Assembly: GCA_016870355.1 (NCBI GenBank)
Contig: VGBR01000003.1
Coordinates: 192,653 to 256,652 of the forward strand
Origin: Actinomycetota bacterium
GTDB lineage: Bacteria; Actinomycetota; Acidimicrobiia; IMCC26256; PALSA-555
Direction of reading: 5' to 3'
Length of the DNA: 64,000 nucleotides
Positions 1 to 64,000 of this stretch are shown piece after piece (position 1 is the stretch's first letter; every line of letters starts with the position of its first letter). The translations under genes and the position numbers were made by a program. The notes under the pieces are model-generated. The model was not told where the DNA came from. It made no database searches and worked only from the letters and a program-made list of their open reading frames with translations.

Positions 1-430
1 GCGGATCGAGGAGAAGCTCGCCGAGCTGTATGCACGGACCGAGCAGCTGCTGGCGACGAACCGGGTCGAGATCCTCGCGGTCACGCACGCGCTCGAGACG
101 CACAAGACGCTCACCGGCGAGGACATCGAAGCGGTCATCGAGGGGAAGCCCGGACCGCTCATCGACGGGCGCACCTACTGGAAGTCTTCGTTCGTCGAGC
201 ATGCGGAGGCCTATCACTCCCTCGTCGTCGGCGCGCACGCACAGCACGGCAAGGTCGAGGTGGCACTGCCGAAGCTGAATGGGCGCGACGAGTGGGAAGG
301 CCAAGTCCCGGTGGCACCGAGCGGCAACGGCAGCCCAAGGCGGATCGCAGCGACGAAGACTCGCGCGACTGGCGCCAATGGCGGAACAGCAGGGAAGAAG
401 TCCACCAGGGCGCCGCGCGAGCGCACCTGA
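1..430 (+). CDS. C-terminal part of an FtsH-like (M41) AAA metalloprotease, 5' end outside window
   Basis: The open frame runs from the window edge (codons starting at base 2) to the TGA at 428-430, so only about 142 residues are seen. The stretch reading LLATNRVEILAVTHALE then KTLTGEDIEAVI resembles the helical C-terminal end of FtsH-type M41 proteases, where a long helix is followed by a 'TL.GE.I' segment. After it comes a low-complexity Gly/Thr/Lys/Arg tail. The ATPase and zinc motifs would lie upstream and cannot be checked. If correct, the protein is a membrane-associated ATP-dependent protease. It ends 3 bp from the convergent acetyltransferase gene. Confidence 0.5.
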   Translation, partial: RIEEKLAELYARTEQLLATNRVEILAVTHALETHKTLTGEDIEAVIEGKPGPLIDGRTYWKSSFVEHAEAYHSLVVGAHAQHGKVEVALPKLNGRDEWEGQVPVAPSGNGSPRRIAATKTRATGANGGTAGKKSTRAPRERT

Positions 431-433
431 TCG

Positions 434-931
434 CTACAAGATCAGCTGCATCTCCACGACGTCGAGCCACTTGTTGAACTTGCGTCCGACCTCGCGCTCC
501 ACGCCCACGTGCTCGAACCCGCACCCGGAATGGAGTGCGATCGACACCCCGTGGTCACCGACGATGCGGGCGATCATGGCGTGGAAACCATGGTCACGGC
601 CGAGGCGTACCAGCTCTTCGAGCAGGAGCTTCCCGACGCCGCGCGACCGGTGGTCGCGGTGGACGTAGACCGAGTCCTCGACGGTCGTGGCGTAGGCGGG
701 CCGATCCTTGTAGGACGTGAGCGAGCCGAACCCCACGACGACGCCCTGCTCGTCGACGGCCACGATCGCCGGGTGACCGCCCGAGTGCTCGTCGATCCAG
801 GCGACCTGCTCGTCGAGGGTGCGAGGGACCATGTCGAACGTCACCGTCGACTCGGCCACCTCGAGGTTGTAGATGTCGCGGATCGCGGCCGCGTCACGGC
901 GTTCGACGAGACGCAACGACAGCTCCGACAT
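434..931 (-). CDS. GNAT acetyltransferase, phosphinothricin/methionine-sulfone type
   Basis: A 165-residue protein of the usual GNAT length. The N-terminus (LRLVERRDAAAIRDIYN) and the acetyl-CoA binding motif A (VYVHRDHRSRGVGKLLLEEL, around residues 88-107) match the Pat/MnaT-like branch, which acetylates the amino group of phosphinothricin or related amino acids. The C-terminal part (GCGFEHVGVEREVGRKFNKWLDVVEMQ) is also typical of that branch. The real substrate cannot be read from sequence. It is convergent with the FtsH-like gene and divergent from the tRNA-tuf transcription unit, so it looks like a single-gene unit. Confidence 0.85.
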   Translation of the reverse strand: MSELSLRLVERRDAAAIRDIYNLEVAESTVTFDMVPRTLDEQVAWIDEHSGGHPAIVAVDEQGVVVGFGSLTSYKDRPAYATTVEDSVYVHRDHRSRGVGKLLLEELVRLGRDHGFHAMIARIVGDHGVSIALHSGCGFEHVGVEREVGRKFNKWLDVVEMQLIL

Positions 932-986
932 CGCCGCGGAACGTAGCCGCGGTAGAACCGCTTCGGAGCGGCTTTCGCAGTGTTGC

Positions 987-992
987 TAACCT
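987..992 (+). promoter_or_regulatory. Candidate -10 box for tRNA-Thr/tRNA-Met/tuf
   Basis: TAACCT fits the actinobacterial TAnnnT form and lies 10 bases before the tRNA-Thr 5' end, leaving a leader of only a few bases. The same hexamer followed by G occurs before tRNA-Trp at 6002-6007. No convincing -35 box is seen. Confidence 0.4.
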
Positions 993-1002
993 GACGGGCT
1001 TC

Positions 1003-1075
1003 GCCCCCTTAGCTCAGTCGGCAGAGCACTTCCATGGTAAGGAAGGGGTCTACGGTTCGAGTCCGTAAGGGGGCT
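1003..1075 (+). tRNA. tRNA-Thr (anticodon GGT)
   Basis: Full cloverleaf of 73 nt. The acceptor GCCCCCT pairs with AGGGGGC at 1068-1074, the D-arm is GCTC/GAGC, and the anticodon stem CTTCC/GGAAG encloses loop ATGGTAA with anticodon GGT. The T-arm is TACGG/CCGTA around TTCGAGT. No CCA is encoded. It reads ACY threonine codons and lies one base before tRNA-Met, probably in one transcript. Confidence 0.97.
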
Positions 1076-1076
1076 C

Positions 1077-1152
1077 GGCGGTGTAGCTCAGTTGGCAGAG
1101 CACGCGGCTCATAATCGCGGCGTCGCGGGTTCGAGTCCCGCCACCGCTACCA
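1077..1152 (+). tRNA. tRNA-Met (anticodon CAT), probably elongator, CCA encoded
   Basis: Acceptor GGCGGTG pairs with CACCGCT (G-U at the first pair), D-arm GCTC/GAGC, anticodon loop CTCATAA giving CAT, T-arm GCGGG/CCCGC. The paired acceptor end and overall similarity to elongator methionine tRNAs argue against an initiator. A lysidine-type tRNA-Ile is not formally excluded. Unlike the other two tRNAs here, CCA is encoded at 1150-1152. It ends 19 bases before tuf, implying that the tuf mRNA is released by tRNA processing. Confidence 0.93.
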
Positions 1153-1171
1153 GAGTGGAGCAACCAGACGG

Positions 1172-2359
1172 ATGAGCAAGGCCAAGTTCGAGCGGAACAA
1201 GCCGCACCTCAACATCGGCACGATCGGTCACATCGACCACGGCAAGACCACGTTGACCGCGGCCATCACCAAGGTGCTGCACGACAAGAACCCTGACGTC
1301 GCGTTCACCGCGTTCGACGAGATCGACAAGGCTCCGGAAGAGAAGGAGCGCGGCATCACGATCTCGATCGCGCACGTCGAGTACGAGACCGACAACCGGC
1401 ACTACGCGCACGTCGACTGCCCGGGTCACGCCGACTACATCAAGAACATGATCACCGGAGCCGCGCAGATGGACGGAGCCATCCTCGTGGTAGCGGCCAC
1501 CGACGGCCCGATGCCGCAGACCCGCGAGCACGTGCTCCTCGCCCGCCAGGTCGGCGTCCCGAGCATCGTCGTGGCGCTCAACAAGGCCGACATGGTCGAC
1601 GACGAGGAGATCCTCGAGCTGGTCGAGCTCGAGGTGCGCGAGCTCCTCAACGAGTACGAGTTCCCCGGCGACGACACGCCGATCGTCCGCGTCAGCGCGC
1701 TCAAGGCGCTCGAGGGCGACGAGGCGTGGACCGGCAAGATCCTCGAGCTGATGGACGCGGTCGACACGCACATCGTCGAGCCCGTGCGTGACATCGACAA
1801 GCCCTTCCTCATGCCCATCGAGGACGTGTTCACGATCACGGGCCGCGGCACCGTGGTGACCGGTCGTGTGGAGCGCGGGATCGTCAAGGTCAACGAAGAG
1901 ATCGAGATCGTCGGCATCAAGGAGACGACCAAGACCGTCTGCACCGGTGTCGAGATGTTCCGCAAGCTTCTCGACGAAGGCCGCGCGGGCGACAACATCG
2001 GCGCCCTGCTCCGCGGCACCAAGAAGGAAGAGGTCGAGCGTGGTCAGGTGCTGGCCAAGCCTGGCTCGATCACGCCCCACACCAACTTCGAGGCGCAGGT
2101 CTACGTGCTCACCAAGGAAGAGGGTGGGCGCCACACGCCGTTCTTCGGGAACTACCGGCCGCAGTTCTACTTCCGCACCACTGACATCACCGGTGCGGTC
2201 GTGCTGCCCGAGGGCACCGAGATGGTCATGCCGGGCGACAACACCGAGATGACCGTCGAGCTGATCGCGCCGATCGCCATGGAAGAGGGTCTGCGCTTCG
2301 CTATCCGCGAGGGTGGTCGTACCGTCGGCGCGGGCCGAGTCACGAAGATCGTCAAGTGA
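1172..2359 (+). CDS. tuf: Elongation factor Tu, copy 1
   Basis: A 395-residue EF-Tu that delivers aminoacyl-tRNA to the ribosome as its GTP complex. Seen directly: P-loop GHIDHGKTT near residue 18, the effector segment [14 protein letters not shown], and NKAD for guanine recognition, followed by the two beta-barrel domains. It starts at ATG 1172, only 19 bases after the tRNA-Met CCA and preceded by GGAG. The order tRNA-Thr, tRNA-Met, tuf resembles the tufB locus known in enterobacteria. It differs from the second copy at 22741 at about two dozen residues, unusually many for a tuf pair. Confidence 0.99.
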
Positions 2360-2414
2360 GGAGCGCAGCGTCGCGGTGCAGGTATCCTGCGCCGCAGCGA
2401 GAGAGGCCATAGAG
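2360..2414 (+). repeat. TAY-hairpin repeat copy 1 (tuf-rpmG junction)
   Basis: The hairpin is at 2373-2395: arms GCGGTGCAGG and CCTGCGCCGC around TAT, with one G-U pair. AGCGAGAG follows it, a degenerate form of the AGCGAGCG seen beside other copies. The element fills the whole gap and its right end (GCCATAGAG) abuts the rpmG ATG. Confidence 0.75.
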
Positions 2415-2579
2415 ATGCCGAAGTCAGACAAGCGCCTGAAGGTCACCCTCGCGTGCGAGGAGTGCAAGCGGCGCAACTACATCACGATGAAGAACAAGGT
2501 CAACGACCGCGATCGCATCGAGATGAAGAAGTACTGCCGGTGGGATAAGCGGCACACCCTCCACAAGGAGACCCGCTAG
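2415..2579 (+). CDS. rpmG: Ribosomal protein L33
   Basis: A 54-residue L33 of the large subunit, of normal length. It keeps the L33 signature [17 protein letters not shown] and [11 protein letters not shown]. The zinc-binding form of L33 has two Cys pairs; here Cys14, Cys17 and Cys41 are present but the position expected to hold the fourth Cys is Asp44, so zinc binding is doubtful. The ATG at 2415 is preceded by the repeat's right end. In many genomes rpmG is next to secE; here four protein genes and tRNA-Trp separate them. Confidence 0.96.
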
Positions 2580-2591
2580 CCCCCTCTCCGT

Positions 2592-3476
2592 TCAGGACAG
2601 CGCGAACCGCTTTCTGACGTCCGCCGTTGTCGCCACGGGGCGACCGGCTTCCTCGCACCACTTCACCGCCTGGTCCACGAGCTCGGCGTTCGTCGCGTCC
2701 GGATGCGCCGCCGGGTTGTCACCGATGCCGATGCGGATGCCGCCGCCGCGCTCGATCGCATGACGGCACAGTCGTTCGACGAGCGCAGGATCGCTGAGCG
2801 AGTAGGGCACCGCAATCCACTCGACGTCGAGGTCATCCGGGATCTGCGCGAGGTGGAAGTCGAGCGCGGCTTCGCTCGGGAACGGCCCGACGGCCCAAGA
2901 CCCCGACAAGAAGATCTTGTGGAAGATCGGTGGCTTCAGCCGACCGTCCTCGTGCAGCAGCACCATCGTGCGGGTGAAGCCCACATCGAACGCGCCAAGT
3001 GTCGGGTGCATGCCGAGCTCGCTCGCCCTGGCCAGCGCGTCGGCGGTGAAACCGATCGGGTTGTTGACGACGCCCGAATGCTCGACGCTGAACAGCTCAC
3101 CGGCCTGCTCGTTCCACAGCACGACGCTCACCGATCCGATGTCGATCGGCGCGATCTCCATCCCTTCGAGCTCGCGCAGCGCCCAGACGTGGTCGAGACG
3201 ATGCTCCACCGGTACATCGATCGGATAGCTCGGATAGGCCAGCACGCCGCGCGACTGCATCTCCGCGTAGGCCTCGGCCGACAGCTCGACGTCGCCGAGC
3301 CGCTGCTCACCGGTCTCAGGGTCGCGGGCGTGCCAGTGCACGACGGCTGCGCCGGCCGACGCGCATCGACCCGCGTCTGCTGCGCACTCCGCCGGCGAGT
3401 ACGCGACGTGCGGGTTCTGCGCTCGCGCGGTGGCTTCGTTGAGACCCACCTCGATGATCACCGCGTCGTTGTCCAC
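2592..3476 (-). CDS. BKACE family (DUF849) beta-keto acid cleavage enzyme
   Basis: A 294-residue TIM-barrel protein of the family that condenses a beta-keto acid with acetyl-CoA to give acetoacetate and a new CoA thioester, best known from 3-keto-5-aminohexanoate cleavage in lysine fermentation. Seen: the N-terminal EVGLNEA, the zinc-binding VHWHARD motif (two His near residues 60-62), and near the C-terminus IRIGIGDN, corresponding to the family's 'RVGLEDN' segment. GTG 3476 is chosen because homology begins there and it lies 7 bp after the LLM gene's stop, suggesting a two-gene operon. The actual keto acid cannot be told. Confidence 0.85.
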   Translation of the reverse strand: MDNDAVIIEVGLNEATARAQNPHVAYSPAECAADAGRCASAGAAVVHWHARDPETGEQRLGDVELSAEAYAEMQSRGVLAYPSYPIDVPVEHRLDHVWALRELEGMEIAPIDIGSVSVVLWNEQAGELFSVEHSGVVNNPIGFTADALARASELGMHPTLGAFDVGFTRTMVLLHEDGRLKPPIFHKIFLSGSWAVGPFPSEAALDFHLAQIPDDLDVEWIAVPYSLSDPALVERLCRHAIERGGGIRIGIGDNPAAHPDATNAELVDQAVKWCEEAGRPVATTADVRKRFALS

Positions 3477-3483
3477 GAGGCGC

Positions 3484-4851
3484 CTACGCGAGTCGCTTGC
3501 TGACGTCCTCGCCGCTGACGATCTTCTCGGCGTAGTCGTCGAGCCACTGGTGGAACTTCGATGACTCATCGCGATCGGCATCCGCGCGGGGGAGCGCGCT
3601 GATGACGTAGTCAGGATCGAGCGGTGGGTGATCGCTGGCCGGCTTGCGGGCCATCGCTGCCTCGATGATCGGGGCGAGGCGCTCAGCCTTCTCGCGCTCG
3701 CGTTGCTCCTCGCGATCCTTGAACTCGGGAAGCACCTCGCGGGCGAAGAGCTCGAGGCTCTCGCACACGTGCTCGTGGCGGTTCTTGCCCGCGCTGCTGG
3801 AGAGGATCAGCTGGTCGACCCCGTACTCCTCGTAGCGGCGGAGGTAGTCACGCACCTGGGCCGGGGTGCCCATGGCCCCTTGCAACCCGGTCGTGCCTTC
3901 TGCGGTCACCTTGGCGCCGAGACCGGCGACGTGCTCGGCCACGGCCGCCGCGGCCACGGCGGCCTCGGGGTCGAACCCGTGCTCGACCCGGCGCTCCTTG
4001 TACTCACGCCACAGATCGGTCGCGCCCGGCTTGTGCCGGCCGAAGACGTAGTAGTGACCGAGCGAGTACCCGAGGAAGTTGCTGCCCTCCGCGCCCCGCT
4101 TCACCGCCTCGGCCGCGTCCTCGTGGCACATGAAGCCGGTGACGCACGCGATGTTCGCGTTCACCGCATCGCCCACCGGCACGCACTCCGATGCGAGCGT
4201 CGCGTAGTAGTCGTTGACCCAGTGCTTGGCCTCCTCCGGGTCGAAGAACGAGAAGCTGAGCGCCCCGATCCCGTACTGCGCCGCGAGGTGGATGGTCTCG
4301 CGTCGCGTGCACGCCACCCACACCGGGGGATGCGGCTTCTGCTCGGGCTTGGGCACCACGTTGCGGGGCGGCATCGTGACGAACTGACCGCGGTGGCCGG
4401 TGAACGGCGCCTCGGTCATGCAGCGCAGCGCGACCCTCAGTCCTTCGTCCCATGCGGCGCGCTTGTCGTCGGGCTCGATGTTGAACCCGAGCAGCTCGGC
4501 TCCCGACGACGACTCACCCGTGCCGAACTCGACCCGTCCACCAGACAAGCGATCCAACGTCGACACGCGCTCCGCCACCCGCGCTGGGTGGTTGAACTGC
4601 GGCGGCATCTGCACGATCCCGTGCCCGAGCCGCAGTCGCTCGGTGCGCTGCGACACCGCGGCGAGGAACACCTCCGGTGCGCTCGAGTGGCTGTACTCCT
4701 CGAGGAAGTGGTGCTCGACCAGCCAGAAGCAATCGATCCCCAACCGGTCGGCCAGCTCGGCCTGCTCCAAGGCCTCCCGGAACACCTGGCCTTCGTCCCG
4801 CTCGTCCCAAGGCCTGGGCACCTGGTGCTCGTAGAACAGCCCGAACTTCAC
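3484..4851 (-). CDS. LLM-class flavin-dependent oxidoreductase
   Basis: A 455-residue bacterial-luciferase-like monooxygenase. The N-terminus KFGLFYEHQVPRPW, the segment FWLVEHHFLEEYS and STLDRLSGGRVEFGTG are hallmarks of this TIM-barrel family, which uses FMN or F420. The start is taken as GTG 4851 because family similarity begins with KFGLFYEH; an in-frame ATG at 4935 would add 28 residues that look non-coding. It is upstream of, and probably co-transcribed with, the BKACE gene, hinting at a shared catabolic route. Its C-terminal 80 residues are charged and helical. Substrate unknown. Confidence 0.88.
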   Translation of the reverse strand: MKFGLFYEHQVPRPWDERDEGQVFREALEQAELADRLGIDCFWLVEHHFLEEYSHSSAPEVFLAAVSQRTERLRLGHGIVQMPPQFNHPARVAERVSTLDRLSGGRVEFGTGESSSGAELLGFNIEPDDKRAAWDEGLRVALRCMTEAPFTGHRGQFVTMPPRNVVPKPEQKPHPPVWVACTRRETIHLAAQYGIGALSFSFFDPEEAKHWVNDYYATLASECVPVGDAVNANIACVTGFMCHEDAAEAVKRGAEGSNFLGYSLGHYYVFGRHKPGATDLWREYKERRVEHGFDPEAAVAAAAVAEHVAGLGAKVTAEGTTGLQGAMGTPAQVRDYLRRYEEYGVDQLILSSSAGKNRHEHVCESLELFAREVLPEFKDREEQREREKAERLAPIIEAAMARKPASDHPPLDPDYVISALPRADADRDESSKFHQWLDDYAEKIVSGEDVSKRLA

Positions 4852-4956
4852 ACTGCGGAGTCTCGCGTAGGCGGCGGCTCTGCCGACCGCCGCAGCACGA
4901 GTCGTCGCCTGCGACGGCGACCAATGGAGATGCACGGGCGCCCACGGCTGCTGCGG

Positions 4957-4986
4957 TTCGCCTACCAGGAGGTAACGCCGTAGGGT
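4957..4986 (+). promoter_or_regulatory. Candidate promoter of the ECF sigma gene
   Basis: TTCGCC (4957-4962) and TAGGGT (4981-4986) are 18 bp apart, 13 bases before the ATG at 5000. GGGAG at 4991-4995 would be the ribosome-binding site. Whether the sigma factor reads this promoter itself is unknown. Confidence 0.35.
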
Positions 4987-4999
4987 CGCCGGGAGTCCT

Positions 5000-5587
5000 A
5001 TGCAGACCGACGAATCCGGTGACCGCGACGACCTTCAGGGGCTCGTGGAAGCCGCCCGGGACGGATCCCGGACGGCCTTCGACGAGCTGGTGCGACGGAC
5101 CTACGTCGACACCTACACCCTGGCCGTCCGACTCACCGGCAACGAGGAGGATGCACGGGACGTGGTGCAAGAGGTCTACCTCCGGGCCTGGAAGGGCCTC
5201 CAGCGGTTCCGCGGCGATGCGCAGTTCAGCACGTGGATGTACCGCATCACGGCCAACACCTCCTATACGCACATGCAGAAGCGCCGGCGTCAGCGCACCA
5301 CGAACATCGACGACATCGAGGAGCCGACGGAGATCCGGCTCGAGGCCAGCCCCGACGCCATGGCCGAGTCGGCCGCCGGCCGCGCCGAGCTGGCCGAGGC
5401 CGTGCAGCGCCTCCCGGAGACGCTTCGCCAGATCGTGATCCTCAAAGACGTCTACGGGCTCCCGCACGAAGCCATCGCCGAGGAGCTCGGGATCTCGGTA
5501 GCGGCCGCGAAAGTTCGGCTCCATCGAGGTCGAAAGAAGTTGCGTGACCTGCTCGACGACGGGGAGGTCAAGGCCCATGCAGTGTGA
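5000..5587 (+). CDS. RNA polymerase ECF (sigma-70 family) sigma factor
   Basis: A 195-residue ECF sigma factor that directs RNA polymerase to a stress or cell-envelope regulon. Region 2 is at about residues 27-98 (FDELVRRTY, DARDVVQEVYLRAWKGL, FSTWMYRITANTS). Region 4 is at about 130-185 (LPETLRQIVILKDVYGLPHEAIAEEL, a helix-turn-helix, then KVRLHRGRKKLRDLL). It overlaps the next gene, a membrane zinc-finger protein, by 11 bp, the classic sigma/anti-sigma arrangement. It sits between rpmG and tRNA-Trp-secE, an unusual place for such a pair. Confidence 0.95.
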   Translation: MQTDESGDRDDLQGLVEAARDGSRTAFDELVRRTYVDTYTLAVRLTGNEEDARDVVQEVYLRAWKGLQRFRGDAQFSTWMYRITANTSYTHMQKRRRQRTTNIDDIEEPTEIRLEASPDAMAESAAGRAELAEAVQRLPETLRQIVILKDVYGLPHEAIAEELGISVAAAKVRLHRGRKKLRDLLDDGEVKAHAV

Positions 5588-5951
5588 CGAAGTCGCCCTC
5601 TTGATCCCGTCCAGCCTCGACGACGATCAGCCGGTGCCGCTGCCGGTGCAGACACACGTGGAGTCGTGCCTGCGTTGCCAGGCCGAGCTCGCCCGCTACA
5701 AGCGGATGCTGCGCGGCCTCCAGCTCCTGCGCACCCAGCTCCTCGAGCCGGCCCCGGGCCTGCTCGGTCTCACGCTGTCCGCCATCGGCGACGCGTCCGA
5801 GCAGCACGCGATCCGCTCGCTGCTCAACAAGCGCAAGGTCGCGTACGTGGGTGCCATCAGTGGTGCGGTCGCCGCCGCCGGAGCCGCCGCAGCGATCATC
5901 GCGGTCCAGCGCTCCCGCCGCCGGGCCGCCGCCGCGCTCGCCACCACCTGA
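5577..5951 (+). CDS. Zinc-finger transmembrane anti-sigma factor
   Basis: A 124-residue protein beginning inside the end of the sigma gene (ATG 5577), so translation is probably coupled. The N-terminal part has the H-x3-C-x2-C motif HVESCLRCQ (about residues 25-33) of the ZAS anti-sigma domain. Near the C-terminus an Ala/Gly/Val-rich segment (about residues 92-112) is a single membrane span, followed by Arg/Ala. Family knowledge: such proteins hold the cognate ECF factor at the membrane until a signal releases it. The outer part is tiny, so sensing would need a partner. Confidence 0.85.
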   Translation: MQCDEVALLIPSSLDDDQPVPLPVQTHVESCLRCQAELARYKRMLRGLQLLRTQLLEPAPGLLGLTLSAIGDASEQHAIRSLLNKRKVAYVGAISGAVAAAGAAAAIIAVQRSRRRAAAALATT

Positions 5952-6001
5952 CCCGCGGTCCGCGCGCCCCGGCGCCTTGGGAGCGCAGGCAAGAGGTCAT
6001 G

Positions 6002-6007
6002 TAACCT
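6002..6007 (+). promoter_or_regulatory. Candidate -10 box upstream of tRNA-Trp-secE-nusG
   Basis: TAACCT followed by G, the same heptamer as before tRNA-Thr (987-993). TTGGGA lies 19 bp upstream, slightly too far for a standard -35. The predicted start would give a short tRNA leader. Confidence 0.35.
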
Positions 6008-6038
6008 GGCTCGCTGGCCCCCGCACGCCAGGCCACGG

Positions 6039-6111
6039 AGGGCAGTAGCTCAATTGGTAGAGCACCGGTCTCCAAAACCGGCGGTTGGGGGTTCGAGTCC
6101 CTCCTGCCCTG
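6039..6111 (+). tRNA. tRNA-Trp (anticodon CCA)
   Basis: Cloverleaf of 73 nt: acceptor AGGGCAG/CTGCCCT, D-arm GCTC/GAGC, anticodon stem CCGGT/ACCGG with loop CTCCAAA (anticodon CCA), T-arm GGGGG/CTCCC-type pairing around TTCGAGT, discriminator G. No 3' CCA is encoded. It precedes secE by about 40 bases, a conserved tRNA-Trp-secE-nusG linkage in bacteria. Confidence 0.97.
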
Positions 6112-6153
6112 CTCAGAACTCCACCCGATGAACAAGGACCGAGGCGAGAGCGC

Positions 6154-6438
6154 GTGAACCGACAGACGAAGCGGCTGATGCAACGCCAGGGCGCCGATCG
6201 CCCGGCCGCGCCCGACCGCTCGCGTCCCGCGCCCCGCGACGAGATCCGCAAGAAGCGGGTCGGACCGCGCACGTACGTGAGCGAGGTCCGCGCCGAGCTG
6301 AAGAAGGTGGCCTGGCCCACCCGCAAGGAGGTCATCAACTCCACGGTCGTGGTGCTGATCGCGGTCGTGTTCATGACCACTCTCATCTTCGGCTTCGACT
6401 ACGGCGCGTCGCAGCTCGTGCTCAGCCTCTTCGACTGA
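6154..6438 (+). CDS. secE: Preprotein translocase subunit SecE
   Basis: A 94-residue SecE, the small clamp subunit of the SecYEG protein-conducting channel. The diagnostic amphipathic segment is [20 protein letters not shown] (about residues 43-62), followed by one membrane span ending in [11 protein letters not shown]. The N-terminal 40 residues are basic and variable. GTG 6154 is chosen: it follows a GAGGCGAGAG stretch and gives a normal length; an in-frame ATG at 6178 is the alternative. nusG follows after 16 bp. Confidence 0.93.
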
Positions 6439-6454
6439 GACCTCCTCCCTCCTC

Positions 6455-7462
6455 ATGACTCCGAACCCCACTCCGCCCGACAACGACGCGCCGCACCCCG
6501 AGAGCGTGACGACCGACGAGAAGTCGTTCGACGAGCGCGTGAACGAGCTCATGGAAGAAGCTCGTCAGGAGAAGCTTGTCGAAGAGTCGAAGGCCACCGA
6601 CGCGCCCGCTGCCGAGGTTCCCGGCATCGACTACGCCACGGCGAAGGCCGAGGTGCGCGACTTCGTCGAGGAGACCGCGCCCGACGTGCTCGGAACCGAG
6701 CCCACGACCGCCGATGACATCGCGGCCGTCGAGTCCCCGGCTCCCGAAGCAACGGTCCCCGACACCACGACCGCGGACGCACCCGAAGCCGCAACCGACG
6801 AGTCGGCCACGATCGACGGGTCGGCGGAGCTGGTCGACGTCACCGACATCGACGAAGCCGCGGACGCCGAGGGCGACGAAGCGGCCGCGCCGGCGGAGGC
6901 GAGCCCGTACGACCGGCCGGGTGGCTGGTACGTCGTGCACACCTACGCCGGCTACGAGAACAAGGTGAAGTCGAACCTCGCCAACCGCATCCGTTCGATG
7001 CACGTCGAGGAGCGCATCTTCGAGGTCCTCATCCCCATGGAGGACGTCATCGAGTTCAAGGGCGGCCAGCGGCGCGTCGTGCAGAAGAAGGTGTTCCCCG
7101 GCTACCTGCTCGTGCGCATGGATCTCGACGACGACTCTTGGTACGTCGTGCGCAACACGCCGGGTGTCACCGGATTCGTAGGGCCCAGCGGCTCGAAGCC
7201 GGTGCCCCTGTCGCGCAAGGAAGTGGAGGACATCCTCGGCGTCGAGAAGCCCGAGGGTGGCCCGGTGGTCGAGAAGAAGGTGCGGCCACGCGTGGAGTTC
7301 GAAGAGGGCGAGCAGGTGCGGGTGGTCACCGGCCCGTTCGCCGACTTCAACGGCGCGATCTCCGAGATCGATGTCGACCGCTCCAAGCTCAAGGTGCTCG
7401 TGAACATCTTCGGGCGAGAGACTCCGGTCGAGCTCGAGTTTGGCCAAGTGGCCAAGCTGTAG
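6455..7462 (+). CDS. nusG: Transcription antitermination factor NusG with long acidic N-terminal extension
   Basis: NusG binds RNA polymerase and couples it to the ribosome or Rho. The family core starts at about residue 156 ([17 protein letters not shown]) with the NGN domain up to about 265, containing [10 protein letters not shown] and TPGVTGFVG. The KOW domain follows ([16 protein letters not shown], about 286-300) and the protein ends in GQVAKL. The first 150 residues are an Ala/Glu/Asp/Thr-rich tract without recognisable fold. Extensions are common in actinobacterial NusG, but this one is nearly half of the 335 residues. It lies between secE and rplK as usual. Confidence 0.97.
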
Positions 7463-7494
7463 TGAAGGACATGATGACGACGACACGCGTACCG

Positions 7495-7583
7495 AGCGGA
7501 GCGCAGCGGAGCGCGGGAAGCACGCGGAGCGAGCGCCCGCGAGCCGGGTACCCCGGCTCGCAGCGAGCGAGGCAATAGAGACG
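7495..7583 (+). repeat. TAY-hairpin repeat copy 2 (nusG-rplK junction)
   Basis: Perfect 10-bp arms GCGAGCCGGG (7539-7548) and CCCGGCTCGC (7552-7561) around TAC. AGCGAGCG stands on both sides: 7528-7535, then CCC, then the hairpin, then 7562-7569 directly. The right end (AGGCAATAGAGACG) touches the rplK ATG. More GGAGCGCAGCGGAGCG-like sequence lies on the left. Confidence 0.85.
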
Positions 7584-8150
7584 ATGGCGAAGAAGAAGCT
7601 TGCAGCAACGGTGAAGATCCAGATCCCGGCAGGGCAGGCGACGCCTGCGCCCCCGGTGGGTACCGCGCTCGGTCCGCACGGCATCGCGATCATGGACTTC
7701 TGCAAGGCGTACAACGCCGCGACCGAGAACCAGCGCGGCCTCGTGATCCCCGCCGTGATCTCGATCTACGAAGACCGCTCGTTCACCTTCGTCACCAAGA
7801 CGCCGCCCACACCCTTCCTGCTTCGTCAGGCCGCAGGCGTCGAGAAGGGCGCGCAGAACGTGCGCACCGAGAAGGTCGGCGCGGTCACCAAGGAGCAGGT
7901 GCGCAAGATCGCCGAGACCAAGATGCCTGACCTCAACGCGATCGACCTCGAAGGCGCGATGCGACAGGTCGAGGGCACCGCCCGGTCGATGGGTCTCGAC
8001 GTGGTGGCTGGGAAGGCCGAGCAAGCCGCCGCCGCCGAGGCCGCGGAAGAGCGAGCCGCGGCTGCTGAAGAAGCCGCGGCGAAGGCCGCCGCCGCCGCCG
8101 AACAGGCCGCGAGCGAGGCGAGCGAGGCGAGCGAGGACGCCGCGGAATGA
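7584..8150 (+). CDS. rplK: Ribosomal protein L11 with Ala/Glu tail
   Basis: L11 forms the stalk base with 23S rRNA near the GTPase centre and is needed for stringent-response signalling. Seen: [20 protein letters not shown] at residues 11-30, the proline-rich linker [13 protein letters not shown], and the RNA-binding C-terminal domain ending near residue 142 ([12 protein letters not shown]). A further 45 residues of almost pure Ala/Glu, likely one long helix, follow and are not part of a standard L11. ATG 7584 is preceded by the repeat copy. rplA overlaps by 4 bp (ATGA). Confidence 0.97.
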
Positions 8151-8872
8151 CGAAGCGTGGCAAGGCCTACGACGACAGCGTGAAGATGTTCGACGCGGAG
8201 CAGCTCCACCCGCCCGCGCAGGCATTCGAGCTCGTCAAGGCGTCAGGCAAGAAGAAGTTCGACGAGACGGTCGACGTTGCGTTCCGGCTCGGTGTCGACC
8301 CCCGCAAAGCCGACCAGATGATCCGTGGCACCGTGTCGCTGCCGCACGGCACAGGCAAGAGCGCGCGCGTCGCAGTGTTCGCGGCTGGCGACGCGGCCCG
8401 TGAAGCCGAAGCGGCTGGCGCCGACGTGGTCGGCACCGACGACCTCATCAAGCGCATCGAAGGTGGCTGGATGGACTTCGACGTCGCCATCGCCACGCCC
8501 GATCTCATGGCCCAGGTCGGCAAGCTCGGACGCGCCCTCGGGCCGCGCGGGCTCATGCCGAACCCGAAGACGGGCACCGTTACCAACGACGTCGGCAAGA
8601 CCGTGGCGGAGTTCAAGGCTGGCAAGGTGGAGTACCGCACCGACCGCTACGGCAACGTCCACGTGCCGGTGGGCAAGGCGAGCTTCGAGGCCAAGGCGCT
8701 GCTCGAGAACTACCACGCGGTGCTCGACGAGATCCTGCGCGCGAAGCCCGCGGCGTCGAAGGGGAAGTTCGTGCGGACGGCAGTGGCCGCCACCACGATG
8801 GGCCCCGGCATCAAGATCGACCCCGCGTTCGCCAAGCTCGAAGACAGCCTCAAGGGCGTCGCCGCAGCCTGA
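8147..8872 (+). CDS. rplA: Ribosomal protein L1
   Basis: A 241-residue L1, the mobile stalk protein that helps release deacylated tRNA and in many bacteria represses its own mRNA. Conserved parts: [20 protein letters not shown], the second-domain signature around [19 protein letters not shown] (about residues 125-143) and [17 protein letters not shown]. Its start codon overlaps the rplK stop, so the two are translationally coupled. Downstream, a 233-bp gap with a strong palindrome and a structured leader separates it from rplJ. Confidence 0.98.
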
Positions 8873-8880
8873 ACCCCAGG

Positions 8881-8927
8881 TTTTGGCGTCGATAGCGTTC
8901 GCATAGCGACTGTTATCGACGCCAAAA
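8881..8927. repeat. TTTTGGCGTCGATA palindrome, copy 1 (rplA-rplJ gap)
   Basis: Perfect 14-bp inverted repeat, arms TTTTGGCGTCGATA (8881-8894) and its complement (8914-8927), with a 19-nt loop holding CGCATAGCGA. A second copy with identical arms, identical loop length and a near-identical loop core occurs at 50555-50613. No run of T follows on either strand, so it is not a standard intrinsic terminator. Confidence 0.85.
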
Positions 8928-8997
8928 GTTTCGCTTTGGCTTCACCAGTCGGCCGATCGCTAGAGTTCTGCCTTCACAACTTCATTCGTTGCCACAG

Positions 8998-9058
8998 ACC
9001 TGCGGTCTCCCTAGGAGATAAGGGCTCGCCCGCCGCACGAGGTGACCTCCGAAAACGG
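8998..9058 (+). promoter_or_regulatory. Candidate structured leader of rplJ-rplL (L10 leader-like)
   Basis: By eye: ACCTGCGG (8998-9005) can pair with CCGC (9033-9036) and, past a 3-nt bulge ACG, AGGT (9040-9043). This encloses two hairpins: TCTCC/GGAGA (9006-9018) and GGG-CTCG-CCC (9022-9031). AGGT can instead pair with ACCT at 9045-9048, so two states are possible. A bulged helix closing a junction just before rplJ is what an L10-binding autoregulatory leader would look like. Not computed. Confidence 0.4.
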
Positions 9059-9105
9059 GGTGTCCTAGCGTGTCTGAGGCGCCCCGATCGTCATTTCGGA
9101 GCACG

Positions 9106-9792
9106 ATGCCCACAGAGAAGAAGGTTGCGGTCGTCGAGGAGATCCGCACTCGGCTGAGCGAGGCGGACTCCGCCATGCTCACCGAGTACCGGGGCCTGAC
9201 CGTCACGCAGCTTGCCGAGCTCCGCGCTGCGCTGCGCCCGGCCGGCACCGAGTACAAGGTCTTCAAGAACCGGTTGGCGAAGCTGGCTGTCGAAGGGTCG
9301 GGGCTGAGCGACCTCCTGCCGATGCTGGAGGGACCAGTCGCCATTGCGTTCGTCAAGGGTGACGCGGTGATCGCGGCCAAGGCACTGCGCGACTTCGGCA
9401 GGACCAACCCGGCGCTCGTGCTCAAGGGCGGCCTGATGGACGAGCGGCTGCTCACCGCCGCCGACCTCGCCGCGCTCGCCGATGTGCTGCCTCGCGACGT
9501 GCTGCTGGCGCGCCTGGCAGGTGGGTTCCAAGCGCCCCTCACGAAGGCCGCGGGTCTGTTCCAGGCGTTCACCCGCAACTTCGCGTACGGCATCAAGGCC
9601 TACGCCGACCAGCGCGTGGCCGCGGGCGAGACCGCCGAAGCACCAACGCCCGACGCAACCGAAAGTGAGTCCGATGCGGAGCGAGCGCCCGCGGACGGGG
9701 TACCCCCGGCCGCAGCGAGCGAGGCCGTAGAAGAGGTCGCAGCCGCAAACGACGCGGCGGACGAATCAACAAGCAATGAGGAGAGCAACTGA
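9106..9792 (+). CDS. rplJ: Ribosomal protein L10 with repeat-derived C-terminal tail
   Basis: L10 anchors the L7/L12 dimers on the ribosome. The N-terminal domain is clear: [48 protein letters not shown], then [22 protein letters not shown]. The core ends near residue 175, and the remaining 50 residues are Ala/Glu/Asp-rich. Part of that tail ([20 protein letters not shown]) is encoded by a copy of the dispersed hairpin repeat at 9680-9721. The start is ATG 9106, where family similarity begins, not the GTG at 9070. rplL follows after 1 bp. Confidence 0.96.
9680..9721 (+). repeat. TAY-hairpin repeat copy 3, inside rplJ
   Basis: AGCGAGCG (9680-9687), CCC, arm GCGGACGGGG (9691-9700), TAC, arm CCCCGGCCGC (9704-9713), AGCGAGCG (9714-9721). 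Spacing is the same as in copies 2, 7 and 12; one mismatch in the arms. It is read in frame as L10 tail residues. Confidence 0.85.
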
Positions 9793-9793
9793 C

Positions 9794-10186
9794 ATGGCAA
9801 CCATGAGCACCACTGACCTTCTGGACGTGTTCAAGAACATGACCGTCCTGGAGCTCAACGAGTTCTTGAAGGCGTTCGAAGAGGAGTTCGGCGTGACCGC
9901 GGCTGCACCGGTCGCCGTCGCCGCGGGTCCTGCCGCGGCTGCGGGTGACGGTGGTGGCGGCGGCGGCGAGGAGCAGGACGAGTTCGACGTCATCCTCTCG
10001 GCGGCCGGCGACACCAAGATCCAAGTCATCAAGGAGGTGCGCACGCTCACGAGCCTTGGGCTCAAGGAAGCCAAGGACCTCGTGGACAGCGCACCCAAGC
10101 CCGTGCTGGAGAAGGTGTCGAAGGAAGACGCGGAGAAGGCCAAGGCGCAGCTCGAAGGCGCCGGCGCCACCGTCGAGCTGAAGTAG
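9794..10186 (+). CDS. rplL: Ribosomal protein L7/L12
   Basis: A 130-residue L7/L12, the multicopy stalk protein that recruits translation GTPases. The N-terminal dimerisation helices ([30 protein letters not shown]) are followed by an Ala/Gly hinge with [11 protein letters not shown], and the conserved C-terminal domain ([48 protein letters not shown]). ATG 9794 is 1 bp after the rplJ stop, with GAGGAGAG upstream; an in-frame ATG nine bases later is possible. Confidence 0.98.
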
Positions 10187-10193
10187 CCCGACC

Positions 10194-10976
10194 GTGATCC
10201 TCGACCCGTTCTCGCCGCTGTCGACGGAGCTGTACTCGCTCCTGTCGGTGGCGCTCGTTGTCAGCGCCATCGCCGTCCTCCTCGCGGCGCGTGGCGAACC
10301 GGACCCACGCGGGTACCGGCCGATCGCGCGCTACCTCGGTGCGATCGGGCTGATCACGTTGTTCGTCGCGCTCTACGCGGCGTTCGGCGCGGCGGGAAGC
10401 CTCACCGACCTCGTGGTCAACCACGCGGAGCGGAAGGCGGCGACGCCCTACTACTTCGGCTACACGAACTTGGACTTCTTCGGCTACGGCATGAGCGGCG
10501 CGTTCCCGATCTACGACTTCTCGACGAACGCCGGCAACAACGGGAACTACGACCACACGGTGGCGAGTGGCCTCGTGGCGATCATCACCGGCGCGCTCTT
10601 CGTGCTCACCCGTCGTTGGCGGCTCCGCCTCGAGGCCGGGGCACCGAAGGACGCCGTGGTGGTCCGGGTTGGTCGCACCTACCGCAGCGGGGTGGCGGCA
10701 GTGGCAGGTCTTACGCTCGCCGTGTCGCTCACAACGATGGCGTACGCGGTGTTCGAGTTCTTCGCACCCAACATCGTCACGAGCGCGGCGTACCCCGACG
10801 ACGTGATCAGGATGGAAGGGCTCGCCGAGTTCCTCGCGTTCGGCTTTCTCGCGGTGCTGTCGGGACTGATCTTCCGCCGGGCGTGGCGCGAGCTCGCACC
10901 GGCACTGCCGGCGCTTCCAGCTCACAAGGCCCCGGCGACGAAGCGGGCCACACCGGCGAAGAAACGCACTCGCTGA
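10194..10976 (+). CDS. Unknown five-span membrane protein
   Basis: I do not recognise this 260-residue protein. It has about five hydrophobic segments (residues 13-32, 47-66, 122-140, 166-190, 208-228). The loop at 80-120 is rich in aromatic and Asn residues (TPYYFGYTNLDFFGYGMSG). The soluble C-tail is Ala/Pro/Lys-rich and ends KKRTR. GTG 10194 begins 7 bp after rplL, so it may be read through from the stalk operon. High GC3 over the whole length supports coding. No catalytic motif is visible. Confidence 0.75.
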   Translation: MILDPFSPLSTELYSLLSVALVVSAIAVLLAARGEPDPRGYRPIARYLGAIGLITLFVALYAAFGAAGSLTDLVVNHAERKAATPYYFGYTNLDFFGYGMSGAFPIYDFSTNAGNNGNYDHTVASGLVAIITGALFVLTRRWRLRLEAGAPKDAVVVRVGRTYRSGVAAVAGLTLAVSLTTMAYAVFEFFAPNIVTSAAYPDDVIRMEGLAEFLAFGFLAVLSGLIFRRAWRELAPALPALPAHKAPATKRATPAKKRTR

Positions 10977-11010
10977 TTCCCTCCGACCAGACGCCGACGG
11001 CTCGAGGTTG

Positions 11011-11286
11011 GTGGTTGGCCCCACGCGTCGAGGTTGCTCGCCAACGACCACCGCCGTCGTGCTCGCGGTGCTGCTCGGGGTCGTGGCCACGACCGCGGCA
11101 CCCGCCGGTGCAGCCAAGCACCCACCCATCCCCAAGTCCCAGCAGACGCCCGAGTGGTCCAAGCCGACCGCCGGTCCGCCTTTGGCGGACGGTGGGCGCA
11201 GGGGCTCGGGCGGATCAGCGAGGCGTGCCGGCACCCGTTGGCCTCGGCTGCAGCAGGGCCAGACCAAGAGACGAGCAAACCCTTGA
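11011..11286 (+). CDS. Possible small secreted protein (weak)
   Basis: In the otherwise gene-free stretch 10977-11539 this frame (GTG 11011) encodes a signal-peptide-like start: Arg/Thr, then AVVLAVLLGVVATTAAPAGAA, then KHPPIPKSQQTPEW. GC3 is high over this part. The second half (LADGGRRGSGGSARRAG) overlaps a repeated hairpin element that also occurs at 20366-20427 on the other strand, so the 3' half may not be real coding. No homolog recognised. Confidence 0.25.
   Translation: MVGPTRRGCSPTTTAVVLAVLLGVVATTAAPAGAAKHPPIPKSQQTPEWSKPTAGPPLADGGRRGSGGSARRAGTRWPRLQQGQTKRRANP
11172..11233 (+). repeat. Third hairpin repeat family, copy 1
   Basis: Arms CGGTCCGCC (11172-11180) and GGCGGACGG (11184-11192) around TTT, followed by a conserved flank with GCAGGGGCTC and GCGAGGCGTGCCGGC. 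The second copy is on the minus strand at 20366-20427. The two stems differ but each stays (almost) paired. Together with 11234-11390, which has more repeat-like purine-rich sequence, this fills the gap before the rpoB promoter. Confidence 0.7.
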
Positions 11287-11390
11287 CCCGGCCGCGGGGT
11301 CGTCCTAGGGTTCCCCGCAGCCAAGAGACGAAGCGAAGCCCTGGTCGGACGACCGGGAGGGCGCAGCGGAGTCGACCAGAGATGTTGGAG

Positions 11391-11405
11391 GCCCCCTCCG
11401 GGGGG
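11391..11405 (+). terminator. Weak hairpin upstream of the rpoB promoter
   Basis: CCCCC-TCC-GGGGG (11392-11404) followed by GTTAGTT. It is GC-rich and short with a poor T-run, so it is only a possible terminator or pause site for transcription arriving from the L7/L12 side. Confidence 0.3.
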
Positions 11406-11423
11406 TTAGTTCGCTGACGCGTG

Positions 11424-11452
11424 TTGCAGCGGCAGGCGGGTCTTACTAGACT
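11424..11452 (+). promoter_or_regulatory. Candidate rpoBC promoter
   Basis: TTGCAG (11424-11429), 17-bp spacer, TAGACT (11447-11452). The start codon is 87 bases after the -10 box. TAGACT is also the -10 of glmS and occurs before fusA. Confidence 0.6.
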
Positions 11453-11539
11453 CGCCTCAGTCGTGTCTGCCCTTTCGTGTCACCGCTGATCGTCTCCACT
11501 CTGTTCCGCGCGCGCCGTCTCGCTCTGTAAGGAGTCGCA

Positions 11540-15040
<3,501 letters not shown>

Positions 15041-15082
15041 TGACTGACGAGTGCACCGACGTCACGAGGTCGGCCCGGCGCC

Positions 15083-15168
15083 GCGGCGAGCGGCCCGGAG
15101 GGCGGCGTCGGGTATCCCGGCACCGAGCGAGCCTTGCCAGTCGTATCGCGCCGAGAGCGGAGATGTAG
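15083..15168 (+). repeat. TAY-hairpin repeat copy 4 (rpoB-rpoC junction)
   Basis: Hairpin 15103-15125 with triloop TAT at 15113-15115. The ten pairs include one G-T wobble and one mismatch. AGCGAGCC follows directly at 15126-15133, one base from the AGCGAGCG seen in other copies. It lies between the rpoB stop and the rpoC ATG. Confidence 0.7.
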
Positions 15169-19311
<4,143 letters not shown>

Positions 19312-19380
19312 CGACCCGAAGGGCGGCGCCGGGTACCCCGGCGCCGAGCGGATCCGACCCGGCAAGGGCGAGGGAGGAGC
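19312..19380 (+). repeat. TAY-hairpin repeat copy 5 (rpoC-rpsL junction)
   Basis: Perfect arms CGGCGCCGGG (19324-19333) and CCCGGCGCCG (19337-19346) around TAC. The AGCGAGCG flank is reduced to AGCG. The remaining 50 bp to rpsL contain no clear promoter. Confidence 0.75.
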
Positions 19381-19431
19381 ACTAACCTCACTCGGTCCGG
19401 TTTTGTGTACCTAGGGACATGAGGGAAGACG

Positions 19432-19803
19432 TTGCCGACCATCCAGCAGCTGGTCCGAAAGGGCCGTGAGACCAAGCGCGAGAAGTCCAAGGCGCCCGCG
19501 CTCAAGGGTTCGCCCCAGCGGCGGGGCGTCTGCACGCGCGTCTTCACCCACACCCCTAAGAAGCCGAACTCCGCGCTCCGCAAGGTGGCGCGTGTGCGAC
19601 TCACGTCAGGACACGAGGTCACGGCGTACATCCCGGGTGTCGGTCACAACCTCCAGGAGCACTCGATCGTGCTCGTGCGTGGCGGCCGCGTGAAGGACCT
19701 CCCAGGTGTTCGCTACAAGATCATCCGCGGTGCGCTCGACGCGGCCGGCGTGTCCGACCGCCGTCAGGCGCGCAGCCGCTACGGCACCAAGAAGGACGCC
19801 TGA
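19432..19803 (+). CDS. rpsL: Ribosomal protein S12
   Basis: A 123-residue S12 of the decoding centre. The segment [19 protein letters not shown] and the loop [16 protein letters not shown] are complete. The lysines where streptomycin-resistance substitutions usually arise are wild type, as is the Asp that some bacteria methylthiolate. The start is TTG 19432, supported by GAGGGAAG just upstream and by the universal [11 protein letters not shown] beginning. rpsG follows after 1 bp. Confidence 0.99.
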
Positions 19804-19804
19804 G

Positions 19805-20275
19805 ATGCCGCGCAAAGGGCCCGCGCCGCGGCGCGACCTCCTCCCCGACCCGATCTACCGGTCGGTCGTGGTCACCCAGTTCGTCAACAAGGTGCTCCAG
19901 CGAGGCAAGCGCTCACTCGCCGAGAAGGTCGTCTACGACGCCCTGACCGACATCGAGAAGAAGACAGGCGGCGACCCAGTCCCAACCCTGAAGCGCGCGG
20001 TCGAGAACGTAAGACCAGCCCTTGAGGTACGAAGCAGACGAGTAGGCGGCGCGACCTACCAGGTACCGGTAGAAGTGCGCCCCCGCCGTGCCACCACCCT
20101 CGCGATCCGATGGATCGTCGGCTACTCACGCCAACGCCGCGAGAAGACGATGGCGGAGCGCCTCAGCGCGGAGCTCCTCGACGCGAGCAATGGCCTCGGC
20201 GCGGCGATGAAGCGCAAGGACGACCTCCAGAAGATGGCGGAATCCAACAAAGCATTCGCCCATTACCGGTGGTGA
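19805..20275 (+). CDS. rpsG: Ribosomal protein S7
   Basis: A 156-residue S7, the primary assembly protein of the 30S head, contacting the E site. Conserved N-terminus [19 protein letters not shown] and core [25 protein letters not shown], then [23 protein letters not shown] and [11 protein letters not shown] at the end. Its ATG lies one base after the rpsL stop. A 298-bp gap then separates it from fusA. Confidence 0.99.
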
Positions 20276-20573
20276 TGCTTTTGATTCCGGTCGCGCGGTC
20301 GGGCACTTCGTAGACTTTGTTGGTCACGTGACCGGCGCCAGCCGGTTGCGGGACGAACACCGGAGCGCCGGCACGCCTCGCGCATCCTCCGGAGCCCCTG
20401 CTCCCGCCGTCGGCCACAGGCCGACGGGCGCTCGGGTCTCCGACCCGGGTCTCTTCCGGGCTCGGCTACGGCCGGCGTCCGGAACTCGCCCTCCACCGTC
20501 CGGTGCCTCCCTGGGCCGGGAGGGGTGACCCGACAGCACGACACGATCGAAGAGAAGAAGCGAGAAGGCAGAG
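20276..20573. other. rpsG-fusA gap with repeats and a possible -10 box
   Basis: No gene is seen. It holds TAGACT at 20311-20316 (same hexamer as the rpoB and glmS -10 boxes, but no -35), a perfect 12-bp palindrome GGTCACGTGACC at 20322-20333, the minus-strand hairpin repeat at 20366-20427, then more inverted repeats such as CGGGTC-TCC-GACCCG near 20432-20447. GAGAAGGCAGAG precedes the fusA ATG. Confidence 0.6.
20366..20427 (-). repeat. Third hairpin repeat family, copy 2
   Basis: Perfect arms CCGTCGGCC (20407-20415) and GGCCGACGG (20419-20427) around ACA. Read on the minus strand it is followed by GGGAGCAGGGGCTCCGG and GCGAGGCGTGCCGGC, matching the copy at 11172-11233 on the other strand. 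Confidence 0.7.
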
Positions 20574-22697
20574 ATGGCAGTCACAGAGAAAGAGATCAAG
20601 GGCAAGGGCGGTCCCGTGCTCCGGGAGGTCCCCCTCGCGCGCGTCCGCAACATCGGGATCATGGCGCACATCGACGCGGGCAAGACCACGACGACCGAGC
20701 GCATCCTCTATTACACGGGTAAGACCTACAAGATCGGTGAGGTTCACGAAGGCGCCGCGGTCATGGACTGGATGGTCCAGGAGCAAGAGCGCGGGATCAC
20801 GATCACGAGCGCAGCAACCACCTGTAAGTGGCGCGACACGTGGATCAACATCATCGACACCCCCGGCCACGTCGACTTCACCGTCGAGGTGGAGCGGTCG
20901 CTGCGCGTCCTCGACGGCGCAGTGGCGGTGTTCGACGCGGTCGCAGGTGTGGAGCCACAGACCGAGACGGTGTGGCGTCAGGCCAACAAGTACAACGTGC
21001 CGCGCATGTGCTTCGTCAACAAGATGGACCGCGTCGGCGCCGACTTCTTCCGGTGCGTCGAGATGATCAAGGACCGCCTCGAAGCCGACGTCGCGCTCAC
21101 CCAGCTGCCGATCGGCGCGGAGGCGAGCTTCAAGGGTGTCGTCGACCTGCTCCAGATGAAGGCGCTCGTCTGGGACGACGGGATGGGCGAGACCTACGAG
21201 ACCGAGGAGATCCCCGGCGACATGAAGGCCGACGCCGAGCACTGGCGGCACGAGCTCATCGACGTCGTGAGCCATCACGACGAGACGATCCTCGAGAAGT
21301 ACGTGGCTGAAGAGGAGATCACGGCCGAGGACCTGCGTCGCGGGTTGCGCACCGCGGCGATCAACGACTCGGTCGTGCCCGTGCTCTGCGGCACCGCCTT
21401 CAAGAACAAGGGCGTGCAGCCGCTGCTCGACGCGGTCGTCGACTACCTGCCGAGCCCCGTCGACATCCCGGCGATCGTCGGCACTGACGTGAAGAGCGGC
21501 GATCCCGTGGAGCGGAGCGCCGACGACAGCGAGCCGTTCGCCGCGCTCGCGTTCAAGATCATGAGCGACCCCTACGTGGGCAAGCTCACCTACTTCCGCG
21601 TGTACTCGGGCAAGCTCCCGACGGGCAGCCAGGTGCTGAACGTCACCAAAGACAAGAAGGAGCGCGTCGGTCGCATCCTTCAGATGCACGCGAACCACCG
21701 CGAGGACAAGGAAGGCGTGTTCTCAGGTGACATCGTCGCGGCCGTCGGGCTGAAGACCACGAGCACCGGCGACACGCTGTGCGATCCGTCTTCGCCGATC
21801 CTGCTCGAGCGGATGGAGTTCCCCGAGCCGGTGATCTCCGTCGCGATCGAGCCAAAGACCAAGGTCGACCAGGACAAGCTCGGCAAGACGCTCGGGGCGC
21901 TGTCCGAGGAGGATCCGACGTTCCAGGTCCGCACCGACGACGACACCGGTCAGACGATCATCTCGGGCATGGGCGAGCTGCACCTCGACGTGCTCGTCGA
22001 CCGCATGGTGCGCGAGTTCTCCGTCGCCGCCAACGTCGGCAAGCCCCAGGTGGCCTACCGCGAGACGGTGACCGAGCCGATCAACGACATCCAGGAGCGG
22101 TACATCCGCCAGACGGGTGGTCGCGGTCAGTACGCCGACGTGATCATCAGCTTGGAGCCGACTGGCCCGGGTGGTGGCTACGAGTTCATCGACAAGGTTC
22201 GTGGCGGCGACGTGCCGAGGGAGTACATCCCTGCGGTCGACGCTGGCATCCAGGAGGCGATGGAGGGCGGCGTGCTCGCCGGCTATCCGCTCGTCGACGT
22301 GCGAGCGATCCTCACCGGTGGGTCGGCGCACGACGTCGACTCCAGCGAGATGGCGTTCAAGATCGCAGGGTCGATCGCCTTCAAGAAGGCGGCAAGGCAG
22401 GCCAAGCCGGCGCTGCTCGAGCCGATCATGCGGGTCGAGGTCGTCATGCCCGACGAGTACATGGGCGACGTGATCGGCGACCTGAACTCGCGCCGGGGCA
22501 AGGTGGAGGGGATGGAGCAGCGCGGCAACACGCAGGTGGTGGGTGCTCAGGTGCCGCTTGCGGAGATGTTCGGCTACGCTACCGACCTCCGTTCGCGCAC
22601 CCAAGGCCGCGCGACCTACACGATGCAGTTCGACTCGTACCAACAGGTCCCGCAGTCGATCGCAGAAGAGATCACCGCCAGGGTGCGAGGCGAATAG
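20574..22697 (+). CDS. fusA: Elongation factor G
   Basis: A 707-residue EF-G that drives ribosomal translocation. GTPase motifs: [15 protein letters not shown] (residues 31-45), [23 protein letters not shown] and NKMDR. Domains II to V follow with no gap; the domain IV tip includes the YRETVT and [10 protein letters not shown] region and the C-terminal [14 protein letters not shown]. It starts at ATG 20574. tuf copy 2 follows after 43 bp with AGGAGCTCC in front, the usual rpsL-rpsG-fusA-tuf order of the str operon. Confidence 0.99.
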
Positions 22698-22740
22698 TCG
22701 CCCTCCGGCACGTCACCACGAAAGGAACACAGGAGCTCCG

Positions 22741-23928
<1,188 letters not shown>

Positions 23929-23951
23929 TCGGCTACCTAGGGCTCAGGGCG

Positions 23952-24278
23952 ATGGCGGATTCGAAAGGCCAGAAGATTCGGATCCGTCTGAAGGCGTACG
24001 ACCACGAGATCATCGACCAGTCGACGAAGAAGATCGTCGAGACGGTCGTGCGCACGCAGGCCAAGGTGAGGGGACCGGTCCCGCTACCGACGGAGATCCG
24101 TCGGTTCTGCGTGGTCCGGTCACCACACGTCGACAAGGACTCGCGCGAGCACTTCGAGATGCGCATCCACAAGCGCCTCCTCGACATCGTCGAGCCGACG
24201 GGCAAGACGGTCGAGTCGCTCCAGCGTCTCGACCTCCCGGCCGGCGTCGACATCGAGATCAAGATCCAAACCGCTTAG
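23952..24278 (+). CDS. rpsJ: Ribosomal protein S10 (NusE)
   Basis: A 108-residue S10, a 30S head protein that also acts as NusE in antitermination with NusB and NusG. Signature: [25 protein letters not shown] and [23 protein letters not shown], ending DIEIKI. It is usually followed at once by rplC; here three non-ribosomal genes and about 1.4 kb intervene, so this S10 is joined to the str side (tuf). Confidence 0.98.
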
Positions 24279-24322
24279 CTCTCGCTCGTCACCAACGAGC
24301 GGGGTGGGGTCCTGGAGGGTTG

Positions 24323-24931
24323 ATGCCTGATTCCAAGCTGCTCAACGAGGCGATCCTCGTCGTCAACCAGAAGACGAAGCTGATCGAGCTGGTCACCGAG
24401 TACAAGGTCTTCGATCAAGAAGGCAACGAGATCGGTGCCGTCGCGCAGGTCGGTCAATCGACGGCAAAGAAGGTGCTCCGCTTCGTGAGCAGCCTCGACC
24501 AGTTCATGACGCACACCTACGAGATCCGCGACGCGAGCGGCGAAGTGCTCCTCGTGCTCACCCGGCCCCGCAAGATCGTGAAGTCGAGCTTCGCGATCAC
24601 CCGCCCCGACGGCACCGAAGTCGGCCAGGTGAAGCAGAACAACGTGTTCGGCAAGATCAGCTTCTCGCTCGAAGTCGGCGGTCAGCCAATCGGATCGCTG
24701 AACGCGGAGAACTGGCGAGCCTGGAACTTCAATATCCAGGACGCCAGCGGCAACGAGATCGCCAGAATCACGAAGAAGTGGGAAGGCCTCCTCAAGACTT
24801 CATTCACCACCGCGGACAACTACGTCGTTGAGATCAAGGACCAACTCGACGACCCGCTCCGCAGCCTGGTCGTGGCCGCCGCCCTCTGCGTCGACACCGC
24901 TCTGAAGCAAGACGCCCGCGGCCTCGGCTGA
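24323..24931 (+). CDS. LURP-one/scramblase-like beta-barrel protein
   Basis: A 202-residue protein of the LURP-one-related/phospholipid-scramblase fold (tubby-like barrel around a central helix). Seen: repeated beta motifs of the type YKVFDQEGNEIGAV, YEIRDASGEVLLVLTRPRK, FAITRPDGTEVGQVKQ and FNIQDASGNEIARITKK, then the C-terminal helix region LRSLVVAAALCVDTALKQ. The bacterial role is unknown; lipid interaction is only suggested by the fold. ATG 24323 has GGAGGG in front. It interrupts the S10 operon. Confidence 0.75.
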   Translation: MPDSKLLNEAILVVNQKTKLIELVTEYKVFDQEGNEIGAVAQVGQSTAKKVLRFVSSLDQFMTHTYEIRDASGEVLLVLTRPRKIVKSSFAITRPDGTEVGQVKQNNVFGKISFSLEVGGQPIGSLNAENWRAWNFNIQDASGNEIARITKKWEGLLKTSFTTADNYVVEIKDQLDDPLRSLVVAAALCVDTALKQDARGLG

Positions 24932-24953
24932 CCGCACCCCACGCAGTGTGACG

Positions 24954-25247
24954 ATGGGACTAGACCCATACGGCGCGCTGCGCCACGGAACGCGGCGGGC
25001 GCGCCGTACGATCGAGGCCGTGGGTCGGCGGGAGCGGCGCGAGATGGAACGGCTGACCGGCGGGCGGCGACCGGACGATCTGCCCGATGTGAGCCGGTCC
25101 TGGTTCTTGCGGTACCCGGAGCACGAAGGTCGGCTGACGTGGTCCGACCTCTTGCCGTTCGGGGTGGCTCGTCCGCGGGATCCAATGGCTCGGCTTCACG
25201 GCCTTTCTGCTGGTCGAAAGCTCACGGGCCGGTCGAGCGAGGAGTGA
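24954..25247 (+). CDS. Small hypothetical protein
   Basis: A 97-residue Arg-rich frame (MGLDPYGALRHGTRRARR, then a Trp/Arg-containing second half SRSWFLRYPEHEGRLTWSDL). No family recognised. In favour: high GC3 and an end placed directly at the start of the next small membrane gene. Against: no clear ribosome-binding site. GTG 24948 is an alternative start. It may be a short soluble partner of the downstream membrane protein. Confidence 0.45.
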   Translation: MGLDPYGALRHGTRRARRTIEAVGRRERREMERLTGGRRPDDLPDVSRSWFLRYPEHEGRLTWSDLLPFGVARPRDPMARLHGLSAGRKLTGRSSEE

Positions 25248-25252
25248 GCAGG

Positions 25253-25486
25253 ATGACGCTCCCGCAGTGGCTGGCGATCGCAGCCGTGGTGCTGATCATT
25301 GGTGCGATCCTGTGGCCGGTCTACCTGCTGCTCCTCGAAGATCCGGGGTGGGGAACTCGTGGGCCGTTGGCCCTCGTCATCAGCGGTCCCGCAATTCTTC
25401 TCGGGATCGCCCTGCTGCTCTTGGCCGGCAACCTGCGCATTCGGAGGCTCGACCGGCACCGCCCCCATTCGCCGCCTCAGGGCTGA
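25253..25486 (+). CDS. Small two-span membrane protein
   Basis: A 77-residue protein with two hydrophobic helices (about residues 6-26 and 38-62) separated by LLEDPGWGTRGP and ending in a basic tail. No family recognised. ATG 25253 has GAGGAG 8 bases upstream; a GTG at 25244 overlapping the previous stop is an alternative. With the two preceding genes it forms a non-ribosomal insertion between rpsJ and rplC. Confidence 0.55.
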   Translation: MTLPQWLAIAAVVLIIGAILWPVYLLLLEDPGWGTRGPLALVISGPAILLGIALLLLAGNLRIRRLDRHRPHSPPQG

Positions 25487-25497
25487 ATCGCTAGTAT
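25468..25497 (+). promoter_or_regulatory. Candidate promoter of the rplC operon
   Basis: TAGTAT (25492-25497) with TTCGCC (25468-25473) 18 bp upstream. It would give a leader of roughly 190 nt before rplC, letting the ribosomal block be transcribed independently of rpsJ and the inserted genes. Confidence 0.4.
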
Positions 25498-25620
25498 TTC
25501 CCGGCTTTGTCGGGTGGGGGCTTTGTCCTCCGTCCGGCGCTCCATCAGACCGGATCGTGTGGCCAACCTACGTCCGCGCAGGCTGCGCCTCTCGCAGAAC
25601 CGCACGGCACAACCGAGATG

Positions 25621-25653
25621 ACGCTCCGCCGGCTCAACGGGCCGGGGGAGCGT
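25621..25653 (+). promoter_or_regulatory. Leader hairpin before rplC
   Basis: ACGCTCC (25621-25627) pairs with GGAGCGT (25647-25653); inside, CCGG (25629-25632) pairs with CCGG (25642-25645). It lies about 40 bases before the GTG of rplC. It could be a regulatory leader of the S10-type operon; no homologous motif is recognised. Confidence 0.4.
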
Positions 25654-25691
25654 TCGCGTGAGAGACAAGAAGAGAAGAAGACGAGAAGTTC

Positions 25692-26477
25692 GTGAACGCC
25701 GTCAAAGGGATCCTGGGCCGCAAGGTCGGCATGACCCAGGTCTGGGACGCGGAGAACCGGGTGGTGCCGGTGACCGTGATCCAGGCCGGGCCTTGTCGCG
25801 TCGTGCAGCTCAAGACACCCGAGCGTGACGGCTACGCGGCCGTGCAGCTCTCCTTCGGACCCACGAAGGAAGCGCGCTTGTCGAAGCCGCAGCTCGGTCA
25901 CCTGAAGAAGGCCAACGCTGAGCCCGCGCGCACGCTCGCCGAGCTGCGCGTGGACGACCTCTCTCCCTACCAAGTTGGCCAAGTCATCGCCGCGGATGTG
26001 TTCGCTGCGGGCGAGCGCGTCGACGTGATGGGCATCAGCAAGGGCAAGGGCTTCGCCGGTGTCATGAAGCGTCACAACTTCAAGGGCCAAGGCGCAAGCC
26101 ACGGAAACCACAAGGCCCACCGCGTGCCCGGCGCGATCGGTGCGTGCGCGACGCCATCGCGCGTCTTCAAGGGCATGCGCATGCCGGGCCAGATGGGTTC
26201 CGCGCGCGTGACGACGCTCAACCTCGAGGTCGTCGAAGGTGATGCCGAGCGCGGACTGCTGCTCATCAAGGGCTCGGTCCCCGGACCCGCAGGCAGCGTC
26301 GTGTTCGTGCGCAACGCGGTGAAGGGCGGACCCGCGACCTTCACGCCGCGCAGCGAAGAGCCAGTTGTTGAGGAAGCGCCCGCGCCGGAAGCCGAGACCG
26401 AGGAAGCGCCCGAGGCCGCAGCTGCTGAAGAGACCGCGCCCGAGCCTGAGCCCGAAGCCGAGGAGGTTGCGTCGTGA
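25692..26477 (+). CDS. rplC: Ribosomal protein L3 with acidic tail
   Basis: L3 nucleates 50S assembly near the peptidyl transferase centre. Core: [15 protein letters not shown], the long loop [37 protein letters not shown] and MPGQMG. The core ends near residue 210; about 50 further residues are Glu/Pro/Ala-rich ([20 protein letters not shown]), absent from standard L3. GTG 25692 begins at the universal [10 protein letters not shown], after a purine-rich GAAGAAGACGAG. rplD overlaps by 4 bp. Confidence 0.98.
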
Positions 26478-27247
26478 AGCTCGACGTCACGAGCGCGACC
26501 GGCACCAAGGCCGGCACCGTGGATGCGCCCGATGAGCTGTTCGCGATCGAGCCGAACACCGCGGTGCTGCACCAGGTCGTCACTGCGCAGCTCGCGCACA
26601 AGCGCGCCGGCACGCACAGCACCAAGACGCGCGCCGAGGTGGCTGGTGGTGGCGCGAAGCCCTGGCGTCAGAAAGGCACGGGTCGCGCTCGCCACGGCTC
26701 CATCCGCTCGCCGCAGTGGCGAGGTGGTGGCGTCGCGCACGGGCCGAAGCCGCGCGACTACTCGCAGCGCACCCCGAAGAAGATGATCCGTCTCGCACTC
26801 CAGTCGGCGCTGTCGGACCGCGCTTCTGCGGGCCGCGTGAAGGTCGTCGACGAGTGGGGCATCAGCGAGCCCAAGACGAAGCAGGCAGTGCAGGTGCTCA
26901 TCGCGCTCGGGCTCCGGCCGCCGAAGGAGCACATCCCCCGCGTGCTGCTCGTGCTCGACCGCAAGGACCACGCGACCTGGCTGTCGTTCCGCAACCTCGG
27001 CACGAAGGTGCAGATCGTCGTGCCCGAGGAGCTCAACGCGCACGACGTGATCCTCAACGACTGGATCGTGTTCTCGAAGACCACGCTCGAGACGACGAGC
27101 GCCAAGTTCTCGGGCAAGGCAACCGTCAAGCCGAAGGCCGCACCGACCACGGCAACCAAGGTCGAGGCCGCGGTCGACGAAGAGGCTCCTGCCGAAGGCA
27201 GCGGAACGAGCGCCCGCGAGCGGGGTACCCCCGCTCGCAGCGAGTGA
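26474..27247 (+). CDS. rplD: Ribosomal protein L4, 3' end formed by the repeat
   Basis: L4 lines the peptide exit tunnel. Conserved: [33 protein letters not shown] and [21 protein letters not shown], then the C-terminal Rossmann-like half. Core similarity ends around residue 215; the tail [21 protein letters not shown] is low complexity. The final residues [14 protein letters not shown] and the TGA stop are supplied by a dispersed hairpin repeat (27205-27246). GTG 26474 overlaps the rplC stop. Confidence 0.97.
27205..27246 (+). repeat. TAY-hairpin repeat copy 6, at the 3' end of rplD
   Basis: AACGAGCG (27205-27212), CCC, arm GCGAGCGGGG (27216-27225), TAC, arm CCCCGCTCGC (27229-27238), AGCGAGTG (27239-27246). 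Perfect 10-bp stem. The T of AGCGAGTG creates the TGA stop of rplD, and the following GGCAATGGAG leads into rplW. Confidence 0.85.
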
Positions 27248-27251
27248 GGCA

Positions 27252-27551
27252 ATGGAGATGAGCCGCGACTCTCGCGACATCGTGATCCAGCCCATCGTCT
27301 CGGAGAAGTCGTACGCGCAGTACGACGCGGGCGTCTACACGTTCCTCGTTGCCAACGACGCCAACAAGATCGAGATCAAGCAGGCGATCGAGTCGATCTT
27401 CAACGTGAAGGTCAAGAACGTGAACACCCTCAACCGCGCGGGCAAGCGCAAGCGCAACCGCCGCACGGGTGCGTGGGCCTCGAAGGTGGCGCAGAAGCGG
27501 GCGATCGTCACCCTTGCGGGCGACGACAAGATCGAGATCTTCGGGAGCTAG
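27252..27551 (+). CDS. rplW: Ribosomal protein L23
   Basis: A 99-residue L23, at the tunnel exit, docking site for trigger factor and SRP. Core: RDIVIQPIVSEKSYAQ, YTFLVANDANKIEIKQAIESIFNVKV and NRRTGAWASKVAQKRAIVTL. ATG 27252 and ATG 27258 are both in frame (MEMSRD...); both lie against the right end of repeat copy 6. No special features. Confidence 0.97.
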   Translation: MEMSRDSRDIVIQPIVSEKSYAQYDAGVYTFLVANDANKIEIKQAIESIFNVKVKNVNTLNRAGKRKRNRRTGAWASKVAQKRAIVTLAGDDKIEIFGS

Positions 27552-27584
27552 GTGAAGCGAACGATGAGTGAGCGGAACACCCAG

Positions 27585-27626
27585 AGCGAGCGCCCGCGGC
27601 GCAGGTACCCTGCGCCGCAGCGAGCG
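27585..27626 (+). repeat. TAY-hairpin repeat copy 7 (rplW-rplB junction)
   Basis: AGCGAGCG (27585-27592), CCC, arm GCGGCGCAGG (27596-27605), TAC, arm CCTGCGCCGC (27609-27618), AGCGAGCG (27619-27626). Perfect. Arms are identical to copies 10 and 11, but the flanks are of the AGCGAGCG type. Confidence 0.9.
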
Positions 27627-27640
27627 GAGCAGTGCGGCTG

Positions 27641-28477
27641 ATGCCGATCCGCAAGCGCAAGCCCACGAGTGCCGGTCGCCGGTTCCAGACCGTCTCGGAC
27701 TTCGTCGAGATCACCAAGTCGAAGCCCGAGCGTTCGCTGACGCGCTCGAAGCCCAAGACCGGCGGCCGCAACTCCTACGGTCGCATGACAACTCGCCACA
27801 AGGGTGGCGGCCACAAGAAGCGCTATCGCACCGTCGACTTCAAGCGTGAGAAGGACGGCGTGCCAGCGAAGGTCGCGAGCATCGAGTACGACCCGAACCG
27901 CAACGCGCGCATCGCGCTGCTCCACTACCTCGACGGCGAGAAGCGCTACATCATCGCCCCCACCGGTGTGGCCGTCGGCGACATGCTCCAGAGCGGGCAT
28001 GGCGCGGAGATCCGCGCCGGCAACGCGATGGCGCTGCGCTACATCCCCGTCGGCACCACCGTGCACAACGTCGAGCTCAAGCCCGGCGCCGGCGGCAAGC
28101 TCGGACGTGGTGCGGGCGCGGCCATCCAGCTCGTCGCCAAGGAAGGTCAGTTCGCGACGCTCCGCCTCCCGTCCACGGAGATGCGTCGCGTCGACATCGA
28201 CTGCCGCGGCACGATCGGCGCGGTCGGCAACGCCGAAGCGTCGCTGGTGAAGATCGGCAAGGCGGGACGGAACCGGTGGAAGGGCAAGCGCCCGCACGTG
28301 CGCGGTGTCGCCATGAACCCGGTCGACCACCCGCTCGGCGGTGGTGAGGGCAAGGCCTCGGGTGGTCGTCACCCGGTGTCGCCGTGGGGCAAGCCCGAGG
28401 GCCGCACCCGCAGCAAGAAGAAGAAGTCCAGCGAGCAGATCGTGCGCCGGCGGCGCGGTCGTGGAAGCCGGAGGTAG
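27641..28477 (+). CDS. rplB: Ribosomal protein L2
   Basis: A 278-residue L2, one of the most conserved 50S proteins, needed for subunit joining and peptidyl transfer. Seen: [33 protein letters not shown], and the C-terminal [26 protein letters not shown] carrying the conserved His of L2, followed by [12 protein letters not shown] 27641 begins at the conserved [10 protein letters not shown]; a GTG nine bases upstream is less likely. rpsS starts 3 bp after its stop. Confidence 0.99.
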
Positions 28478-28480
28478 CGC

Positions 28481-28774
28481 GTGCCTCGCAGCCTGAAGAA
28501 GGGCCCGTTCGTCGACGACCATCTTCTCAAGAAGGTGGAGCAGCAGAACGCGGCCAACACCAAGAACGTGATCAAGACGTGGTCGCGCCGCTCGACGGTG
28601 ACGCCCGAGATGGTCGGTCACACGATCGCGGTGCACGACGGCCGCAAGCACGTGCCGATCTACATCAGCGAGGCGATGGTGGGGCACAAGCTCGGCGAGT
28701 TCGCACCCACCCGCACGTTCCGCATCCACTCCGGACAGGAGCGATCGGCGAGACGAGAGGGGCCAGGTGCCTGA
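28481..28774 (+). CDS. rpsS: Ribosomal protein S19
   Basis: A 97-residue S19 of the 30S head, partner of S13. Universal start [19 protein letters not shown] and core [47 protein letters not shown] (read in pieces). GTG start. The 3' end overlaps rplV by 8 bp, so L2, S19 and L22 form one coupled block. Confidence 0.98.
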
Positions 28775-29504
28775 GACCGCGGCGCGCCTGCGCTACCTGC
28801 GGACTTCGCCCACGAAGATCCGACCGGTCCTCAAGCTCATCGCGGGCCAAGACATCGCGGACGCGCGCGACACGCTGCGCCTCTGCGAGCGGGGCGTCGC
28901 GCGCGACGTGGGCAAGCTCCTCGACTCCGCGGTCGCCAACGCCGAGCACAACGATCACGTGCCCGAAGACGAGCTGTTCGTGAAGCGGGCATACGCCGAC
29001 GAGGGTCCGATCCTCAAGCGCTGGCGCCCACGGGCTCGTGGTCGCGGTGTGCGGATCAACAAGCGCACGAGCCACATCACGATCGTGCTCTCGCGCTTCG
29101 AGAGTGATGACCTGGAGAAGCGCCGCCAGGCCAGCGCCGCCGGTGTGGGCCGACCGCGCCCGACGCGTCGCGCGCGGCCCGCCGTCGAGCACGACCACGA
29201 TCACGACGATCACGATCATGACCACGAGCACGAGCACGACGAGGACGCGGCGCCCGCGAAGCGCACGGTGAAGAAGACGACGAAGAAGGCGGCCGCGGCA
29301 TCGGCGGCTTCGCCGACCGATGACGCAGGAGCCGGAGCGTCGCGGAGGCGACCAAGAAAGCCTGAGACCACCAAGAAGACCGCAAAGAAGGCCGAGTCCG
29401 CCAAGAAGACGGCGAAGAAGGCCGAGCCGGCGAAGAAGGCGGCCAAGACGACCAAGAAGTCGACGAAGAAGGCGACGAAGCGCGCGCCGAAGAAGGACAC
29501 GTAA
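28767..29504 (+). CDS. rplV: Ribosomal protein L22 with His/Asp cluster and histone-like tail
   Basis: L22 lines the exit tunnel. The normal protein covers residues 1-115 ([54 protein letters not shown]). A 130-residue extension follows: at residues 141-160 nearly every residue is His, Asp or Glu (bases 29187-29246). Then Lys/Ala/Thr repeats of the AKKTAKKAE type run to the end, like histone H1 or actinobacterial HupB tails. Both parts are foreign to standard L22. GTG 28767 overlaps rpsS. Confidence 0.97.
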
Positions 29505-29635
29505 TGAGGCGAGGATCAGCGGCACGGGTATCCCGTGCCGCCCGAGCCGGGGCAGGAGCCGTCGCTCGCGACGGCGACCAAAGAGGACGACGGCGGGCGC
29601 GAAGCGCCCGGCACGAAGTGCCAGGAGCGGGATAG
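29505..29635 (+). repeat. TAY-hairpin repeat copy 8 with GAA hairpins (rplV-rpsC junction)
   Basis: Starts with TGAGGCGAGGATCA right after the rplV stop. TAY hairpin 29519-29541: arms GCGGCACGGG and CCCGTGCCGC around TAT. Downstream are two GAA-loop hairpins: CGGGCGC/GCGCCCG (29594-29610) and GGCAC/GTGCC (29610-29622). GGAGCGGG then precedes the rpsC ATG. Confidence 0.85.
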
Positions 29636-30562
<927 letters not shown>

Positions 30563-30651
30563 GTGCTGACTATGACGGCTTGCCAAAGGACTGCGGAGCG
30601 AACGCAGCGGATGGAGCGAAGCGGAAGTAGCGGAGTGGGAGCGCAGCAAGA
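30563..30651 (+). other. rpsC-rplP junction with a different purine-rich element
   Basis: No TAY hairpin here. There is a short hairpin CTGCG/CGCAG (30591-30607, loop GAGCGAA) and several GGAGCGAAGCGGA-like units up to the rplP start. It resembles the left flank of the repeat family and may be a degenerate member. Confidence 0.4.
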
Positions 30652-31068
30652 ATGTTGATGCCGCGCAAGATCCGTCACCGCAAGGTGCAACGCGGCCGCC
30701 GCAAGGGACAGGCCAAGGGCGCGACGCGCGTGCACTTCGGCGACTTCGGCATCCAGGCGCTCGAGCCCGGCTGGATCACCAACCGCCAGATCGAGGCCGC
30801 TCGTATCGCGATGACCCGGCACATCAAGCGTGGTGGGAAGGTGTGGATCAACGTCTTCCCCGACAAGCCGGTCACGCAGAAGCCGGCCGAGACGCGCATG
30901 GGTTCGGGCAAGGGCAACCCGGAGCACTGGGTTGCGGTCGTGAAGCCCGGCCGCGTGATGTTCGAGCTCGCCGGCGTGCCCGAGAACATCGCCCGCGAGG
31001 CGATGCGCCTCGCGATGCACAAGCTGCCGATCAAGACCCGCTTCGTGCTGAGAACGGATGAAGCCTGA
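30652..31068 (+). CDS. rplP: Ribosomal protein L16
   Basis: A 138-residue L16, needed for A-site tRNA accommodation. Universal [19 protein letters not shown] start (ATG 30652; an internal ATG at 30658 is possible) and the region [26 protein letters not shown], with [21 protein letters not shown]. The arginine in the [12 protein letters not shown] loop, which some bacteria hydroxylate, is present. It begins a tightly packed block rplP-rpmC-rpsQ-rplN-rplX with stop/start overlaps. Confidence 0.99.
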
Positions 31069-31292
31069 TGCCCGCGCCGATCAAGGAGCTGCGTGACATG
31101 AGTGACGGCGAGCTCGTCACCCGTCTGCGCACCTCGAAGGAGGAGCTGTTCAACCTGCGCTTCCAGAACGCGACCGGGCAGCTCGACAACCACGCCCGCA
31201 TCGGGCAGGTCAGGAAGGACATCGCACGCTGCGAGACGCTCTTGCGCGAGCGCGAGATCGAGGCAGCCGAAACAGAAGAAGGTGACGGCTGA
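31068..31292 (+). CDS. rpmC: Ribosomal protein L29
   Basis: A 74-residue L29 at the exit tunnel beside L23. It is two helices with [33 protein letters not shown] and [15 protein letters not shown] (given in pieces). The ATG overlaps the rplP stop by one base and the end overlaps rpsQ by one base. Slightly acidic tail AETEEGDG. Confidence 0.97.
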
Positions 31293-31564
31293 TGGCAGGC
31301 GAGGAGAAGGCAGCGCGCGCGACCAGAAAGGTGCGGGAAGGCACGGTCGTGTCCGCGAAGATGGACAAGACCGTCGTCGTCGCCGTCACCGACCGCGTGC
31401 GGCACCGCCGCTACGGTAAGACGCTGCAGCGCACCCGCAAGTTCTACGTGCACGACGAAGCCAACGACGCCAAAGAGGGCGACCGCGTGCGCATCAGCGA
31501 GACGCGTCCCCTTTCGCACCTCAAGCGCTGGCGCGTCGTCGAAGTACTCGAGAGGGCCCGATAG
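31292..31564 (+). CDS. rpsQ: Ribosomal protein S17
   Basis: A 90-residue S17, an early 16S-binding assembly protein of OB fold. Core [35 protein letters not shown] and [25 protein letters not shown]. It overlaps rpmC at the start; rplN begins 3 bp after its stop. Normal length, no oddities. Confidence 0.98.
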
Positions 31565-31567
31565 CTC

Positions 31568-31936
31568 GTGATTCAGCAAGAAAGCCGCCTGAAGGTCGCC
31601 GACAACTCGGGCGCTCGCGAGGTCCTGTGCATCAAGGTCCTCGGGGGCACCCGGCGGCGCTACGCGGGCATCGGCGACATCTTCGTGGCCACCGTGAAGG
31701 ACGCCGTGCCTGGCGCGCCCGTCAAGAAGGGCGAGGTCGTGAAGTGCGTCGTCGTGCGCACGAAGAAGGAGCGCCGCCGTCCCGACGGCAGCTACATCCG
31801 CTTCGACGAGAACGCAGCGGTGCTCATCAACGACCAGCTCCAGCCCCGCGGCACGCGCATCTTCGGCCCGGTGGGTCGCGAGCTGCGCGATCGGCGCTTC
31901 ATGCGCATCGTCTCCCTCGCCCCGGAGGTGTTGTGA
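31568..31936 (+). CDS. rplN: Ribosomal protein L14
   Basis: A 122-residue L14, part of the intersubunit bridge and RsfS binding face. Universal start [26 protein letters not shown] (in pieces) from GTG 31568, then [36 protein letters not shown] and [13 protein letters not shown]. The stop overlaps the rplX start by one base, so the two are coupled. Confidence 0.99.
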
Positions 31937-32259
31937 TGGCTGACGCACCCCTCAAGCTCAAGCTGCGCAAGGGCGACCGAGTGGTGGTCCTCTCCGGCAA
32001 GGACGTCGGCAAGGAAGGCGAGATCACTCGCGTCATCCCCGAGCGGCGCATGGTGATCGTCGACGGCGTGAACCTTGCCAAGCGCCACCAGCGGCCGACC
32101 AAGTCGACGCAGCAGGGCGGGATCATCGACAAGGACATGGCGCTGCCGATATCGAACGTCGCGATCGTCCACGGCGGGTGCGGACGCACGCGGGTTGGAT
32201 ACGTCGTCGAGGGCGGCGAGAAGCGGCGCGTCTGCAAGAAGTGCGGGAAGGACCTATGA
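31936..32259 (+). CDS. rplX: Ribosomal protein L24
   Basis: A 107-residue L24, an assembly initiator. KOW motif [20 protein letters not shown] and [12 protein letters not shown] are clear. The C-terminal [11 protein letters not shown] carries a short Cys pair (CKKC), common in actinobacterial L24. Its TGA stop is also the first triplet of the TGAGGCGAGGA start of repeat copy 9. Confidence 0.98.
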
Positions 32260-32332
32260 GGCGAGGACAAGCGACGCAGGTACCCTGCGGGGCCCGAGCG
32301 GCCCGGCGCGAAGCGCCGAGAGCGGGGCAGTA
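32257..32332 (+). repeat. TAY-hairpin repeat copy 9 with GAA hairpin (rplX-rplE junction)
   Basis: TGAGGCGAGGACA begins at the rplX stop. TAY hairpin 32271-32293: arms GCGACGCAGG and CCTGCGGGGC around TAC, 8 of 10 positions paired. GAA hairpin CGGCGC/GCGCCG at 32304-32318, then AGAGCGGGG just before the rplE GTG. Confidence 0.8.
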
Positions 32333-32911
32333 GTGGCTGCACCGACGCGCGAGAAGCCGCGCCTCAAGGCGCGCTACGACGACGAGATCCGGCCCGCGCT
32401 CCAGCGCGAGCTCAGCCTCTCGAACGTCATGCAGGTGCCGCGGCTCGAGAAGATCGTCCTCAACTGCGGTGTCGGCCTCGCGACGCAGACCGCGTCGTTG
32501 CTCGACGGCGCGGTGACTGACCTCAGCGTGATCACCGGGCAGAAGCCGCTCGTCACCAAGGCGAAGAAGTCGATCGCCGGCTTCAAGCTGCGGGAAGGCA
32601 ACGCGATCGGCGCGAAGGTCACGTTGCGCGGCGACCGGATGTGGGAGTTCTACGACCGGCTCGTGAGCCTCGCGATCCCCCGCATCCGTGACTTCCGCGG
32701 CATGAGCACCACTTCGTTCGACGGGCGCGGCAACTACACGTTCGGCGTGACCGAGCAGCTGATCTTCCCGGAGATCGACTACGACAAGATCGACACGGTG
32801 CGCGGCATGGACATCACGATGGTGACCACCGCGACGACCGATGACCACGGGCGCGCGCTGTTGCGTGCGCTCGGATTTCCGTTCCGCCGCGATGCCGGCG
32901 AGGAGGGCTGA
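32333..32911 (+). CDS. rplE: Ribosomal protein L5
   Basis: A 192-residue L5, which binds 5S rRNA and contacts the P-site tRNA. Core: [57 protein letters not shown] and the C-terminal [24 protein letters not shown] 32333 is taken because similarity begins soon after and AGAGCGGGG is in front. It starts the rplE-rpsN-rpsH block. Confidence 0.98.
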
Positions 32912-32914
32912 CCG

Positions 32915-33100
32915 TTGGCGAAGAAGGCATTGATCCAGAAGCAGCAGCGCAAGCCGAAGTTCAAGGTGCGCGCTTACACGCGGTGTCGGCGGTGTGGCCG
33001 GTCGCGCGCGGTGTACCGCAAGTACGGGCTGTGCCGGATCTGCTTTCGCGAGATGGCGCACGCCGGCGAGATCCCCGGCGTGACGAAGGCCTCATGGTGA
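32915..33100 (+). CDS. rpsN: Ribosomal protein S14, zinc-binding type
   Basis: A 61-residue short S14 (type Z). Four cysteines in [20 protein letters not shown] form the zinc site. The start [23 protein letters not shown] and the C-terminus [17 protein letters not shown] are universal for this type. TTG start at 32915, 3 bp after rplE. Actinobacteria often also carry a zinc-free copy elsewhere that replaces it under zinc limitation; none is in this window. Confidence 0.98.
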
Positions 33101-33113
33101 GGGGGGTGCGCAC

Positions 33114-33518
33114 ATGACGATGACCGATCCCGTCGCCGACATGCTCACGCGCATCCGGAACGCGAACGTTGCGTTCCACGATGACGTCGTGATGCCGGCG
33201 TCGAAGCTGAAGGCCGCGCTCGCGGGCATCCTCGCCAAGGAGGGGTACATCACCGACTTCGCGGTCGAGGACGACCCCGAGCGTCCCGGCCAGAAGCTCC
33301 GGATCGTCATGAAGTACACGCCCGACCGCAAGCGCACGATCTCGGGCATCCAGCGCGTCTCGAAGCCCGGGCTGCGCGTGTACACGAAGGCCACCGATGT
33401 GCCCCGCGTGCTCGGTGGGATGGGGATCGCGATCCTCTCGACCAACCAGGGCCTCATGACCGACCGTGAAGCGCGCCAGCGCAAGGTCGGCGGCGAAGTC
33501 CTCTGTCACGTCTGGTGA
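33114..33518 (+). CDS. rpsH: Ribosomal protein S8
   Basis: A 134-residue S8, central 30S assembly protein and, in many bacteria, repressor of the spc operon. Start [16 protein letters not shown], core [17 protein letters not shown] and the C-terminal [22 protein letters not shown]. Its TGA stop is the first triplet of repeat copy 10 (TGAGGCGAGGA). Confidence 0.99.
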
Positions 33519-33604
33519 GGCGAGGAATCGCGGCGCAGGTACCCTGCGCCGCCCGAGACGGGGCCCAGAGGCCCAGCGCGAAGCGCTAAGAGCGGAGAAA
33601 GGTC
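33516..33604 (+). repeat. TAY-hairpin repeat copy 10 with GAA hairpin (rpsH-rplF junction)
   Basis: Begins at the rpsH stop (TGAGGCGAGGA). TAY hairpin 33530-33552: arms GCGGCGCAGG and CCTGCGCCGC around TAC, perfect. GAA hairpin AGCGC/GCGCT at 33575-33587. The outer pair is A-T where copy 9 has G-C, a compensatory change. AGAGCGGAGAAAGG follows, before the rplF ATG at 33614. Confidence 0.87.
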
Positions 33605-33613
33605 GCAGCACGA

Positions 33614-34153
33614 ATGTCACGAGTCGGCCAACAGCCCATTCCGATCCCGTCGGGGGTCGAGGTGGCGATCGAAGGCGCGCGCGTGCGGGTGAAGGGCCCC
33701 AAGGGGGAGCTCGAGCACGAAGCGCCGGCGTCGATCACGGTCGCGCGCGAGGGCGACGACCTCGTCGTGACGCGTCCCGACGACGAGCGCGAGAACCGCG
33801 CGCTCCACGGTCTCACCCGTTCGCTGCTCGCCAACCTGGTGACCGGGGTGTCCGAAGGCTTCACCCGGGAGCTCGAGATCCAGGGCGTCGGCTACCGCTG
33901 CACGGCGCAAGGGCCGAACAAGCTCGAGTTCCAGCTCGGGTTCTCGCACTCGGTGCAGTTCGAGGCACCCGACGGCATCACGTTCGAGGTGCCCCAGCCG
34001 ACGCGCATCACCGTCCGCGGCTGCGACAAGCAGCTCGTCGGTCAGGTCGCGGCCAACATCCGCAAGATCCGCAAGCCCGAGCCCTACAAGGGCAAGGGGA
34101 TCCGATACGTCGACGAGCGCGTGCTGCGCAAGGCCGGCAAGTCGGCCAAGTAG
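33614..34153 (+). CDS. rplF: Ribosomal protein L6
   Basis: A 179-residue L6 near the sarcin-ricin loop. Start [20 protein letters not shown], duplicated beta-rich domains, and the C-terminal signature [25 protein letters not shown]. Normal length. First gene of the rplF-rplR-rpsE-rpmD block. Confidence 0.99.
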
Positions 34154-34167
34154 GGAAGAGAGGAGAG

Positions 34168-34521
34168 ATGCTCCGCAAGGTCGCCAGTCGCCAGCGCCGC
34201 CACCGTCGTGTGCGCAAGCACGTGCGGGGCAGCGCCGCGCGCCCGCGCCTCTCAGTGTTCCGTTCGGCCCGGCATGTGTACGCGCAGGTGATCGACGACA
34301 CGACAGGTCGCACGTTGGCGTCGGCGTCGACGATGGAGAAGGACGCTCGTGGCGGCGTGACCGCCAACGTTGATGCGGCCAAGAGCGTGGGTAAGCGCAT
34401 CGGTGAGCGCGCCAAGGCTGCGGGCGTCACGTCCGTGGTGTTCGACCGCGGTGGCTTCCGCTACCACGGGCGCGTTGCGGCGGTTGCCGACGGCGCACGC
34501 GAAGCAGGATTGGAGTTCTAG
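34168..34521 (+). CDS. rplR: Ribosomal protein L18
   Basis: A 117-residue L18, a 5S rRNA binder. [35 protein letters not shown] (in pieces), [33 protein letters not shown] and LEF at the end. ATG 34168 has GAGAGGAGAG in front. rpsE starts on the next base after its stop. Confidence 0.98.
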
Positions 34522-35070
34522 GTGCCTGAGGGTCAGTTCGAAGAGCGCGTGATCGCGATCAACCGCGTCGCCAAGGTGGTCAAGGGCGGCCGGCGGTTCT
34601 CGTTCACCGCGCTCGTGGTCGTGGGTGACGGCGAAGGCAACGTGGGTCTTGGGTACGGCAAGGCCAAGGAAGTGCCCGCCGCGATCCAGAAGGGCATGGA
34701 AGAAGGCCGCAAGGCGCAGTTCAACGTGCCGCTTGCCGGCTCCACGATCACGCACCAGATCATCGGTGAGCACGACGCTGCGCGCGTGCTGCTGAAGCCG
34801 GCCGCACCCGGTACCGGCGTGATCGCCGGTGGCGCGGCCCGGGCGATCCTCGAAGCCGCCGGTGTGCACGACGTGCTCGCCAAGTCGCTCGGATCGTCGA
34901 ACGCGATCAACGTGGCGCGCGCCACGATCGAAGGTCTGCGGTCGCTCCGTCGACCCGAGGACGTGGCGGCACTGCGCGGCAAGTCACCGGAAGAGGTGTC
35001 GACAGGCGGGATGCTGCGCGCCTACCGCGAGCGCAACAACCCGAAGCCGGAAGTCACCGAGGTCGCGTAA
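34522..35070 (+). CDS. rpsE: Ribosomal protein S5
   Basis: A 182-residue S5, involved in mRNA unwinding and decoding accuracy. Double-stranded RNA-binding region [31 protein letters not shown] (in pieces) and [21 protein letters not shown], then the second domain with [22 protein letters not shown] start immediately after rplR. Normal length. Confidence 0.99.
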
Positions 35071-35073
35071 GCC

Positions 35074-35256
35074 ATGGCCGGTACCCTCAAGATCACGCAG
35101 GTCCGATCGGCGATCGGCACCAAGCCCAAGCAGCGCGGCACGTTGCGCGCGCTCGGCCTGCGGCGCATCAATCACACGGTGGAGCACCCCGACCGTCCCG
35201 AGATCCGCGGGATGATCGGACGCGTCCCTCATCTCGTGAAGGTGGAAGAGGTATGA
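35074..35256 (+). CDS. rpmD: Ribosomal protein L30
   Basis: A 60-residue L30: [32 protein letters not shown] (in pieces), then [16 protein letters not shown]. This is the short bacterial form. It starts 3 bp after rpsE. Its stop lies 4 bp before a GAGGCGAGGATCA box of repeat copy 11. Confidence 0.98.
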
Positions 35257-35359
35257 GCCGGAGGCGAGGATCAGCGGCGCAGGTACCCTGCGCCGCGCGA
35301 TGCCGTTCGCCGAGATGGAGTGGAGCGGCCCGGCGCGAAGTGCCAGAGAGCGGGAAGAG
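35254..35359 (+). repeat. TAY-hairpin repeat copy 11 with GAA hairpin (rpmD-rplO junction)
   Basis: GAGGCGAGGATCA (35261-35273), TAY hairpin 35274-35296 with the same arms as copies 7 and 10 (GCGGCGCAGG, TAC), then GAA hairpin GGCGC/GTGCC at 35332-35344 with one G-T pair, then AGAGCGGGAAGAG against the rplO ATG. Confidence 0.87.
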
Positions 35360-35860
35360 ATGACCATCAAGCTGCACGACCTGAAGCCCCCGAAGGGCGC
35401 GAAGACCAAGGCGAAGCGCGTCGGTCGCGGCATCGGCGGCAAGGGTGGAAAGACCGCGGGCCGCGGCATGAAGGGCCAAGGCGCGCGCGACAACGTGAAG
35501 CCGGGCTTCGAAGGTGGTCAGACGCCGCTGCACCGACGCACCCCGAAGGCGCGCGGATTCCGCAACCCGTTTCGAGTCGAGTACGCCGTCGTCAACCTCG
35601 ACACGCTCGAGCGGTTCGACGCAGGAAGCACCGTTGGCCCCGATGAGCTGCGCGCGCACGGTCTGGTCGCGAAGCAGGGTCTCGTGAAGGTGCTGGGTGG
35701 CGGCACGCTCGGCAAGGGGCTCACCGTGAGGGCCCACGCGTTCTCGGCGAGCGCCAAGAGCGCGATCGAGGGGGCAGGCGGTTCTACCGAGGTGATCCCG
35801 CCGCCGTGGGGCGATCGGCGTCCCCCGGCCGGCGGAAACAACGCGTTGACCAACCGTTAG
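35360..35860 (+). CDS. rplO: Ribosomal protein L15
   Basis: A 166-residue L15, a late 50S assembly protein. [39 protein letters not shown] (in pieces) and [16 protein letters not shown] are diagnostic. The C-terminal 15 residues ([17 protein letters not shown]) extend slightly past the usual end. ATG 35360 is preceded by GCGGGAAGAG from the repeat. secY follows after 38 bp. Confidence 0.98.
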
Positions 35861-35898
35861 GCTGACCGAGCCCCAGGCGAAAGGCTGATCCAGCCCCA

Positions 35899-37215
35899 AT
35901 GCTCTCCCGACTCCGGAACATGTTCCGGGTGCCGGACCTCCGGTCCAAGATCCTCTTCACGCTGCTGATCGTCGGCGTGTACCGGCTGGGCGCGCACATC
36001 CCGGTTCCGTACGTCGACTTCAACGCGATCAAAGACCTTCAGGACGCGTCAGCGAACAGTGGCGTCGTCGGGTTCCTCGACCTCTTCTCCGGTGGCGCGA
36101 TCACGAACGTCGCGGTGTTCTTCCTCGGGATCATGCCGTACATCACCGCGTCGATCATCATGCAGCTGCTCGGCGTGGTGATCCCGAAGCTCGAGCAGTG
36201 GCAGCAAGAAGGACAGACCGGTCAGAAGAAGATCACGCAGTGGACGCGCTACCTCACCGTGGCGCTCGCGCTCATGCAGTCCACGGGCTTCGTGTTTGCG
36301 CTGCACGAGGGCAAGGGTGGCCTGATCGGGCTCAGCGCTTCTGGCCTCCCGAACGACATCGACTTCATCCCGGACTTCAACGCCGGTCGTGCGGCCCTGA
36401 TCGTCATGACCTGGACGGCCGGCACCGCGTTGGTGATGTGGCTCGGCGAGCTCATCACCCAGCGTGGAGTGGGCAACGGCATGTCGATCCTGATCTTCGC
36501 GTCGGTCGTCTCCACGCTGCCGGCGCAGGGGGGCGCCGTCTACAGCGAGGGCAGCGCGCTCCAGTTCTTCGTCGTGCTCGCCATCGGCATCGGCATGATC
36601 GTCGCGATCGTGTTCGTGGAGTCCGGGCAGCGCCGCATCCCCGTTCAGTTCGCGAAGCGTGTGGTCGGGCGCCGCATGTACGGCGGCCAGAGCACCTACA
36701 TCCCGCTGAAGGTCAATCAGTCGGGTGTGATCCCGGTGATCTTCGCCAGCTCGATCCTATCGTTCCCCGCGCTCATCGCATCGGCCCTGGGGAACAGCGC
36801 CCAAGGTGTGCAGGAGTGGATCAACGACAACCTGGTCAACAACCAGGGTTGGTTCTACATCGGCTTCTACACGATCCTGATCATCTTCTTCGCGTACTTC
36901 TACACCGCGATCGCGTTCAACCCGATGCAACAGGCCGACATCATCCGCAAGCAAGGTGGGTTCATCCCAGGGATTCGTCCGGGTCCGCCCACCGAGAAGT
37001 ACCTCGCCAAGACGCTCAACCGCATCACGCTGCCGGGATCGCTGTTCCTTGCCTTCATCGCGATCACACCGCTGCTCGTGTTCGCGCTGTGGGACATCGA
37101 GCAGTTCCCGTTCGGCGGCACTGCACTGCTCATCACGGTGGGTGTCGCACTCGAGACGATGAAGCAGATCGATAGCCAGCTCATGATGCGCAACTACGAG
37201 GGATTCCTCTCCTAA
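35899..37215 (+). CDS. secY: Preprotein translocase subunit SecY
   Basis: A 438-residue channel subunit with ten membrane spans. Seen: RSKILFTLLIVGVYRLGAHIPVP (span 1), the plug region with GFLDLFSGGAITNVAVFFLGIMPYITASI, WLGELITQRGVGNGMSILIFAS, and the C-terminal loop GGFIPGIRPGPPTEKYL before spans 9-10. It forms the Sec channel with the SecE encoded at 6154. Followed within 5 bp by adk. Confidence 0.98.
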   Translation: MLSRLRNMFRVPDLRSKILFTLLIVGVYRLGAHIPVPYVDFNAIKDLQDASANSGVVGFLDLFSGGAITNVAVFFLGIMPYITASIIMQLLGVVIPKLEQWQQEGQTGQKKITQWTRYLTVALALMQSTGFVFALHEGKGGLIGLSASGLPNDIDFIPDFNAGRAALIVMTWTAGTALVMWLGELITQRGVGNGMSILIFASVVSTLPAQGGAVYSEGSALQFFVVLAIGIGMIVAIVFVESGQRRIPVQFAKRVVGRRMYGGQSTYIPLKVNQSGVIPVIFASSILSFPALIASALGNSAQGVQEWINDNLVNNQGWFYIGFYTILIIFFAYFYTAIAFNPMQQADIIRKQGGFIPGIRPGPPTEKYLAKTLNRITLPGSLFLAFIAITPLLVFALWDIEQFPFGGTALLITVGVALETMKQIDSQLMMRNYEGFLS

Positions 37216-37220
37216 CACCC

Positions 37221-37892
37221 ATGTCTGACCGCGGCCCCCACTTGGTGCTGCTGGGCAAGCAGGGAGCCGGCAAGGGCACCCAGGCTTCTCGGCTCGCCGA
37301 GCATTACGGCGTCATCCACCTCGCGACCGGCGACGTGTTCCGAGCGGCCATCAACGAGGGCACGGAGCTCGGGTTCGAAGTGCAGCGCTACATGGACAGG
37401 GGCGAGCTCGTTCCGGACGAGATCGTCATTGGTGTCGTGAGGGAGGTGCTGACGAACTCCGATGCCGTCAAGCGCGGCTTCGTGCTCGATGGGTTCCCAC
37501 GCACGGTCCCCCAGGCGAAGGAGCTCGAACGCGTACTCGCCGACTTCCCCCTCGACGTCGTCATCGATCTCGATGTGCCAACCGAGATCGCCTTGCACCG
37601 CATCGCCGGGCGGCGAGTGTGCGTGCAGTGCCAGACGACGTATCACGTCGACAACCCGCCGAAGGAAGACTGGATCTGCGATGTCTGCGGCAGTGACGTC
37701 GTCCAACGCGACGACGACACCGAGGAGGCGGTCATGCGGCGCCTCGAGCTCTGGGAGATCCAGACACTGCCGCTCATCCACTTCTACCGGCGCCGCGGTC
37801 TGCTCGCGCACGTTGACGGCATTGGCGACAGCGAAGATGTGTTCGAGTCGCTCGTTGCCACCGTCGAGGTGCGCATGACCGAAGACGCCTGA
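37221..37892 (+). CDS. adk: Adenylate kinase, zinc-lid type
   Basis: A 223-residue long-form adenylate kinase (ATP + AMP to 2 ADP). P-loop GKQGAGKGTQASRL, AMP-binding ATGDVFRAA and VLDGFPRTVPQA, and an extended LID with four cysteines (CVQCQTTYH ... CDVCGSD) that should bind zinc. Many actinobacterial Adks are short-lid forms without these Cys, so the zinc-lid form is noteworthy. It lies in the usual secY-adk-map order. Confidence 0.97.
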   Translation: MSDRGPHLVLLGKQGAGKGTQASRLAEHYGVIHLATGDVFRAAINEGTELGFEVQRYMDRGELVPDEIVIGVVREVLTNSDAVKRGFVLDGFPRTVPQAKELERVLADFPLDVVIDLDVPTEIALHRIAGRRVCVQCQTTYHVDNPPKEDWICDVCGSDVVQRDDDTEEAVMRRLELWEIQTLPLIHFYRRRGLLAHVDGIGDSEDVFESLVATVEVRMTEDA

Positions 37893-37898
37893 CCCACT

Positions 37899-38651
37899 GT
37901 GATCACTCGCAAGACACCCGACCAGATCGCCCTCATGCGGCGCGCTGGCAAGGTCGTTGCTGAGATGCACGAGGAGTGCATCCGTGCCGCCAAGCCCGGT
38001 GCGAGCACGCTCGACGTGGATGCGGTCGCCCGTGAGGTCATCGACCGCCGTGGGGCCCGCTCGAACTTCCTCGGCTACCACGGCTTCCCCGCGGTGGTCT
38101 GCACCTCACCGAACGGCGTCATCGTGCATGGGATCCCGAGCGCGGACGTGGTGCTCGAGGACGGCGACATCCTCTCTATTGACTGTGGGGCGATCATCGA
38201 GGGCTGGCACGCCGACGCGGCCGTGACCGTGCCGATCGGTGACATCGATGAGGAGTCGCAACGCCTCATCGACGTCACTCGAGAGTCGCTGGAGGCCGCG
38301 ATCGAGCAGGTGGTCGAGGGCAAGCGTCTCGGCGATGTCGGCGCCGCGGTTGAAGGTCGGGCCGAAGCCGCAGGGTTCACGGTCGTGCGCGAGTACGTCG
38401 GGCACGGCATCGGCACCGCGATGCACGAAGAGCCGCAGGTCCCCAACTACGGACCGGCGGGCAAGGGCATGAAGCTGAAGGAAGGGCTCGTGCTCGCGAT
38501 CGAGCCGATGGTCAACGCCGGCGGCGCCGAGACCGAAGTGCTCGGCGATGGCTGGACCGTGATCACCCGAGACGGCCGTCGGTCCGCGCACTTCGAGCAC
38601 ACGATCGCGGTCACCCACAACGGCCCCGAAGTCCTGACGCTGCCGGAATAG
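37899..38651 (+). CDS. map: Methionine aminopeptidase, type I
   Basis: A 250-residue enzyme that removes the initiator methionine. The pita-bread-fold metal ligands are visible: Asp in LSIDCGAIIEGWHADAAVT, His in GHGIGTAMHEEP, Glu in LAIEPMVNAG, and Glu in HFEHTIAVT. FLGYHGFPAVVCTSPNGVIVHGIP is the substrate-pocket strand. GTG 37899 is 6 bp after adk. infA would normally follow; here a 2.1-kb segment with a hydrolase and a toxin-antitoxin pair intervenes. Confidence 0.98.
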   Translation: MITRKTPDQIALMRRAGKVVAEMHEECIRAAKPGASTLDVDAVAREVIDRRGARSNFLGYHGFPAVVCTSPNGVIVHGIPSADVVLEDGDILSIDCGAIIEGWHADAAVTVPIGDIDEESQRLIDVTRESLEAAIEQVVEGKRLGDVGAAVEGRAEAAGFTVVREYVGHGIGTAMHEEPQVPNYGPAGKGMKLKEGLVLAIEPMVNAGGAETEVLGDGWTVITRDGRRSAHFEHTIAVTHNGPEVLTLPE

Positions 38652-38667
38652 GCAGTTCGAGGTCGCC

Positions 38668-39927
38668 GTGACCGACGTTCTCGACCTCGCCGATCGTCTC
38701 TGGCGCGGTGAGGTCGACACCTCCGAGCATCATCCGCTCCGCCACCTCGGCGAGATCGCCGTCGTGCGTGACGACACCGGCTTCGTCGCATCCTTTGCCA
38801 ACGTCAGCGCGTTCGACACCCCTGACGGGCTCCTGCTCGTCGACACCGGCAGCTCACTGCTGTCGGGAGCCGCGCGGGACACGCTGCGCAGCTGGACTGA
38901 TCGCAGTGTGCACACCGTCGTGTACACGCACGGACACATCGATCACTGCTTCGGCGTGGAGCGATACGAGGAAGAGAACCGCGAGCGCCGCCTTTCTGCA
39001 CCGCACGTCGTGGCACACGCCGCGGTCCCAGCTCGTTTTGACCGCTACAAGGAGACGGCGGGGTACAACGGAGCGATCAACCGCCGGCAGTTCGGCATCG
39101 ACAGCTTCGAATGGCCGGTCGACTACCGGTATCCCGACGAGACCTACCGCGACCGGCTTGACATCGAGGTCGGCGGCGAGCACTTCGAGCTCCACCATGC
39201 TCGGGGTGAGACCGACGACCACACCTGGGTGTTCGTGCCGGGGCGTCGGGTGCTGTGCACCGGCGACCTCTTCATCTGGGCCTCACCGAACTGTGGCAAC
39301 CCGCAGAAGGTCCAGCGCTACCCGAAGGAGTGGGCAGCGGCGCTGCGCACGATGGCGGAGCTCGATGCCGAGACGCTTCTCCCAGGCCACGGCCTGCCCA
39401 TCGTCGGTGCTGACCGCGTGCATCAGGCGCTGACTGAGACAGCCGCCCTGCTCGAGCACCTGTTCAACGAGACGTTGGCGATGATGAACGCCGGTGCCAC
39501 GCTCGACGACATCGTCCATACCGTCGAGGCTCCGTCCCAGCTCCTCGAGCGGCCGTACTTGCGACCCGTCTACGACGAGCCCGAGTTCATCGTTCGGAAC
39601 CTCTGGCGCTTGTACGGCGGCTGGTACGACGGCAACCCGTCCCGGCTCAAGCCAGCGGCCGACAGCGCGATCGCGCGCGAGGTGGCCACGTTGGCGGGAG
39701 GTGCGACCGCCCTCGCGGATCGCGCCCGCCAGGTCGCAGAAGAGGGCGACCTGAGGTTGGCTGCTCACCTCGTCGAATGGGCCTCGGCAGCCGCGCCCGA
39801 CGACGCGACCATCCATGAAGCCCGCGCCAACATCTACCGGTGTCGGCGCGATTCCGAGAGCTCGACCATGTCCAAGGGTGTGTTCGGGGCCGCGGCGCGA
39901 GAGTCGAAGGACAAGGCCGGCGCCTAG
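38668..39927 (+). CDS. Metallo-beta-lactamase fold alkyl-sulfatase-like hydrolase
   Basis: A 419-residue protein. The N-terminal metallo-beta-lactamase domain has THGHIDH (residues 87-93), the second-shell segment HHARGETDDHTWV and TGDLFIW, consistent with a dinuclear zinc hydrolase. The C-terminal part (GGWYDGNPSRLKPA, then GDLRLAAHLVEWASAAAPDDATIHEARANIYRCRRDSESS, in pieces) is the alkyl-sulfatase dimerisation domain of BDS1/SdsA-type enzymes. The sulfate-ester role is inferred; the SCP2-like third domain of SdsA is missing. GTG 38668, 16 bp after map. Confidence 0.85.
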   Translation: MTDVLDLADRLWRGEVDTSEHHPLRHLGEIAVVRDDTGFVASFANVSAFDTPDGLLLVDTGSSLLSGAARDTLRSWTDRSVHTVVYTHGHIDHCFGVERYEEENRERRLSAPHVVAHAAVPARFDRYKETAGYNGAINRRQFGIDSFEWPVDYRYPDETYRDRLDIEVGGEHFELHHARGETDDHTWVFVPGRRVLCTGDLFIWASPNCGNPQKVQRYPKEWAAALRTMAELDAETLLPGHGLPIVGADRVHQALTETAALLEHLFNETLAMMNAGATLDDIVHTVEAPSQLLERPYLRPVYDEPEFIVRNLWRLYGGWYDGNPSRLKPAADSAIAREVATLAGGATALADRARQVAEEGDLRLAAHLVEWASAAAPDDATIHEARANIYRCRRDSESSTMSKGVFGAAARESKDKAGA

Positions 39928-40086
39928 GTGAGCTCGGCGTGGGCGACCCGAGGCAACGACGTCGTGCCGGGAGCACCGTGATCTGAAGGAGGCGACCAGG
40001 GGTCGCTGAGGGTGGGGTGTGTGATGGGGCGTGGCCCGACACCCGCACGGGCGGCCGATCCATGAGCTCGAACGGCTCGGCTTCCA

Positions 40087-40404
40087 CTAGCCCAACCCGA
40101 GCATCGCCCGCAGCGCGTCGTCGAGCTCCCAGGTCTCCTCGGTGCTGAGGCGACCCACACGGCGCCCGACACGACGTCGATCAATCACCTTCGTCTGTTC
40201 GACGAGGATGCGCGTCACCCTTCCCCCCAGGGCGATCTCGGGTCGCCACGATGTGGCGACCGCCTGCGTAGAGGTGGGTGCGACGATGACGGTCGAAAGG
40301 CCGTCGAACACATCGGATTGGACGATCACGCCGTAGCGCCGGCCGCCGTGCTCATGTCCGGTCGCTTGGCCGAGCCGGACCTCGTGGATGTCACCACGGG
40401 TCAC
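40087..40404 (-). CDS. MazF/PemK-type toxin (endoribonuclease)
   Basis: A 105-residue toxin of the PemK/MazF fold. Start TRGDIHEVRLGQATGHEHGGRRYGVIVQSD (in pieces), then STVIVAPTSTQA and RVTRILVEQTKVIDRRRVGRRVGRL, which match the family's beta-sheet and the 'VDQ.RTVD..R' region. MazF family members cut mRNA or tRNA at short motifs. It overlaps the end of the upstream antitoxin gene by 14 bp, so both are made together. Confidence 0.88.
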   Translation of the reverse strand: MTRGDIHEVRLGQATGHEHGGRRYGVIVQSDVFDGLSTVIVAPTSTQAVATSWRPEIALGGRVTRILVEQTKVIDRRRVGRRVGRLSTEETWELDDALRAMLGLG

Positions 40405-40630
40405 TCAGATCCTCCATCTCCTCGAGCACCCTGGCCATCTCGGCTCTGTCGACGGGGTCGTTGGCGATCCGTGCGACCTCCGCGCGGATCGCCTCGGGCC
40501 GGCGGCGCCGTTCGGCTGCCTCGATGACGGCGGTGCGGATGGCCTCCGACCGGCTCACGCCCGTGCTCTCCAGCATCCGGAGGGCGCGCAGAGCGTCGTC
40601 GTCGAGTCGCACCGAGATGGCCTTGGGCAT
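40391..40630 (-). CDS. Ribbon-helix-helix antitoxin
   Basis: A 79-residue protein. The N-terminal ribbon-helix-helix (PKAISVRLDDDALRALRMLESTGVSRSEAIRTAVIEAA, in pieces) binds DNA. The C-terminal acidic region (IANDPVDRAEMARVLEEMEDLSD) would wrap the toxin. ATG 40630 lies 11 bp from an operator-like pair of palindromes, consistent with autorepression. Together with the toxin it is a complete type II module inserted between map and infA. Confidence 0.87.
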   Translation of the reverse strand: MPKAISVRLDDDALRALRMLESTGVSRSEAIRTAVIEAAERRRRPEAIRAEVARIANDPVDRAEMARVLEEMEDLSDPW

Positions 40631-40641
40631 CAGGAGTGAAC

Positions 40642-40666
40642 GTATCACGATCTGTGATACACAGAT
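40642..40666. promoter_or_regulatory. Overlapping palindromes, likely antitoxin operator
   Basis: GTATCAC (40642-40648) and GTGATAC (40654-40660) form one perfect inverted repeat with a 5-bp spacer. ATCTGTG (40650-40656) and CACAGAT (40660-40666) form a second, overlapping one with a 3-bp spacer. Their place just upstream of the RHH antitoxin start fits a cooperative operator. Confidence 0.7.
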
Positions 40667-40692
40667 GCGCCCGGAGTGTGACAACGCTGATT

Positions 40693-40721
40693 TTTCAAGG
40701 GCTGTGGGGACCGTGTAGCCT
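40693..40721 (+). promoter_or_regulatory. Candidate infA promoter
   Basis: TTTCAA (40693-40698), 17 bp, TAGCCT (40716-40721), leaving a 65-nt leader before the GTG of infA. It is divergent from the antitoxin, whose operator lies 27 bp upstream, so the toxin module could affect this promoter. Confidence 0.5.
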
Positions 40722-40786
40722 GGACAGGCTCACAAGTGAGTATTTGAGGGCGTTTCGCGCGCCCGCGTAGGCCTGACAAGAGGTGG

Positions 40787-41020
40787 GTGGAAGCCCTGGC
40801 GAAGCCGAAGGACGACACGATTCTGGTGGAGGGAACGGTGGTCGAGCCGCTCCCGAACGCCATGTTCCGTGTCGAGCTCGAGAACGGGCACAAGGTGCTC
40901 GCGCACATCTCCGGGAAGATGCGGATGAACTACATCCGAATCCTTCCGGGAGACCGAGTGCAGGTCGAGCTCACGCCTTACGACTTGAGCCGTGGCCGCA
41001 TCACCTACCGATACAAGTAG
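40787..41020 (+). CDS. infA: Translation initiation factor IF-1
   Basis: A 77-residue OB-fold factor that occupies the ribosomal A site during initiation. [68 protein letters not shown] is the full IF-1 signature (residues 9-77). GTG 40787 gives four residues more than usual; a start slightly further in is possible. It opens the alpha operon infA-rpmJ-rpsM-rpsK-rpsD-rpoA-rplQ. Confidence 0.98.
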
Positions 41021-41037
41021 TTCGAGACGAGTGCAGC

Positions 41038-41151
41038 GTGAAGGTTCGACCGTCAGTCAAGAAGATGTGCGAGAAGTGCAAGCTGATCCGTCGTCACGGG
41101 TCGGTGCGCGTCATCTGCACGAACCCGCGGCACAAGCAACGACAGGGTTAG
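41038..41151 (+). CDS. rpmJ: Ribosomal protein L36
   Basis: A 37-residue L36, the smallest 50S protein: [20 protein letters not shown], then [15 protein letters not shown]. Zinc ligands Cys11, Cys14, Cys27 and a C-terminal His are present, so this is the zinc-binding form. GTG start at 41038, 17 bp after infA. Confidence 0.97.
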
Positions 41152-41158
41152 GGGTCTA

Positions 41159-41536
41159 GTGGCACGAATCGCTGGCGTCGACATCCCCCGCGAGAAGCGG
41201 CTGGAGATCTCGCTCACCTACATCTTCGGCGTGGGCCGCACCACCGCCAAGACCGTGTGCGACCAGACGAACTTGTCGCGTGACACGCGCGTGCGTGACC
41301 TCACCGACGATGAGGTCGCCAAGCTGCGGTCGTGGATCGACGCCAACCTGCAGGTCGAGGGTGACCTGCGCCGTGAGATCGCCGCCAACATCAAGCGCAA
41401 GGTGGAGATCGGAAGCTACGAAGGCATCCGTCACCGCCGGGGCCTGCCAGTCCGGGGTCAGCGCACGCGCACGAACGCGCGGACGCGCAAGGGCCCGAAG
41501 AAGACCGTGGCCGGTCGCAAGAAGGCCCGCAAGTAG
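41159..41536 (+). CDS. rpsM: Ribosomal protein S13
   Basis: A 125-residue S13 of the 30S head, contacting P-site tRNA and intersubunit bridges. [32 protein letters not shown] (in pieces), the helix-hairpin motif, and [23 protein letters not shown] near the end. GTG start 7 bp after rpmJ. Confidence 0.99.
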
Positions 41537-41563
41537 TCGAACGAGCAGAAGAAGAGGATCTCG

Positions 41564-41962
41564 GTGGCCAAGCCGGCAGCGGGTGGACGACGCCCGAAGC
41601 GCAAAGAGCGGAAGAACGTCGCGTACGGCGTCGCGCACATCAAGTCGTCGTTCAACAACACGATCATCACGATCACTGACCAGCAGGGCAACGCGCTCGC
41701 GTGGGCGTCGTCGGGCAACGTCGGTTTCAAGGGCTCCCGCAAGAGCACGCCGTTCGCGGCGCAGCTCGCTGCGGAGACGGTGGCGCGCCGGGCGATGGAG
41801 CACGGTGTGCGAAAGGTCGACGTGATGGTGAAGGGCCCCGGCTCCGGTCGCGAGACCGCCATCCGCACGATCCAGAACACGGGTATCGAGGTCGTCGGCA
41901 TCAAGGACGTCACGCCGATCCCGCACAACGGCTGCCGTCAACCGAAGCGGAGGCGGGTGTAG
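41564..41962 (+). CDS. rpsK: Ribosomal protein S11
   Basis: A 132-residue S11, lining the mRNA exit. [47 protein letters not shown] and [18 protein letters not shown] are all standard. GTG start. Its stop codon overlaps the rpsD GTG by one base. Confidence 0.99.
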
Positions 41963-42585
41963 TGGCTCGGTACACGGCTTCTGTGTGCAAGCTCTGCCGC
42001 CGCGAGCGGATGAAGCTGTTCCTGAAGGGCGCGAAATGCGAGTCGATGAAGTGCCCGGTGGAGCGCAAGCCTTATCCGCCTGGTGAGCACGGCCGCGGTC
42101 GCATCCGCGAGAGCGAGTACCTCATCCAGCTGCGCGAGAAGCAGAAGGCCCGTCGCATCTACGGCGTGCTCGAGAAGCAGTTCCGCAACATGTACGCCGC
42201 TGCCAACTCCGAGGCCGGCATCACCGGCGAGATTTTGCTGCGCATGCTCGAGCAGCGCATCGACAACGTGGTCTTCCGGGCCAACTTCGCGGCCAGCCGC
42301 AACCAGGCCCGCCAGTTCGTCCGTCACGGCCACGTGCTTGTGAACGGCAAGCGCGTGACCATCCCGTCGTACCAGGTGCGCAAGGAAGACGTGATCACGC
42401 TCGGCGACAAGGCCAAGAAGAACATCGTGGTGCGCCACAACCTCGACACCATCGACCGTGCGATCCCGCAGTGGCTCGAGGTGAACGCCGACGCGTTCCA
42501 AGTGACGGTGAGAGACATGCCACTGCGCGAGCAGATCGACGTGCCCGTGCGCGAGCAGCTCATCGTCGAGCTCTACTCCAAGTAG
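41962..42585 (+). CDS. rpsD: Ribosomal protein S4, zinc-cysteine form
   Basis: A 207-residue S4, primary 16S binder and regulator of the alpha operon in enterobacteria. The N-terminus has CKLCRRE, then CESMKCPVERK, the four cysteines of the zinc-binding form. The S4 RNA-binding domain follows (RIDNVVFRANFAASRNQARQFVRHGHVLVNGKRV, in pieces). GTG start overlapping the rpsK stop. Followed after 30 bp by rpoA. Confidence 0.98.
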   Translation: MARYTASVCKLCRRERMKLFLKGAKCESMKCPVERKPYPPGEHGRGRIRESEYLIQLREKQKARRIYGVLEKQFRNMYAAANSEAGITGEILLRMLEQRIDNVVFRANFAASRNQARQFVRHGHVLVNGKRVTIPSYQVRKEDVITLGDKAKKNIVVRHNLDTIDRAIPQWLEVNADAFQVTVRDMPLREQIDVPVREQLIVELYSK

Positions 42586-42615
42586 TCCCCCCGCAAGCGA
42601 AGAAGAAGGCAGCTC

Positions 42616-43551
42616 ATGCTGATCATCCAGCGTCCCGAGGTCGAGGCCGGCGAGGCCGAAGGCAACATCCAGTCGTTCGTGATCTCGCCGCTCGAGCCGG
42701 GCTTCGGTCACACACTCGGCAACAGCCTGCGTCGCACGTTGCTGTCGTCCATCCCCGGCGCAGCCGTCACGCAGGTGCGCTTCGACGAGGCGCTCCACGA
42801 GTTCGACACCATCCCGGGCGTGAAGGAAGACGTCACCGACCTCATCCTCAACTTGAAGGACCTCGTGCTGCGCTGCAGCAGCGAGGAGCCGGTGTCGCTG
42901 CGCCTCGACAAGCGCGGCCCGAGTGAGGTGACGGCGGCCGACATCCAGACCACGTCCGACTTCGAGGTCCTCAACGGCGCGATGCACATCGCGACCGTGA
43001 ACGCCAAGGGACGGCTCGCGATCGACCTCACGGTCGAGCAGGGCCGCGGCTACCTGTCGGCGGAGCGCAACAAGCGCACGTCGACGATCGGTGTGATCCC
43101 CGTGGACGCGATCTTCTCGCCGGTGCGGCGGGTCGCGTTCTCGGTGGAGCCCACCCGTGTGGAGCAGGCCACCAACTACGACAAGCTCACGCTCGAGATC
43201 GAGACCGACGGTTCGATCACGCCGCGCGAGGCGCTCGCCTCGGCGGGTGACACGCTCCGCTCGCTCGTGAGCCTGGTCGCCGACCTCTCCGACGAGCCCA
43301 AGGGCCTCGAGCTCGGTGAGGTGTCGCCGGCCACGTCGGCATCGCCCGATCTCGAGCTGCCGATTGAGGAGCTCGACCTGTCGGAGCGGCCGCGCAACTG
43401 CCTCAAGCGGGCGCGCGTCGACACGATCGGCCAGCTCGTGCAGAAGACCGAGGACGACCTCCTGGCGATCACGAACTTCGGTTCGAAGTCGCTCGAGGAA
43501 GTGCTCCAGAAGCTCGACGAGCGCGGGCTCGCGCTGCGGGTCAAGGAGTAG
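42616..43551 (+). CDS. rpoA: RNA polymerase alpha subunit
   Basis: A 311-residue alpha subunit. N-terminal assembly domain (residues 1-230) with [33 protein letters not shown] (in pieces). The linker is [18 protein letters not shown]. The C-terminal domain (about 245-311) has [36 protein letters not shown], whose arginine and asparagine contact UP elements and activators. ATG 42616 with AAGAAGGCAGC upstream. Confidence 0.99.
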
Positions 43552-43558
43552 TCCTCCC

Positions 43559-43909
43559 GTGCCCGCGCCTCGCAAGGGTCCTCGCTTCGGACGTGATCCG
43601 GCGCACCAGCGCCTGATGATGGCGAATCTCGCCGCCAGCCTCTTCGAGGCCGAGCACGTCGTGACCACTGAAGCCAAGGCCAAGGCGTTGCGCCCGTACG
43701 CCGAGAAGCTCATCACCAAGGCGAAGGCCGGCACGGTGCACGACCGGCGGCAGGTGATCTCGACGATGCACGACAAGCGCGCGACGCACAAGCTGTTTGC
43801 CGAGATCGCACCGCGTTACGCGGAGCGCCCGGGTGGCTACCTGCGCATCCTCAAGCTCGGTCCCCGGCCGGGTGACAACGCGCCCATGGCGCGCATCGAG
43901 CTCGTCTAG
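43559..43909 (+). CDS. rplQ: Ribosomal protein L17
   Basis: A 116-residue L17: [53 protein letters not shown] (in pieces) and [28 protein letters not shown] start 7 bp after rpoA. End of the alpha operon; truA follows at 8 bp and is probably co-transcribed. Confidence 0.98.
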
Positions 43910-43917
43910 GAGCTGGG

Positions 43918-44688
43918 GTGAGCCAGGCCGGCCCACCCACTGGGGGCCGCCTCCGGCTCGTCGTCGCGTACGACGGCACGGACTTCCGAGGCTTCGCGGC
44001 GCAGGCCGACCAACGCACGGTCGAGGGCACGTTGCTGGACGCGCTCGAGAAGGTGCTGCACTCACCACGCGAAGTCCTGGGCTTGGTGTGCGCGGGACGT
44101 ACCGATGCTGGCGTGCACGCCTGGGGCCAGGTGGTGAGCATCCAGACGTTGGCCGCGGCTGATCCTGAGCACCTGCGCCGAGCGCTCAATGGGATGCTCG
44201 CGCCGGAGATCGTCGTTCGCTGTTGCGATCACGCCCCTGCGGAGTTCGACGCCCGCCGGTCGGCGCGGTGGCGGCGCTACCAGTACACGATCGTGAACCG
44301 GCCCGAGCCCGACCCGTTCCTCGCCCGCTACTCGTGGTGGGTGCCCGAGCAGCTCGACCTCTCGCAGCTTCGGCTAGCGGCTGATCCGTTCGTGGGCGAG
44401 CACGACTTCGCGTCGTTCTGCCGGAAGGGTCCGGAAGGCACGACGACGCGGCGGCGGGTGCTCGAGTCGCAGTGGATCGACAGCGACGACGATGTGCTCG
44501 TCTACGAGATCAAAGCCACTGCCTTCTGCTGGCAGATGGTGCGCTCGGTCGTGGGCACCATCGTTGAAGCGGGCAGCGGTCGGATCAGCCCCGGCGACAT
44601 CATGCCGATCATCCGAGCCAACAACCGTCAGGCGGCACGCCGCCTCGCCCCACCCCAAGGGCTCTGCCTCATGAAGGTCGGCTACTAG
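43918..44688 (+). CDS. truA: tRNA pseudouridine(38-40) synthase TruA
   Basis: A 256-residue enzyme that forms pseudouridine at positions 38-40 of tRNA anticodon stems. Catalytic Asp in CAGRTDAGVHAWGQV; the N-terminal LVVAYDGTDFRGFAAQ and the C-terminal FCWQMVRSVVGTIVEAG segment are family hallmarks. GTG start. rplQ-truA adjacency is common in bacteria. It ends just before the convergent esterase gene. Confidence 0.97.
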   Translation: MSQAGPPTGGRLRLVVAYDGTDFRGFAAQADQRTVEGTLLDALEKVLHSPREVLGLVCAGRTDAGVHAWGQVVSIQTLAAADPEHLRRALNGMLAPEIVVRCCDHAPAEFDARRSARWRRYQYTIVNRPEPDPFLARYSWWVPEQLDLSQLRLAADPFVGEHDFASFCRKGPEGTTTRRRVLESQWIDSDDDVLVYEIKATAFCWQMVRSVVGTIVEAGSGRISPGDIMPIIRANNRQAARRLAPPQGLCLMKVGY

Positions 44689-44707
44689 GTCCCACCCCCG
44701 AGAATGT

Positions 44708-45610
44708 TCAGCCGAGGCAGGCCTTAGTGAACTCCTCGATGGGTGGAGTCACGACGGTCTCGGCGTCGGCGCCGATCAGCTTGTTGACGTCGCCGTGGCT
44801 GTATCCGGGCGCGTCGACGTACGTGACGTCACCGTCGGCTTCCTCGAGCGCGGCGCCGAACTGCGTCTGTGCTGCCCGGCGCGCAGCTGTGCCGCGGCGC
44901 ACGATGAGGAAGTCGGGTAGCACGTCGACATCGTCGACGTGATTGATGGGTGACGCGTCGGGCCACGCGGACTTGTCCTGGCCGAAGGCGTTGGGGATGA
45001 GGAAAGGCACCGATTCGGCCCGTGTCACGAGGTCGTACGACTCGGTGTCGTTCGACATCACGCAACGCACGCTGCCGAAGTCGCCACCAGCCTGTTCGAC
45101 GTAGTCGGGATCGAGCCCGACGAGTGCCACGAGGTGAGCGCCGGCCGAGTGCCCGAGCAAGGCGATGCGATTGCCGTTTCCACCGTGCTCGTCGATGTGC
45201 TTCTCCACCCAGGCAATGGCCGCACCCACGTCGTCGGCGTGGTCGGGATGAATCGGGTGGTCGGCAACGCCTCGGGTGGAGAGCCGGTAGTTGATGCTCA
45301 CGAACACGTAGCCGAGGTCGTTGAAGAAGGTGGCCTTCTCCTCGATCCGGCGCTTGTCGCCGATCGCCCATCCGCCGCCGTGCACCCACACCACCACGGG
45401 CACCGGATCGCACTTCTTAGTCTCGAACCCGTAGACGTCGAGCGCCTGGAGGTCTGAGACCGGCTCCTCGACGTACGAGACGTCGCGAGTGACAACGGGT
45501 TCGTCGCATGCGGCAGCCGCGGCGCCGGCGTTTCCTGCGCCAGCGGCCCAGACCGCGGCAGCGATGCAGATGCTGAGGGAGATGGCGAGCTGCTTCATGG
45601 TCACCACCAT
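44708..45610 (-). CDS. Secreted alpha/beta-hydrolase (HSL/BD-FAE-type esterase)
   Basis: A 300-residue protein with a signal peptide (MKQLAISLSICIAAAVWAAGAG, cleavage likely near Ala-Ala-Cys, so possibly a lipoprotein). Oxyanion motif VVVWVHGGGWAIGDK (residues 72-86), nucleophile Ser155 in LLGHSAGAHLVAL, and a likely catalytic His in YSHGDVN near residue 270. Family members cleave short esters or formamides; the substrate is unknown. ATG 45610, or a second ATG at 45598, can start it. Its start lies 55 bp from a truncated antitoxin on the other strand. Confidence 0.85.
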   Translation of the reverse strand: MVVTMKQLAISLSICIAAAVWAAGAGNAGAAAAACDEPVVTRDVSYVEEPVSDLQALDVYGFETKKCDPVPVVVWVHGGGWAIGDKRRIEEKATFFNDLGYVFVSINYRLSTRGVADHPIHPDHADDVGAAIAWVEKHIDEHGGNGNRIALLGHSAGAHLVALVGLDPDYVEQAGGDFGSVRCVMSNDTESYDLVTRAESVPFLIPNAFGQDKSAWPDASPINHVDDVDVLPDFLIVRRGTAARRAAQTQFGAALEEADGDVTYVDAPGYSHGDVNKLIGADAETVVTPPIEEFTKACLG

Positions 45611-45665
45611 GCGCTCAGAGTGTGAACGGCGTGTCAGGTGAGGAGCTTGGGACAGCGAGTTGACG

Positions 45666-45794
45666 ATGCTCGTTGCCCAACACCGCAGGGCACAGATCGA
45701 CGCCTCGTACGCGGCCTACGACGAGCACCCGCTCGACGAGCCCGACGATTGGGGCAACCTCGCCGAGTTCCTCGACGCTGTGCACAAGACGTGA
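45666..45794 (+). pseudogene. 5'-truncated MazE-type antitoxin remnant
   Basis: An open stretch of 42 residues from ATG 45666 (LVAQHRRAQIDASYAAYDEH, then DEPDDWGNLAEFLDAVHKT). It looks like the acidic, toxin-binding C-terminal half of RHH/MazE antitoxins, ending in GTGA overlap with the toxin. The DNA-binding N-terminal half is absent: an in-frame stop lies at 45639-45641 and the divergent esterase begins at 45610, leaving no room. It may still be translated and neutralise the toxin, but it cannot autoregulate. Confidence 0.65.
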
Positions 45795-46114
45795 CCGTCC
45801 CGCTTCGGGGCGAAGTCTGGTGGTGTGTTGAGCCCGCAGTCGGTCGACGTCCGGTCGTCGTCTTGACGAGGGACCCTGCGATCCCACGCCTGCGTCGAGC
45901 GTTGATCGCGCCATGTACGACGACGCTCCGAGGTCTTTCGACAGAGGTCGAGCTCGATCCTTCCGAAGAGCCAGTGCCTCGACTCAGCGCCGTCAACCTG
46001 GACTCCGTGCAATCCGTACCACTCGGGCTGTTGGTCGAACGCCTCGGGCGTCTGAGCGACGCACGCATGCGCGAGGTATGCGCCGCGCTTCAGGTCGCCG
46101 TCGACTGCCGCTGA
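45791..46114 (+). CDS. MazF-family toxin, second module
   Basis: A 107-residue protein starting at GTG 45791, overlapping the antitoxin remnant's TGA by 3 bases. GEVWWCVEP, GRRPVVVLTRDPAIPRLRRALIAPCTTTLRG, VPRLSAVNLDSVQSVPLGLLVERLGRLSDARMREVCAAL (in pieces) match actinobacterial MazF/PemK ribonucleases over the full length. The frame is intact. With a shortened antitoxin beside it, either the toxin is inactive or silenced, or another antitoxin protects the cell. Confidence 0.85.
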   Translation: MTVPLRGEVWWCVEPAVGRRPVVVLTRDPAIPRLRRALIAPCTTTLRGLSTEVELDPSEEPVPRLSAVNLDSVQSVPLGLLVERLGRLSDARMREVCAALQVAVDCR

Positions 46115-46212
46115 CGGCTGCGACCGCGGCGGACGTGCCTCGGGGCTGCCCTGGCGAACGGCTCGTAGTCGGCCAGAACGACTGCTGATCGGGACTCCCG
46201 AGGAGGCAGTCG

Positions 46213-46620
46213 ATGTCCGTCGAAGACGTGCGTGTCCAGATCCGACGTTTGCTCGAGGAGAAGCTCGGCGTGGACGAAGCGACCTACCTGATGGATCGTC
46301 CGGCCGGTGGGTGGTCCGACCTGGTGACGTGGTCAGCGCTCGATGCACGGCTCGATGCGCTGGAAGCGAGGATCGGCTCGCGATTCAGCGAGGTTGGCGC
46401 ACGGTTCAGCGAGGTTGGCGCACGGTTCAGCGAGGTCGGCGCACGGTTCAGCGAGGTCGGCGCTCGGTTCACCAAGCTCGAAGCCAGGATGGACGCGTTC
46501 GACGAGAAGCTCGTCGCACTCGAATCCCGGCTCATGGCCCAGATCGAGCGCCGGTTCCGCGTGCAGACCGCGTGGTTGGTCGTGGCGCTGGGTGTGTTCG
46601 CCGGGATCTTGAAGGCCTGA
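46213..46620 (+). CDS. Coiled-coil protein with heptad repeats and C-terminal membrane anchor
   Basis: A 135-residue protein of unknown role. N-terminal 40 residues (VRVQIRRLLEEKLGVDEATYLMDRPAGGWSDL) are globular-like. Then LDALEARIGS leads into four exact heptads RFSEVGA and further coiled coil (RFTKLEARMDAFDEKLVALESRL). The C-terminal AWLVVALGVFAGILKA is a membrane span. The design resembles small tail-anchored coiled-coil proteins often found near toxin or phage genes. ATG 46213 has GAGGAGG-type sequence upstream. Confidence 0.75.
   Translation: MSVEDVRVQIRRLLEEKLGVDEATYLMDRPAGGWSDLVTWSALDARLDALEARIGSRFSEVGARFSEVGARFSEVGARFSEVGARFTKLEARMDAFDEKLVALESRLMAQIERRFRVQTAWLVVALGVFAGILKA
46381..46464 (+). 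repeat. Four tandem 21-bp repeats in the coiled-coil gene
   Basis: Units at 46381-46401, 46402-46422, 46423-46443 and 46444-46464 of the form CGGTTCAGCGAGGTyGGCGCA, each encoding one heptad (RFSEVGA). A degenerate fifth unit follows. Near-identical DNA, not only protein, indicates recent slippage expansion. Confidence 0.92.
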
Positions 46621-46634
46621 CCGCGGGCTGCGAA

Positions 46635-48161
46635 TCAGCCCGGTTGCTCACCCAGGTACAGGAAGCCGTAGCCCTCGTCGCGGAATGTCAGGCCCGCCTC
46701 GCGCAGGGCCACGTCCCAGTCGCCGTTGACGGACGGGTCTGACTCCTCCATGCCGTGATCGGCGATCAGCACGAACGCGGTGTCGTCGAACACGCCGGCT
46801 TTCTCGACCGCGGTGAGGATCTCGCCCATGCGGCCGTCGCTGTCACGCACCGCGGCTGCGGCGACCTCGGAGTGCGGTCCACCCTCGTGCATCGCCGAGT
46901 CGGTGAGCGTGAAGTTGCAGAACATGAACCGAGGCAGCTGCGCGTACGACTCGTCGCGATACGAGCCACCCCAGATGCCGACGGCCTGATCGGCGCCCAT
47001 GTGGTCGACCACCGACGACCATGAGTAGTCCTTCGAAGGCCGGACGAACCGGTCAGTGGTGTGAGGCAGGCCCTCGGGTGACTTGGGGATCGGCGGCACG
47101 TCACCGCGGCGGAAGAAGTGGAACGTGGAGTAATCAGCGCCCAAGTCACACGGCTCGTTGACCGCGGCCGTGAACGCCCCGGGTTCGGCGCGGTGGACCG
47201 CGTCGTGGATGGAGTCGACACCGCTGACACACGACTCCATCGCCGTCGGCCAGGTCGCGTTCGAGTTCGTGATCACCTGCTGACCGGTGCGGCGGTCGAA
47301 CCAGGCGTTGTGCAGGATGCCGTGGTGTCCGGGCAGGCGACCCGTCACGACGGAGGTGTGGTTCGCCAACGTGACAGTGGGCATTCCCGCCATCGCGCCG
47401 TGCTGGTATGCGGTCCCCATCCCCATCAAGCGCGCGACGTTCGGCGCCTCGCCGCGCGCGGCCATGTCGTAGAGCACGTTCGAGTTCGTGCCGTCAAAGA
47501 GGAGCACCACGACGTGCTTCGCCGACCCTGCCGACAGATCGAGCGAGTCGCTGAGCACCACGCCGTCCTGACCATTGAGGTGGTTGCCATCGGTGTCGCG
47601 GTCGATACCCAGGAGCTCGAGCACGGTCGGCGCGATGTCGACCAACCGGGCCGATCGCGGGACCAGTCCGTCGTTGCGGACGCCTTTGCCTGCGAGCACC
47701 AGTGGCGCGCGGGCCTGGATGATCCCGAGCGAGCCGTGCTCGCCGCGGTGGCCGCCCTGGTCCTCCCAGTTGTGGTCGGCGGAGTGCAGCACGCACAGGT
47801 CGGGGGCAGCCGGGTGGTCGAAGAGCTGCGCGGTGTGGTCGAAGGCGTGCGGGTAGGCGTTGTCGCGCCGGCGCGGGTTCTTGTGCGCAACCTCTTCTTC
47901 CAACGGTACGAACCGGTCGGTCGACTGATCGGCGATGGGACTGGTGCCCTCCGTGTCGAGCACCTCGTATCCGCCGTTGCCGTCGCGCCGGAACTGCACC
48001 GAGCCCTCGGCCGACCGCGCCTCGTAGGCACCGTTTCGAGCGAGGAGCACCATGTCGACGATCGGCTCGAGTGCCGAGTCGGTGAGGATCGCGAGCGCCG
48101 CGTCGGCGTCGGCCTCGCACTCGGGTGTCAGCCAGGCCGGAGTCTGGTCCGTCAGCGCCAT
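46635..48161 (-). CDS. Alkaline-phosphatase-superfamily phosphodiesterase with permuted domain order
   Basis: A 508-residue protein. The second half has the type I phosphodiesterase/nucleotide pyrophosphatase core in normal order: metal Asp in VVVLLFDGTN (about 223), nucleophile Thr264 in MPTVTLANHTSVVTG, GHHGI, and ADHGMEESD near the end. The segment that normally closes this fold (GGHRGEHGSLGIIQARAPLVLAGKG, then RLVDIAPTVLELLGI) is instead at residues 136-186, before the core. So the order looks circularly permuted. Substrate unknown. ATG 48161 is chosen over one 27 bp upstream. Confidence 0.8.
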   Translation of the reverse strand: MALTDQTPAWLTPECEADADAALAILTDSALEPIVDMVLLARNGAYEARSAEGSVQFRRDGNGGYEVLDTEGTSPIADQSTDRFVPLEEEVAHKNPRRRDNAYPHAFDHTAQLFDHPAAPDLCVLHSADHNWEDQGGHRGEHGSLGIIQARAPLVLAGKGVRNDGLVPRSARLVDIAPTVLELLGIDRDTDGNHLNGQDGVVLSDSLDLSAGSAKHVVVLLFDGTNSNVLYDMAARGEAPNVARLMGMGTAYQHGAMAGMPTVTLANHTSVVTGRLPGHHGILHNAWFDRRTGQQVITNSNATWPTAMESCVSGVDSIHDAVHRAEPGAFTAAVNEPCDLGADYSTFHFFRRGDVPPIPKSPEGLPHTTDRFVRPSKDYSWSSVVDHMGADQAVGIWGGSYRDESYAQLPRFMFCNFTLTDSAMHEGGPHSEVAAAAVRDSDGRMGEILTAVEKAGVFDDTAFVLIADHGMEESDPSVNGDWDVALREAGLTFRDEGYGFLYLGEQPG

Positions 48162-48206
48162 CGGACTCAGGCTACCGGCGTCTCGCACTGCTGCCGATGG
48201 CGCCGA

Positions 48207-48236
48207 TTGCCTGAAATCACGCCGCTTCGGTAGGAT
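48207..48236 (+). promoter_or_regulatory. Candidate rplM-rpsI promoter
   Basis: TTGCCT (48207-48212), 18-bp spacer, TAGGAT (48231-48236). It gives a leader of about 60 nt that contains the hairpin at 48249-48270. Confidence 0.6.
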
Positions 48237-48248
48237 GGCGGGCCACGT

Positions 48249-48270
48249 TCGGGCCGGTCAGCCGGCCCGA
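48249..48270 (+). promoter_or_regulatory. Leader hairpin before rplM
   Basis: TCGGGCCGG (48249-48257) pairs with CCGGCCCGA (48262-48270) around a TCAG tetraloop, perfect 9 bp. No T-run follows. Autoregulatory L13 leaders are known in other bacteria; whether this is one is inference. Confidence 0.45.
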
Positions 48271-48305
48271 GCAGCCACATCCTCCTTTCTCTGGTGGGAA
48301 CACGC

Positions 48306-48758
48306 GTGCCGACCTTCCAACCCAAGCCCAGCGACATCGAGCGCGCCTGGCACGTCGTCGACGCTGATGGCGCGGTGCTCGGCCGGCTGGCGTCCGAGGT
48401 CGCCGTGGTCCTGCGGGGCAAGCACAAGCCGATCTGGGCGCCGCACGTCGACACCGGCGACCACGTCGTCGTGATCAACGCGGCCAAGCTCGACCTCAGC
48501 CTCCGCAAGCGCGAGCAGAAGCTCTACCGACGTCACTCCGGCTTCCCGGGCGGTCTGCGCTCGGAGTCGCTCGAGCACCTGCTCGCGCGCGACCCGGAGC
48601 GAGTGGTGCGCCTCGCGGTGAAGGGGATGCTCCCCAAGGGCCCGCTCGGACGCCAGATGCTGAAGAAGCTGAAGGTCTACCCCGACGCGACGCACCCGCA
48701 CGCCGCGCAGAAGCCGCAACCCCGTACACTGACGTCCACCACCAAGCGTTCCTCCTAG
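48306..48758 (+). CDS. rplM: Ribosomal protein L13
   Basis: A 150-residue L13, an early 50S assembly protein. [40 protein letters not shown] (in pieces), then [12 protein letters not shown], and [24 protein letters not shown] 48306 is chosen because GGTGGGA lies at a good distance; GTG 48294 is possible. rpsI follows after 16 bp, the usual pair. Confidence 0.98.
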
Positions 48759-48774
48759 GCGCCAAGGAGCACCG

Positions 48775-49167
48775 TTGCCGAAGCCGCTCATCCAGACGAC
48801 CGGTCGCCGCAAGGAAGCGGTGGCGCGCGCGCGCGTGCGCGCCGGCACCGGCAAGGTCGTGATCAACAACAAGCCACTCGAGCAGTACTTCACGATCCTC
48901 ACGCACCAGCAAGCTGCCACCGAAGCGCTGCGACTCACCGAGACGCGCGACGTGTACGACGTGGAGGCGTCGCTCGACGGTGGTGGCGTGAGCGGGCAGG
49001 CCGGTGCGCTGCGCCTCGGGATCGCGCGTGCGCTGGTTGCACTCGACGACGAGCTTCGACCGACATTGAAGAAGGCCGGGCTGCTCGTGCGCGACGCCCG
49101 CGAGAAGGAGCGCCGCAAGTACGGCCTGAAGAAGGCCCGCAAGGCGCCCCAGTACTCGAAGCGCTGA
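48775..49167 (+). CDS. rpsI: Ribosomal protein S9
   Basis: A 130-residue S9 whose C-terminal tail touches P-site t[35 protein letters not shown] (in pieces), [23 protein letters not shown], and the end [12 protein letters not shown] with the invariant C-terminal Lys-Arg. Start TTG 48775, with AAGGAG in front. glmM follows after 25 bp. Confidence 0.99.
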
Positions 49168-49192
49168 CGAGCGGATCGGGGCTCACCAGCCC

Positions 49193-50545
49193 ATGACACT
49201 CAAGTTCGGCACCGACGGCATCCGCGGCCTCGCGAACAGCGAGCTCACCCCGGAGCTCGTCACCGCGTTGGGACGTGTGCTCGCGCACGTCATGGGCACC
49301 GAGCAACCGTTCGTGATCGGACGCGACACGCGCCGATCGGGTCCGATGATCCAGGCTGCGATCGTCGCCGGATTGACTGCCGAGGGTGCGGAGGTGGAGC
49401 TCGCCGGGGTGCTCCCGACTCCCGGCGTTGCGCACCTCGCGAAGGAGCGTGGCGCGCCCGCCGCGATGATCTCCGCGAGTCACAACCCATACGAAGACAA
49501 CGGCATCAAGCTGTTCGCGCCCGGCGGTCGCAAGATCACCGAGGAGATGGAGCACCGCGTCGAAGCGGAGCTGCGCGAGCTCGCGATGGATGCGCCCGAA
49601 CCCGGCCCGGGTGGCGCGGGCATCGGTGTCGACCATCAGATGCAGAACCCGATCGACGAGTACGTCGGCCACGTGGTCGGGGCGCTCGAAGGCCGTCGGC
49701 TCGACGGGTTGAAGGTCGTGCTCGATTGCGGCAACGGCGCTGCGTTCCGCACCGCGCCCATGATCTTCAAGGAGCTGGGAGCTGAGGTCGAGGTGCTCAA
49801 TTCCTGGCCCGACGGCACCAACATCAACAAGGAATGTGGATCGACGGATCCGTCCGGTCTCCAGGAGGTGGTCGTCGCGAGCGGCGCTCGGGCCGGACTC
49901 GCGTTCGACGGTGACGGTGACCGCGTGGTCGCCGTCGACGAGCGCGGCGGCATCATCGACGGCGACCAGATCCTCGCCATCTGCGCGCTCGACATGAACG
50001 AACGCGAAGCGCTGCGCAACAAGGCCGTAGTCGCCACGATCATGTCGAACATGGGACTGCGGCGATGCCTGGCCGCGCACGAGATCGAGCTCGTCGAGGT
50101 CGACGTGGGCGACCGCAACGTCGTCGACGAGCTCGAGCGCCGGAACCTCGCGATCGGCGGCGAGCAATCGGGGCACATCATCTTCTCCGACCACTCCGTC
50201 GGCGCTGACGGTGCACTCACGGGCGCGATACTCCTCGACGTCGTCAACGGCACCGGCCACTCACTTGGCCTACTGGCTGGCGTGATGCAGAAGTTCCCAC
50301 AGGTGCTGCGCAACGTACGCGTGCGCGACCGCGCCGCGATCGAGAAGGACACGATCTTCTGGGAGGAAGCGCGTCAGATCGCCGTCGAGCTCCATCCCGA
50401 CGGCCGCGTGCTCGTGCGCCCATCGGGCACCGAACCGGTCGTGCGAGTGATGGTCGAGGCACCAAGTGTCGAGCGCGCCGAACTCGTGGCCGACCGACTG
50501 GTCGACCTGGTAGAGCGCGCCAGCTTCGCCCCACCCCCGGGATAG
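49193..50545 (+). CDS. glmM: Phosphoglucosamine mutase
   Basis: A 450-residue GlmM converting glucosamine-6-P to glucosamine-1-P for cell-wall precursor synthesis. Seen: FGTDGIRGLAN at the start, phosphoserine loop ISASHNPYEDNGIK (Ser near residue 100), Mg loop FDGDGDR, sugar loop GGEQSGHIIF and phosphate loop RPSGTEPVVRV. The next gene is glmS, which makes its substrate, but a large palindrome and a separate promoter lie between them. Confidence 0.98.
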   Translation: MTLKFGTDGIRGLANSELTPELVTALGRVLAHVMGTEQPFVIGRDTRRSGPMIQAAIVAGLTAEGAEVELAGVLPTPGVAHLAKERGAPAAMISASHNPYEDNGIKLFAPGGRKITEEMEHRVEAELRELAMDAPEPGPGGAGIGVDHQMQNPIDEYVGHVVGALEGRRLDGLKVVLDCGNGAAFRTAPMIFKELGAEVEVLNSWPDGTNINKECGSTDPSGLQEVVVASGARAGLAFDGDGDRVVAVDERGGIIDGDQILAICALDMNEREALRNKAVVATIMSNMGLRRCLAAHEIELVEVDVGDRNVVDELERRNLAIGGEQSGHIIFSDHSVGADGALTGAILLDVVNGTGHSLGLLAGVMQKFPQVLRNVRVRDRAAIEKDTIFWEEARQIAVELHPDGRVLVRPSGTEPVVRVMVEAPSVERAELVADRLVDLVERASFAPPPG

Positions 50546-50554
50546 GCCTCACAT

Positions 50555-50613
50555 CCCCCGTTTTGGCGTCGATAAGGTCCGCTGAGCGAGGCCTATCGAC
50601 GCCAAAACGGGGG
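50555..50613. repeat. TTTTGGCGTCGATA palindrome, copy 2 (glmM-glmS gap)
   Basis: A perfect 20-bp inverted repeat at 50555-50574 and 50594-50613. Its inner 14 bp are the same as at 8881-8927, and its 19-nt loop contains CGCTGAGCGA, differing at two positions from the loop core of copy 1. The outer 6 bp (CCCCCG) are specific to this copy. No T-run, so not an ordinary terminator. Confidence 0.88.
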
Positions 50614-50623
50614 GTTTGGGGCA

Positions 50624-50652
50624 TTTCCTGGCGACAGGTGCTCTCGTAGACT
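50624..50652 (+). promoter_or_regulatory. Candidate glmS promoter, near-leaderless
   Basis: TTTCCT (50624-50629), 17 bp, TAGACT (50647-50652). The glmS ATG at 50662 begins only 9 bases after the -10 box, so transcription would start about at the start codon. No ribosome-binding site is seen, consistent with a leaderless mRNA. Confidence 0.5.
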
Positions 50653-50661
50653 GGACGCTTC

Positions 50662-53600
50662 ATGTGCGGGATCATCGGGGTCGTTCGCCGTCGTTCGTCG
50701 CGCCTCGCGCCGGCGTTGGGGCCGCTGGTCGACGAGCTCGCCGCGGCAGTCACGAACCTGGCGGCTTGGAACGGTGACGTCCCCAGCCTGACCGACGCCG
50801 CGGCGGCGATCGAGCGAGTCGACGCTGCGTTGCGCGGCGTACCCGGTGTCACCGCGCTCCTGACTGACCGGCCGGGCGCGCTTGGCATCGACCACCACTC
50901 GGAGCAGCTTGCCGAGCTCCTCACCACGGCCGAGCGCCGGCTCGACCAGGACGCAGCGTCGTTCGAAGCCTCGAGCCTCGAAGCGGTGAACGCGGCGATG
51001 CTGCGGGCCAAGGATGCGGTGTGGGCGGTCCGCAACGACCGCTTGCGCAACGCGAGGGCAGTGGCCGACCTCGCCGGTGCCGACGCAACGCCAGCTGCCA
51101 TCGAGGCCTACACGTCGGTGCAGGTCGCGTTGTCAGCGCTCGATCGGCTCGAAGTACGTGGCCGCGACTCCGCCGGCGTCCACCTCTTGGTCCACGGCCA
51201 CGGCCTCGATTTCACCGACGCGGCCGTGCGCGGACTGATCGAGCGCCGCGCCGCCGACCCGCTCTTCGCTGACGGTGCCGTGCGCACACCTGAGGGGATG
51301 CTCTCGCTCGTCTACAAGGCGGCCGCCGAGATCGGTGAGCTCGGCGACAACGTGCGCCACCTTCGCAAGAGCATCGGTGACGACGAGCTGCTCAAGCTCG
51401 CGCTCGCGTCACCCGACGCGGAGGTCACGCTTCTCGGGCACACGCGCTGGGCGAGTGTCGGGATCATCTCGGAGCCGAACGCCCACCCGCTCAACCAAGA
51501 AGAGGACGGCCTCGTCGACGGGCCGTACGTCGCCGCCGCGCTCAACGGTGATGTCGACAACCATGCCGACCTCACGGTGCTCGAGGGCCTTGCGCCGCCC
51601 CCTGAGATCACGACCGATGCCAAGGTCATCCCCGCGCTCGTCTCGCGCAAGCTCGCAACGGGCAGCGACGCGACCCAGGCCTTCCGCGCCACGGTCGCCT
51701 CGCTCGAAGGATCCGTCGCCATCGGCGCGACGGCCGCTGCCGACCCCGGCAAGCTCTTCCTCGCACTGCGGGGAAGTGGTCAGGCGCTCTACGTCGGCAT
51801 GACCGAGGACGCGTTCGTCGTCGCGAGCGAGCCCTACGGCCTCGTCGAAGAGACGGCCACCTACGTGCGGCTCGACGGCGAGACGCCTACCGACCCCGCG
51901 CGCGCGGCCGCCACGCGCGGCCAGATCATGGTCGTCGACGCCGCGCGGGCCGGCGAGCTCGCGGGCATCACCCGTCTTGCCTACGACGGGACGGCGCTGC
52001 CCCTCACCGACGCCGACGTGCAGCACGCGCAGATCACCACCCGCGACATCGACCGCGGCGCGTATCCACACTTCTTGCTCAAGGAGATCTCCGAGGCACC
52101 CGACTCGTTCCACAAGACGATGCGGGGCAAGGTCGTCGACGAGGCCGGACGACTCCACGTCGCGCTCGGCCCCGACACCCTCCCATGGTCGGTGACCGAA
52201 CGGCTGCGTGACCGCACGATCCAACGCGTCACCGTGATCGGTCAGGGCACTGCCGCAGTCGCGGGTCAGAGCCTCGCGACTGCGCTCGAGCAGCTCGCTG
52301 GTGAGCGGCTCGTCGTTGAAGCGATCCCGGCCACCGAGCTCTCCGGCTTCGGCCTGCGCGCCGACATGTCCGACACGCTCATCATCGCGATCTCCCAGAG
52401 CGGCACAACCACCGACACGAACCGCACGGTCGACCTCGCCCGGGACCGGGGCGCCGTGGTGATCGCGATCGTCAACCGTCGCAACAGCGATCTCGTCGAC
52501 AAGTCCGACGGCGTCCTCTACACCTCCGACGGTCGCGACGTGGAGATGAGCGTCGCCTCGACCAAGGCGTTCTACGCGCAGATCGCCGCGGGCCATCTCT
52601 TGTCGGTTGCGCTCGCCGATGCGATCGGCGTGCTGGATCCTGACGAAGCCCACCGACGGCTGAGCGCGCTCCGCGAGTTCCCCGAGGCGATGCGCACGGT
52701 CGTCGGTCAGCGTGAGCACATCGGTGCGGTCGCCCAGCGGCACGTGCTCAGCAAGCGCTACTGGGCGGTGGTCGGCAACGGCGTGAACGCGATTGCGGCG
52801 CGAGAGCTGCGCATCAAGCTCTCGGAGCTGTGCTACAAGGCGATCGCCTACGACGTCACCGAAGACAAGAAGCACATCGACCTCTCGTCCGAGCCCCTCA
52901 TCCTCGTGTGCGCGGCCGGGCTCGTCGGATCCAACGCCGACGACGTAGGCAAGGAAGTGGCGATCTACCGCGCCCACCGGGCGTCACCGATCGTGATCGC
53001 CGACGACGGCACGCGATATCCGGCCGCGCTCGAGACCATCCCGGTCCCGAGCGTGCATCCCGACCTCGACTTCGTGCTGGCCACGGTCGCCGGTCACCTG
53101 TTCGGGTACGAGGCCGCGCTCGCCATCGACGCGTCGAGCCGGCCGTTGCACGATGCCCGCGCCGCGGTGGAGGCCGCGGCGTCTGGCGATCCGGCCGCGC
53201 TCCTCGACCGACTGGCACCAAGGCTCGAAGCACCGTCGCGGGCCTTCCATGACGGGCTGCGCGCTGGCACCTACGACGGCTCGCTCGAAGCGAGCACGGC
53301 TTCACGTGTCGGTTCACTGCTGCGATACGCGACCGGCGCGGTGTCGCTCGACTCCTACGAGATCGAGCACGGCAAGGTCGGGACGCCGTCGACGGTCGTC
53401 GAGGACCTCACGGCCGCGCTCACCAAGGGCATCGAGGAGCTCAAGCGCCCGGTCGACGCCATCAAGCACCAGGCCAAGACGGTCACGGTCGGCATCTCGC
53501 GCTCCGACGAGTCGCTGCTCCAAGCGCCACTCGTGCAGGCGGTGCTCGCGGCCGGCGCGCCGCGCGACGGGCTTAGCTACCGCGCGTTGCGCACGCTCGT

Positions 53601-54075
53601 CGATCTCGACCCCGCCATCGATGAGGTCACTGGGTACACGCGCTACCGCATCGAGGGCGACCTCGCGGCCGACACCGCCACGCTGCACGTCGTCGACCGT
53701 GGCGGCGTGGCCACTGGGCTCAAGTCGCGCACCGAGATCGACCCGACGCTCCGCGGCGCGAAGCACCGGGTGGCGACCCAACGTGACGTCACCGCGCTGC
53801 GCGGCGCCGATGACGGTCGCACGCTCGTGATCGTGCCCGAGGTGAAGCACAACCAGACGGTCGGGCTCACCCTGCTCCACGTGCGTTACGTCGGCACGCT
53901 GCCGGCCGAGACCATGCGCGCCGTCCTCCAGGGCTACCAGGGTCGCTACGGCGCCCTTCGGGACGCCGTCACCGAGACCGAGCCGAACTTCGACGACGGC
54001 GTCCTCTCTACGGTGCCGGTCGTCGAGCTCCTCACCGACCCGGTGAACGTGCTCGCTGAGCACTGGCGCCGGTAG
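50662..54075 (+). CDS. glmS: Oversized glutamine-fructose-6-phosphate aminotransferase (GlmS-like)
   Basis: GlmS makes glucosamine-6-P from fructose-6-P and glutamine. Standard GlmS is about 610 residues; this one is 1137. Nucleophile Cys2 in MCGIIGVV. RGRDSAG, normally near residue 26, is at 166-172 after a 150-residue helical insert; LGHTRWAS is at 258-265 and NGDVDNH at 295-301. Two SIS domains follow: GQGTAAVAG and ISQSGTTTDTN (about 527-586) with VASTKAF (631-637), then WAVVGNGVNAIAARELRIKLSEL (701-723). HQAKTVTVG near 936-944 matches the usual GlmS C-terminus, but about 190 extra residues follow. Likely the real GlmS because it neighbours glmM. Confidence 0.9.
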   Translation: MCGIIGVVRRRSSRLAPALGPLVDELAAAVTNLAAWNGDVPSLTDAAAAIERVDAALRGVPGVTALLTDRPGALGIDHHSEQLAELLTTAERRLDQDAASFEASSLEAVNAAMLRAKDAVWAVRNDRLRNARAVADLAGADATPAAIEAYTSVQVALSALDRLEVRGRDSAGVHLLVHGHGLDFTDAAVRGLIERRAADPLFADGAVRTPEGMLSLVYKAAAEIGELGDNVRHLRKSIGDDELLKLALASPDAEVTLLGHTRWASVGIISEPNAHPLNQEEDGLVDGPYVAAALNGDVDNHADLTVLEGLAPPPEITTDAKVIPALVSRKLATGSDATQAFRATVASLEGSVAIGATAAADPGKLFLALRGSGQALYVGMTEDAFVVASEPYGLVEETATYVRLDGETPTDPARAAATRGQIMVVDAARAGELAGITRLAYDGTALPLTDADVQHAQITTRDIDRGAYPHFLLKEISEAPDSFHKTMRGKVVDEAGRLHVALGPDTLPWSVTERLRDRTIQRVTVIGQGTAAVAGQSLATALEQLAGERLVVEAIPATELSGFGLRADMSDTLIIAISQSGTTTDTNRTVDLARDRGAVVIAIVNRRNSDLVDKSDGVLYTSDGRDVEMSVASTKAFYAQIAAGHLLSVALADAIGVLDPDEAHRRLSALREFPEAMRTVVGQREHIGAVAQRHVLSKRYWAVVGNGVNAIAARELRIKLSELCYKAIAYDVTEDKKHIDLSSEPLILVCAAGLVGSNADDVGKEVAIYRAHRASPIVIADDGTRYPAALETIPVPSVHPDLDFVLATVAGHLFGYEAALAIDASSRPLHDARAAVEAAASGDPAALLDRLAPRLEAPSRAFHDGLRAGTYDGSLEASTASRVGSLLRYATGAVSLDSYEIEHGKVGTPSTVVEDLTAALTKGIEELKRPVDAIKHQAKTVTVGISRSDESLLQAPLVQAVLAAGAPRDGLSYRALRTLVDLDPAIDEVTGYTRYRIEGDLAADTATLHVVDRGGVATGLKSRTEIDPTLRGAKHRVATQRDVTALRGADDGRTLVIVPEVKHNQTVGLTLLHVRYVGTLPAETMRAVLQGYQGRYGALRDAVTETEPNFDDGVLSTVPVVELLTDPVNVLAEHWRR

Positions 54076-54307
54076 AGGTTCGGGGCGGGTACACATCACC
54101 GGCTGAGCACGAAGTTCGACATCGACGCCCTGGTTGCGGCACGCCGCGCTTGGAATGGGACCCGGAGACGAACGAACCGCACCCGTGGTCGACCGAGCAC
54201 ACGCTCGCGCAGTTCGCCGAAGCAAACGAGCACTGCCGCGCTACGGCCATTTCCTGAACCGGGCGGTCGCGCTCGCGCGCTGCGCGCGTCACGGGCTGAC
54301 CCGTTCG
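54076..54307. other. Gap between glmS and the thioesterase, weak coding trace
   Basis: No gene can be called. One + frame ending at the TGA near 54257 reads LEWDPETNEPHPWSTEHTLA, then QFAEANEHCRATAIS, which looks protein-like, but it has only a TTG start and no ribosome-binding site. It may be a gene remnant. No promoter or terminator is evident. Confidence 0.3.
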
Positions 54308-54739
54308 TCAGCTCTTGGGCAGCTTGATGAGCACGGTGCCTTGCGCGGTGCACACCAGACGGCCGTCGTTGACGACGTCGATGCGCACGACGGCCGTGCT
54401 CTTCGTGAGTGACACCACGTTCGCGGTTGCCGCGAGCGTGCCGGTGGTGACGGGTGCGAGGTAGTTCAGCTTGAACTCGGTCGTCGCCGCCCATGCGCCT
54501 TTCGGGATGACCGGGTAGCAGACGGTCCCGAGCACGTGATCGCACAACGCGGCGATCACGCCACCGTGCAGGTTGCCGAACGGAGTGAGCAGCTCGTCGC
54601 GCACCTCGAGCTCGGCGCGCAGCACGCCGGCACCTACCTCGGTGTGACGGATGCCGAGATAGCCGATGATGCCAGGGCCGTCGGATGGTGCGTTCTCGAG
54701 GCCAGCCGCGACCTTCTCGTTGTACTGCGGGAAGTCCAC
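54308..54739 (-). CDS. Hotdog-fold thioesterase (PaaI/YdiI-like)
   Basis: A 143-residue single hotdog domain. The active-site helix segment FGNLHGGVIAALCDHVLG (around residues 58-75) and WAATTEFKLNYLAPVTTG are characteristic of acyl-CoA thioesterases of the PaaI group. The C-terminal strand pair (TAVVRIDVVNDGRLVCTAQGTVLI, in pieces) completes the fold. GTG 54739 is the only start near the beginning of similarity. Divergent from acpS with 42 bp between starts, so the promoters overlap. Confidence 0.85.
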   Translation of the reverse strand: MDFPQYNEKVAAGLENAPSDGPGIIGYLGIRHTEVGAGVLRAELEVRDELLTPFGNLHGGVIAALCDHVLGTVCYPVIPKGAWAATTEFKLNYLAPVTTGTLAATANVVSLTKSTAVVRIDVVNDGRLVCTAQGTVLIKLPKS

Positions 54740-54781
54740 GACTCGATCATGGCACTGCGGCGATGCCCGTATCGTTGGTGT

Positions 54782-55180
54782 GTGCACATCGTCGGTCTGG
54801 GCACGGATCTGGTCGAGGTTGCTCGCTTCCGGCTGGCCATGGAGCGCCGAGGCGAGCGACTGAACGAACGACTCTTCAGCGACGAGGAACGGGCATACGC
54901 CGCGAAGCAGAAAGACCCGGCCAAGAGCCTTGCGGCACGCTTCGGCGCGAAGGAAGCCGTGATGAAGGCGATGGGCGTCGGGCTGTGGAAGTTCAAGCTC
55001 CGTGACGTCGAGGTCGCGAAGGCCAAGAGCGGTGCACCGTCGGTGAAGCTGCACGGGCGCGCGGCCGAGATGGCGGCCGAGCGCGGCATCGTCGCATGGC
55101 AGCTCTCGCTCACCCACACCGAGACGACGGCGCTCGCAGTCGCCATCGCGATCGGGCGGAACCTGCCCGACGAGACCTGA
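54782..55180 (+). CDS. acpS: Holo-[acyl-carrier-protein] synthase
   Basis: A 132-residue AcpS that attaches the phosphopantetheine arm to ACP. Metal-binding Asp in IVGLGTDLVEVARF (residues 3-16) and the catalytic helix ARFGAKEAVMKAMGVGLW with its Glu; WQLSLTHTETTALAVAIA at the end. The start is GTG 54782, giving VHIVGLGTDLVEV. nnr follows after 1 bp, a common actinobacterial pairing. Confidence 0.96.
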   Translation: MHIVGLGTDLVEVARFRLAMERRGERLNERLFSDEERAYAAKQKDPAKSLAARFGAKEAVMKAMGVGLWKFKLRDVEVAKAKSGAPSVKLHGRAAEMAAERGIVAWQLSLTHTETTALAVAIAIGRNLPDET

Positions 55181-55181
55181 C

Positions 55182-56615
55182 GTGCTCCCGATCGTCACGC
55201 CGGCAGCGATGGCCGAGGCCGACCAGCGCACCATCGCGGCCGGCACTCCGATGGAAGTGCTGATGGACCGGGCCGGGCGAGCGGTCGCGTGGGAAGCACG
55301 CCAGCGGCTCGGCAACGCGTACGGCAAGCGAGTGGTCGTCGTGTGCGGCAAGGGCAACAACGGCGGCGACGGCCTCGTCGCGGCGCGCATCCTGCGCGGC
55401 TGGGGTGTGCGCGTCGACGTGTTCGAGTTGAAGGACGGCGTGCCCGAGCCCGCGCTCGACCGCACCATCGAGCGCGCCGATCTCATGATCGACGCGATGT
55501 TCGGCACCGGCTTCCGTGGCGCGCTCGAAGGTGATGCTGCGCTCGTGGCGCGCCGGAGCCTTGACCTTCCCACGCTCGCGATCGACATTCCGTCAGGCAT
55601 CGACGGCTCAACCGGCGCAGTGCAGGGCGACGCGGTGCGCGCTGTCGCAACCGTGACGTTCGCGGCGCACAAGCCCGGTCTCGTGTTCGAACCCGGTCGA
55701 GGCCACGCGGGAGACGTTCGAGTTGCCGACATCGGCATCGAGCTCACCGACGACGACCGGCGCGTCGGGCTCGTGACCGACACCGACGTACGTGGATGGT
55801 TGGCGAGCGTCGTCGAGACCGACACACACAAGTGGCGGTCCGGACTTCTCGTCATCGGCGGCTCGGGTGGGATGACCGGCGCGCCGATGTTGGTGAGCAC
55901 GGCCGCGATGCGCGTGGGCGCGGGGATCGTGTGGTGCGCGGTGCCCGGCGACGACATGGCCGCGCGCGCATCGGGCGGTGAGGTGATCACGAAGGCCATG
56001 CCCGCGAACGTTCACGGTGCTCTCACGGGCATCGCCGACGACGTGCGCGACGCGCTCGACCGCTTCCGTGCGCTTGCCGTCGGACCCGGCCTCGGCACGG
56101 ACGAAGCGACGACGGCCGTCGTCCGCGAGCTCGTGACCACAGTGGACGCGCCGCTCGTCCTGGATGCCGACGGGCTCAACGCGTTCGCGGGCCACTCGGC
56201 CGACCTCCGCGCGCGCAACGCCCCCACCGTCCTCACGCCCCATGAGGGCGAATTCGAGCGGCTGCTCGGCGATCAGGTCGGCGACGATCGCCTTGCCGCG
56301 GCCCGCCGCCTCGCCGACGCCACCGGCTGCGTGGCGCTGCTGAAGGGCCCCGGAACGGTCGTGGCCGAGCCCGGCGCGACCGGGCGCGTGGCCGTGAACG
56401 CAGTCGACGGGCCCTGGCTCGGCACCGCCGGCACCGGCGATGTGCTCACCGGGATCATCGCCGGGCTCCTGGCCCGGGGGCTCGGGGCGTTCGAGGCTGC
56501 AGCCGCAGGGACGCTGGTCCACGGGCTGTCCGCCGACGTCGCCGGGCATACTGGACTCGTCGCCGGCGACCTCGTGGCGGCGCTCCCCCACACCTTCCAA
56601 GCACCGGAGACTTGA
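55182..56615 (+). CDS. nnr: Bifunctional NAD(P)HX epimerase/dehydratase
   Basis: A 477-residue fusion that repairs hydrated NADH/NADPH. N-terminal epimerase (about 1-210) with VVCGKGNNGGDGLVAARIL and DIPSGIDGSTG. C-terminal ADP/ATP-dependent dehydratase (about 220-477) with VIGGSGGMTGAP, GLGTDEATTAV, LDADGLNAF, LTPHEGEFERL and the GTAGTGDVLTGIIAGLLA motif. GTG start 1 bp after acpS. Its stop overlaps the ATG of the CBS gene (TGATG). Confidence 0.97.
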   Translation: MLPIVTPAAMAEADQRTIAAGTPMEVLMDRAGRAVAWEARQRLGNAYGKRVVVVCGKGNNGGDGLVAARILRGWGVRVDVFELKDGVPEPALDRTIERADLMIDAMFGTGFRGALEGDAALVARRSLDLPTLAIDIPSGIDGSTGAVQGDAVRAVATVTFAAHKPGLVFEPGRGHAGDVRVADIGIELTDDDRRVGLVTDTDVRGWLASVVETDTHKWRSGLLVIGGSGGMTGAPMLVSTAAMRVGAGIVWCAVPGDDMAARASGGEVITKAMPANVHGALTGIADDVRDALDRFRALAVGPGLGTDEATTAVVRELVTTVDAPLVLDADGLNAFAGHSADLRARNAPTVLTPHEGEFERLLGDQVGDDRLAAARRLADATGCVALLKGPGTVVAEPGATGRVAVNAVDGPWLGTAGTGDVLTGIIAGLLARGLGAFEAAAAGTLVHGLSADVAGHTGLVAGDLVAALPHTFQAPET

Positions 56616-57085
56616 TGCCCGGGACCACCCTCGTCGGAGAGGTCATGACCAAGGACGTCGTCACCCTCCGGCCCGACCAGTCCTTCGAAGAAGCCGCAGA
56701 CACCCTCGCCGACAAGGCGATCGGCGCGGCGCCCGTCGTCGACGACACCGGCAAGGTCGTGGGGCTGCTGCGCGACGAAGACCTCATCGTGTCCGAGAGC
56801 AACCTGCACGTCCCCACGTGGCTCAACTTCTTCGGTGTTGACTTCCCGATGCCGGGCTCGCAGGAGCACTTCGAGGAAGAGCTGAAGCGCATGGTCGCCA
56901 CGACCGTCGACGGCCTGATGGAGACCGACTTCCCGGCCGCGTCGCCCGACGACACGCTCGCCAGCGTCGCGACGCGGATGCACGAGGACGACATCACCCA
57001 CATGCCCGTCATCGACGCCAACGGCGCGCTGGTCGGGATCATCTCCCGCGGCGACATCGTGCGCCGCGTCGCCGACACGACGTGA
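56615..57085 (+). CDS. Tandem CBS-domain protein
   Basis: A 156-residue protein made of two CBS modules: first about residues 1-60 (VGEVMTKDVVTLRPDQSFEEAADTLADKAIGAAPVVDD, in pieces), second about 95-156 (LMETDFPAASPDDTLASVATRMHEDDITHMPVIDANGALVGIISRGDIVR, in pieces). Such pairs bind adenine nucleotides or AdoMet and act as sensors. Between them a helical insert VPTWLNFFGVDFPMPGSQEH is typical of a CBS subgroup. No catalytic domain is attached. Coupled to nnr by TGATG. Confidence 0.9.
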   Translation: MPGTTLVGEVMTKDVVTLRPDQSFEEAADTLADKAIGAAPVVDDTGKVVGLLRDEDLIVSESNLHVPTWLNFFGVDFPMPGSQEHFEEELKRMVATTVDGLMETDFPAASPDDTLASVATRMHEDDITHMPVIDANGALVGIISRGDIVRRVADTT

Positions 57086-57101
57086 GGGTGGCCGACACCA
57101 C

Positions 57102-58250
57102 GTGACCCCGTCTGCATCGGCCGCGCGCCCGGGCTACCGGCCCGCATGGGCGGAGGTCGACCTCGACGCCGTCCGCCACAACGTGCGCTCGCTTGCGAGC
57201 GTTGCTGCACCCGCGCGCTTGCTCGCGGTCGTGAAGGCCGACGCGTACGGGCATGGCGCGGTGCGGGTCGCGCAGGCCGCACTCGACGCGGGTGCCGAGT
57301 GGCTCGGTGTGGCGCTCGCCGAAGAGGGGATCGAGCTGCGTGAGGCGGGAATCGACGCGCGCGTGCTGATCCTGTCGCAGCCACCTGCCGCGGCGGCCGC
57401 CGCGATCGTCGAGCACGGGTTCACGCCGGTCATGTACACGAACGACGGAGTGGACGCGCTCGCCAAGGCCGTGGCCGACGCGGGCGCCGAACCGCTCCGT
57501 GTCCACGTGAAGGTCGACACTGGGATGCACCGCGTGGGTTGCAGCCCCGAGGAGACCGCCGCGCTGATCGCGCACATCGACGCGCGCCCCGAGATCGACG
57601 TCGAAGGGGTCTGCACGCACCTTGCGGTCGCCGACGTTCCCGACGATCCGTACAACGCTGAGCAGCTCGATCGCTTCGACGACGTGCTCGCCGCCCTCGG
57701 TGACCGCGCGAACGAGCTCATCGTGCACGCCGCGAACTCGGCGGGAGCGATCGCGCACCCGCGCGCCCGACACGACTTGGTGCGCTGTGGCATCGCCATG
57801 TACGGGATCCCGCCCTCACCGGACCTTGCCGGCAGCGCGGATCTCCAGCCGGTGTTGTCCATCAAGGCGCAGGTCTCGCACGCCAAACCTCTTGCCTCGG
57901 CCGAAAGCGTGTCGTACGGGCGCCACTACCGCGCGCCTGGCGACACGCACGTCGTCACCGTGCCGATCGGGTATGCCGACGGGGTGCCCAGGAACCTCGG
58001 GTTGACCGGCGGTGAGGTGTTGATCCGGGGTCGTCGGTTCCCGATTGCGGGCAGCGTCACGATGGATCAGCTGGTGGTCGACCTCGGTCCCGACGGGCCG
58101 ATGCTCGATCCAGATGAGCCCGTCACGCTGCTCGGCCGCGACGGTGACGAGGAAGTCACCGCCACGGAATGGGCGGAGCGACTCGGCGTGATCCCCTACG
58201 AGGTGACGACCAGGATCGGGCCTCGGCTTCCCAAGGTGTACGTGCCGTGA
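57102..58250 (+). CDS. alr: Alanine racemase
   Basis: A 382-residue PLP enzyme producing D-alanine for peptidoglycan. PLP lysine Lys45 in LAVVKADAYGHGAVRV; substrate region VKVDTGMHRVG; the catalytic Tyr is in the C-terminal beta-barrel (RCGIAMYGIPPSP region and VSYGRHYRA). AWAEVDLDAVRHNVR at residues 15-29 is the family N-terminus. GTG 57102. The next hydrolase gene overlaps by 4 bp (GTGA). Confidence 0.97.
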   Translation: MTPSASAARPGYRPAWAEVDLDAVRHNVRSLASVAAPARLLAVVKADAYGHGAVRVAQAALDAGAEWLGVALAEEGIELREAGIDARVLILSQPPAAAAAAIVEHGFTPVMYTNDGVDALAKAVADAGAEPLRVHVKVDTGMHRVGCSPEETAALIAHIDARPEIDVEGVCTHLAVADVPDDPYNAEQLDRFDDVLAALGDRANELIVHAANSAGAIAHPRARHDLVRCGIAMYGIPPSPDLAGSADLQPVLSIKAQVSHAKPLASAESVSYGRHYRAPGDTHVVTVPIGYADGVPRNLGLTGGEVLIRGRRFPIAGSVTMDQLVVDLGPDGPMLDPDEPVTLLGRDGDEEVTATEWAERLGVIPYEVTTRIGPRLPKVYVP

Positions 58251-59269
58251 GCGCGGGAAAGAAGGCGCTGAAGGCCGCGGGCGTCGGGCTCGGTCTCGCC
58301 GCGGGCCTGGCGGGCGCGGGCTACGTCACCCAGAGGGCCGTGCTGCGCGGGCTGCGCAGTCGCCCCGATCCCGACGCCGGCCACCTTCCGCCGCTGCCGC
58401 TCGACGACGTGCGCCATCTCGAGAGCCACGACGGCGGCACGATCTACGTCATCCAGGCGGGACCACACGACGGCACGCCGATCGTGCTGCTGCACGGCGT
58501 GACGATCGACTCGCGGATCTGGGTGAAGCAGCTCGACGCGCTGCCGCGGCTCGGCTTCCGTGTGGTCGCGTTCGACACGCGTGGGCACGGCAGCTCCAAG
58601 TGCGGCGACTCCGGCCATTCGATCGAGAACCTCACGTTCGACGTGCGCACCATGCTCCAGGAGCTCGATCTGCACGACGCCATCCTCGTCGGGCACTCGA
58701 TGGGTGGCGTCGCGGTGCAGGCGTTCGCATCGCAGCTCACCGCAGACGCGCACGAGCATGTGCGCGGGCTCGTGCTGCTCTCGTCGCTGGCCAAGACCCA
58801 GGTGAGCGCGGCCCGCAGGCTGCGCGCGCTCACCGAGAGCATGTCCGAACGATTCGACTTCGCCCGGATCATGTCGAACCACGATGTCGGCACGATGCTG
58901 GCGCGACTCGGGTTCGGTCGCGATCCGCAGGCAAGTCACGTCGAGCTCGTTCGGCAGATGCTCGCAGAGTGCTCGGCGGAGACGAGCCGCGACGCGCTCA
59001 GCGTGCTGCTCGCGATGGACCTCACACCTCACCTGGAGCAGATCGATCTCCCCACACTGATCATCTGCGGGTCGGCCGACATGCTCACGCCCCGCTTCGA
59101 GTCCAAGCGCATCGCCCGACTCATCCCCGGCGCGCGCATGGTGATGATCGAAGGCGCGGGGCACACGATCATGCTCGAGCGTCCCGACGAGCTCGAGGAG
59201 GTGCTCGTGGACTTCTCGCGCGAGCTCGGCGTGTCACCGAGCATCCATCGGGACGCCGCGGCCGGTTGA
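58247..59269 (+). CDS. Membrane-anchored alpha/beta-hydrolase
   Basis: A 340-residue alpha/beta-hydrolase. The N-terminal AGVGLGLAAGLAGAGYVT may be a membrane anchor. Core motifs: LLHGVTIDSRIW (oxyanion), VVAFDTRGHGSSK, nucleophile Ser in LVGHSMGGVAVQAF, Asp in ICGSADMLTPR and His in GAGHTIMLERP. The alr-hydrolase-tsaE order is conserved in many Actinobacteria, but its function there is not established to my knowledge. GTG overlaps the alr stop. Confidence 0.9.
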   Translation: MSAGKKALKAAGVGLGLAAGLAGAGYVTQRAVLRGLRSRPDPDAGHLPPLPLDDVRHLESHDGGTIYVIQAGPHDGTPIVLLHGVTIDSRIWVKQLDALPRLGFRVVAFDTRGHGSSKCGDSGHSIENLTFDVRTMLQELDLHDAILVGHSMGGVAVQAFASQLTADAHEHVRGLVLLSSLAKTQVSAARRLRALTESMSERFDFARIMSNHDVGTMLARLGFGRDPQASHVELVRQMLAECSAETSRDALSVLLAMDLTPHLEQIDLPTLIICGSADMLTPRFESKRIARLIPGARMVMIEGAGHTIMLERPDELEEVLVDFSRELGVSPSIHRDAAAG

Positions 59270-60153
59270 GCTCGGACTTCCCCACAACTGGCATCTCGCT
59301 CGGTCACTGGACCGGTCGTGGGACTGGCGTGTCGGTGGTGTTGTGTCCTGAAGGCACCGTCGGGTCGTGCGAGGTGCGCGGCGGCGCGCCCGCGACGCGC
59401 GAGACCGCGCTGCTCGAACCAACCCGCTCCGTCGAACGTGTAGACGCCGTGGTGCTGACGGGCGGTTCCGCGTTCGGCCTCGCGACTGCCGACGGCGTGA
59501 TGGCGTGGCTCGCCGAACAAGGCCGCGGCTTCCCGACGCGCGGTGGCCCTGTTCCTATCGTCCCTACCGCCGCGATCTACGACCTCGCTGAGGATGTCGA
59601 CCGACCGGGTCCCGACGAAGGCCGGGTCGCCGTCGAGGCCGCGGCGAAGAAGTCGGACACGTCATCAGGCCGAATTGGTGCCGGCACCGGCGCCACGATC
59701 GGCAAGTGGCGCGGCGCCGACGACAAGGTGCCGGGTGGTCTCGGGATCGCGACCCATTCCGGCTCCCTGAACGTCGACGCGATCGCGGTGGTGAATGCCG
59801 TCGGCGACGTCGTCGCCGACGACGGGGCGGTGATCGCTGGGTCGAGCGCGCCCGCCGATGCACCGCCATTCCCGGAGCCGAGGCCGTTCGAGGCGACCAC
59901 GCTGGTGGTGGTCGCGACCGATGCGCCCCTCTCGAAGCTCGAATGCCAGCTCTTGGCCCAGAGCGGTCATGACGGGTTGGCCCGGTCGCTCCGCCCGGCC
60001 CACACCCGCCACGACGGCGACCTCGTGCTCGCGCTCGCGACCGGAACCGGTACGCCGCGTGACGAGGCCGAGCCGTTCGCACTCGACCGGCTGCGCGTCG
60101 TCGTCACTGAGGTCGTGGCCGAGGCAGTGAGGAACGCCGTCCGGCAGACTTGA
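59266..60153 (+). CDS. P1-family (DmpA-like) peptidase/amidase
   Basis: A 295-residue member of the self-processing P1/DmpA family of N-terminal nucleophile hydrolases, known for L-aminopeptidase/D-esterase activity. Seen: GISLGHWTGRGTGVSVVLCPEG, the family GG motif VVLTGGSAFGLATADGVM, GRIGAGTGATIGKW, and LNVDAIAVVNAVGDVV followed by DGAVIAGSS. The start is TTG 59266 overlapping the previous stop (TTGA). Substrate unknown; D-Ala-type substrates would fit the alr neighbourhood but that is inference. Confidence 0.85.
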   Translation: MSSDFPTTGISLGHWTGRGTGVSVVLCPEGTVGSCEVRGGAPATRETALLEPTRSVERVDAVVLTGGSAFGLATADGVMAWLAEQGRGFPTRGGPVPIVPTAAIYDLAEDVDRPGPDEGRVAVEAAAKKSDTSSGRIGAGTGATIGKWRGADDKVPGGLGIATHSGSLNVDAIAVVNAVGDVVADDGAVIAGSSAPADAPPFPEPRPFEATTLVVVATDAPLSKLECQLLAQSGHDGLARSLRPAHTRHDGDLVLALATGTGTPRDEAEPFALDRLRVVVTEVVAEAVRNAVRQT

Positions 60154-60156
60154 CGG

Positions 60157-60792
60157 GTGAGCCTGCTCGACCCTGAGGAACTGACCTCCTCGCACGCGCC
60201 GACCTGGGCATCGTGGGACGACTTGGAGCGCGAGGCGCTCGGATGCACGAAGTGCCCGCTCGCTTCCGCTGGTCGTACGCAGGTCGTGTTCGGTGTGGGT
60301 GCGCGTGACGCCGATCTGGTCTTCGTCGGCGAGGGGCCCGGCGCCGAAGAGGACAAGCAGGGGATCCCATTCGTCGGACGCGCCGGAAAGCTGCTCACGC
60401 AGCTGATCGAAGGCATCGGGATGACGCGCGACGAGGTGTACATCGCGAACGTCGTGAAGTGCCGTCCGCCGGGCAACCGTGATCCGGAGCCCATCGAGAT
60501 CGAGACGTGCCGTCCGTACCTGGAGGCCCAGCTCGCGTTCCTCGAGGCGAACGTCATCATGACGTTGGGCAACTTCGCGACGAAGCTGCTGCTTGACACC
60601 AAGATCGGCATCACGAAGCTGCGCGGTCAGGAGTTCGAGGTTGCGCTCGGGAAGTCGGGCGAGAAGCAGGTGCTCGTCCCGACGTTGCATCCCGCCGCCG
60701 TGCTCAGGAACGGCGGCCCTGCACTCGCACAAGCGCGCTCAGACTTCGTGGTGGCCAAGCGAGCGCTCGCACGCCGTCTCGAGGCCAGGTGA
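60157..60792 (+). CDS. Uracil-DNA glycosylase, family 4 (Fe-S)
   Basis: A 211-residue type 4/5-like glycosylase that removes uracil from DNA. Four [4Fe-4S] cysteines: Cys30 and Cys33 in LGCTKCPLA, then VKCRPPGN and ETCRPYLE. Active-site motif GEGPGAEEDKQGIPFVG and the C-terminal TLHPAAVLR are diagnostic. GTG 60157 is 3 bp after the P1 gene. Its stop overlaps tsaE (GTGA). Confidence 0.93.
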   Translation: MSLLDPEELTSSHAPTWASWDDLEREALGCTKCPLASAGRTQVVFGVGARDADLVFVGEGPGAEEDKQGIPFVGRAGKLLTQLIEGIGMTRDEVYIANVVKCRPPGNRDPEPIEIETCRPYLEAQLAFLEANVIMTLGNFATKLLLDTKIGITKLRGQEFEVALGKSGEKQVLVPTLHPAAVLRNGGPALAQARSDFVVAKRALARRLEAR

Positions 60793-61289
60793 CCGAACCC
60801 GAACGCCGGCCCACCGTGGCCGGGACCCTCATGGCGCACGCGCCTGAGGAGACTCGCGTGATCGGCAGCCGTCTCGCGACGCTGCTCGAGCCGGGCGACA
60901 TCGTGCTGCTCGCTGGACCGCTCGGCGCGGGCAAGACGGAGCTGGTGAAGGGTGTCGCCGAAGGTCTCGGTGTCGACGAGGTCGTGGTGAGCCCGACGTT
61001 CACCCTCGCGCGCGAGTACGAGGGCCGACTTCGCTTGGTGCACGTCGATGTGTACCGGCTCGACACCGCGCAGGAGCTGCTCGACCTCGGCCTCGAAGAC
61101 CTCGCGGACGACGGCGTGATGGTCGTCGAGTGGGGCGACGCGGTCGCGGGGTTGCTCCCGCCGGAACACCTCGAGATCGCCATCGATCTTGCTGATGACG
61201 AGTCAACGCGAACACTCACGTTCACGCCGTCGGGGCCGTCGTGGGGATCTCGCTCCGCCGCGCTCGGTGCCGTCCTGGGCGGCGGCTGA
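60789..61289 (+). CDS. tsaE: t6A biosynthesis ATPase TsaE
   Basis: A 166-residue P-loop protein needed with TsaB and TsaD for the threonylcarbamoyl modification (t6A37) of ANN-reading tRNAs. Walker A GPLGAGKTELVKG, switch region VVSPTFTLAREYEG, HVDVYRL and VVEWGDAV are standard. GTG start overlapping the glycosylase gene, and overlap with tsaB (TGATG). The C-terminal 20 residues (WGSRSAALGAVLGGG) are slightly longer than usual. Confidence 0.96.
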   Translation: MTEPERRPTVAGTLMAHAPEETRVIGSRLATLLEPGDIVLLAGPLGAGKTELVKGVAEGLGVDEVVVSPTFTLAREYEGRLRLVHVDVYRLDTAQELLDLGLEDLADDGVMVVEWGDAVAGLLPPEHLEIAIDLADDESTRTLTFTPSGPSWGSRSAALGAVLGGG

Positions 61290-61981
61290 TGCTCGTCCTC
61301 GCGATGGACACCGCCACGCCGCAGGTCGCGGTCGCGATCGGCGACAGCGGCGCGGTGCGCGGTGAGGTGCGCGTCGTCGGGGGACGCCGCCATGCCGAGC
61401 AGCTCGCGCCCGCCATCCAGTACGTCTGCGCGCAGACGGGGGTACGGCTCGACCAGCTCGCGGCCATCGCCGTCGGTGTGGGTCCGGGACTGTTCACCGG
61501 GCTTCGGGTCGGTGTCACCACCGCCAAGGTCATGGCGCAGGCGCTGCGCATCCCAGTCGTCACCGTCCCCACCCTCGACCTTGTCGCGTACCCGCTCCGG
61601 CACACTCGCCGCATGGTGGTGGCGGTGATCGATGCCCGCAGGAAAGAGGTCTTCCACGCCCGCTACCGATCGGTGCCCGGTGGGCTCCAACGGGAAGGCG
61701 AGTACGCCGTCGGTCCGGTCGGGGACCTGATCGCCGACCTCGAGGCCGGGGGTGAGGAGGTGCTCCTCGCCGGAGACGGCGTGGCCCGCTACCGGAGCAA
61801 GCTCGCCGACCTGGAGCGGGCCGAGGAGGCGGGGCCCGCCTTCGACATGCCGAGCGTCGGGGCCCTGATCGAGCTGGCCACGGCCCGGGCCGAGCGTGAG
61901 GAGTTCACGACGCCCTGGGAGGTCCATCCTCTGTACCTGCGCGAGAGCGACGCCGAACTTCATTGGGCGACCCCTCGATGA
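61289..61981 (+). CDS. tsaB: t6A biosynthesis scaffold TsaB
   Basis: A 230-residue ASKHA-fold protein, partner of TsaD. VLAMDTATPQVAVAIGD at the start, GGRRHAEQLAPAIQYV, and VGVGPGLFTGLRVGVTTAKVMAQAL. It lacks the TsaD metal-binding His pair, as expected for TsaB. The end (HPLYLRESDAE) matches the family. rimI follows after a 76-bp gap. Confidence 0.96.
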   Translation: MLVLAMDTATPQVAVAIGDSGAVRGEVRVVGGRRHAEQLAPAIQYVCAQTGVRLDQLAAIAVGVGPGLFTGLRVGVTTAKVMAQALRIPVVTVPTLDLVAYPLRHTRRMVVAVIDARRKEVFHARYRSVPGGLQREGEYAVGPVGDLIADLEAGGEEVLLAGDGVARYRSKLADLERAEEAGPAFDMPSVGALIELATARAEREEFTTPWEVHPLYLRESDAELHWATPR

Positions 61982-62057
61982 TGTACATGCACCGCAGTCG
62001 TTGGGCATCGCGAAGGTCCACCCACGATGACTTTCTGTCGATGATGCGAGCGTCATC

Positions 62058-62588
62058 ATGATCACGGAGCCCATCACCGTCGAGATCTTGCCGATGCGCC
62101 GACGCCACGTGCGCTCGGTGCTCAAGATCGAGCAGCAGGTGTACCCCCGGCCCTGGAGCCACTCGCTGTTCCTGTCGGAGCTGGCGCTGCGGGCGACCCG
62201 CTCGTACTTCGTGGCCAAGATCGGGCGGGACGTCGTGGGCTACGCCGGCCTGATGATGACCGCGGAAGACGGCCACGTCACCACCATCGCCGTCGATCCG
62301 AACTGGCACCGCCACAAGGTCGCGACCCGGTTGATGGCCGCGGTCGCCCGCGAAGCCCTCTCTCGCTTCGCGCAGAACCTGACGCTCGAAGTGCGGCTCT
62401 CGAACCTCGCCGCACAGCACCTCTACCGGCGCTTCGGCTTCGCGCCGGTCGGCGTGCGCAAGAACTACTACCAGGAGACCAACGAGGACGCGCTCATCAT
62501 GTGGGCGCACGGGGTCGACAGCGCCGACTACATCGCGCTCCTCGACAGCATCGAGCGTGCGCTCCCCGGCGAGACCGTCATCTCATGA
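62058..62588 (+). CDS. rimI: Ribosomal-protein-alanine N-acetyltransferase RimI
   Basis: A 176-residue GNAT enzyme that acetylates the N-terminal alanine of S18 in enterobacteria. MRRRHVRSVLKIEQQVYPRPWSHSLFLSEL, motif A VDPNWHRHKVATRLM (with some changes from Q-x-x-G-x-G/A), then LSNLAAQHLYRRFGFAPVGVRKNYYQ. It lies between tsaB and tsaD as in most bacteria. ATG 62058; its stop overlaps an in-frame ATG of the tsaD frame. Confidence 0.92.
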   Translation: MITEPITVEILPMRRRHVRSVLKIEQQVYPRPWSHSLFLSELALRATRSYFVAKIGRDVVGYAGLMMTAEDGHVTTIAVDPNWHRHKVATRLMAAVAREALSRFAQNLTLEVRLSNLAAQHLYRRFGFAPVGVRKNYYQETNEDALIMWAHGVDSADYIALLDSIERALPGETVIS

Positions 62589-62591
62589 CAC

Positions 62592-62651
62592 GCGGCGCCC
62601 GGAGCGACGAAGGAGCCGAGGGTGCTCGCCAGCGAGCGAGCGCTCGCGGGG
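62592..62651 (+). repeat. Direct repeat flanking tsaD, left copy
   Basis: About 58 bp beginning GCGGCGCCCGGAGCGACG and continuing with GGAGCCGAGGGTGCTCGCCA. It is nearly identical to 63726-63784. This copy ends in AGCGAGCGAGCGCTCGCGGGG and lacks the TAY hairpin present in the right copy. It lies between the rimI stop and the likely tsaD start. Confidence 0.85.
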
Positions 62652-62710
62652 CCGCGGACCGGGTGGCTGTGCCGCCCGAACCGCACGAGACGGAGCCTGC
62701 GGAGTCGACC

Positions 62711-63724
62711 ATGAGGTGGTTCCCGCCCCGCAGCGAGGGAGCGAATGTCTTGGGCATCGAGACGTCGTGTGACGAGACGGCCGCGGCCGTCGTCGGCAAT
62801 GGCACCGACGTGCTGTCGTCGGTGGTGTCGAGCCAGGTGGATCTGCACGCTCGCTTTGGTGGAGTTGTGCCGGAGATCGCGAGCCGCGCGCACGTCGACC
62901 TCATCGGCCCAGTGGTTGCGGACGCGCTTGGCGAAGCCGGCGTCGAGCTGCCGGAGCTGACTGCCGTCGCCGCCTGTCACGGTCCCGGCCTCGCGGGTGC
63001 GCTGCTCGTCGGCGTGAGCGCGGCGAAGGCGCTCGCGTTGGTCGCCGATCTCCCGTATGTCGGCGTGAACCACCTGGAAGCGCACTGCTACGCGGCGTGG
63101 CTCGAGGAACCTGACCTCACGCCCCCGCTCGCGGTGCTCGTTGCGTCCGGCGGTCACACGCTCGTGGTCGTGATGGAAGACCACGGGAAGTACCGCGTCG
63201 TCGGGCAGACCGTGGATGACGCCGCGGGTGAGGCCTTCGACAAGGTCGCGCGTCACCTCGGGCTTGGCTATCCGGGTGGCCCACTCATCGACGCACTCGC
63301 ACGTGACGGCGAACCCGACGCAATCGCGTTCCCGCGGGCCATGCCGGGGGAACCCGACTTCTCGTTCTCGGGTCTCAAGACCGCGGTCGTGCAGCACATC
63401 CGCAAGCATCCCGATGGCAACGTGGCTGATGTGGCCGCGTCGTTCCAAGCCGCGGTGGTCGACCAGCTCGTCGACAAGCTCGTGCGGGCGGCCGACGAAG
63501 CCGGCGCCTCGACCCTGGTGCTCGGCGGGGGCGTGGCCGCGAACTCGCGCCTTCGGGCGCGGGTCGAGGAGGTCGCCGCGGCGACCGGGCGACGGGCGTT
63601 CCTGCCGCCTCGCGACCTCTGCACCGACAACGCCGCGATGATCGCCGCCGCCGCTTGGTGGCGGCTCCAGGCCGACGGCCCGACGCCCCTCGACGCCGGG
63701 GTCGCCCCCAGCTTGAGCTTGTGA
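62711..63724 (+). CDS. tsaD: tRNA N6-adenosine threonylcarbamoyltransferase TsaD
   Basis: A 337-residue catalytic subunit transferring the threonylcarbamoyl group to A37. VLGIETSCDETAAAVV, the metal site VNHLEAHCYAAW, ASGGHTLVVVM, DDAAGEAFDKVARHLGLGYPGGP, FSFSGLKTAV and GGGVAANSRLR are all present. ATG 62711 (GGAG 6 bases upstream) is preferred. An earlier in-frame ATG at 62585 would add 42 Arg/Ala-rich residues read from the direct repeat, with no counterpart in TsaD. Confidence 0.95.
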   Translation: MRWFPPRSEGANVLGIETSCDETAAAVVGNGTDVLSSVVSSQVDLHARFGGVVPEIASRAHVDLIGPVVADALGEAGVELPELTAVAACHGPGLAGALLVGVSAAKALALVADLPYVGVNHLEAHCYAAWLEEPDLTPPLAVLVASGGHTLVVVMEDHGKYRVVGQTVDDAAGEAFDKVARHLGLGYPGGPLIDALARDGEPDAIAFPRAMPGEPDFSFSGLKTAVVQHIRKHPDGNVADVAASFQAAVVDQLVDKLVRAADEAGASTLVLGGGVAANSRLRARVEEVAAATGRRAFLPPRDLCTDNAAMIAAAAWWRLQADGPTPLDAGVAPSLSL

Positions 63725-63725
63725 T

Positions 63726-63810
63726 GCGGCGCCCGGAGCGACGGAGGAGCCGAGGGTGCTCGCCAGGGAGCGAGCGCCCGCGGGCGGGGTATCCCCGCCC
63801 GCAGCGAGCG
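63726..63810 (+). repeat. Direct repeat right copy plus TAY-hairpin repeat copy 12
   Basis: GCGGCGCCCGGAGCGACG onward repeats 62592-62651. It runs into AGCGAGCG (63769-63776), CCC, arm GCGGGCGGGG (63780-63789), TAT, arm CCCCGCCCGC (63793-63802), and AGCGAGCG (63803-63810). Perfect stem, same spacing as copies 2, 3 and 7. Confidence 0.88.
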
Positions 63811-63829
63811 ACCGAGGAGTGATGCCCAT

Positions 63830-63858
63830 TTGCGAGCCTCGGAGCGGCCCGGTATCTT
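63830..63858 (+). promoter_or_regulatory. Candidate groES promoter
   Basis: TTGCGA (63830-63835), 17-bp spacer, TATCTT (63853-63858), directly upstream of the CIRCE element, which would cover the transcription start. Confidence 0.65.
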
Positions 63859-63862
63859 GCTG

Positions 63863-63889
63863 TTAGCACTCGCCCCTTGTGAGTGCCAA
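63863..63889. promoter_or_regulatory. CIRCE operator (HrcA binding site)
   Basis: TTAGCACTC (63863-63871), 9-bp spacer, GAGTGCCAA (63881-63889). It matches the known TTAGCACTC-N9-GAGTGCTAA consensus with one mismatch. It predicts repression of groES by HrcA, relieved on heat shock. Confidence 0.93.
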
Positions 63890-63924
63890 AGACCTGGAAC
63901 CGACCGCCGCAGGAGGCGTGACGA

Positions 63925-64000
63925 ATGAAGCTGCAGCCGCTGGAAGACCGCATCGTGGTGCGGGCAAGCGACGCCGAGGAGACCACGGTGAGCGGGCTCG
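63925..64000 (+). CDS. groES: Co-chaperonin GroES, 5' part
   Basis: The first 25 codons read KLQPLEDRIVVRASDAEETT then VSGL, the GroES N-terminus, cut by the window edge. AGGAGG at 63911-63916 and ATG 63925 set the start. GroES caps the GroEL folding chamber. Promoter and CIRCE upstream indicate HrcA control; groEL probably follows outside the window. Confidence 0.95.
   Translation, partial: MKLQPLEDRIVVRASDAEETTVSGL

Follow-up and report, generated by a model that had tools for sequence, protein, structure and literature searches.

GlmS catalyses the step that yields the first dedicated cell-wall precursor of bacteria, and it serves as a textbook case of ammonia channelling. Here we ask why this essential enzyme of cell-wall sugar synthesis is nearly double its usual size across a large actinobacterial group, which reaction the enlarged protein performs and what its added parts may do. 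The case analyzed lies in the window (the whole stretch of 64,000 nucleotides under study), where an open reading frame with an ATG start at positions 50662-54075 of the forward strand encodes a product of 1137 aa beginning MCGI, which we call the long form. Its parts are the following, with the basis of each assignment in brackets:

50662..54075, + strand: long-form glmS, whole gene (1137 aa)
50662..50703, + strand: residues 1-14, first strand with the nucleophile Cys2, equivalent to E. coli Cys1 (Cys in 48/48 long forms; invariant in alignment A1)
50704..51111, + strand: insertion 1, residues 15-150, a helical block that follows the first strand and precedes the first core helix (alignment; model helices 19-34, 40-57, 59-68, 70-100, 103-138)
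51157..51177, + strand: R-loop RGRDSAG, residues 166-172, R166 being E. coli Arg26 and R168 standing in place of Tyr28 (alignment)
51193..51402, + strand: insertion 2 region, residues 178-247, with short additions 178-202, 209-216 and 235-247 around the invariant GELGDN 225-230 (alignment)
51403..51876, + strand: remainder of the glutaminase domain, residues 248-405, with the Q-loop HTRWASVG 260-267, W263 being Trp74 (Pfam, PDB match, alignment)
51877..52071, + strand: interdomain linker, residues 406-470, somewhat longer than in E. coli (alignment)
52072..52641, + strand: SIS domain 1, residues 471-660, with SQSGTTTDT 578-586 (Pfam SIS 521-649; PDB match; Foldseek)
52642..53124, + strand: SIS domain 2, residues 661-821, with E715, K719, E722 and H738 equivalent to E. 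coli E481, K485, E488 and H504 (NCBIfam, PDB match, Foldseek, alignment)
53125..53448, + strand: insertion 3, residues 822-929, helical, between SIS domain 2 and the catalytic tail (alignment; model helices 803-928)
53449..53493, + strand: catalytic C-tail, residues 930-944, PVDAIKHQAKTVTVG, internal rather than terminal, K939 being E. coli Lys603 (alignment; pLDDT <50 at 942-948)
53494..54072, + strand: C-terminal domain (CTD), residues 945-1137, a putative sensor with a GAF/PAS-like fold (model, Foldseek; absent in variant G511)

Architecture of the long form

When aligned with GlmS from E. coli and with 18 normal GlmS proteins of actinobacteria, the long form showed about 541 added residues, the main blocks being 15-150, 178-202, 209-216, 235-247, 407-419, 822-929 and 945-1137; besides the three large blocks 15-150, 822-929 and 945-1137, about 70 of the added residues are scattered. 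As in bacterial GlmS (E. coli, TIGR01135, PDB 1jxa/2j6h), the chain runs from an Ntn glutaminase domain with an N-terminal Cys nucleophile to two SIS domains, with the order of domains unchanged. Pfam detected only GATase_6 (256-390) and SIS (521-649), the second SIS domain being backed by the NCBIfam glmS alignment, which reaches residue 821, and by the predicted model. The top PDB sequence match was E. coli GlmS (query 238-820 against 48-589 of the chain), and the best NCBIfam families were GlmS models, scoring 256 bits where the cut-off is 381 and 236 bits where it is 418 (in the case of TIGR01135, 235.9 bits versus 418.05). A sequence-only reading of this DNA, which had recognized a GlmS of 1137 residues keeping Cys2, RGRDSAG, GHTRW (259-263) and both SIS domains, is borne out by these results, with HQAKTVTVG located at 936-944; it had correctly pointed to extra residues near the N-terminus and after the tail, 193 of them in the latter place, but had overlooked the 108-residue block 822-929.

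The long form departs from bacterial GlmS in being about 540 residues larger, in scoring far under the family cut-off, in having its C-tail inside the chain and in the replacements Y28R, T76S, H77V, N600H and L601Q. The tail itself aligns without gaps (VDQPRNLAKSVTVE in E. coli, VDAIKHQAKTVTVG in the long form). Eukaryotic GFAT-1 and GFAT-2, which are regulated enzymes likewise larger than E. coli GlmS and the top fold matches of the long form, differ from it in that their extra loops lie in the glutaminase region and the inhibitor UDP-GlcNAc is bound in the isomerase domain (PMC7000685). The full-length model (mean pLDDT 90.3, pTM 0.81) yielded only GFAT-1 and GlmS among the Foldseek matches listed, with TM values on target length of 0.79 for 2j6h and 0.85 for the isomerase 1moq. 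Insertions 1 and 3 were predicted as long helices, and the end of the tail (942-948) was among the least certain parts of the model. PDB sequence searches returned only coiled-coil noise for insertion 1 and no convincing relative for insertion 3.

Catalytic residues and the ammonia gate

Examination of the catalytic positions (E. coli numbering) showed that Cys1, R26, R73, W74, H86, N98, G99, D123, S347, Q348, S349, T352, E481, K485, E488, H504 and K603 are kept in all long forms that have letters at the site, so that the isomerase/synthase residues E481, K485, E488 and H504 and the tail lysine K603 are all retained; human counterparts of the catalytic residues have been listed elsewhere (PMC7000685). 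In the glutamine pocket (R73, W74, T76, H77, H86, N98, G99, D123) six residues are retained, T76 and H77 being replaced throughout the clade by S265 and by V, I or M, respectively. The remaining clade-wide changes are Y28 to R168 and N600-L601 to H936-Q937, Q937 being invariant among long forms. The Trp74 equivalent of hGFAT2 contacts Tyr35, Leu675, Ala676 and Arg33 (PMC7948480), which we equate with E. coli Y28, L601, A602 and R26. Because Y28R and L601Q sit at these contact positions, the packing around the ammonia gate seems to have shifted along with the added blocks, and these changes may be a functional co-adaptation.

Identity of the enzyme

The gene occupies the standard actinobacterial glmS slot (rplM-rpsI-glmM-glmS-acpS-nnr-alr), beside glmM as is usual for glmS in actinobacteria, and most long-form loci lie in the exact slot that normal glmS holds in the same phylum. 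GlmM is thus encoded next to it in the window's genome, and GlmU is present there as an intact, separate protein. The long form is the sole GlmS candidate in this genome (96% complete), where the remaining GlmS-like matches are partial (<=708 bp) and are read as PurF/AsnB-type amidotransferases. Normal GlmS over the cut-off was found in 160 of 296 genomes of the class and the long form in 112, a count that leaves out a chance match in G451; it is present in 51 of the 58 genomes of the same order. When the two tables were compared by eye, both forms together were seen in none of the 296 genomes, and none of the 112 long-form genomes had an additional match at the level of normal GlmS. The question of a coexisting normal copy, raised by the sequence-only reading, is hence answered in the negative for the window's genome and the class sample. 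In a genome of another class (G043), normal GlmS lies in the operon slot and the long form elsewhere (L132, L113); contamination is not the obvious reason, because the tetranucleotide make-up of the two contigs is nearly identical (r 0.987).

Being the only copy, lying in the glmS slot, keeping the catalytic residues and, within the class sample, never occurring together with normal GlmS, the long form is, judging from sequence and gene order, very probably the genome's own GlcN-6-P synthase, which would convert glutamine and fructose-6-phosphate into GlcN-6-P and glutamate. The alternative that its reaction has changed, for example toward a different sugar phosphate or nitrogen donor, could draw on the clade-wide alteration of T76 and H77 in the glutamine pocket, on a core identity to normal GlmS of just 28-37% and on the missed NCBI glmS cut-off. 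We nevertheless regard it as improbable, since each of the observations that identify the enzyme, including the retention of the catalytic residues of both sites, speaks against it, as does the presence of GlmM and GlmU, which need GlcN-6-P.

Distribution and phylogeny

A scan of public genomes gave at least 571 related loci. Among the best 80 of these, all carry Acidimicrobiia or other actinobacterial labels except three (L034, L051, L066), which are labelled otherwise and may be misclassified. Complete relatives measure 1117-1182 aa, and the 84 near-full-length proteins of alignment A1 align end to end, the others being 44-68% identical to the window's protein; an assembly or frameshift artefact is thereby ruled out. 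One apparently split gene, in the MAG G419, is explained by a lone frameshift at residue 742. A profile of the CTD run over 297 genomes of the phylum found 27 real carriers, belonging to the same class and to families f20, f27, f47 and f50 of other classes, and in the class carriers the CTD is part of the long protein wherever contig and reading frame permit. The lineage survey suggested by the sequence-only reading therefore places the long form in this class and in some families of other classes. The plasmid collection contained normal GlmS only.

In the tree of core columns, 48 long forms make up one clade on a long stem, with the normal GlmS proteins of the same class grouping elsewhere; the node uniting the long forms has a modest support of 0.65, and where it belongs among normal forms is uncertain. 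Because the long forms of other classes nest inside those of Acidimicrobiia, the tree suggests that the long form was transferred outward. We found no published description of a long-form GlmS in the open-access papers searched, which is not proof of absence; the doubt raised earlier, that this form might already be well documented, gained nothing from that search. Automatic annotation may report GlmS or GlcN-6-P synthesis as missing in such organisms, 136 of the 296 class genomes having no match over the NCBI glmS cut-off.

The C-terminal domain and its natural loss

Modelled alone, the CTD gave a pLDDT of 94.7 and a pTM of 0.90, in agreement with the earlier suggestion that the C-terminal part is folded. 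The predicted order of elements (helix-b1-b2-helices-b3-b4-b5-helix) fits the strand-helix order of GAF/PAS small-molecule sensors, and the Foldseek matches in the PDB were mainly GAF domains, Cache and PAS sensors, plus L-GDH180. Since these matches are weak (none with E <0.001, the best E being 0.0028; TM on query length between 0.20 and 0.48), we use the GAF/PAS label tentatively. The CTD is unlike these sensors in having no detected sequence relationship with them and TM values of at most about 0.45 on target length; searches of Pfam and of PDB sequences for relatives of the window's CTD gave none, GAF and PAS families included, and Pfam run over the CTDs of 84 long-form members gave one PAS_3 match, judged chance. 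The best TM (0.48 on query length) belongs to L-GDH180 (PDB 7jsr), likewise an actinobacterial enzyme of nitrogen metabolism far larger than its usual relatives. A sequence relationship between the CTD and the L-GDH N-terminus was rejected, a shallow profile comparison with three L-GDH N-terminal parts from the class showing no signal. A stand-alone CTD was likewise discarded, the domain occurring only within the long form in the phylum and class surveys; profile matches of about 20 bits in G451, G521 and G293 fall in proteins read as methylmalonyl-CoA mutase and are due to chance. A viral structure library yielded nothing. The polar residues R994, R1023, K1034, D1051, R1053, E1060, K1062, Y1092, R1095 and E1105 are near-invariant in the CTD.

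One genus of family f101 presents three states. G521 encodes the full-length long protein. G511 encodes a protein of 1038 residues that stops directly after the tail (HQAKTVTVGISRR-stop), with nnr immediately next. Of the 220 core positions that are near-invariant, this protein retains 210, and the tail and insertions 1-3 have lost none. Because this genome has lost exactly the CTD and kept the catalytic residues, the CTD is probably not needed for catalysis and is probably regulatory; the CTD-less state is known from this one genome, the f101 genomes being probably MAGs. The third genome, G451 (98% complete), has another gene between glmM and nnr (L180, G451:C10:40000-52000) and no detectable GlmS of either form, making dependence on amino-sugar salvage possible.

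Proposed control through the tethered tail

Taking these results together, a GlcN-6-P synthase of the cell that is controlled intramolecularly through its tethered C-tail is the joint reading that we favour, with moderate confidence. Catalysis would most likely proceed as in E. coli GlmS, with ammonia released by Cys2 passing the gate at Trp263 to a SIS site closed by the Lys939 tail. Because additions flank the tail in the sequence, namely block 822-929 before it and the 193-residue domain after it, the tail would be held on both sides, whereas in ordinary GlmS it is a free end. Added helical parts and a sensor-like end placed around the moving tail suggest a built-in control that ordinary GlmS lacks. 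On this scheme the CTD, as a GAF/PAS-like sensor, would bind a small molecule (perhaps UDP-GlcNAc, perhaps some other signal relating to the cell wall or to nitrogen) and in its ligand-bound state would move or pin the tail, thus setting substrate closure and ammonia transfer. We hold the separate parts of this scheme with different confidence. That the CTD is a regulatory, perhaps ligand-binding, domain seems to us about evenly balanced, and that it acts on the adjoining tail somewhat less probable; the full allosteric version, in which a sensor without sequence kin in known families responds to a metabolite and, by pulling on the tail, gates sugar binding as well as the ammonia channel, is a tentative proposal. 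Sensor role, ligand identity and control through the tail are all inferred here, and UDP-GlcNAc is a guess by analogy with GFAT (PMC7000685) and Bacillus GlmR (PMC7525490). The new control anticipated by the sequence-only reading is hence plausible, given weakly GAF/PAS-like folds and one loss confined to the CTD, but remains at the level of inference. The weak fold matches, T76S and H77V in the glutamine pocket, the continued presence of GlmR in this genome and the origin of the CTD-less variant in a single MAG count against this reading.

GlmR (YvcK) of Bacillus offers a parallel in its UDP-GlcNAc-linked control of GlmS (PMC7525490), and differs from the CTD in being a separate protein, one still encoded in the window's genome alongside the long form. 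The idea that the CTD generally replaces GlmR was rejected, since this genome and many others with the long form encode GlmR as well. No GlmR/YvcK was seen in the genomes sampled from f4, f8 and f99, all of them long-form; most other long-form families have it.

The main rival to a regulatory CTD is an architectural or partner role, in which the added blocks hold the enzyme in another kind of dimer or in a higher oligomer, or bind GlmM from the neighbouring gene for direct handover of GlcN-6-P, and the CTD is no sensor. The predicted long helices of insertions 1 and 3 would be typical of assembly surfaces, and glmM is the upstream neighbour of the slot-located copies; the copies in family f50 and in G043, however, lie away from glmM, and the CTD is rich in near-invariant polar residues and finds its closest folds among sensors, all of which makes this explanation rather unlikely in our judgement. 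Far less probable still is a bifunctional protein in which the CTD acts as a second enzyme. A compact fold with invariant charged residues would suit an enzyme, yet the leading fold matches include few enzymes, which align by way of folds of the sensor type (for example, the GAF fold of type II fRMsr). In addition, an intact GlmU is encoded separately, and the phylum and class surveys never showed the CTD outside the long form. Returning to control through the tail, tags at either end of GFAT-1 disturb its activity (PMC7000685). A clade carrying 193 residues past the catalytic tail is a natural test of tail gating of the channel, with the CTD-less relative in G511 as a ready comparison.

Upstream region

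The sequence-only reading had stated that the glmS ribozyme is absent, and indeed neither it nor any other Rfam family was found within 46000-58500. This ribozyme is missing in many bacteria, and its absence says little. Between glmM and glmS the window holds a perfect palindrome (50555-50613, about 20 bp per arm, fold z -8.5), and no comparable stem was found in the leaders of about 100 relatives. We rejected this 5' leader hairpin as a regulator of glmS, the hairpin being a dispersed repeat: its arm GTTTTGGCGTCGATA recurs 17 times across the genome, for the most part in pairs separated by 38 nt (control 0), also at window 8876-8894, and the whole looks like a dispersed REP-like element.
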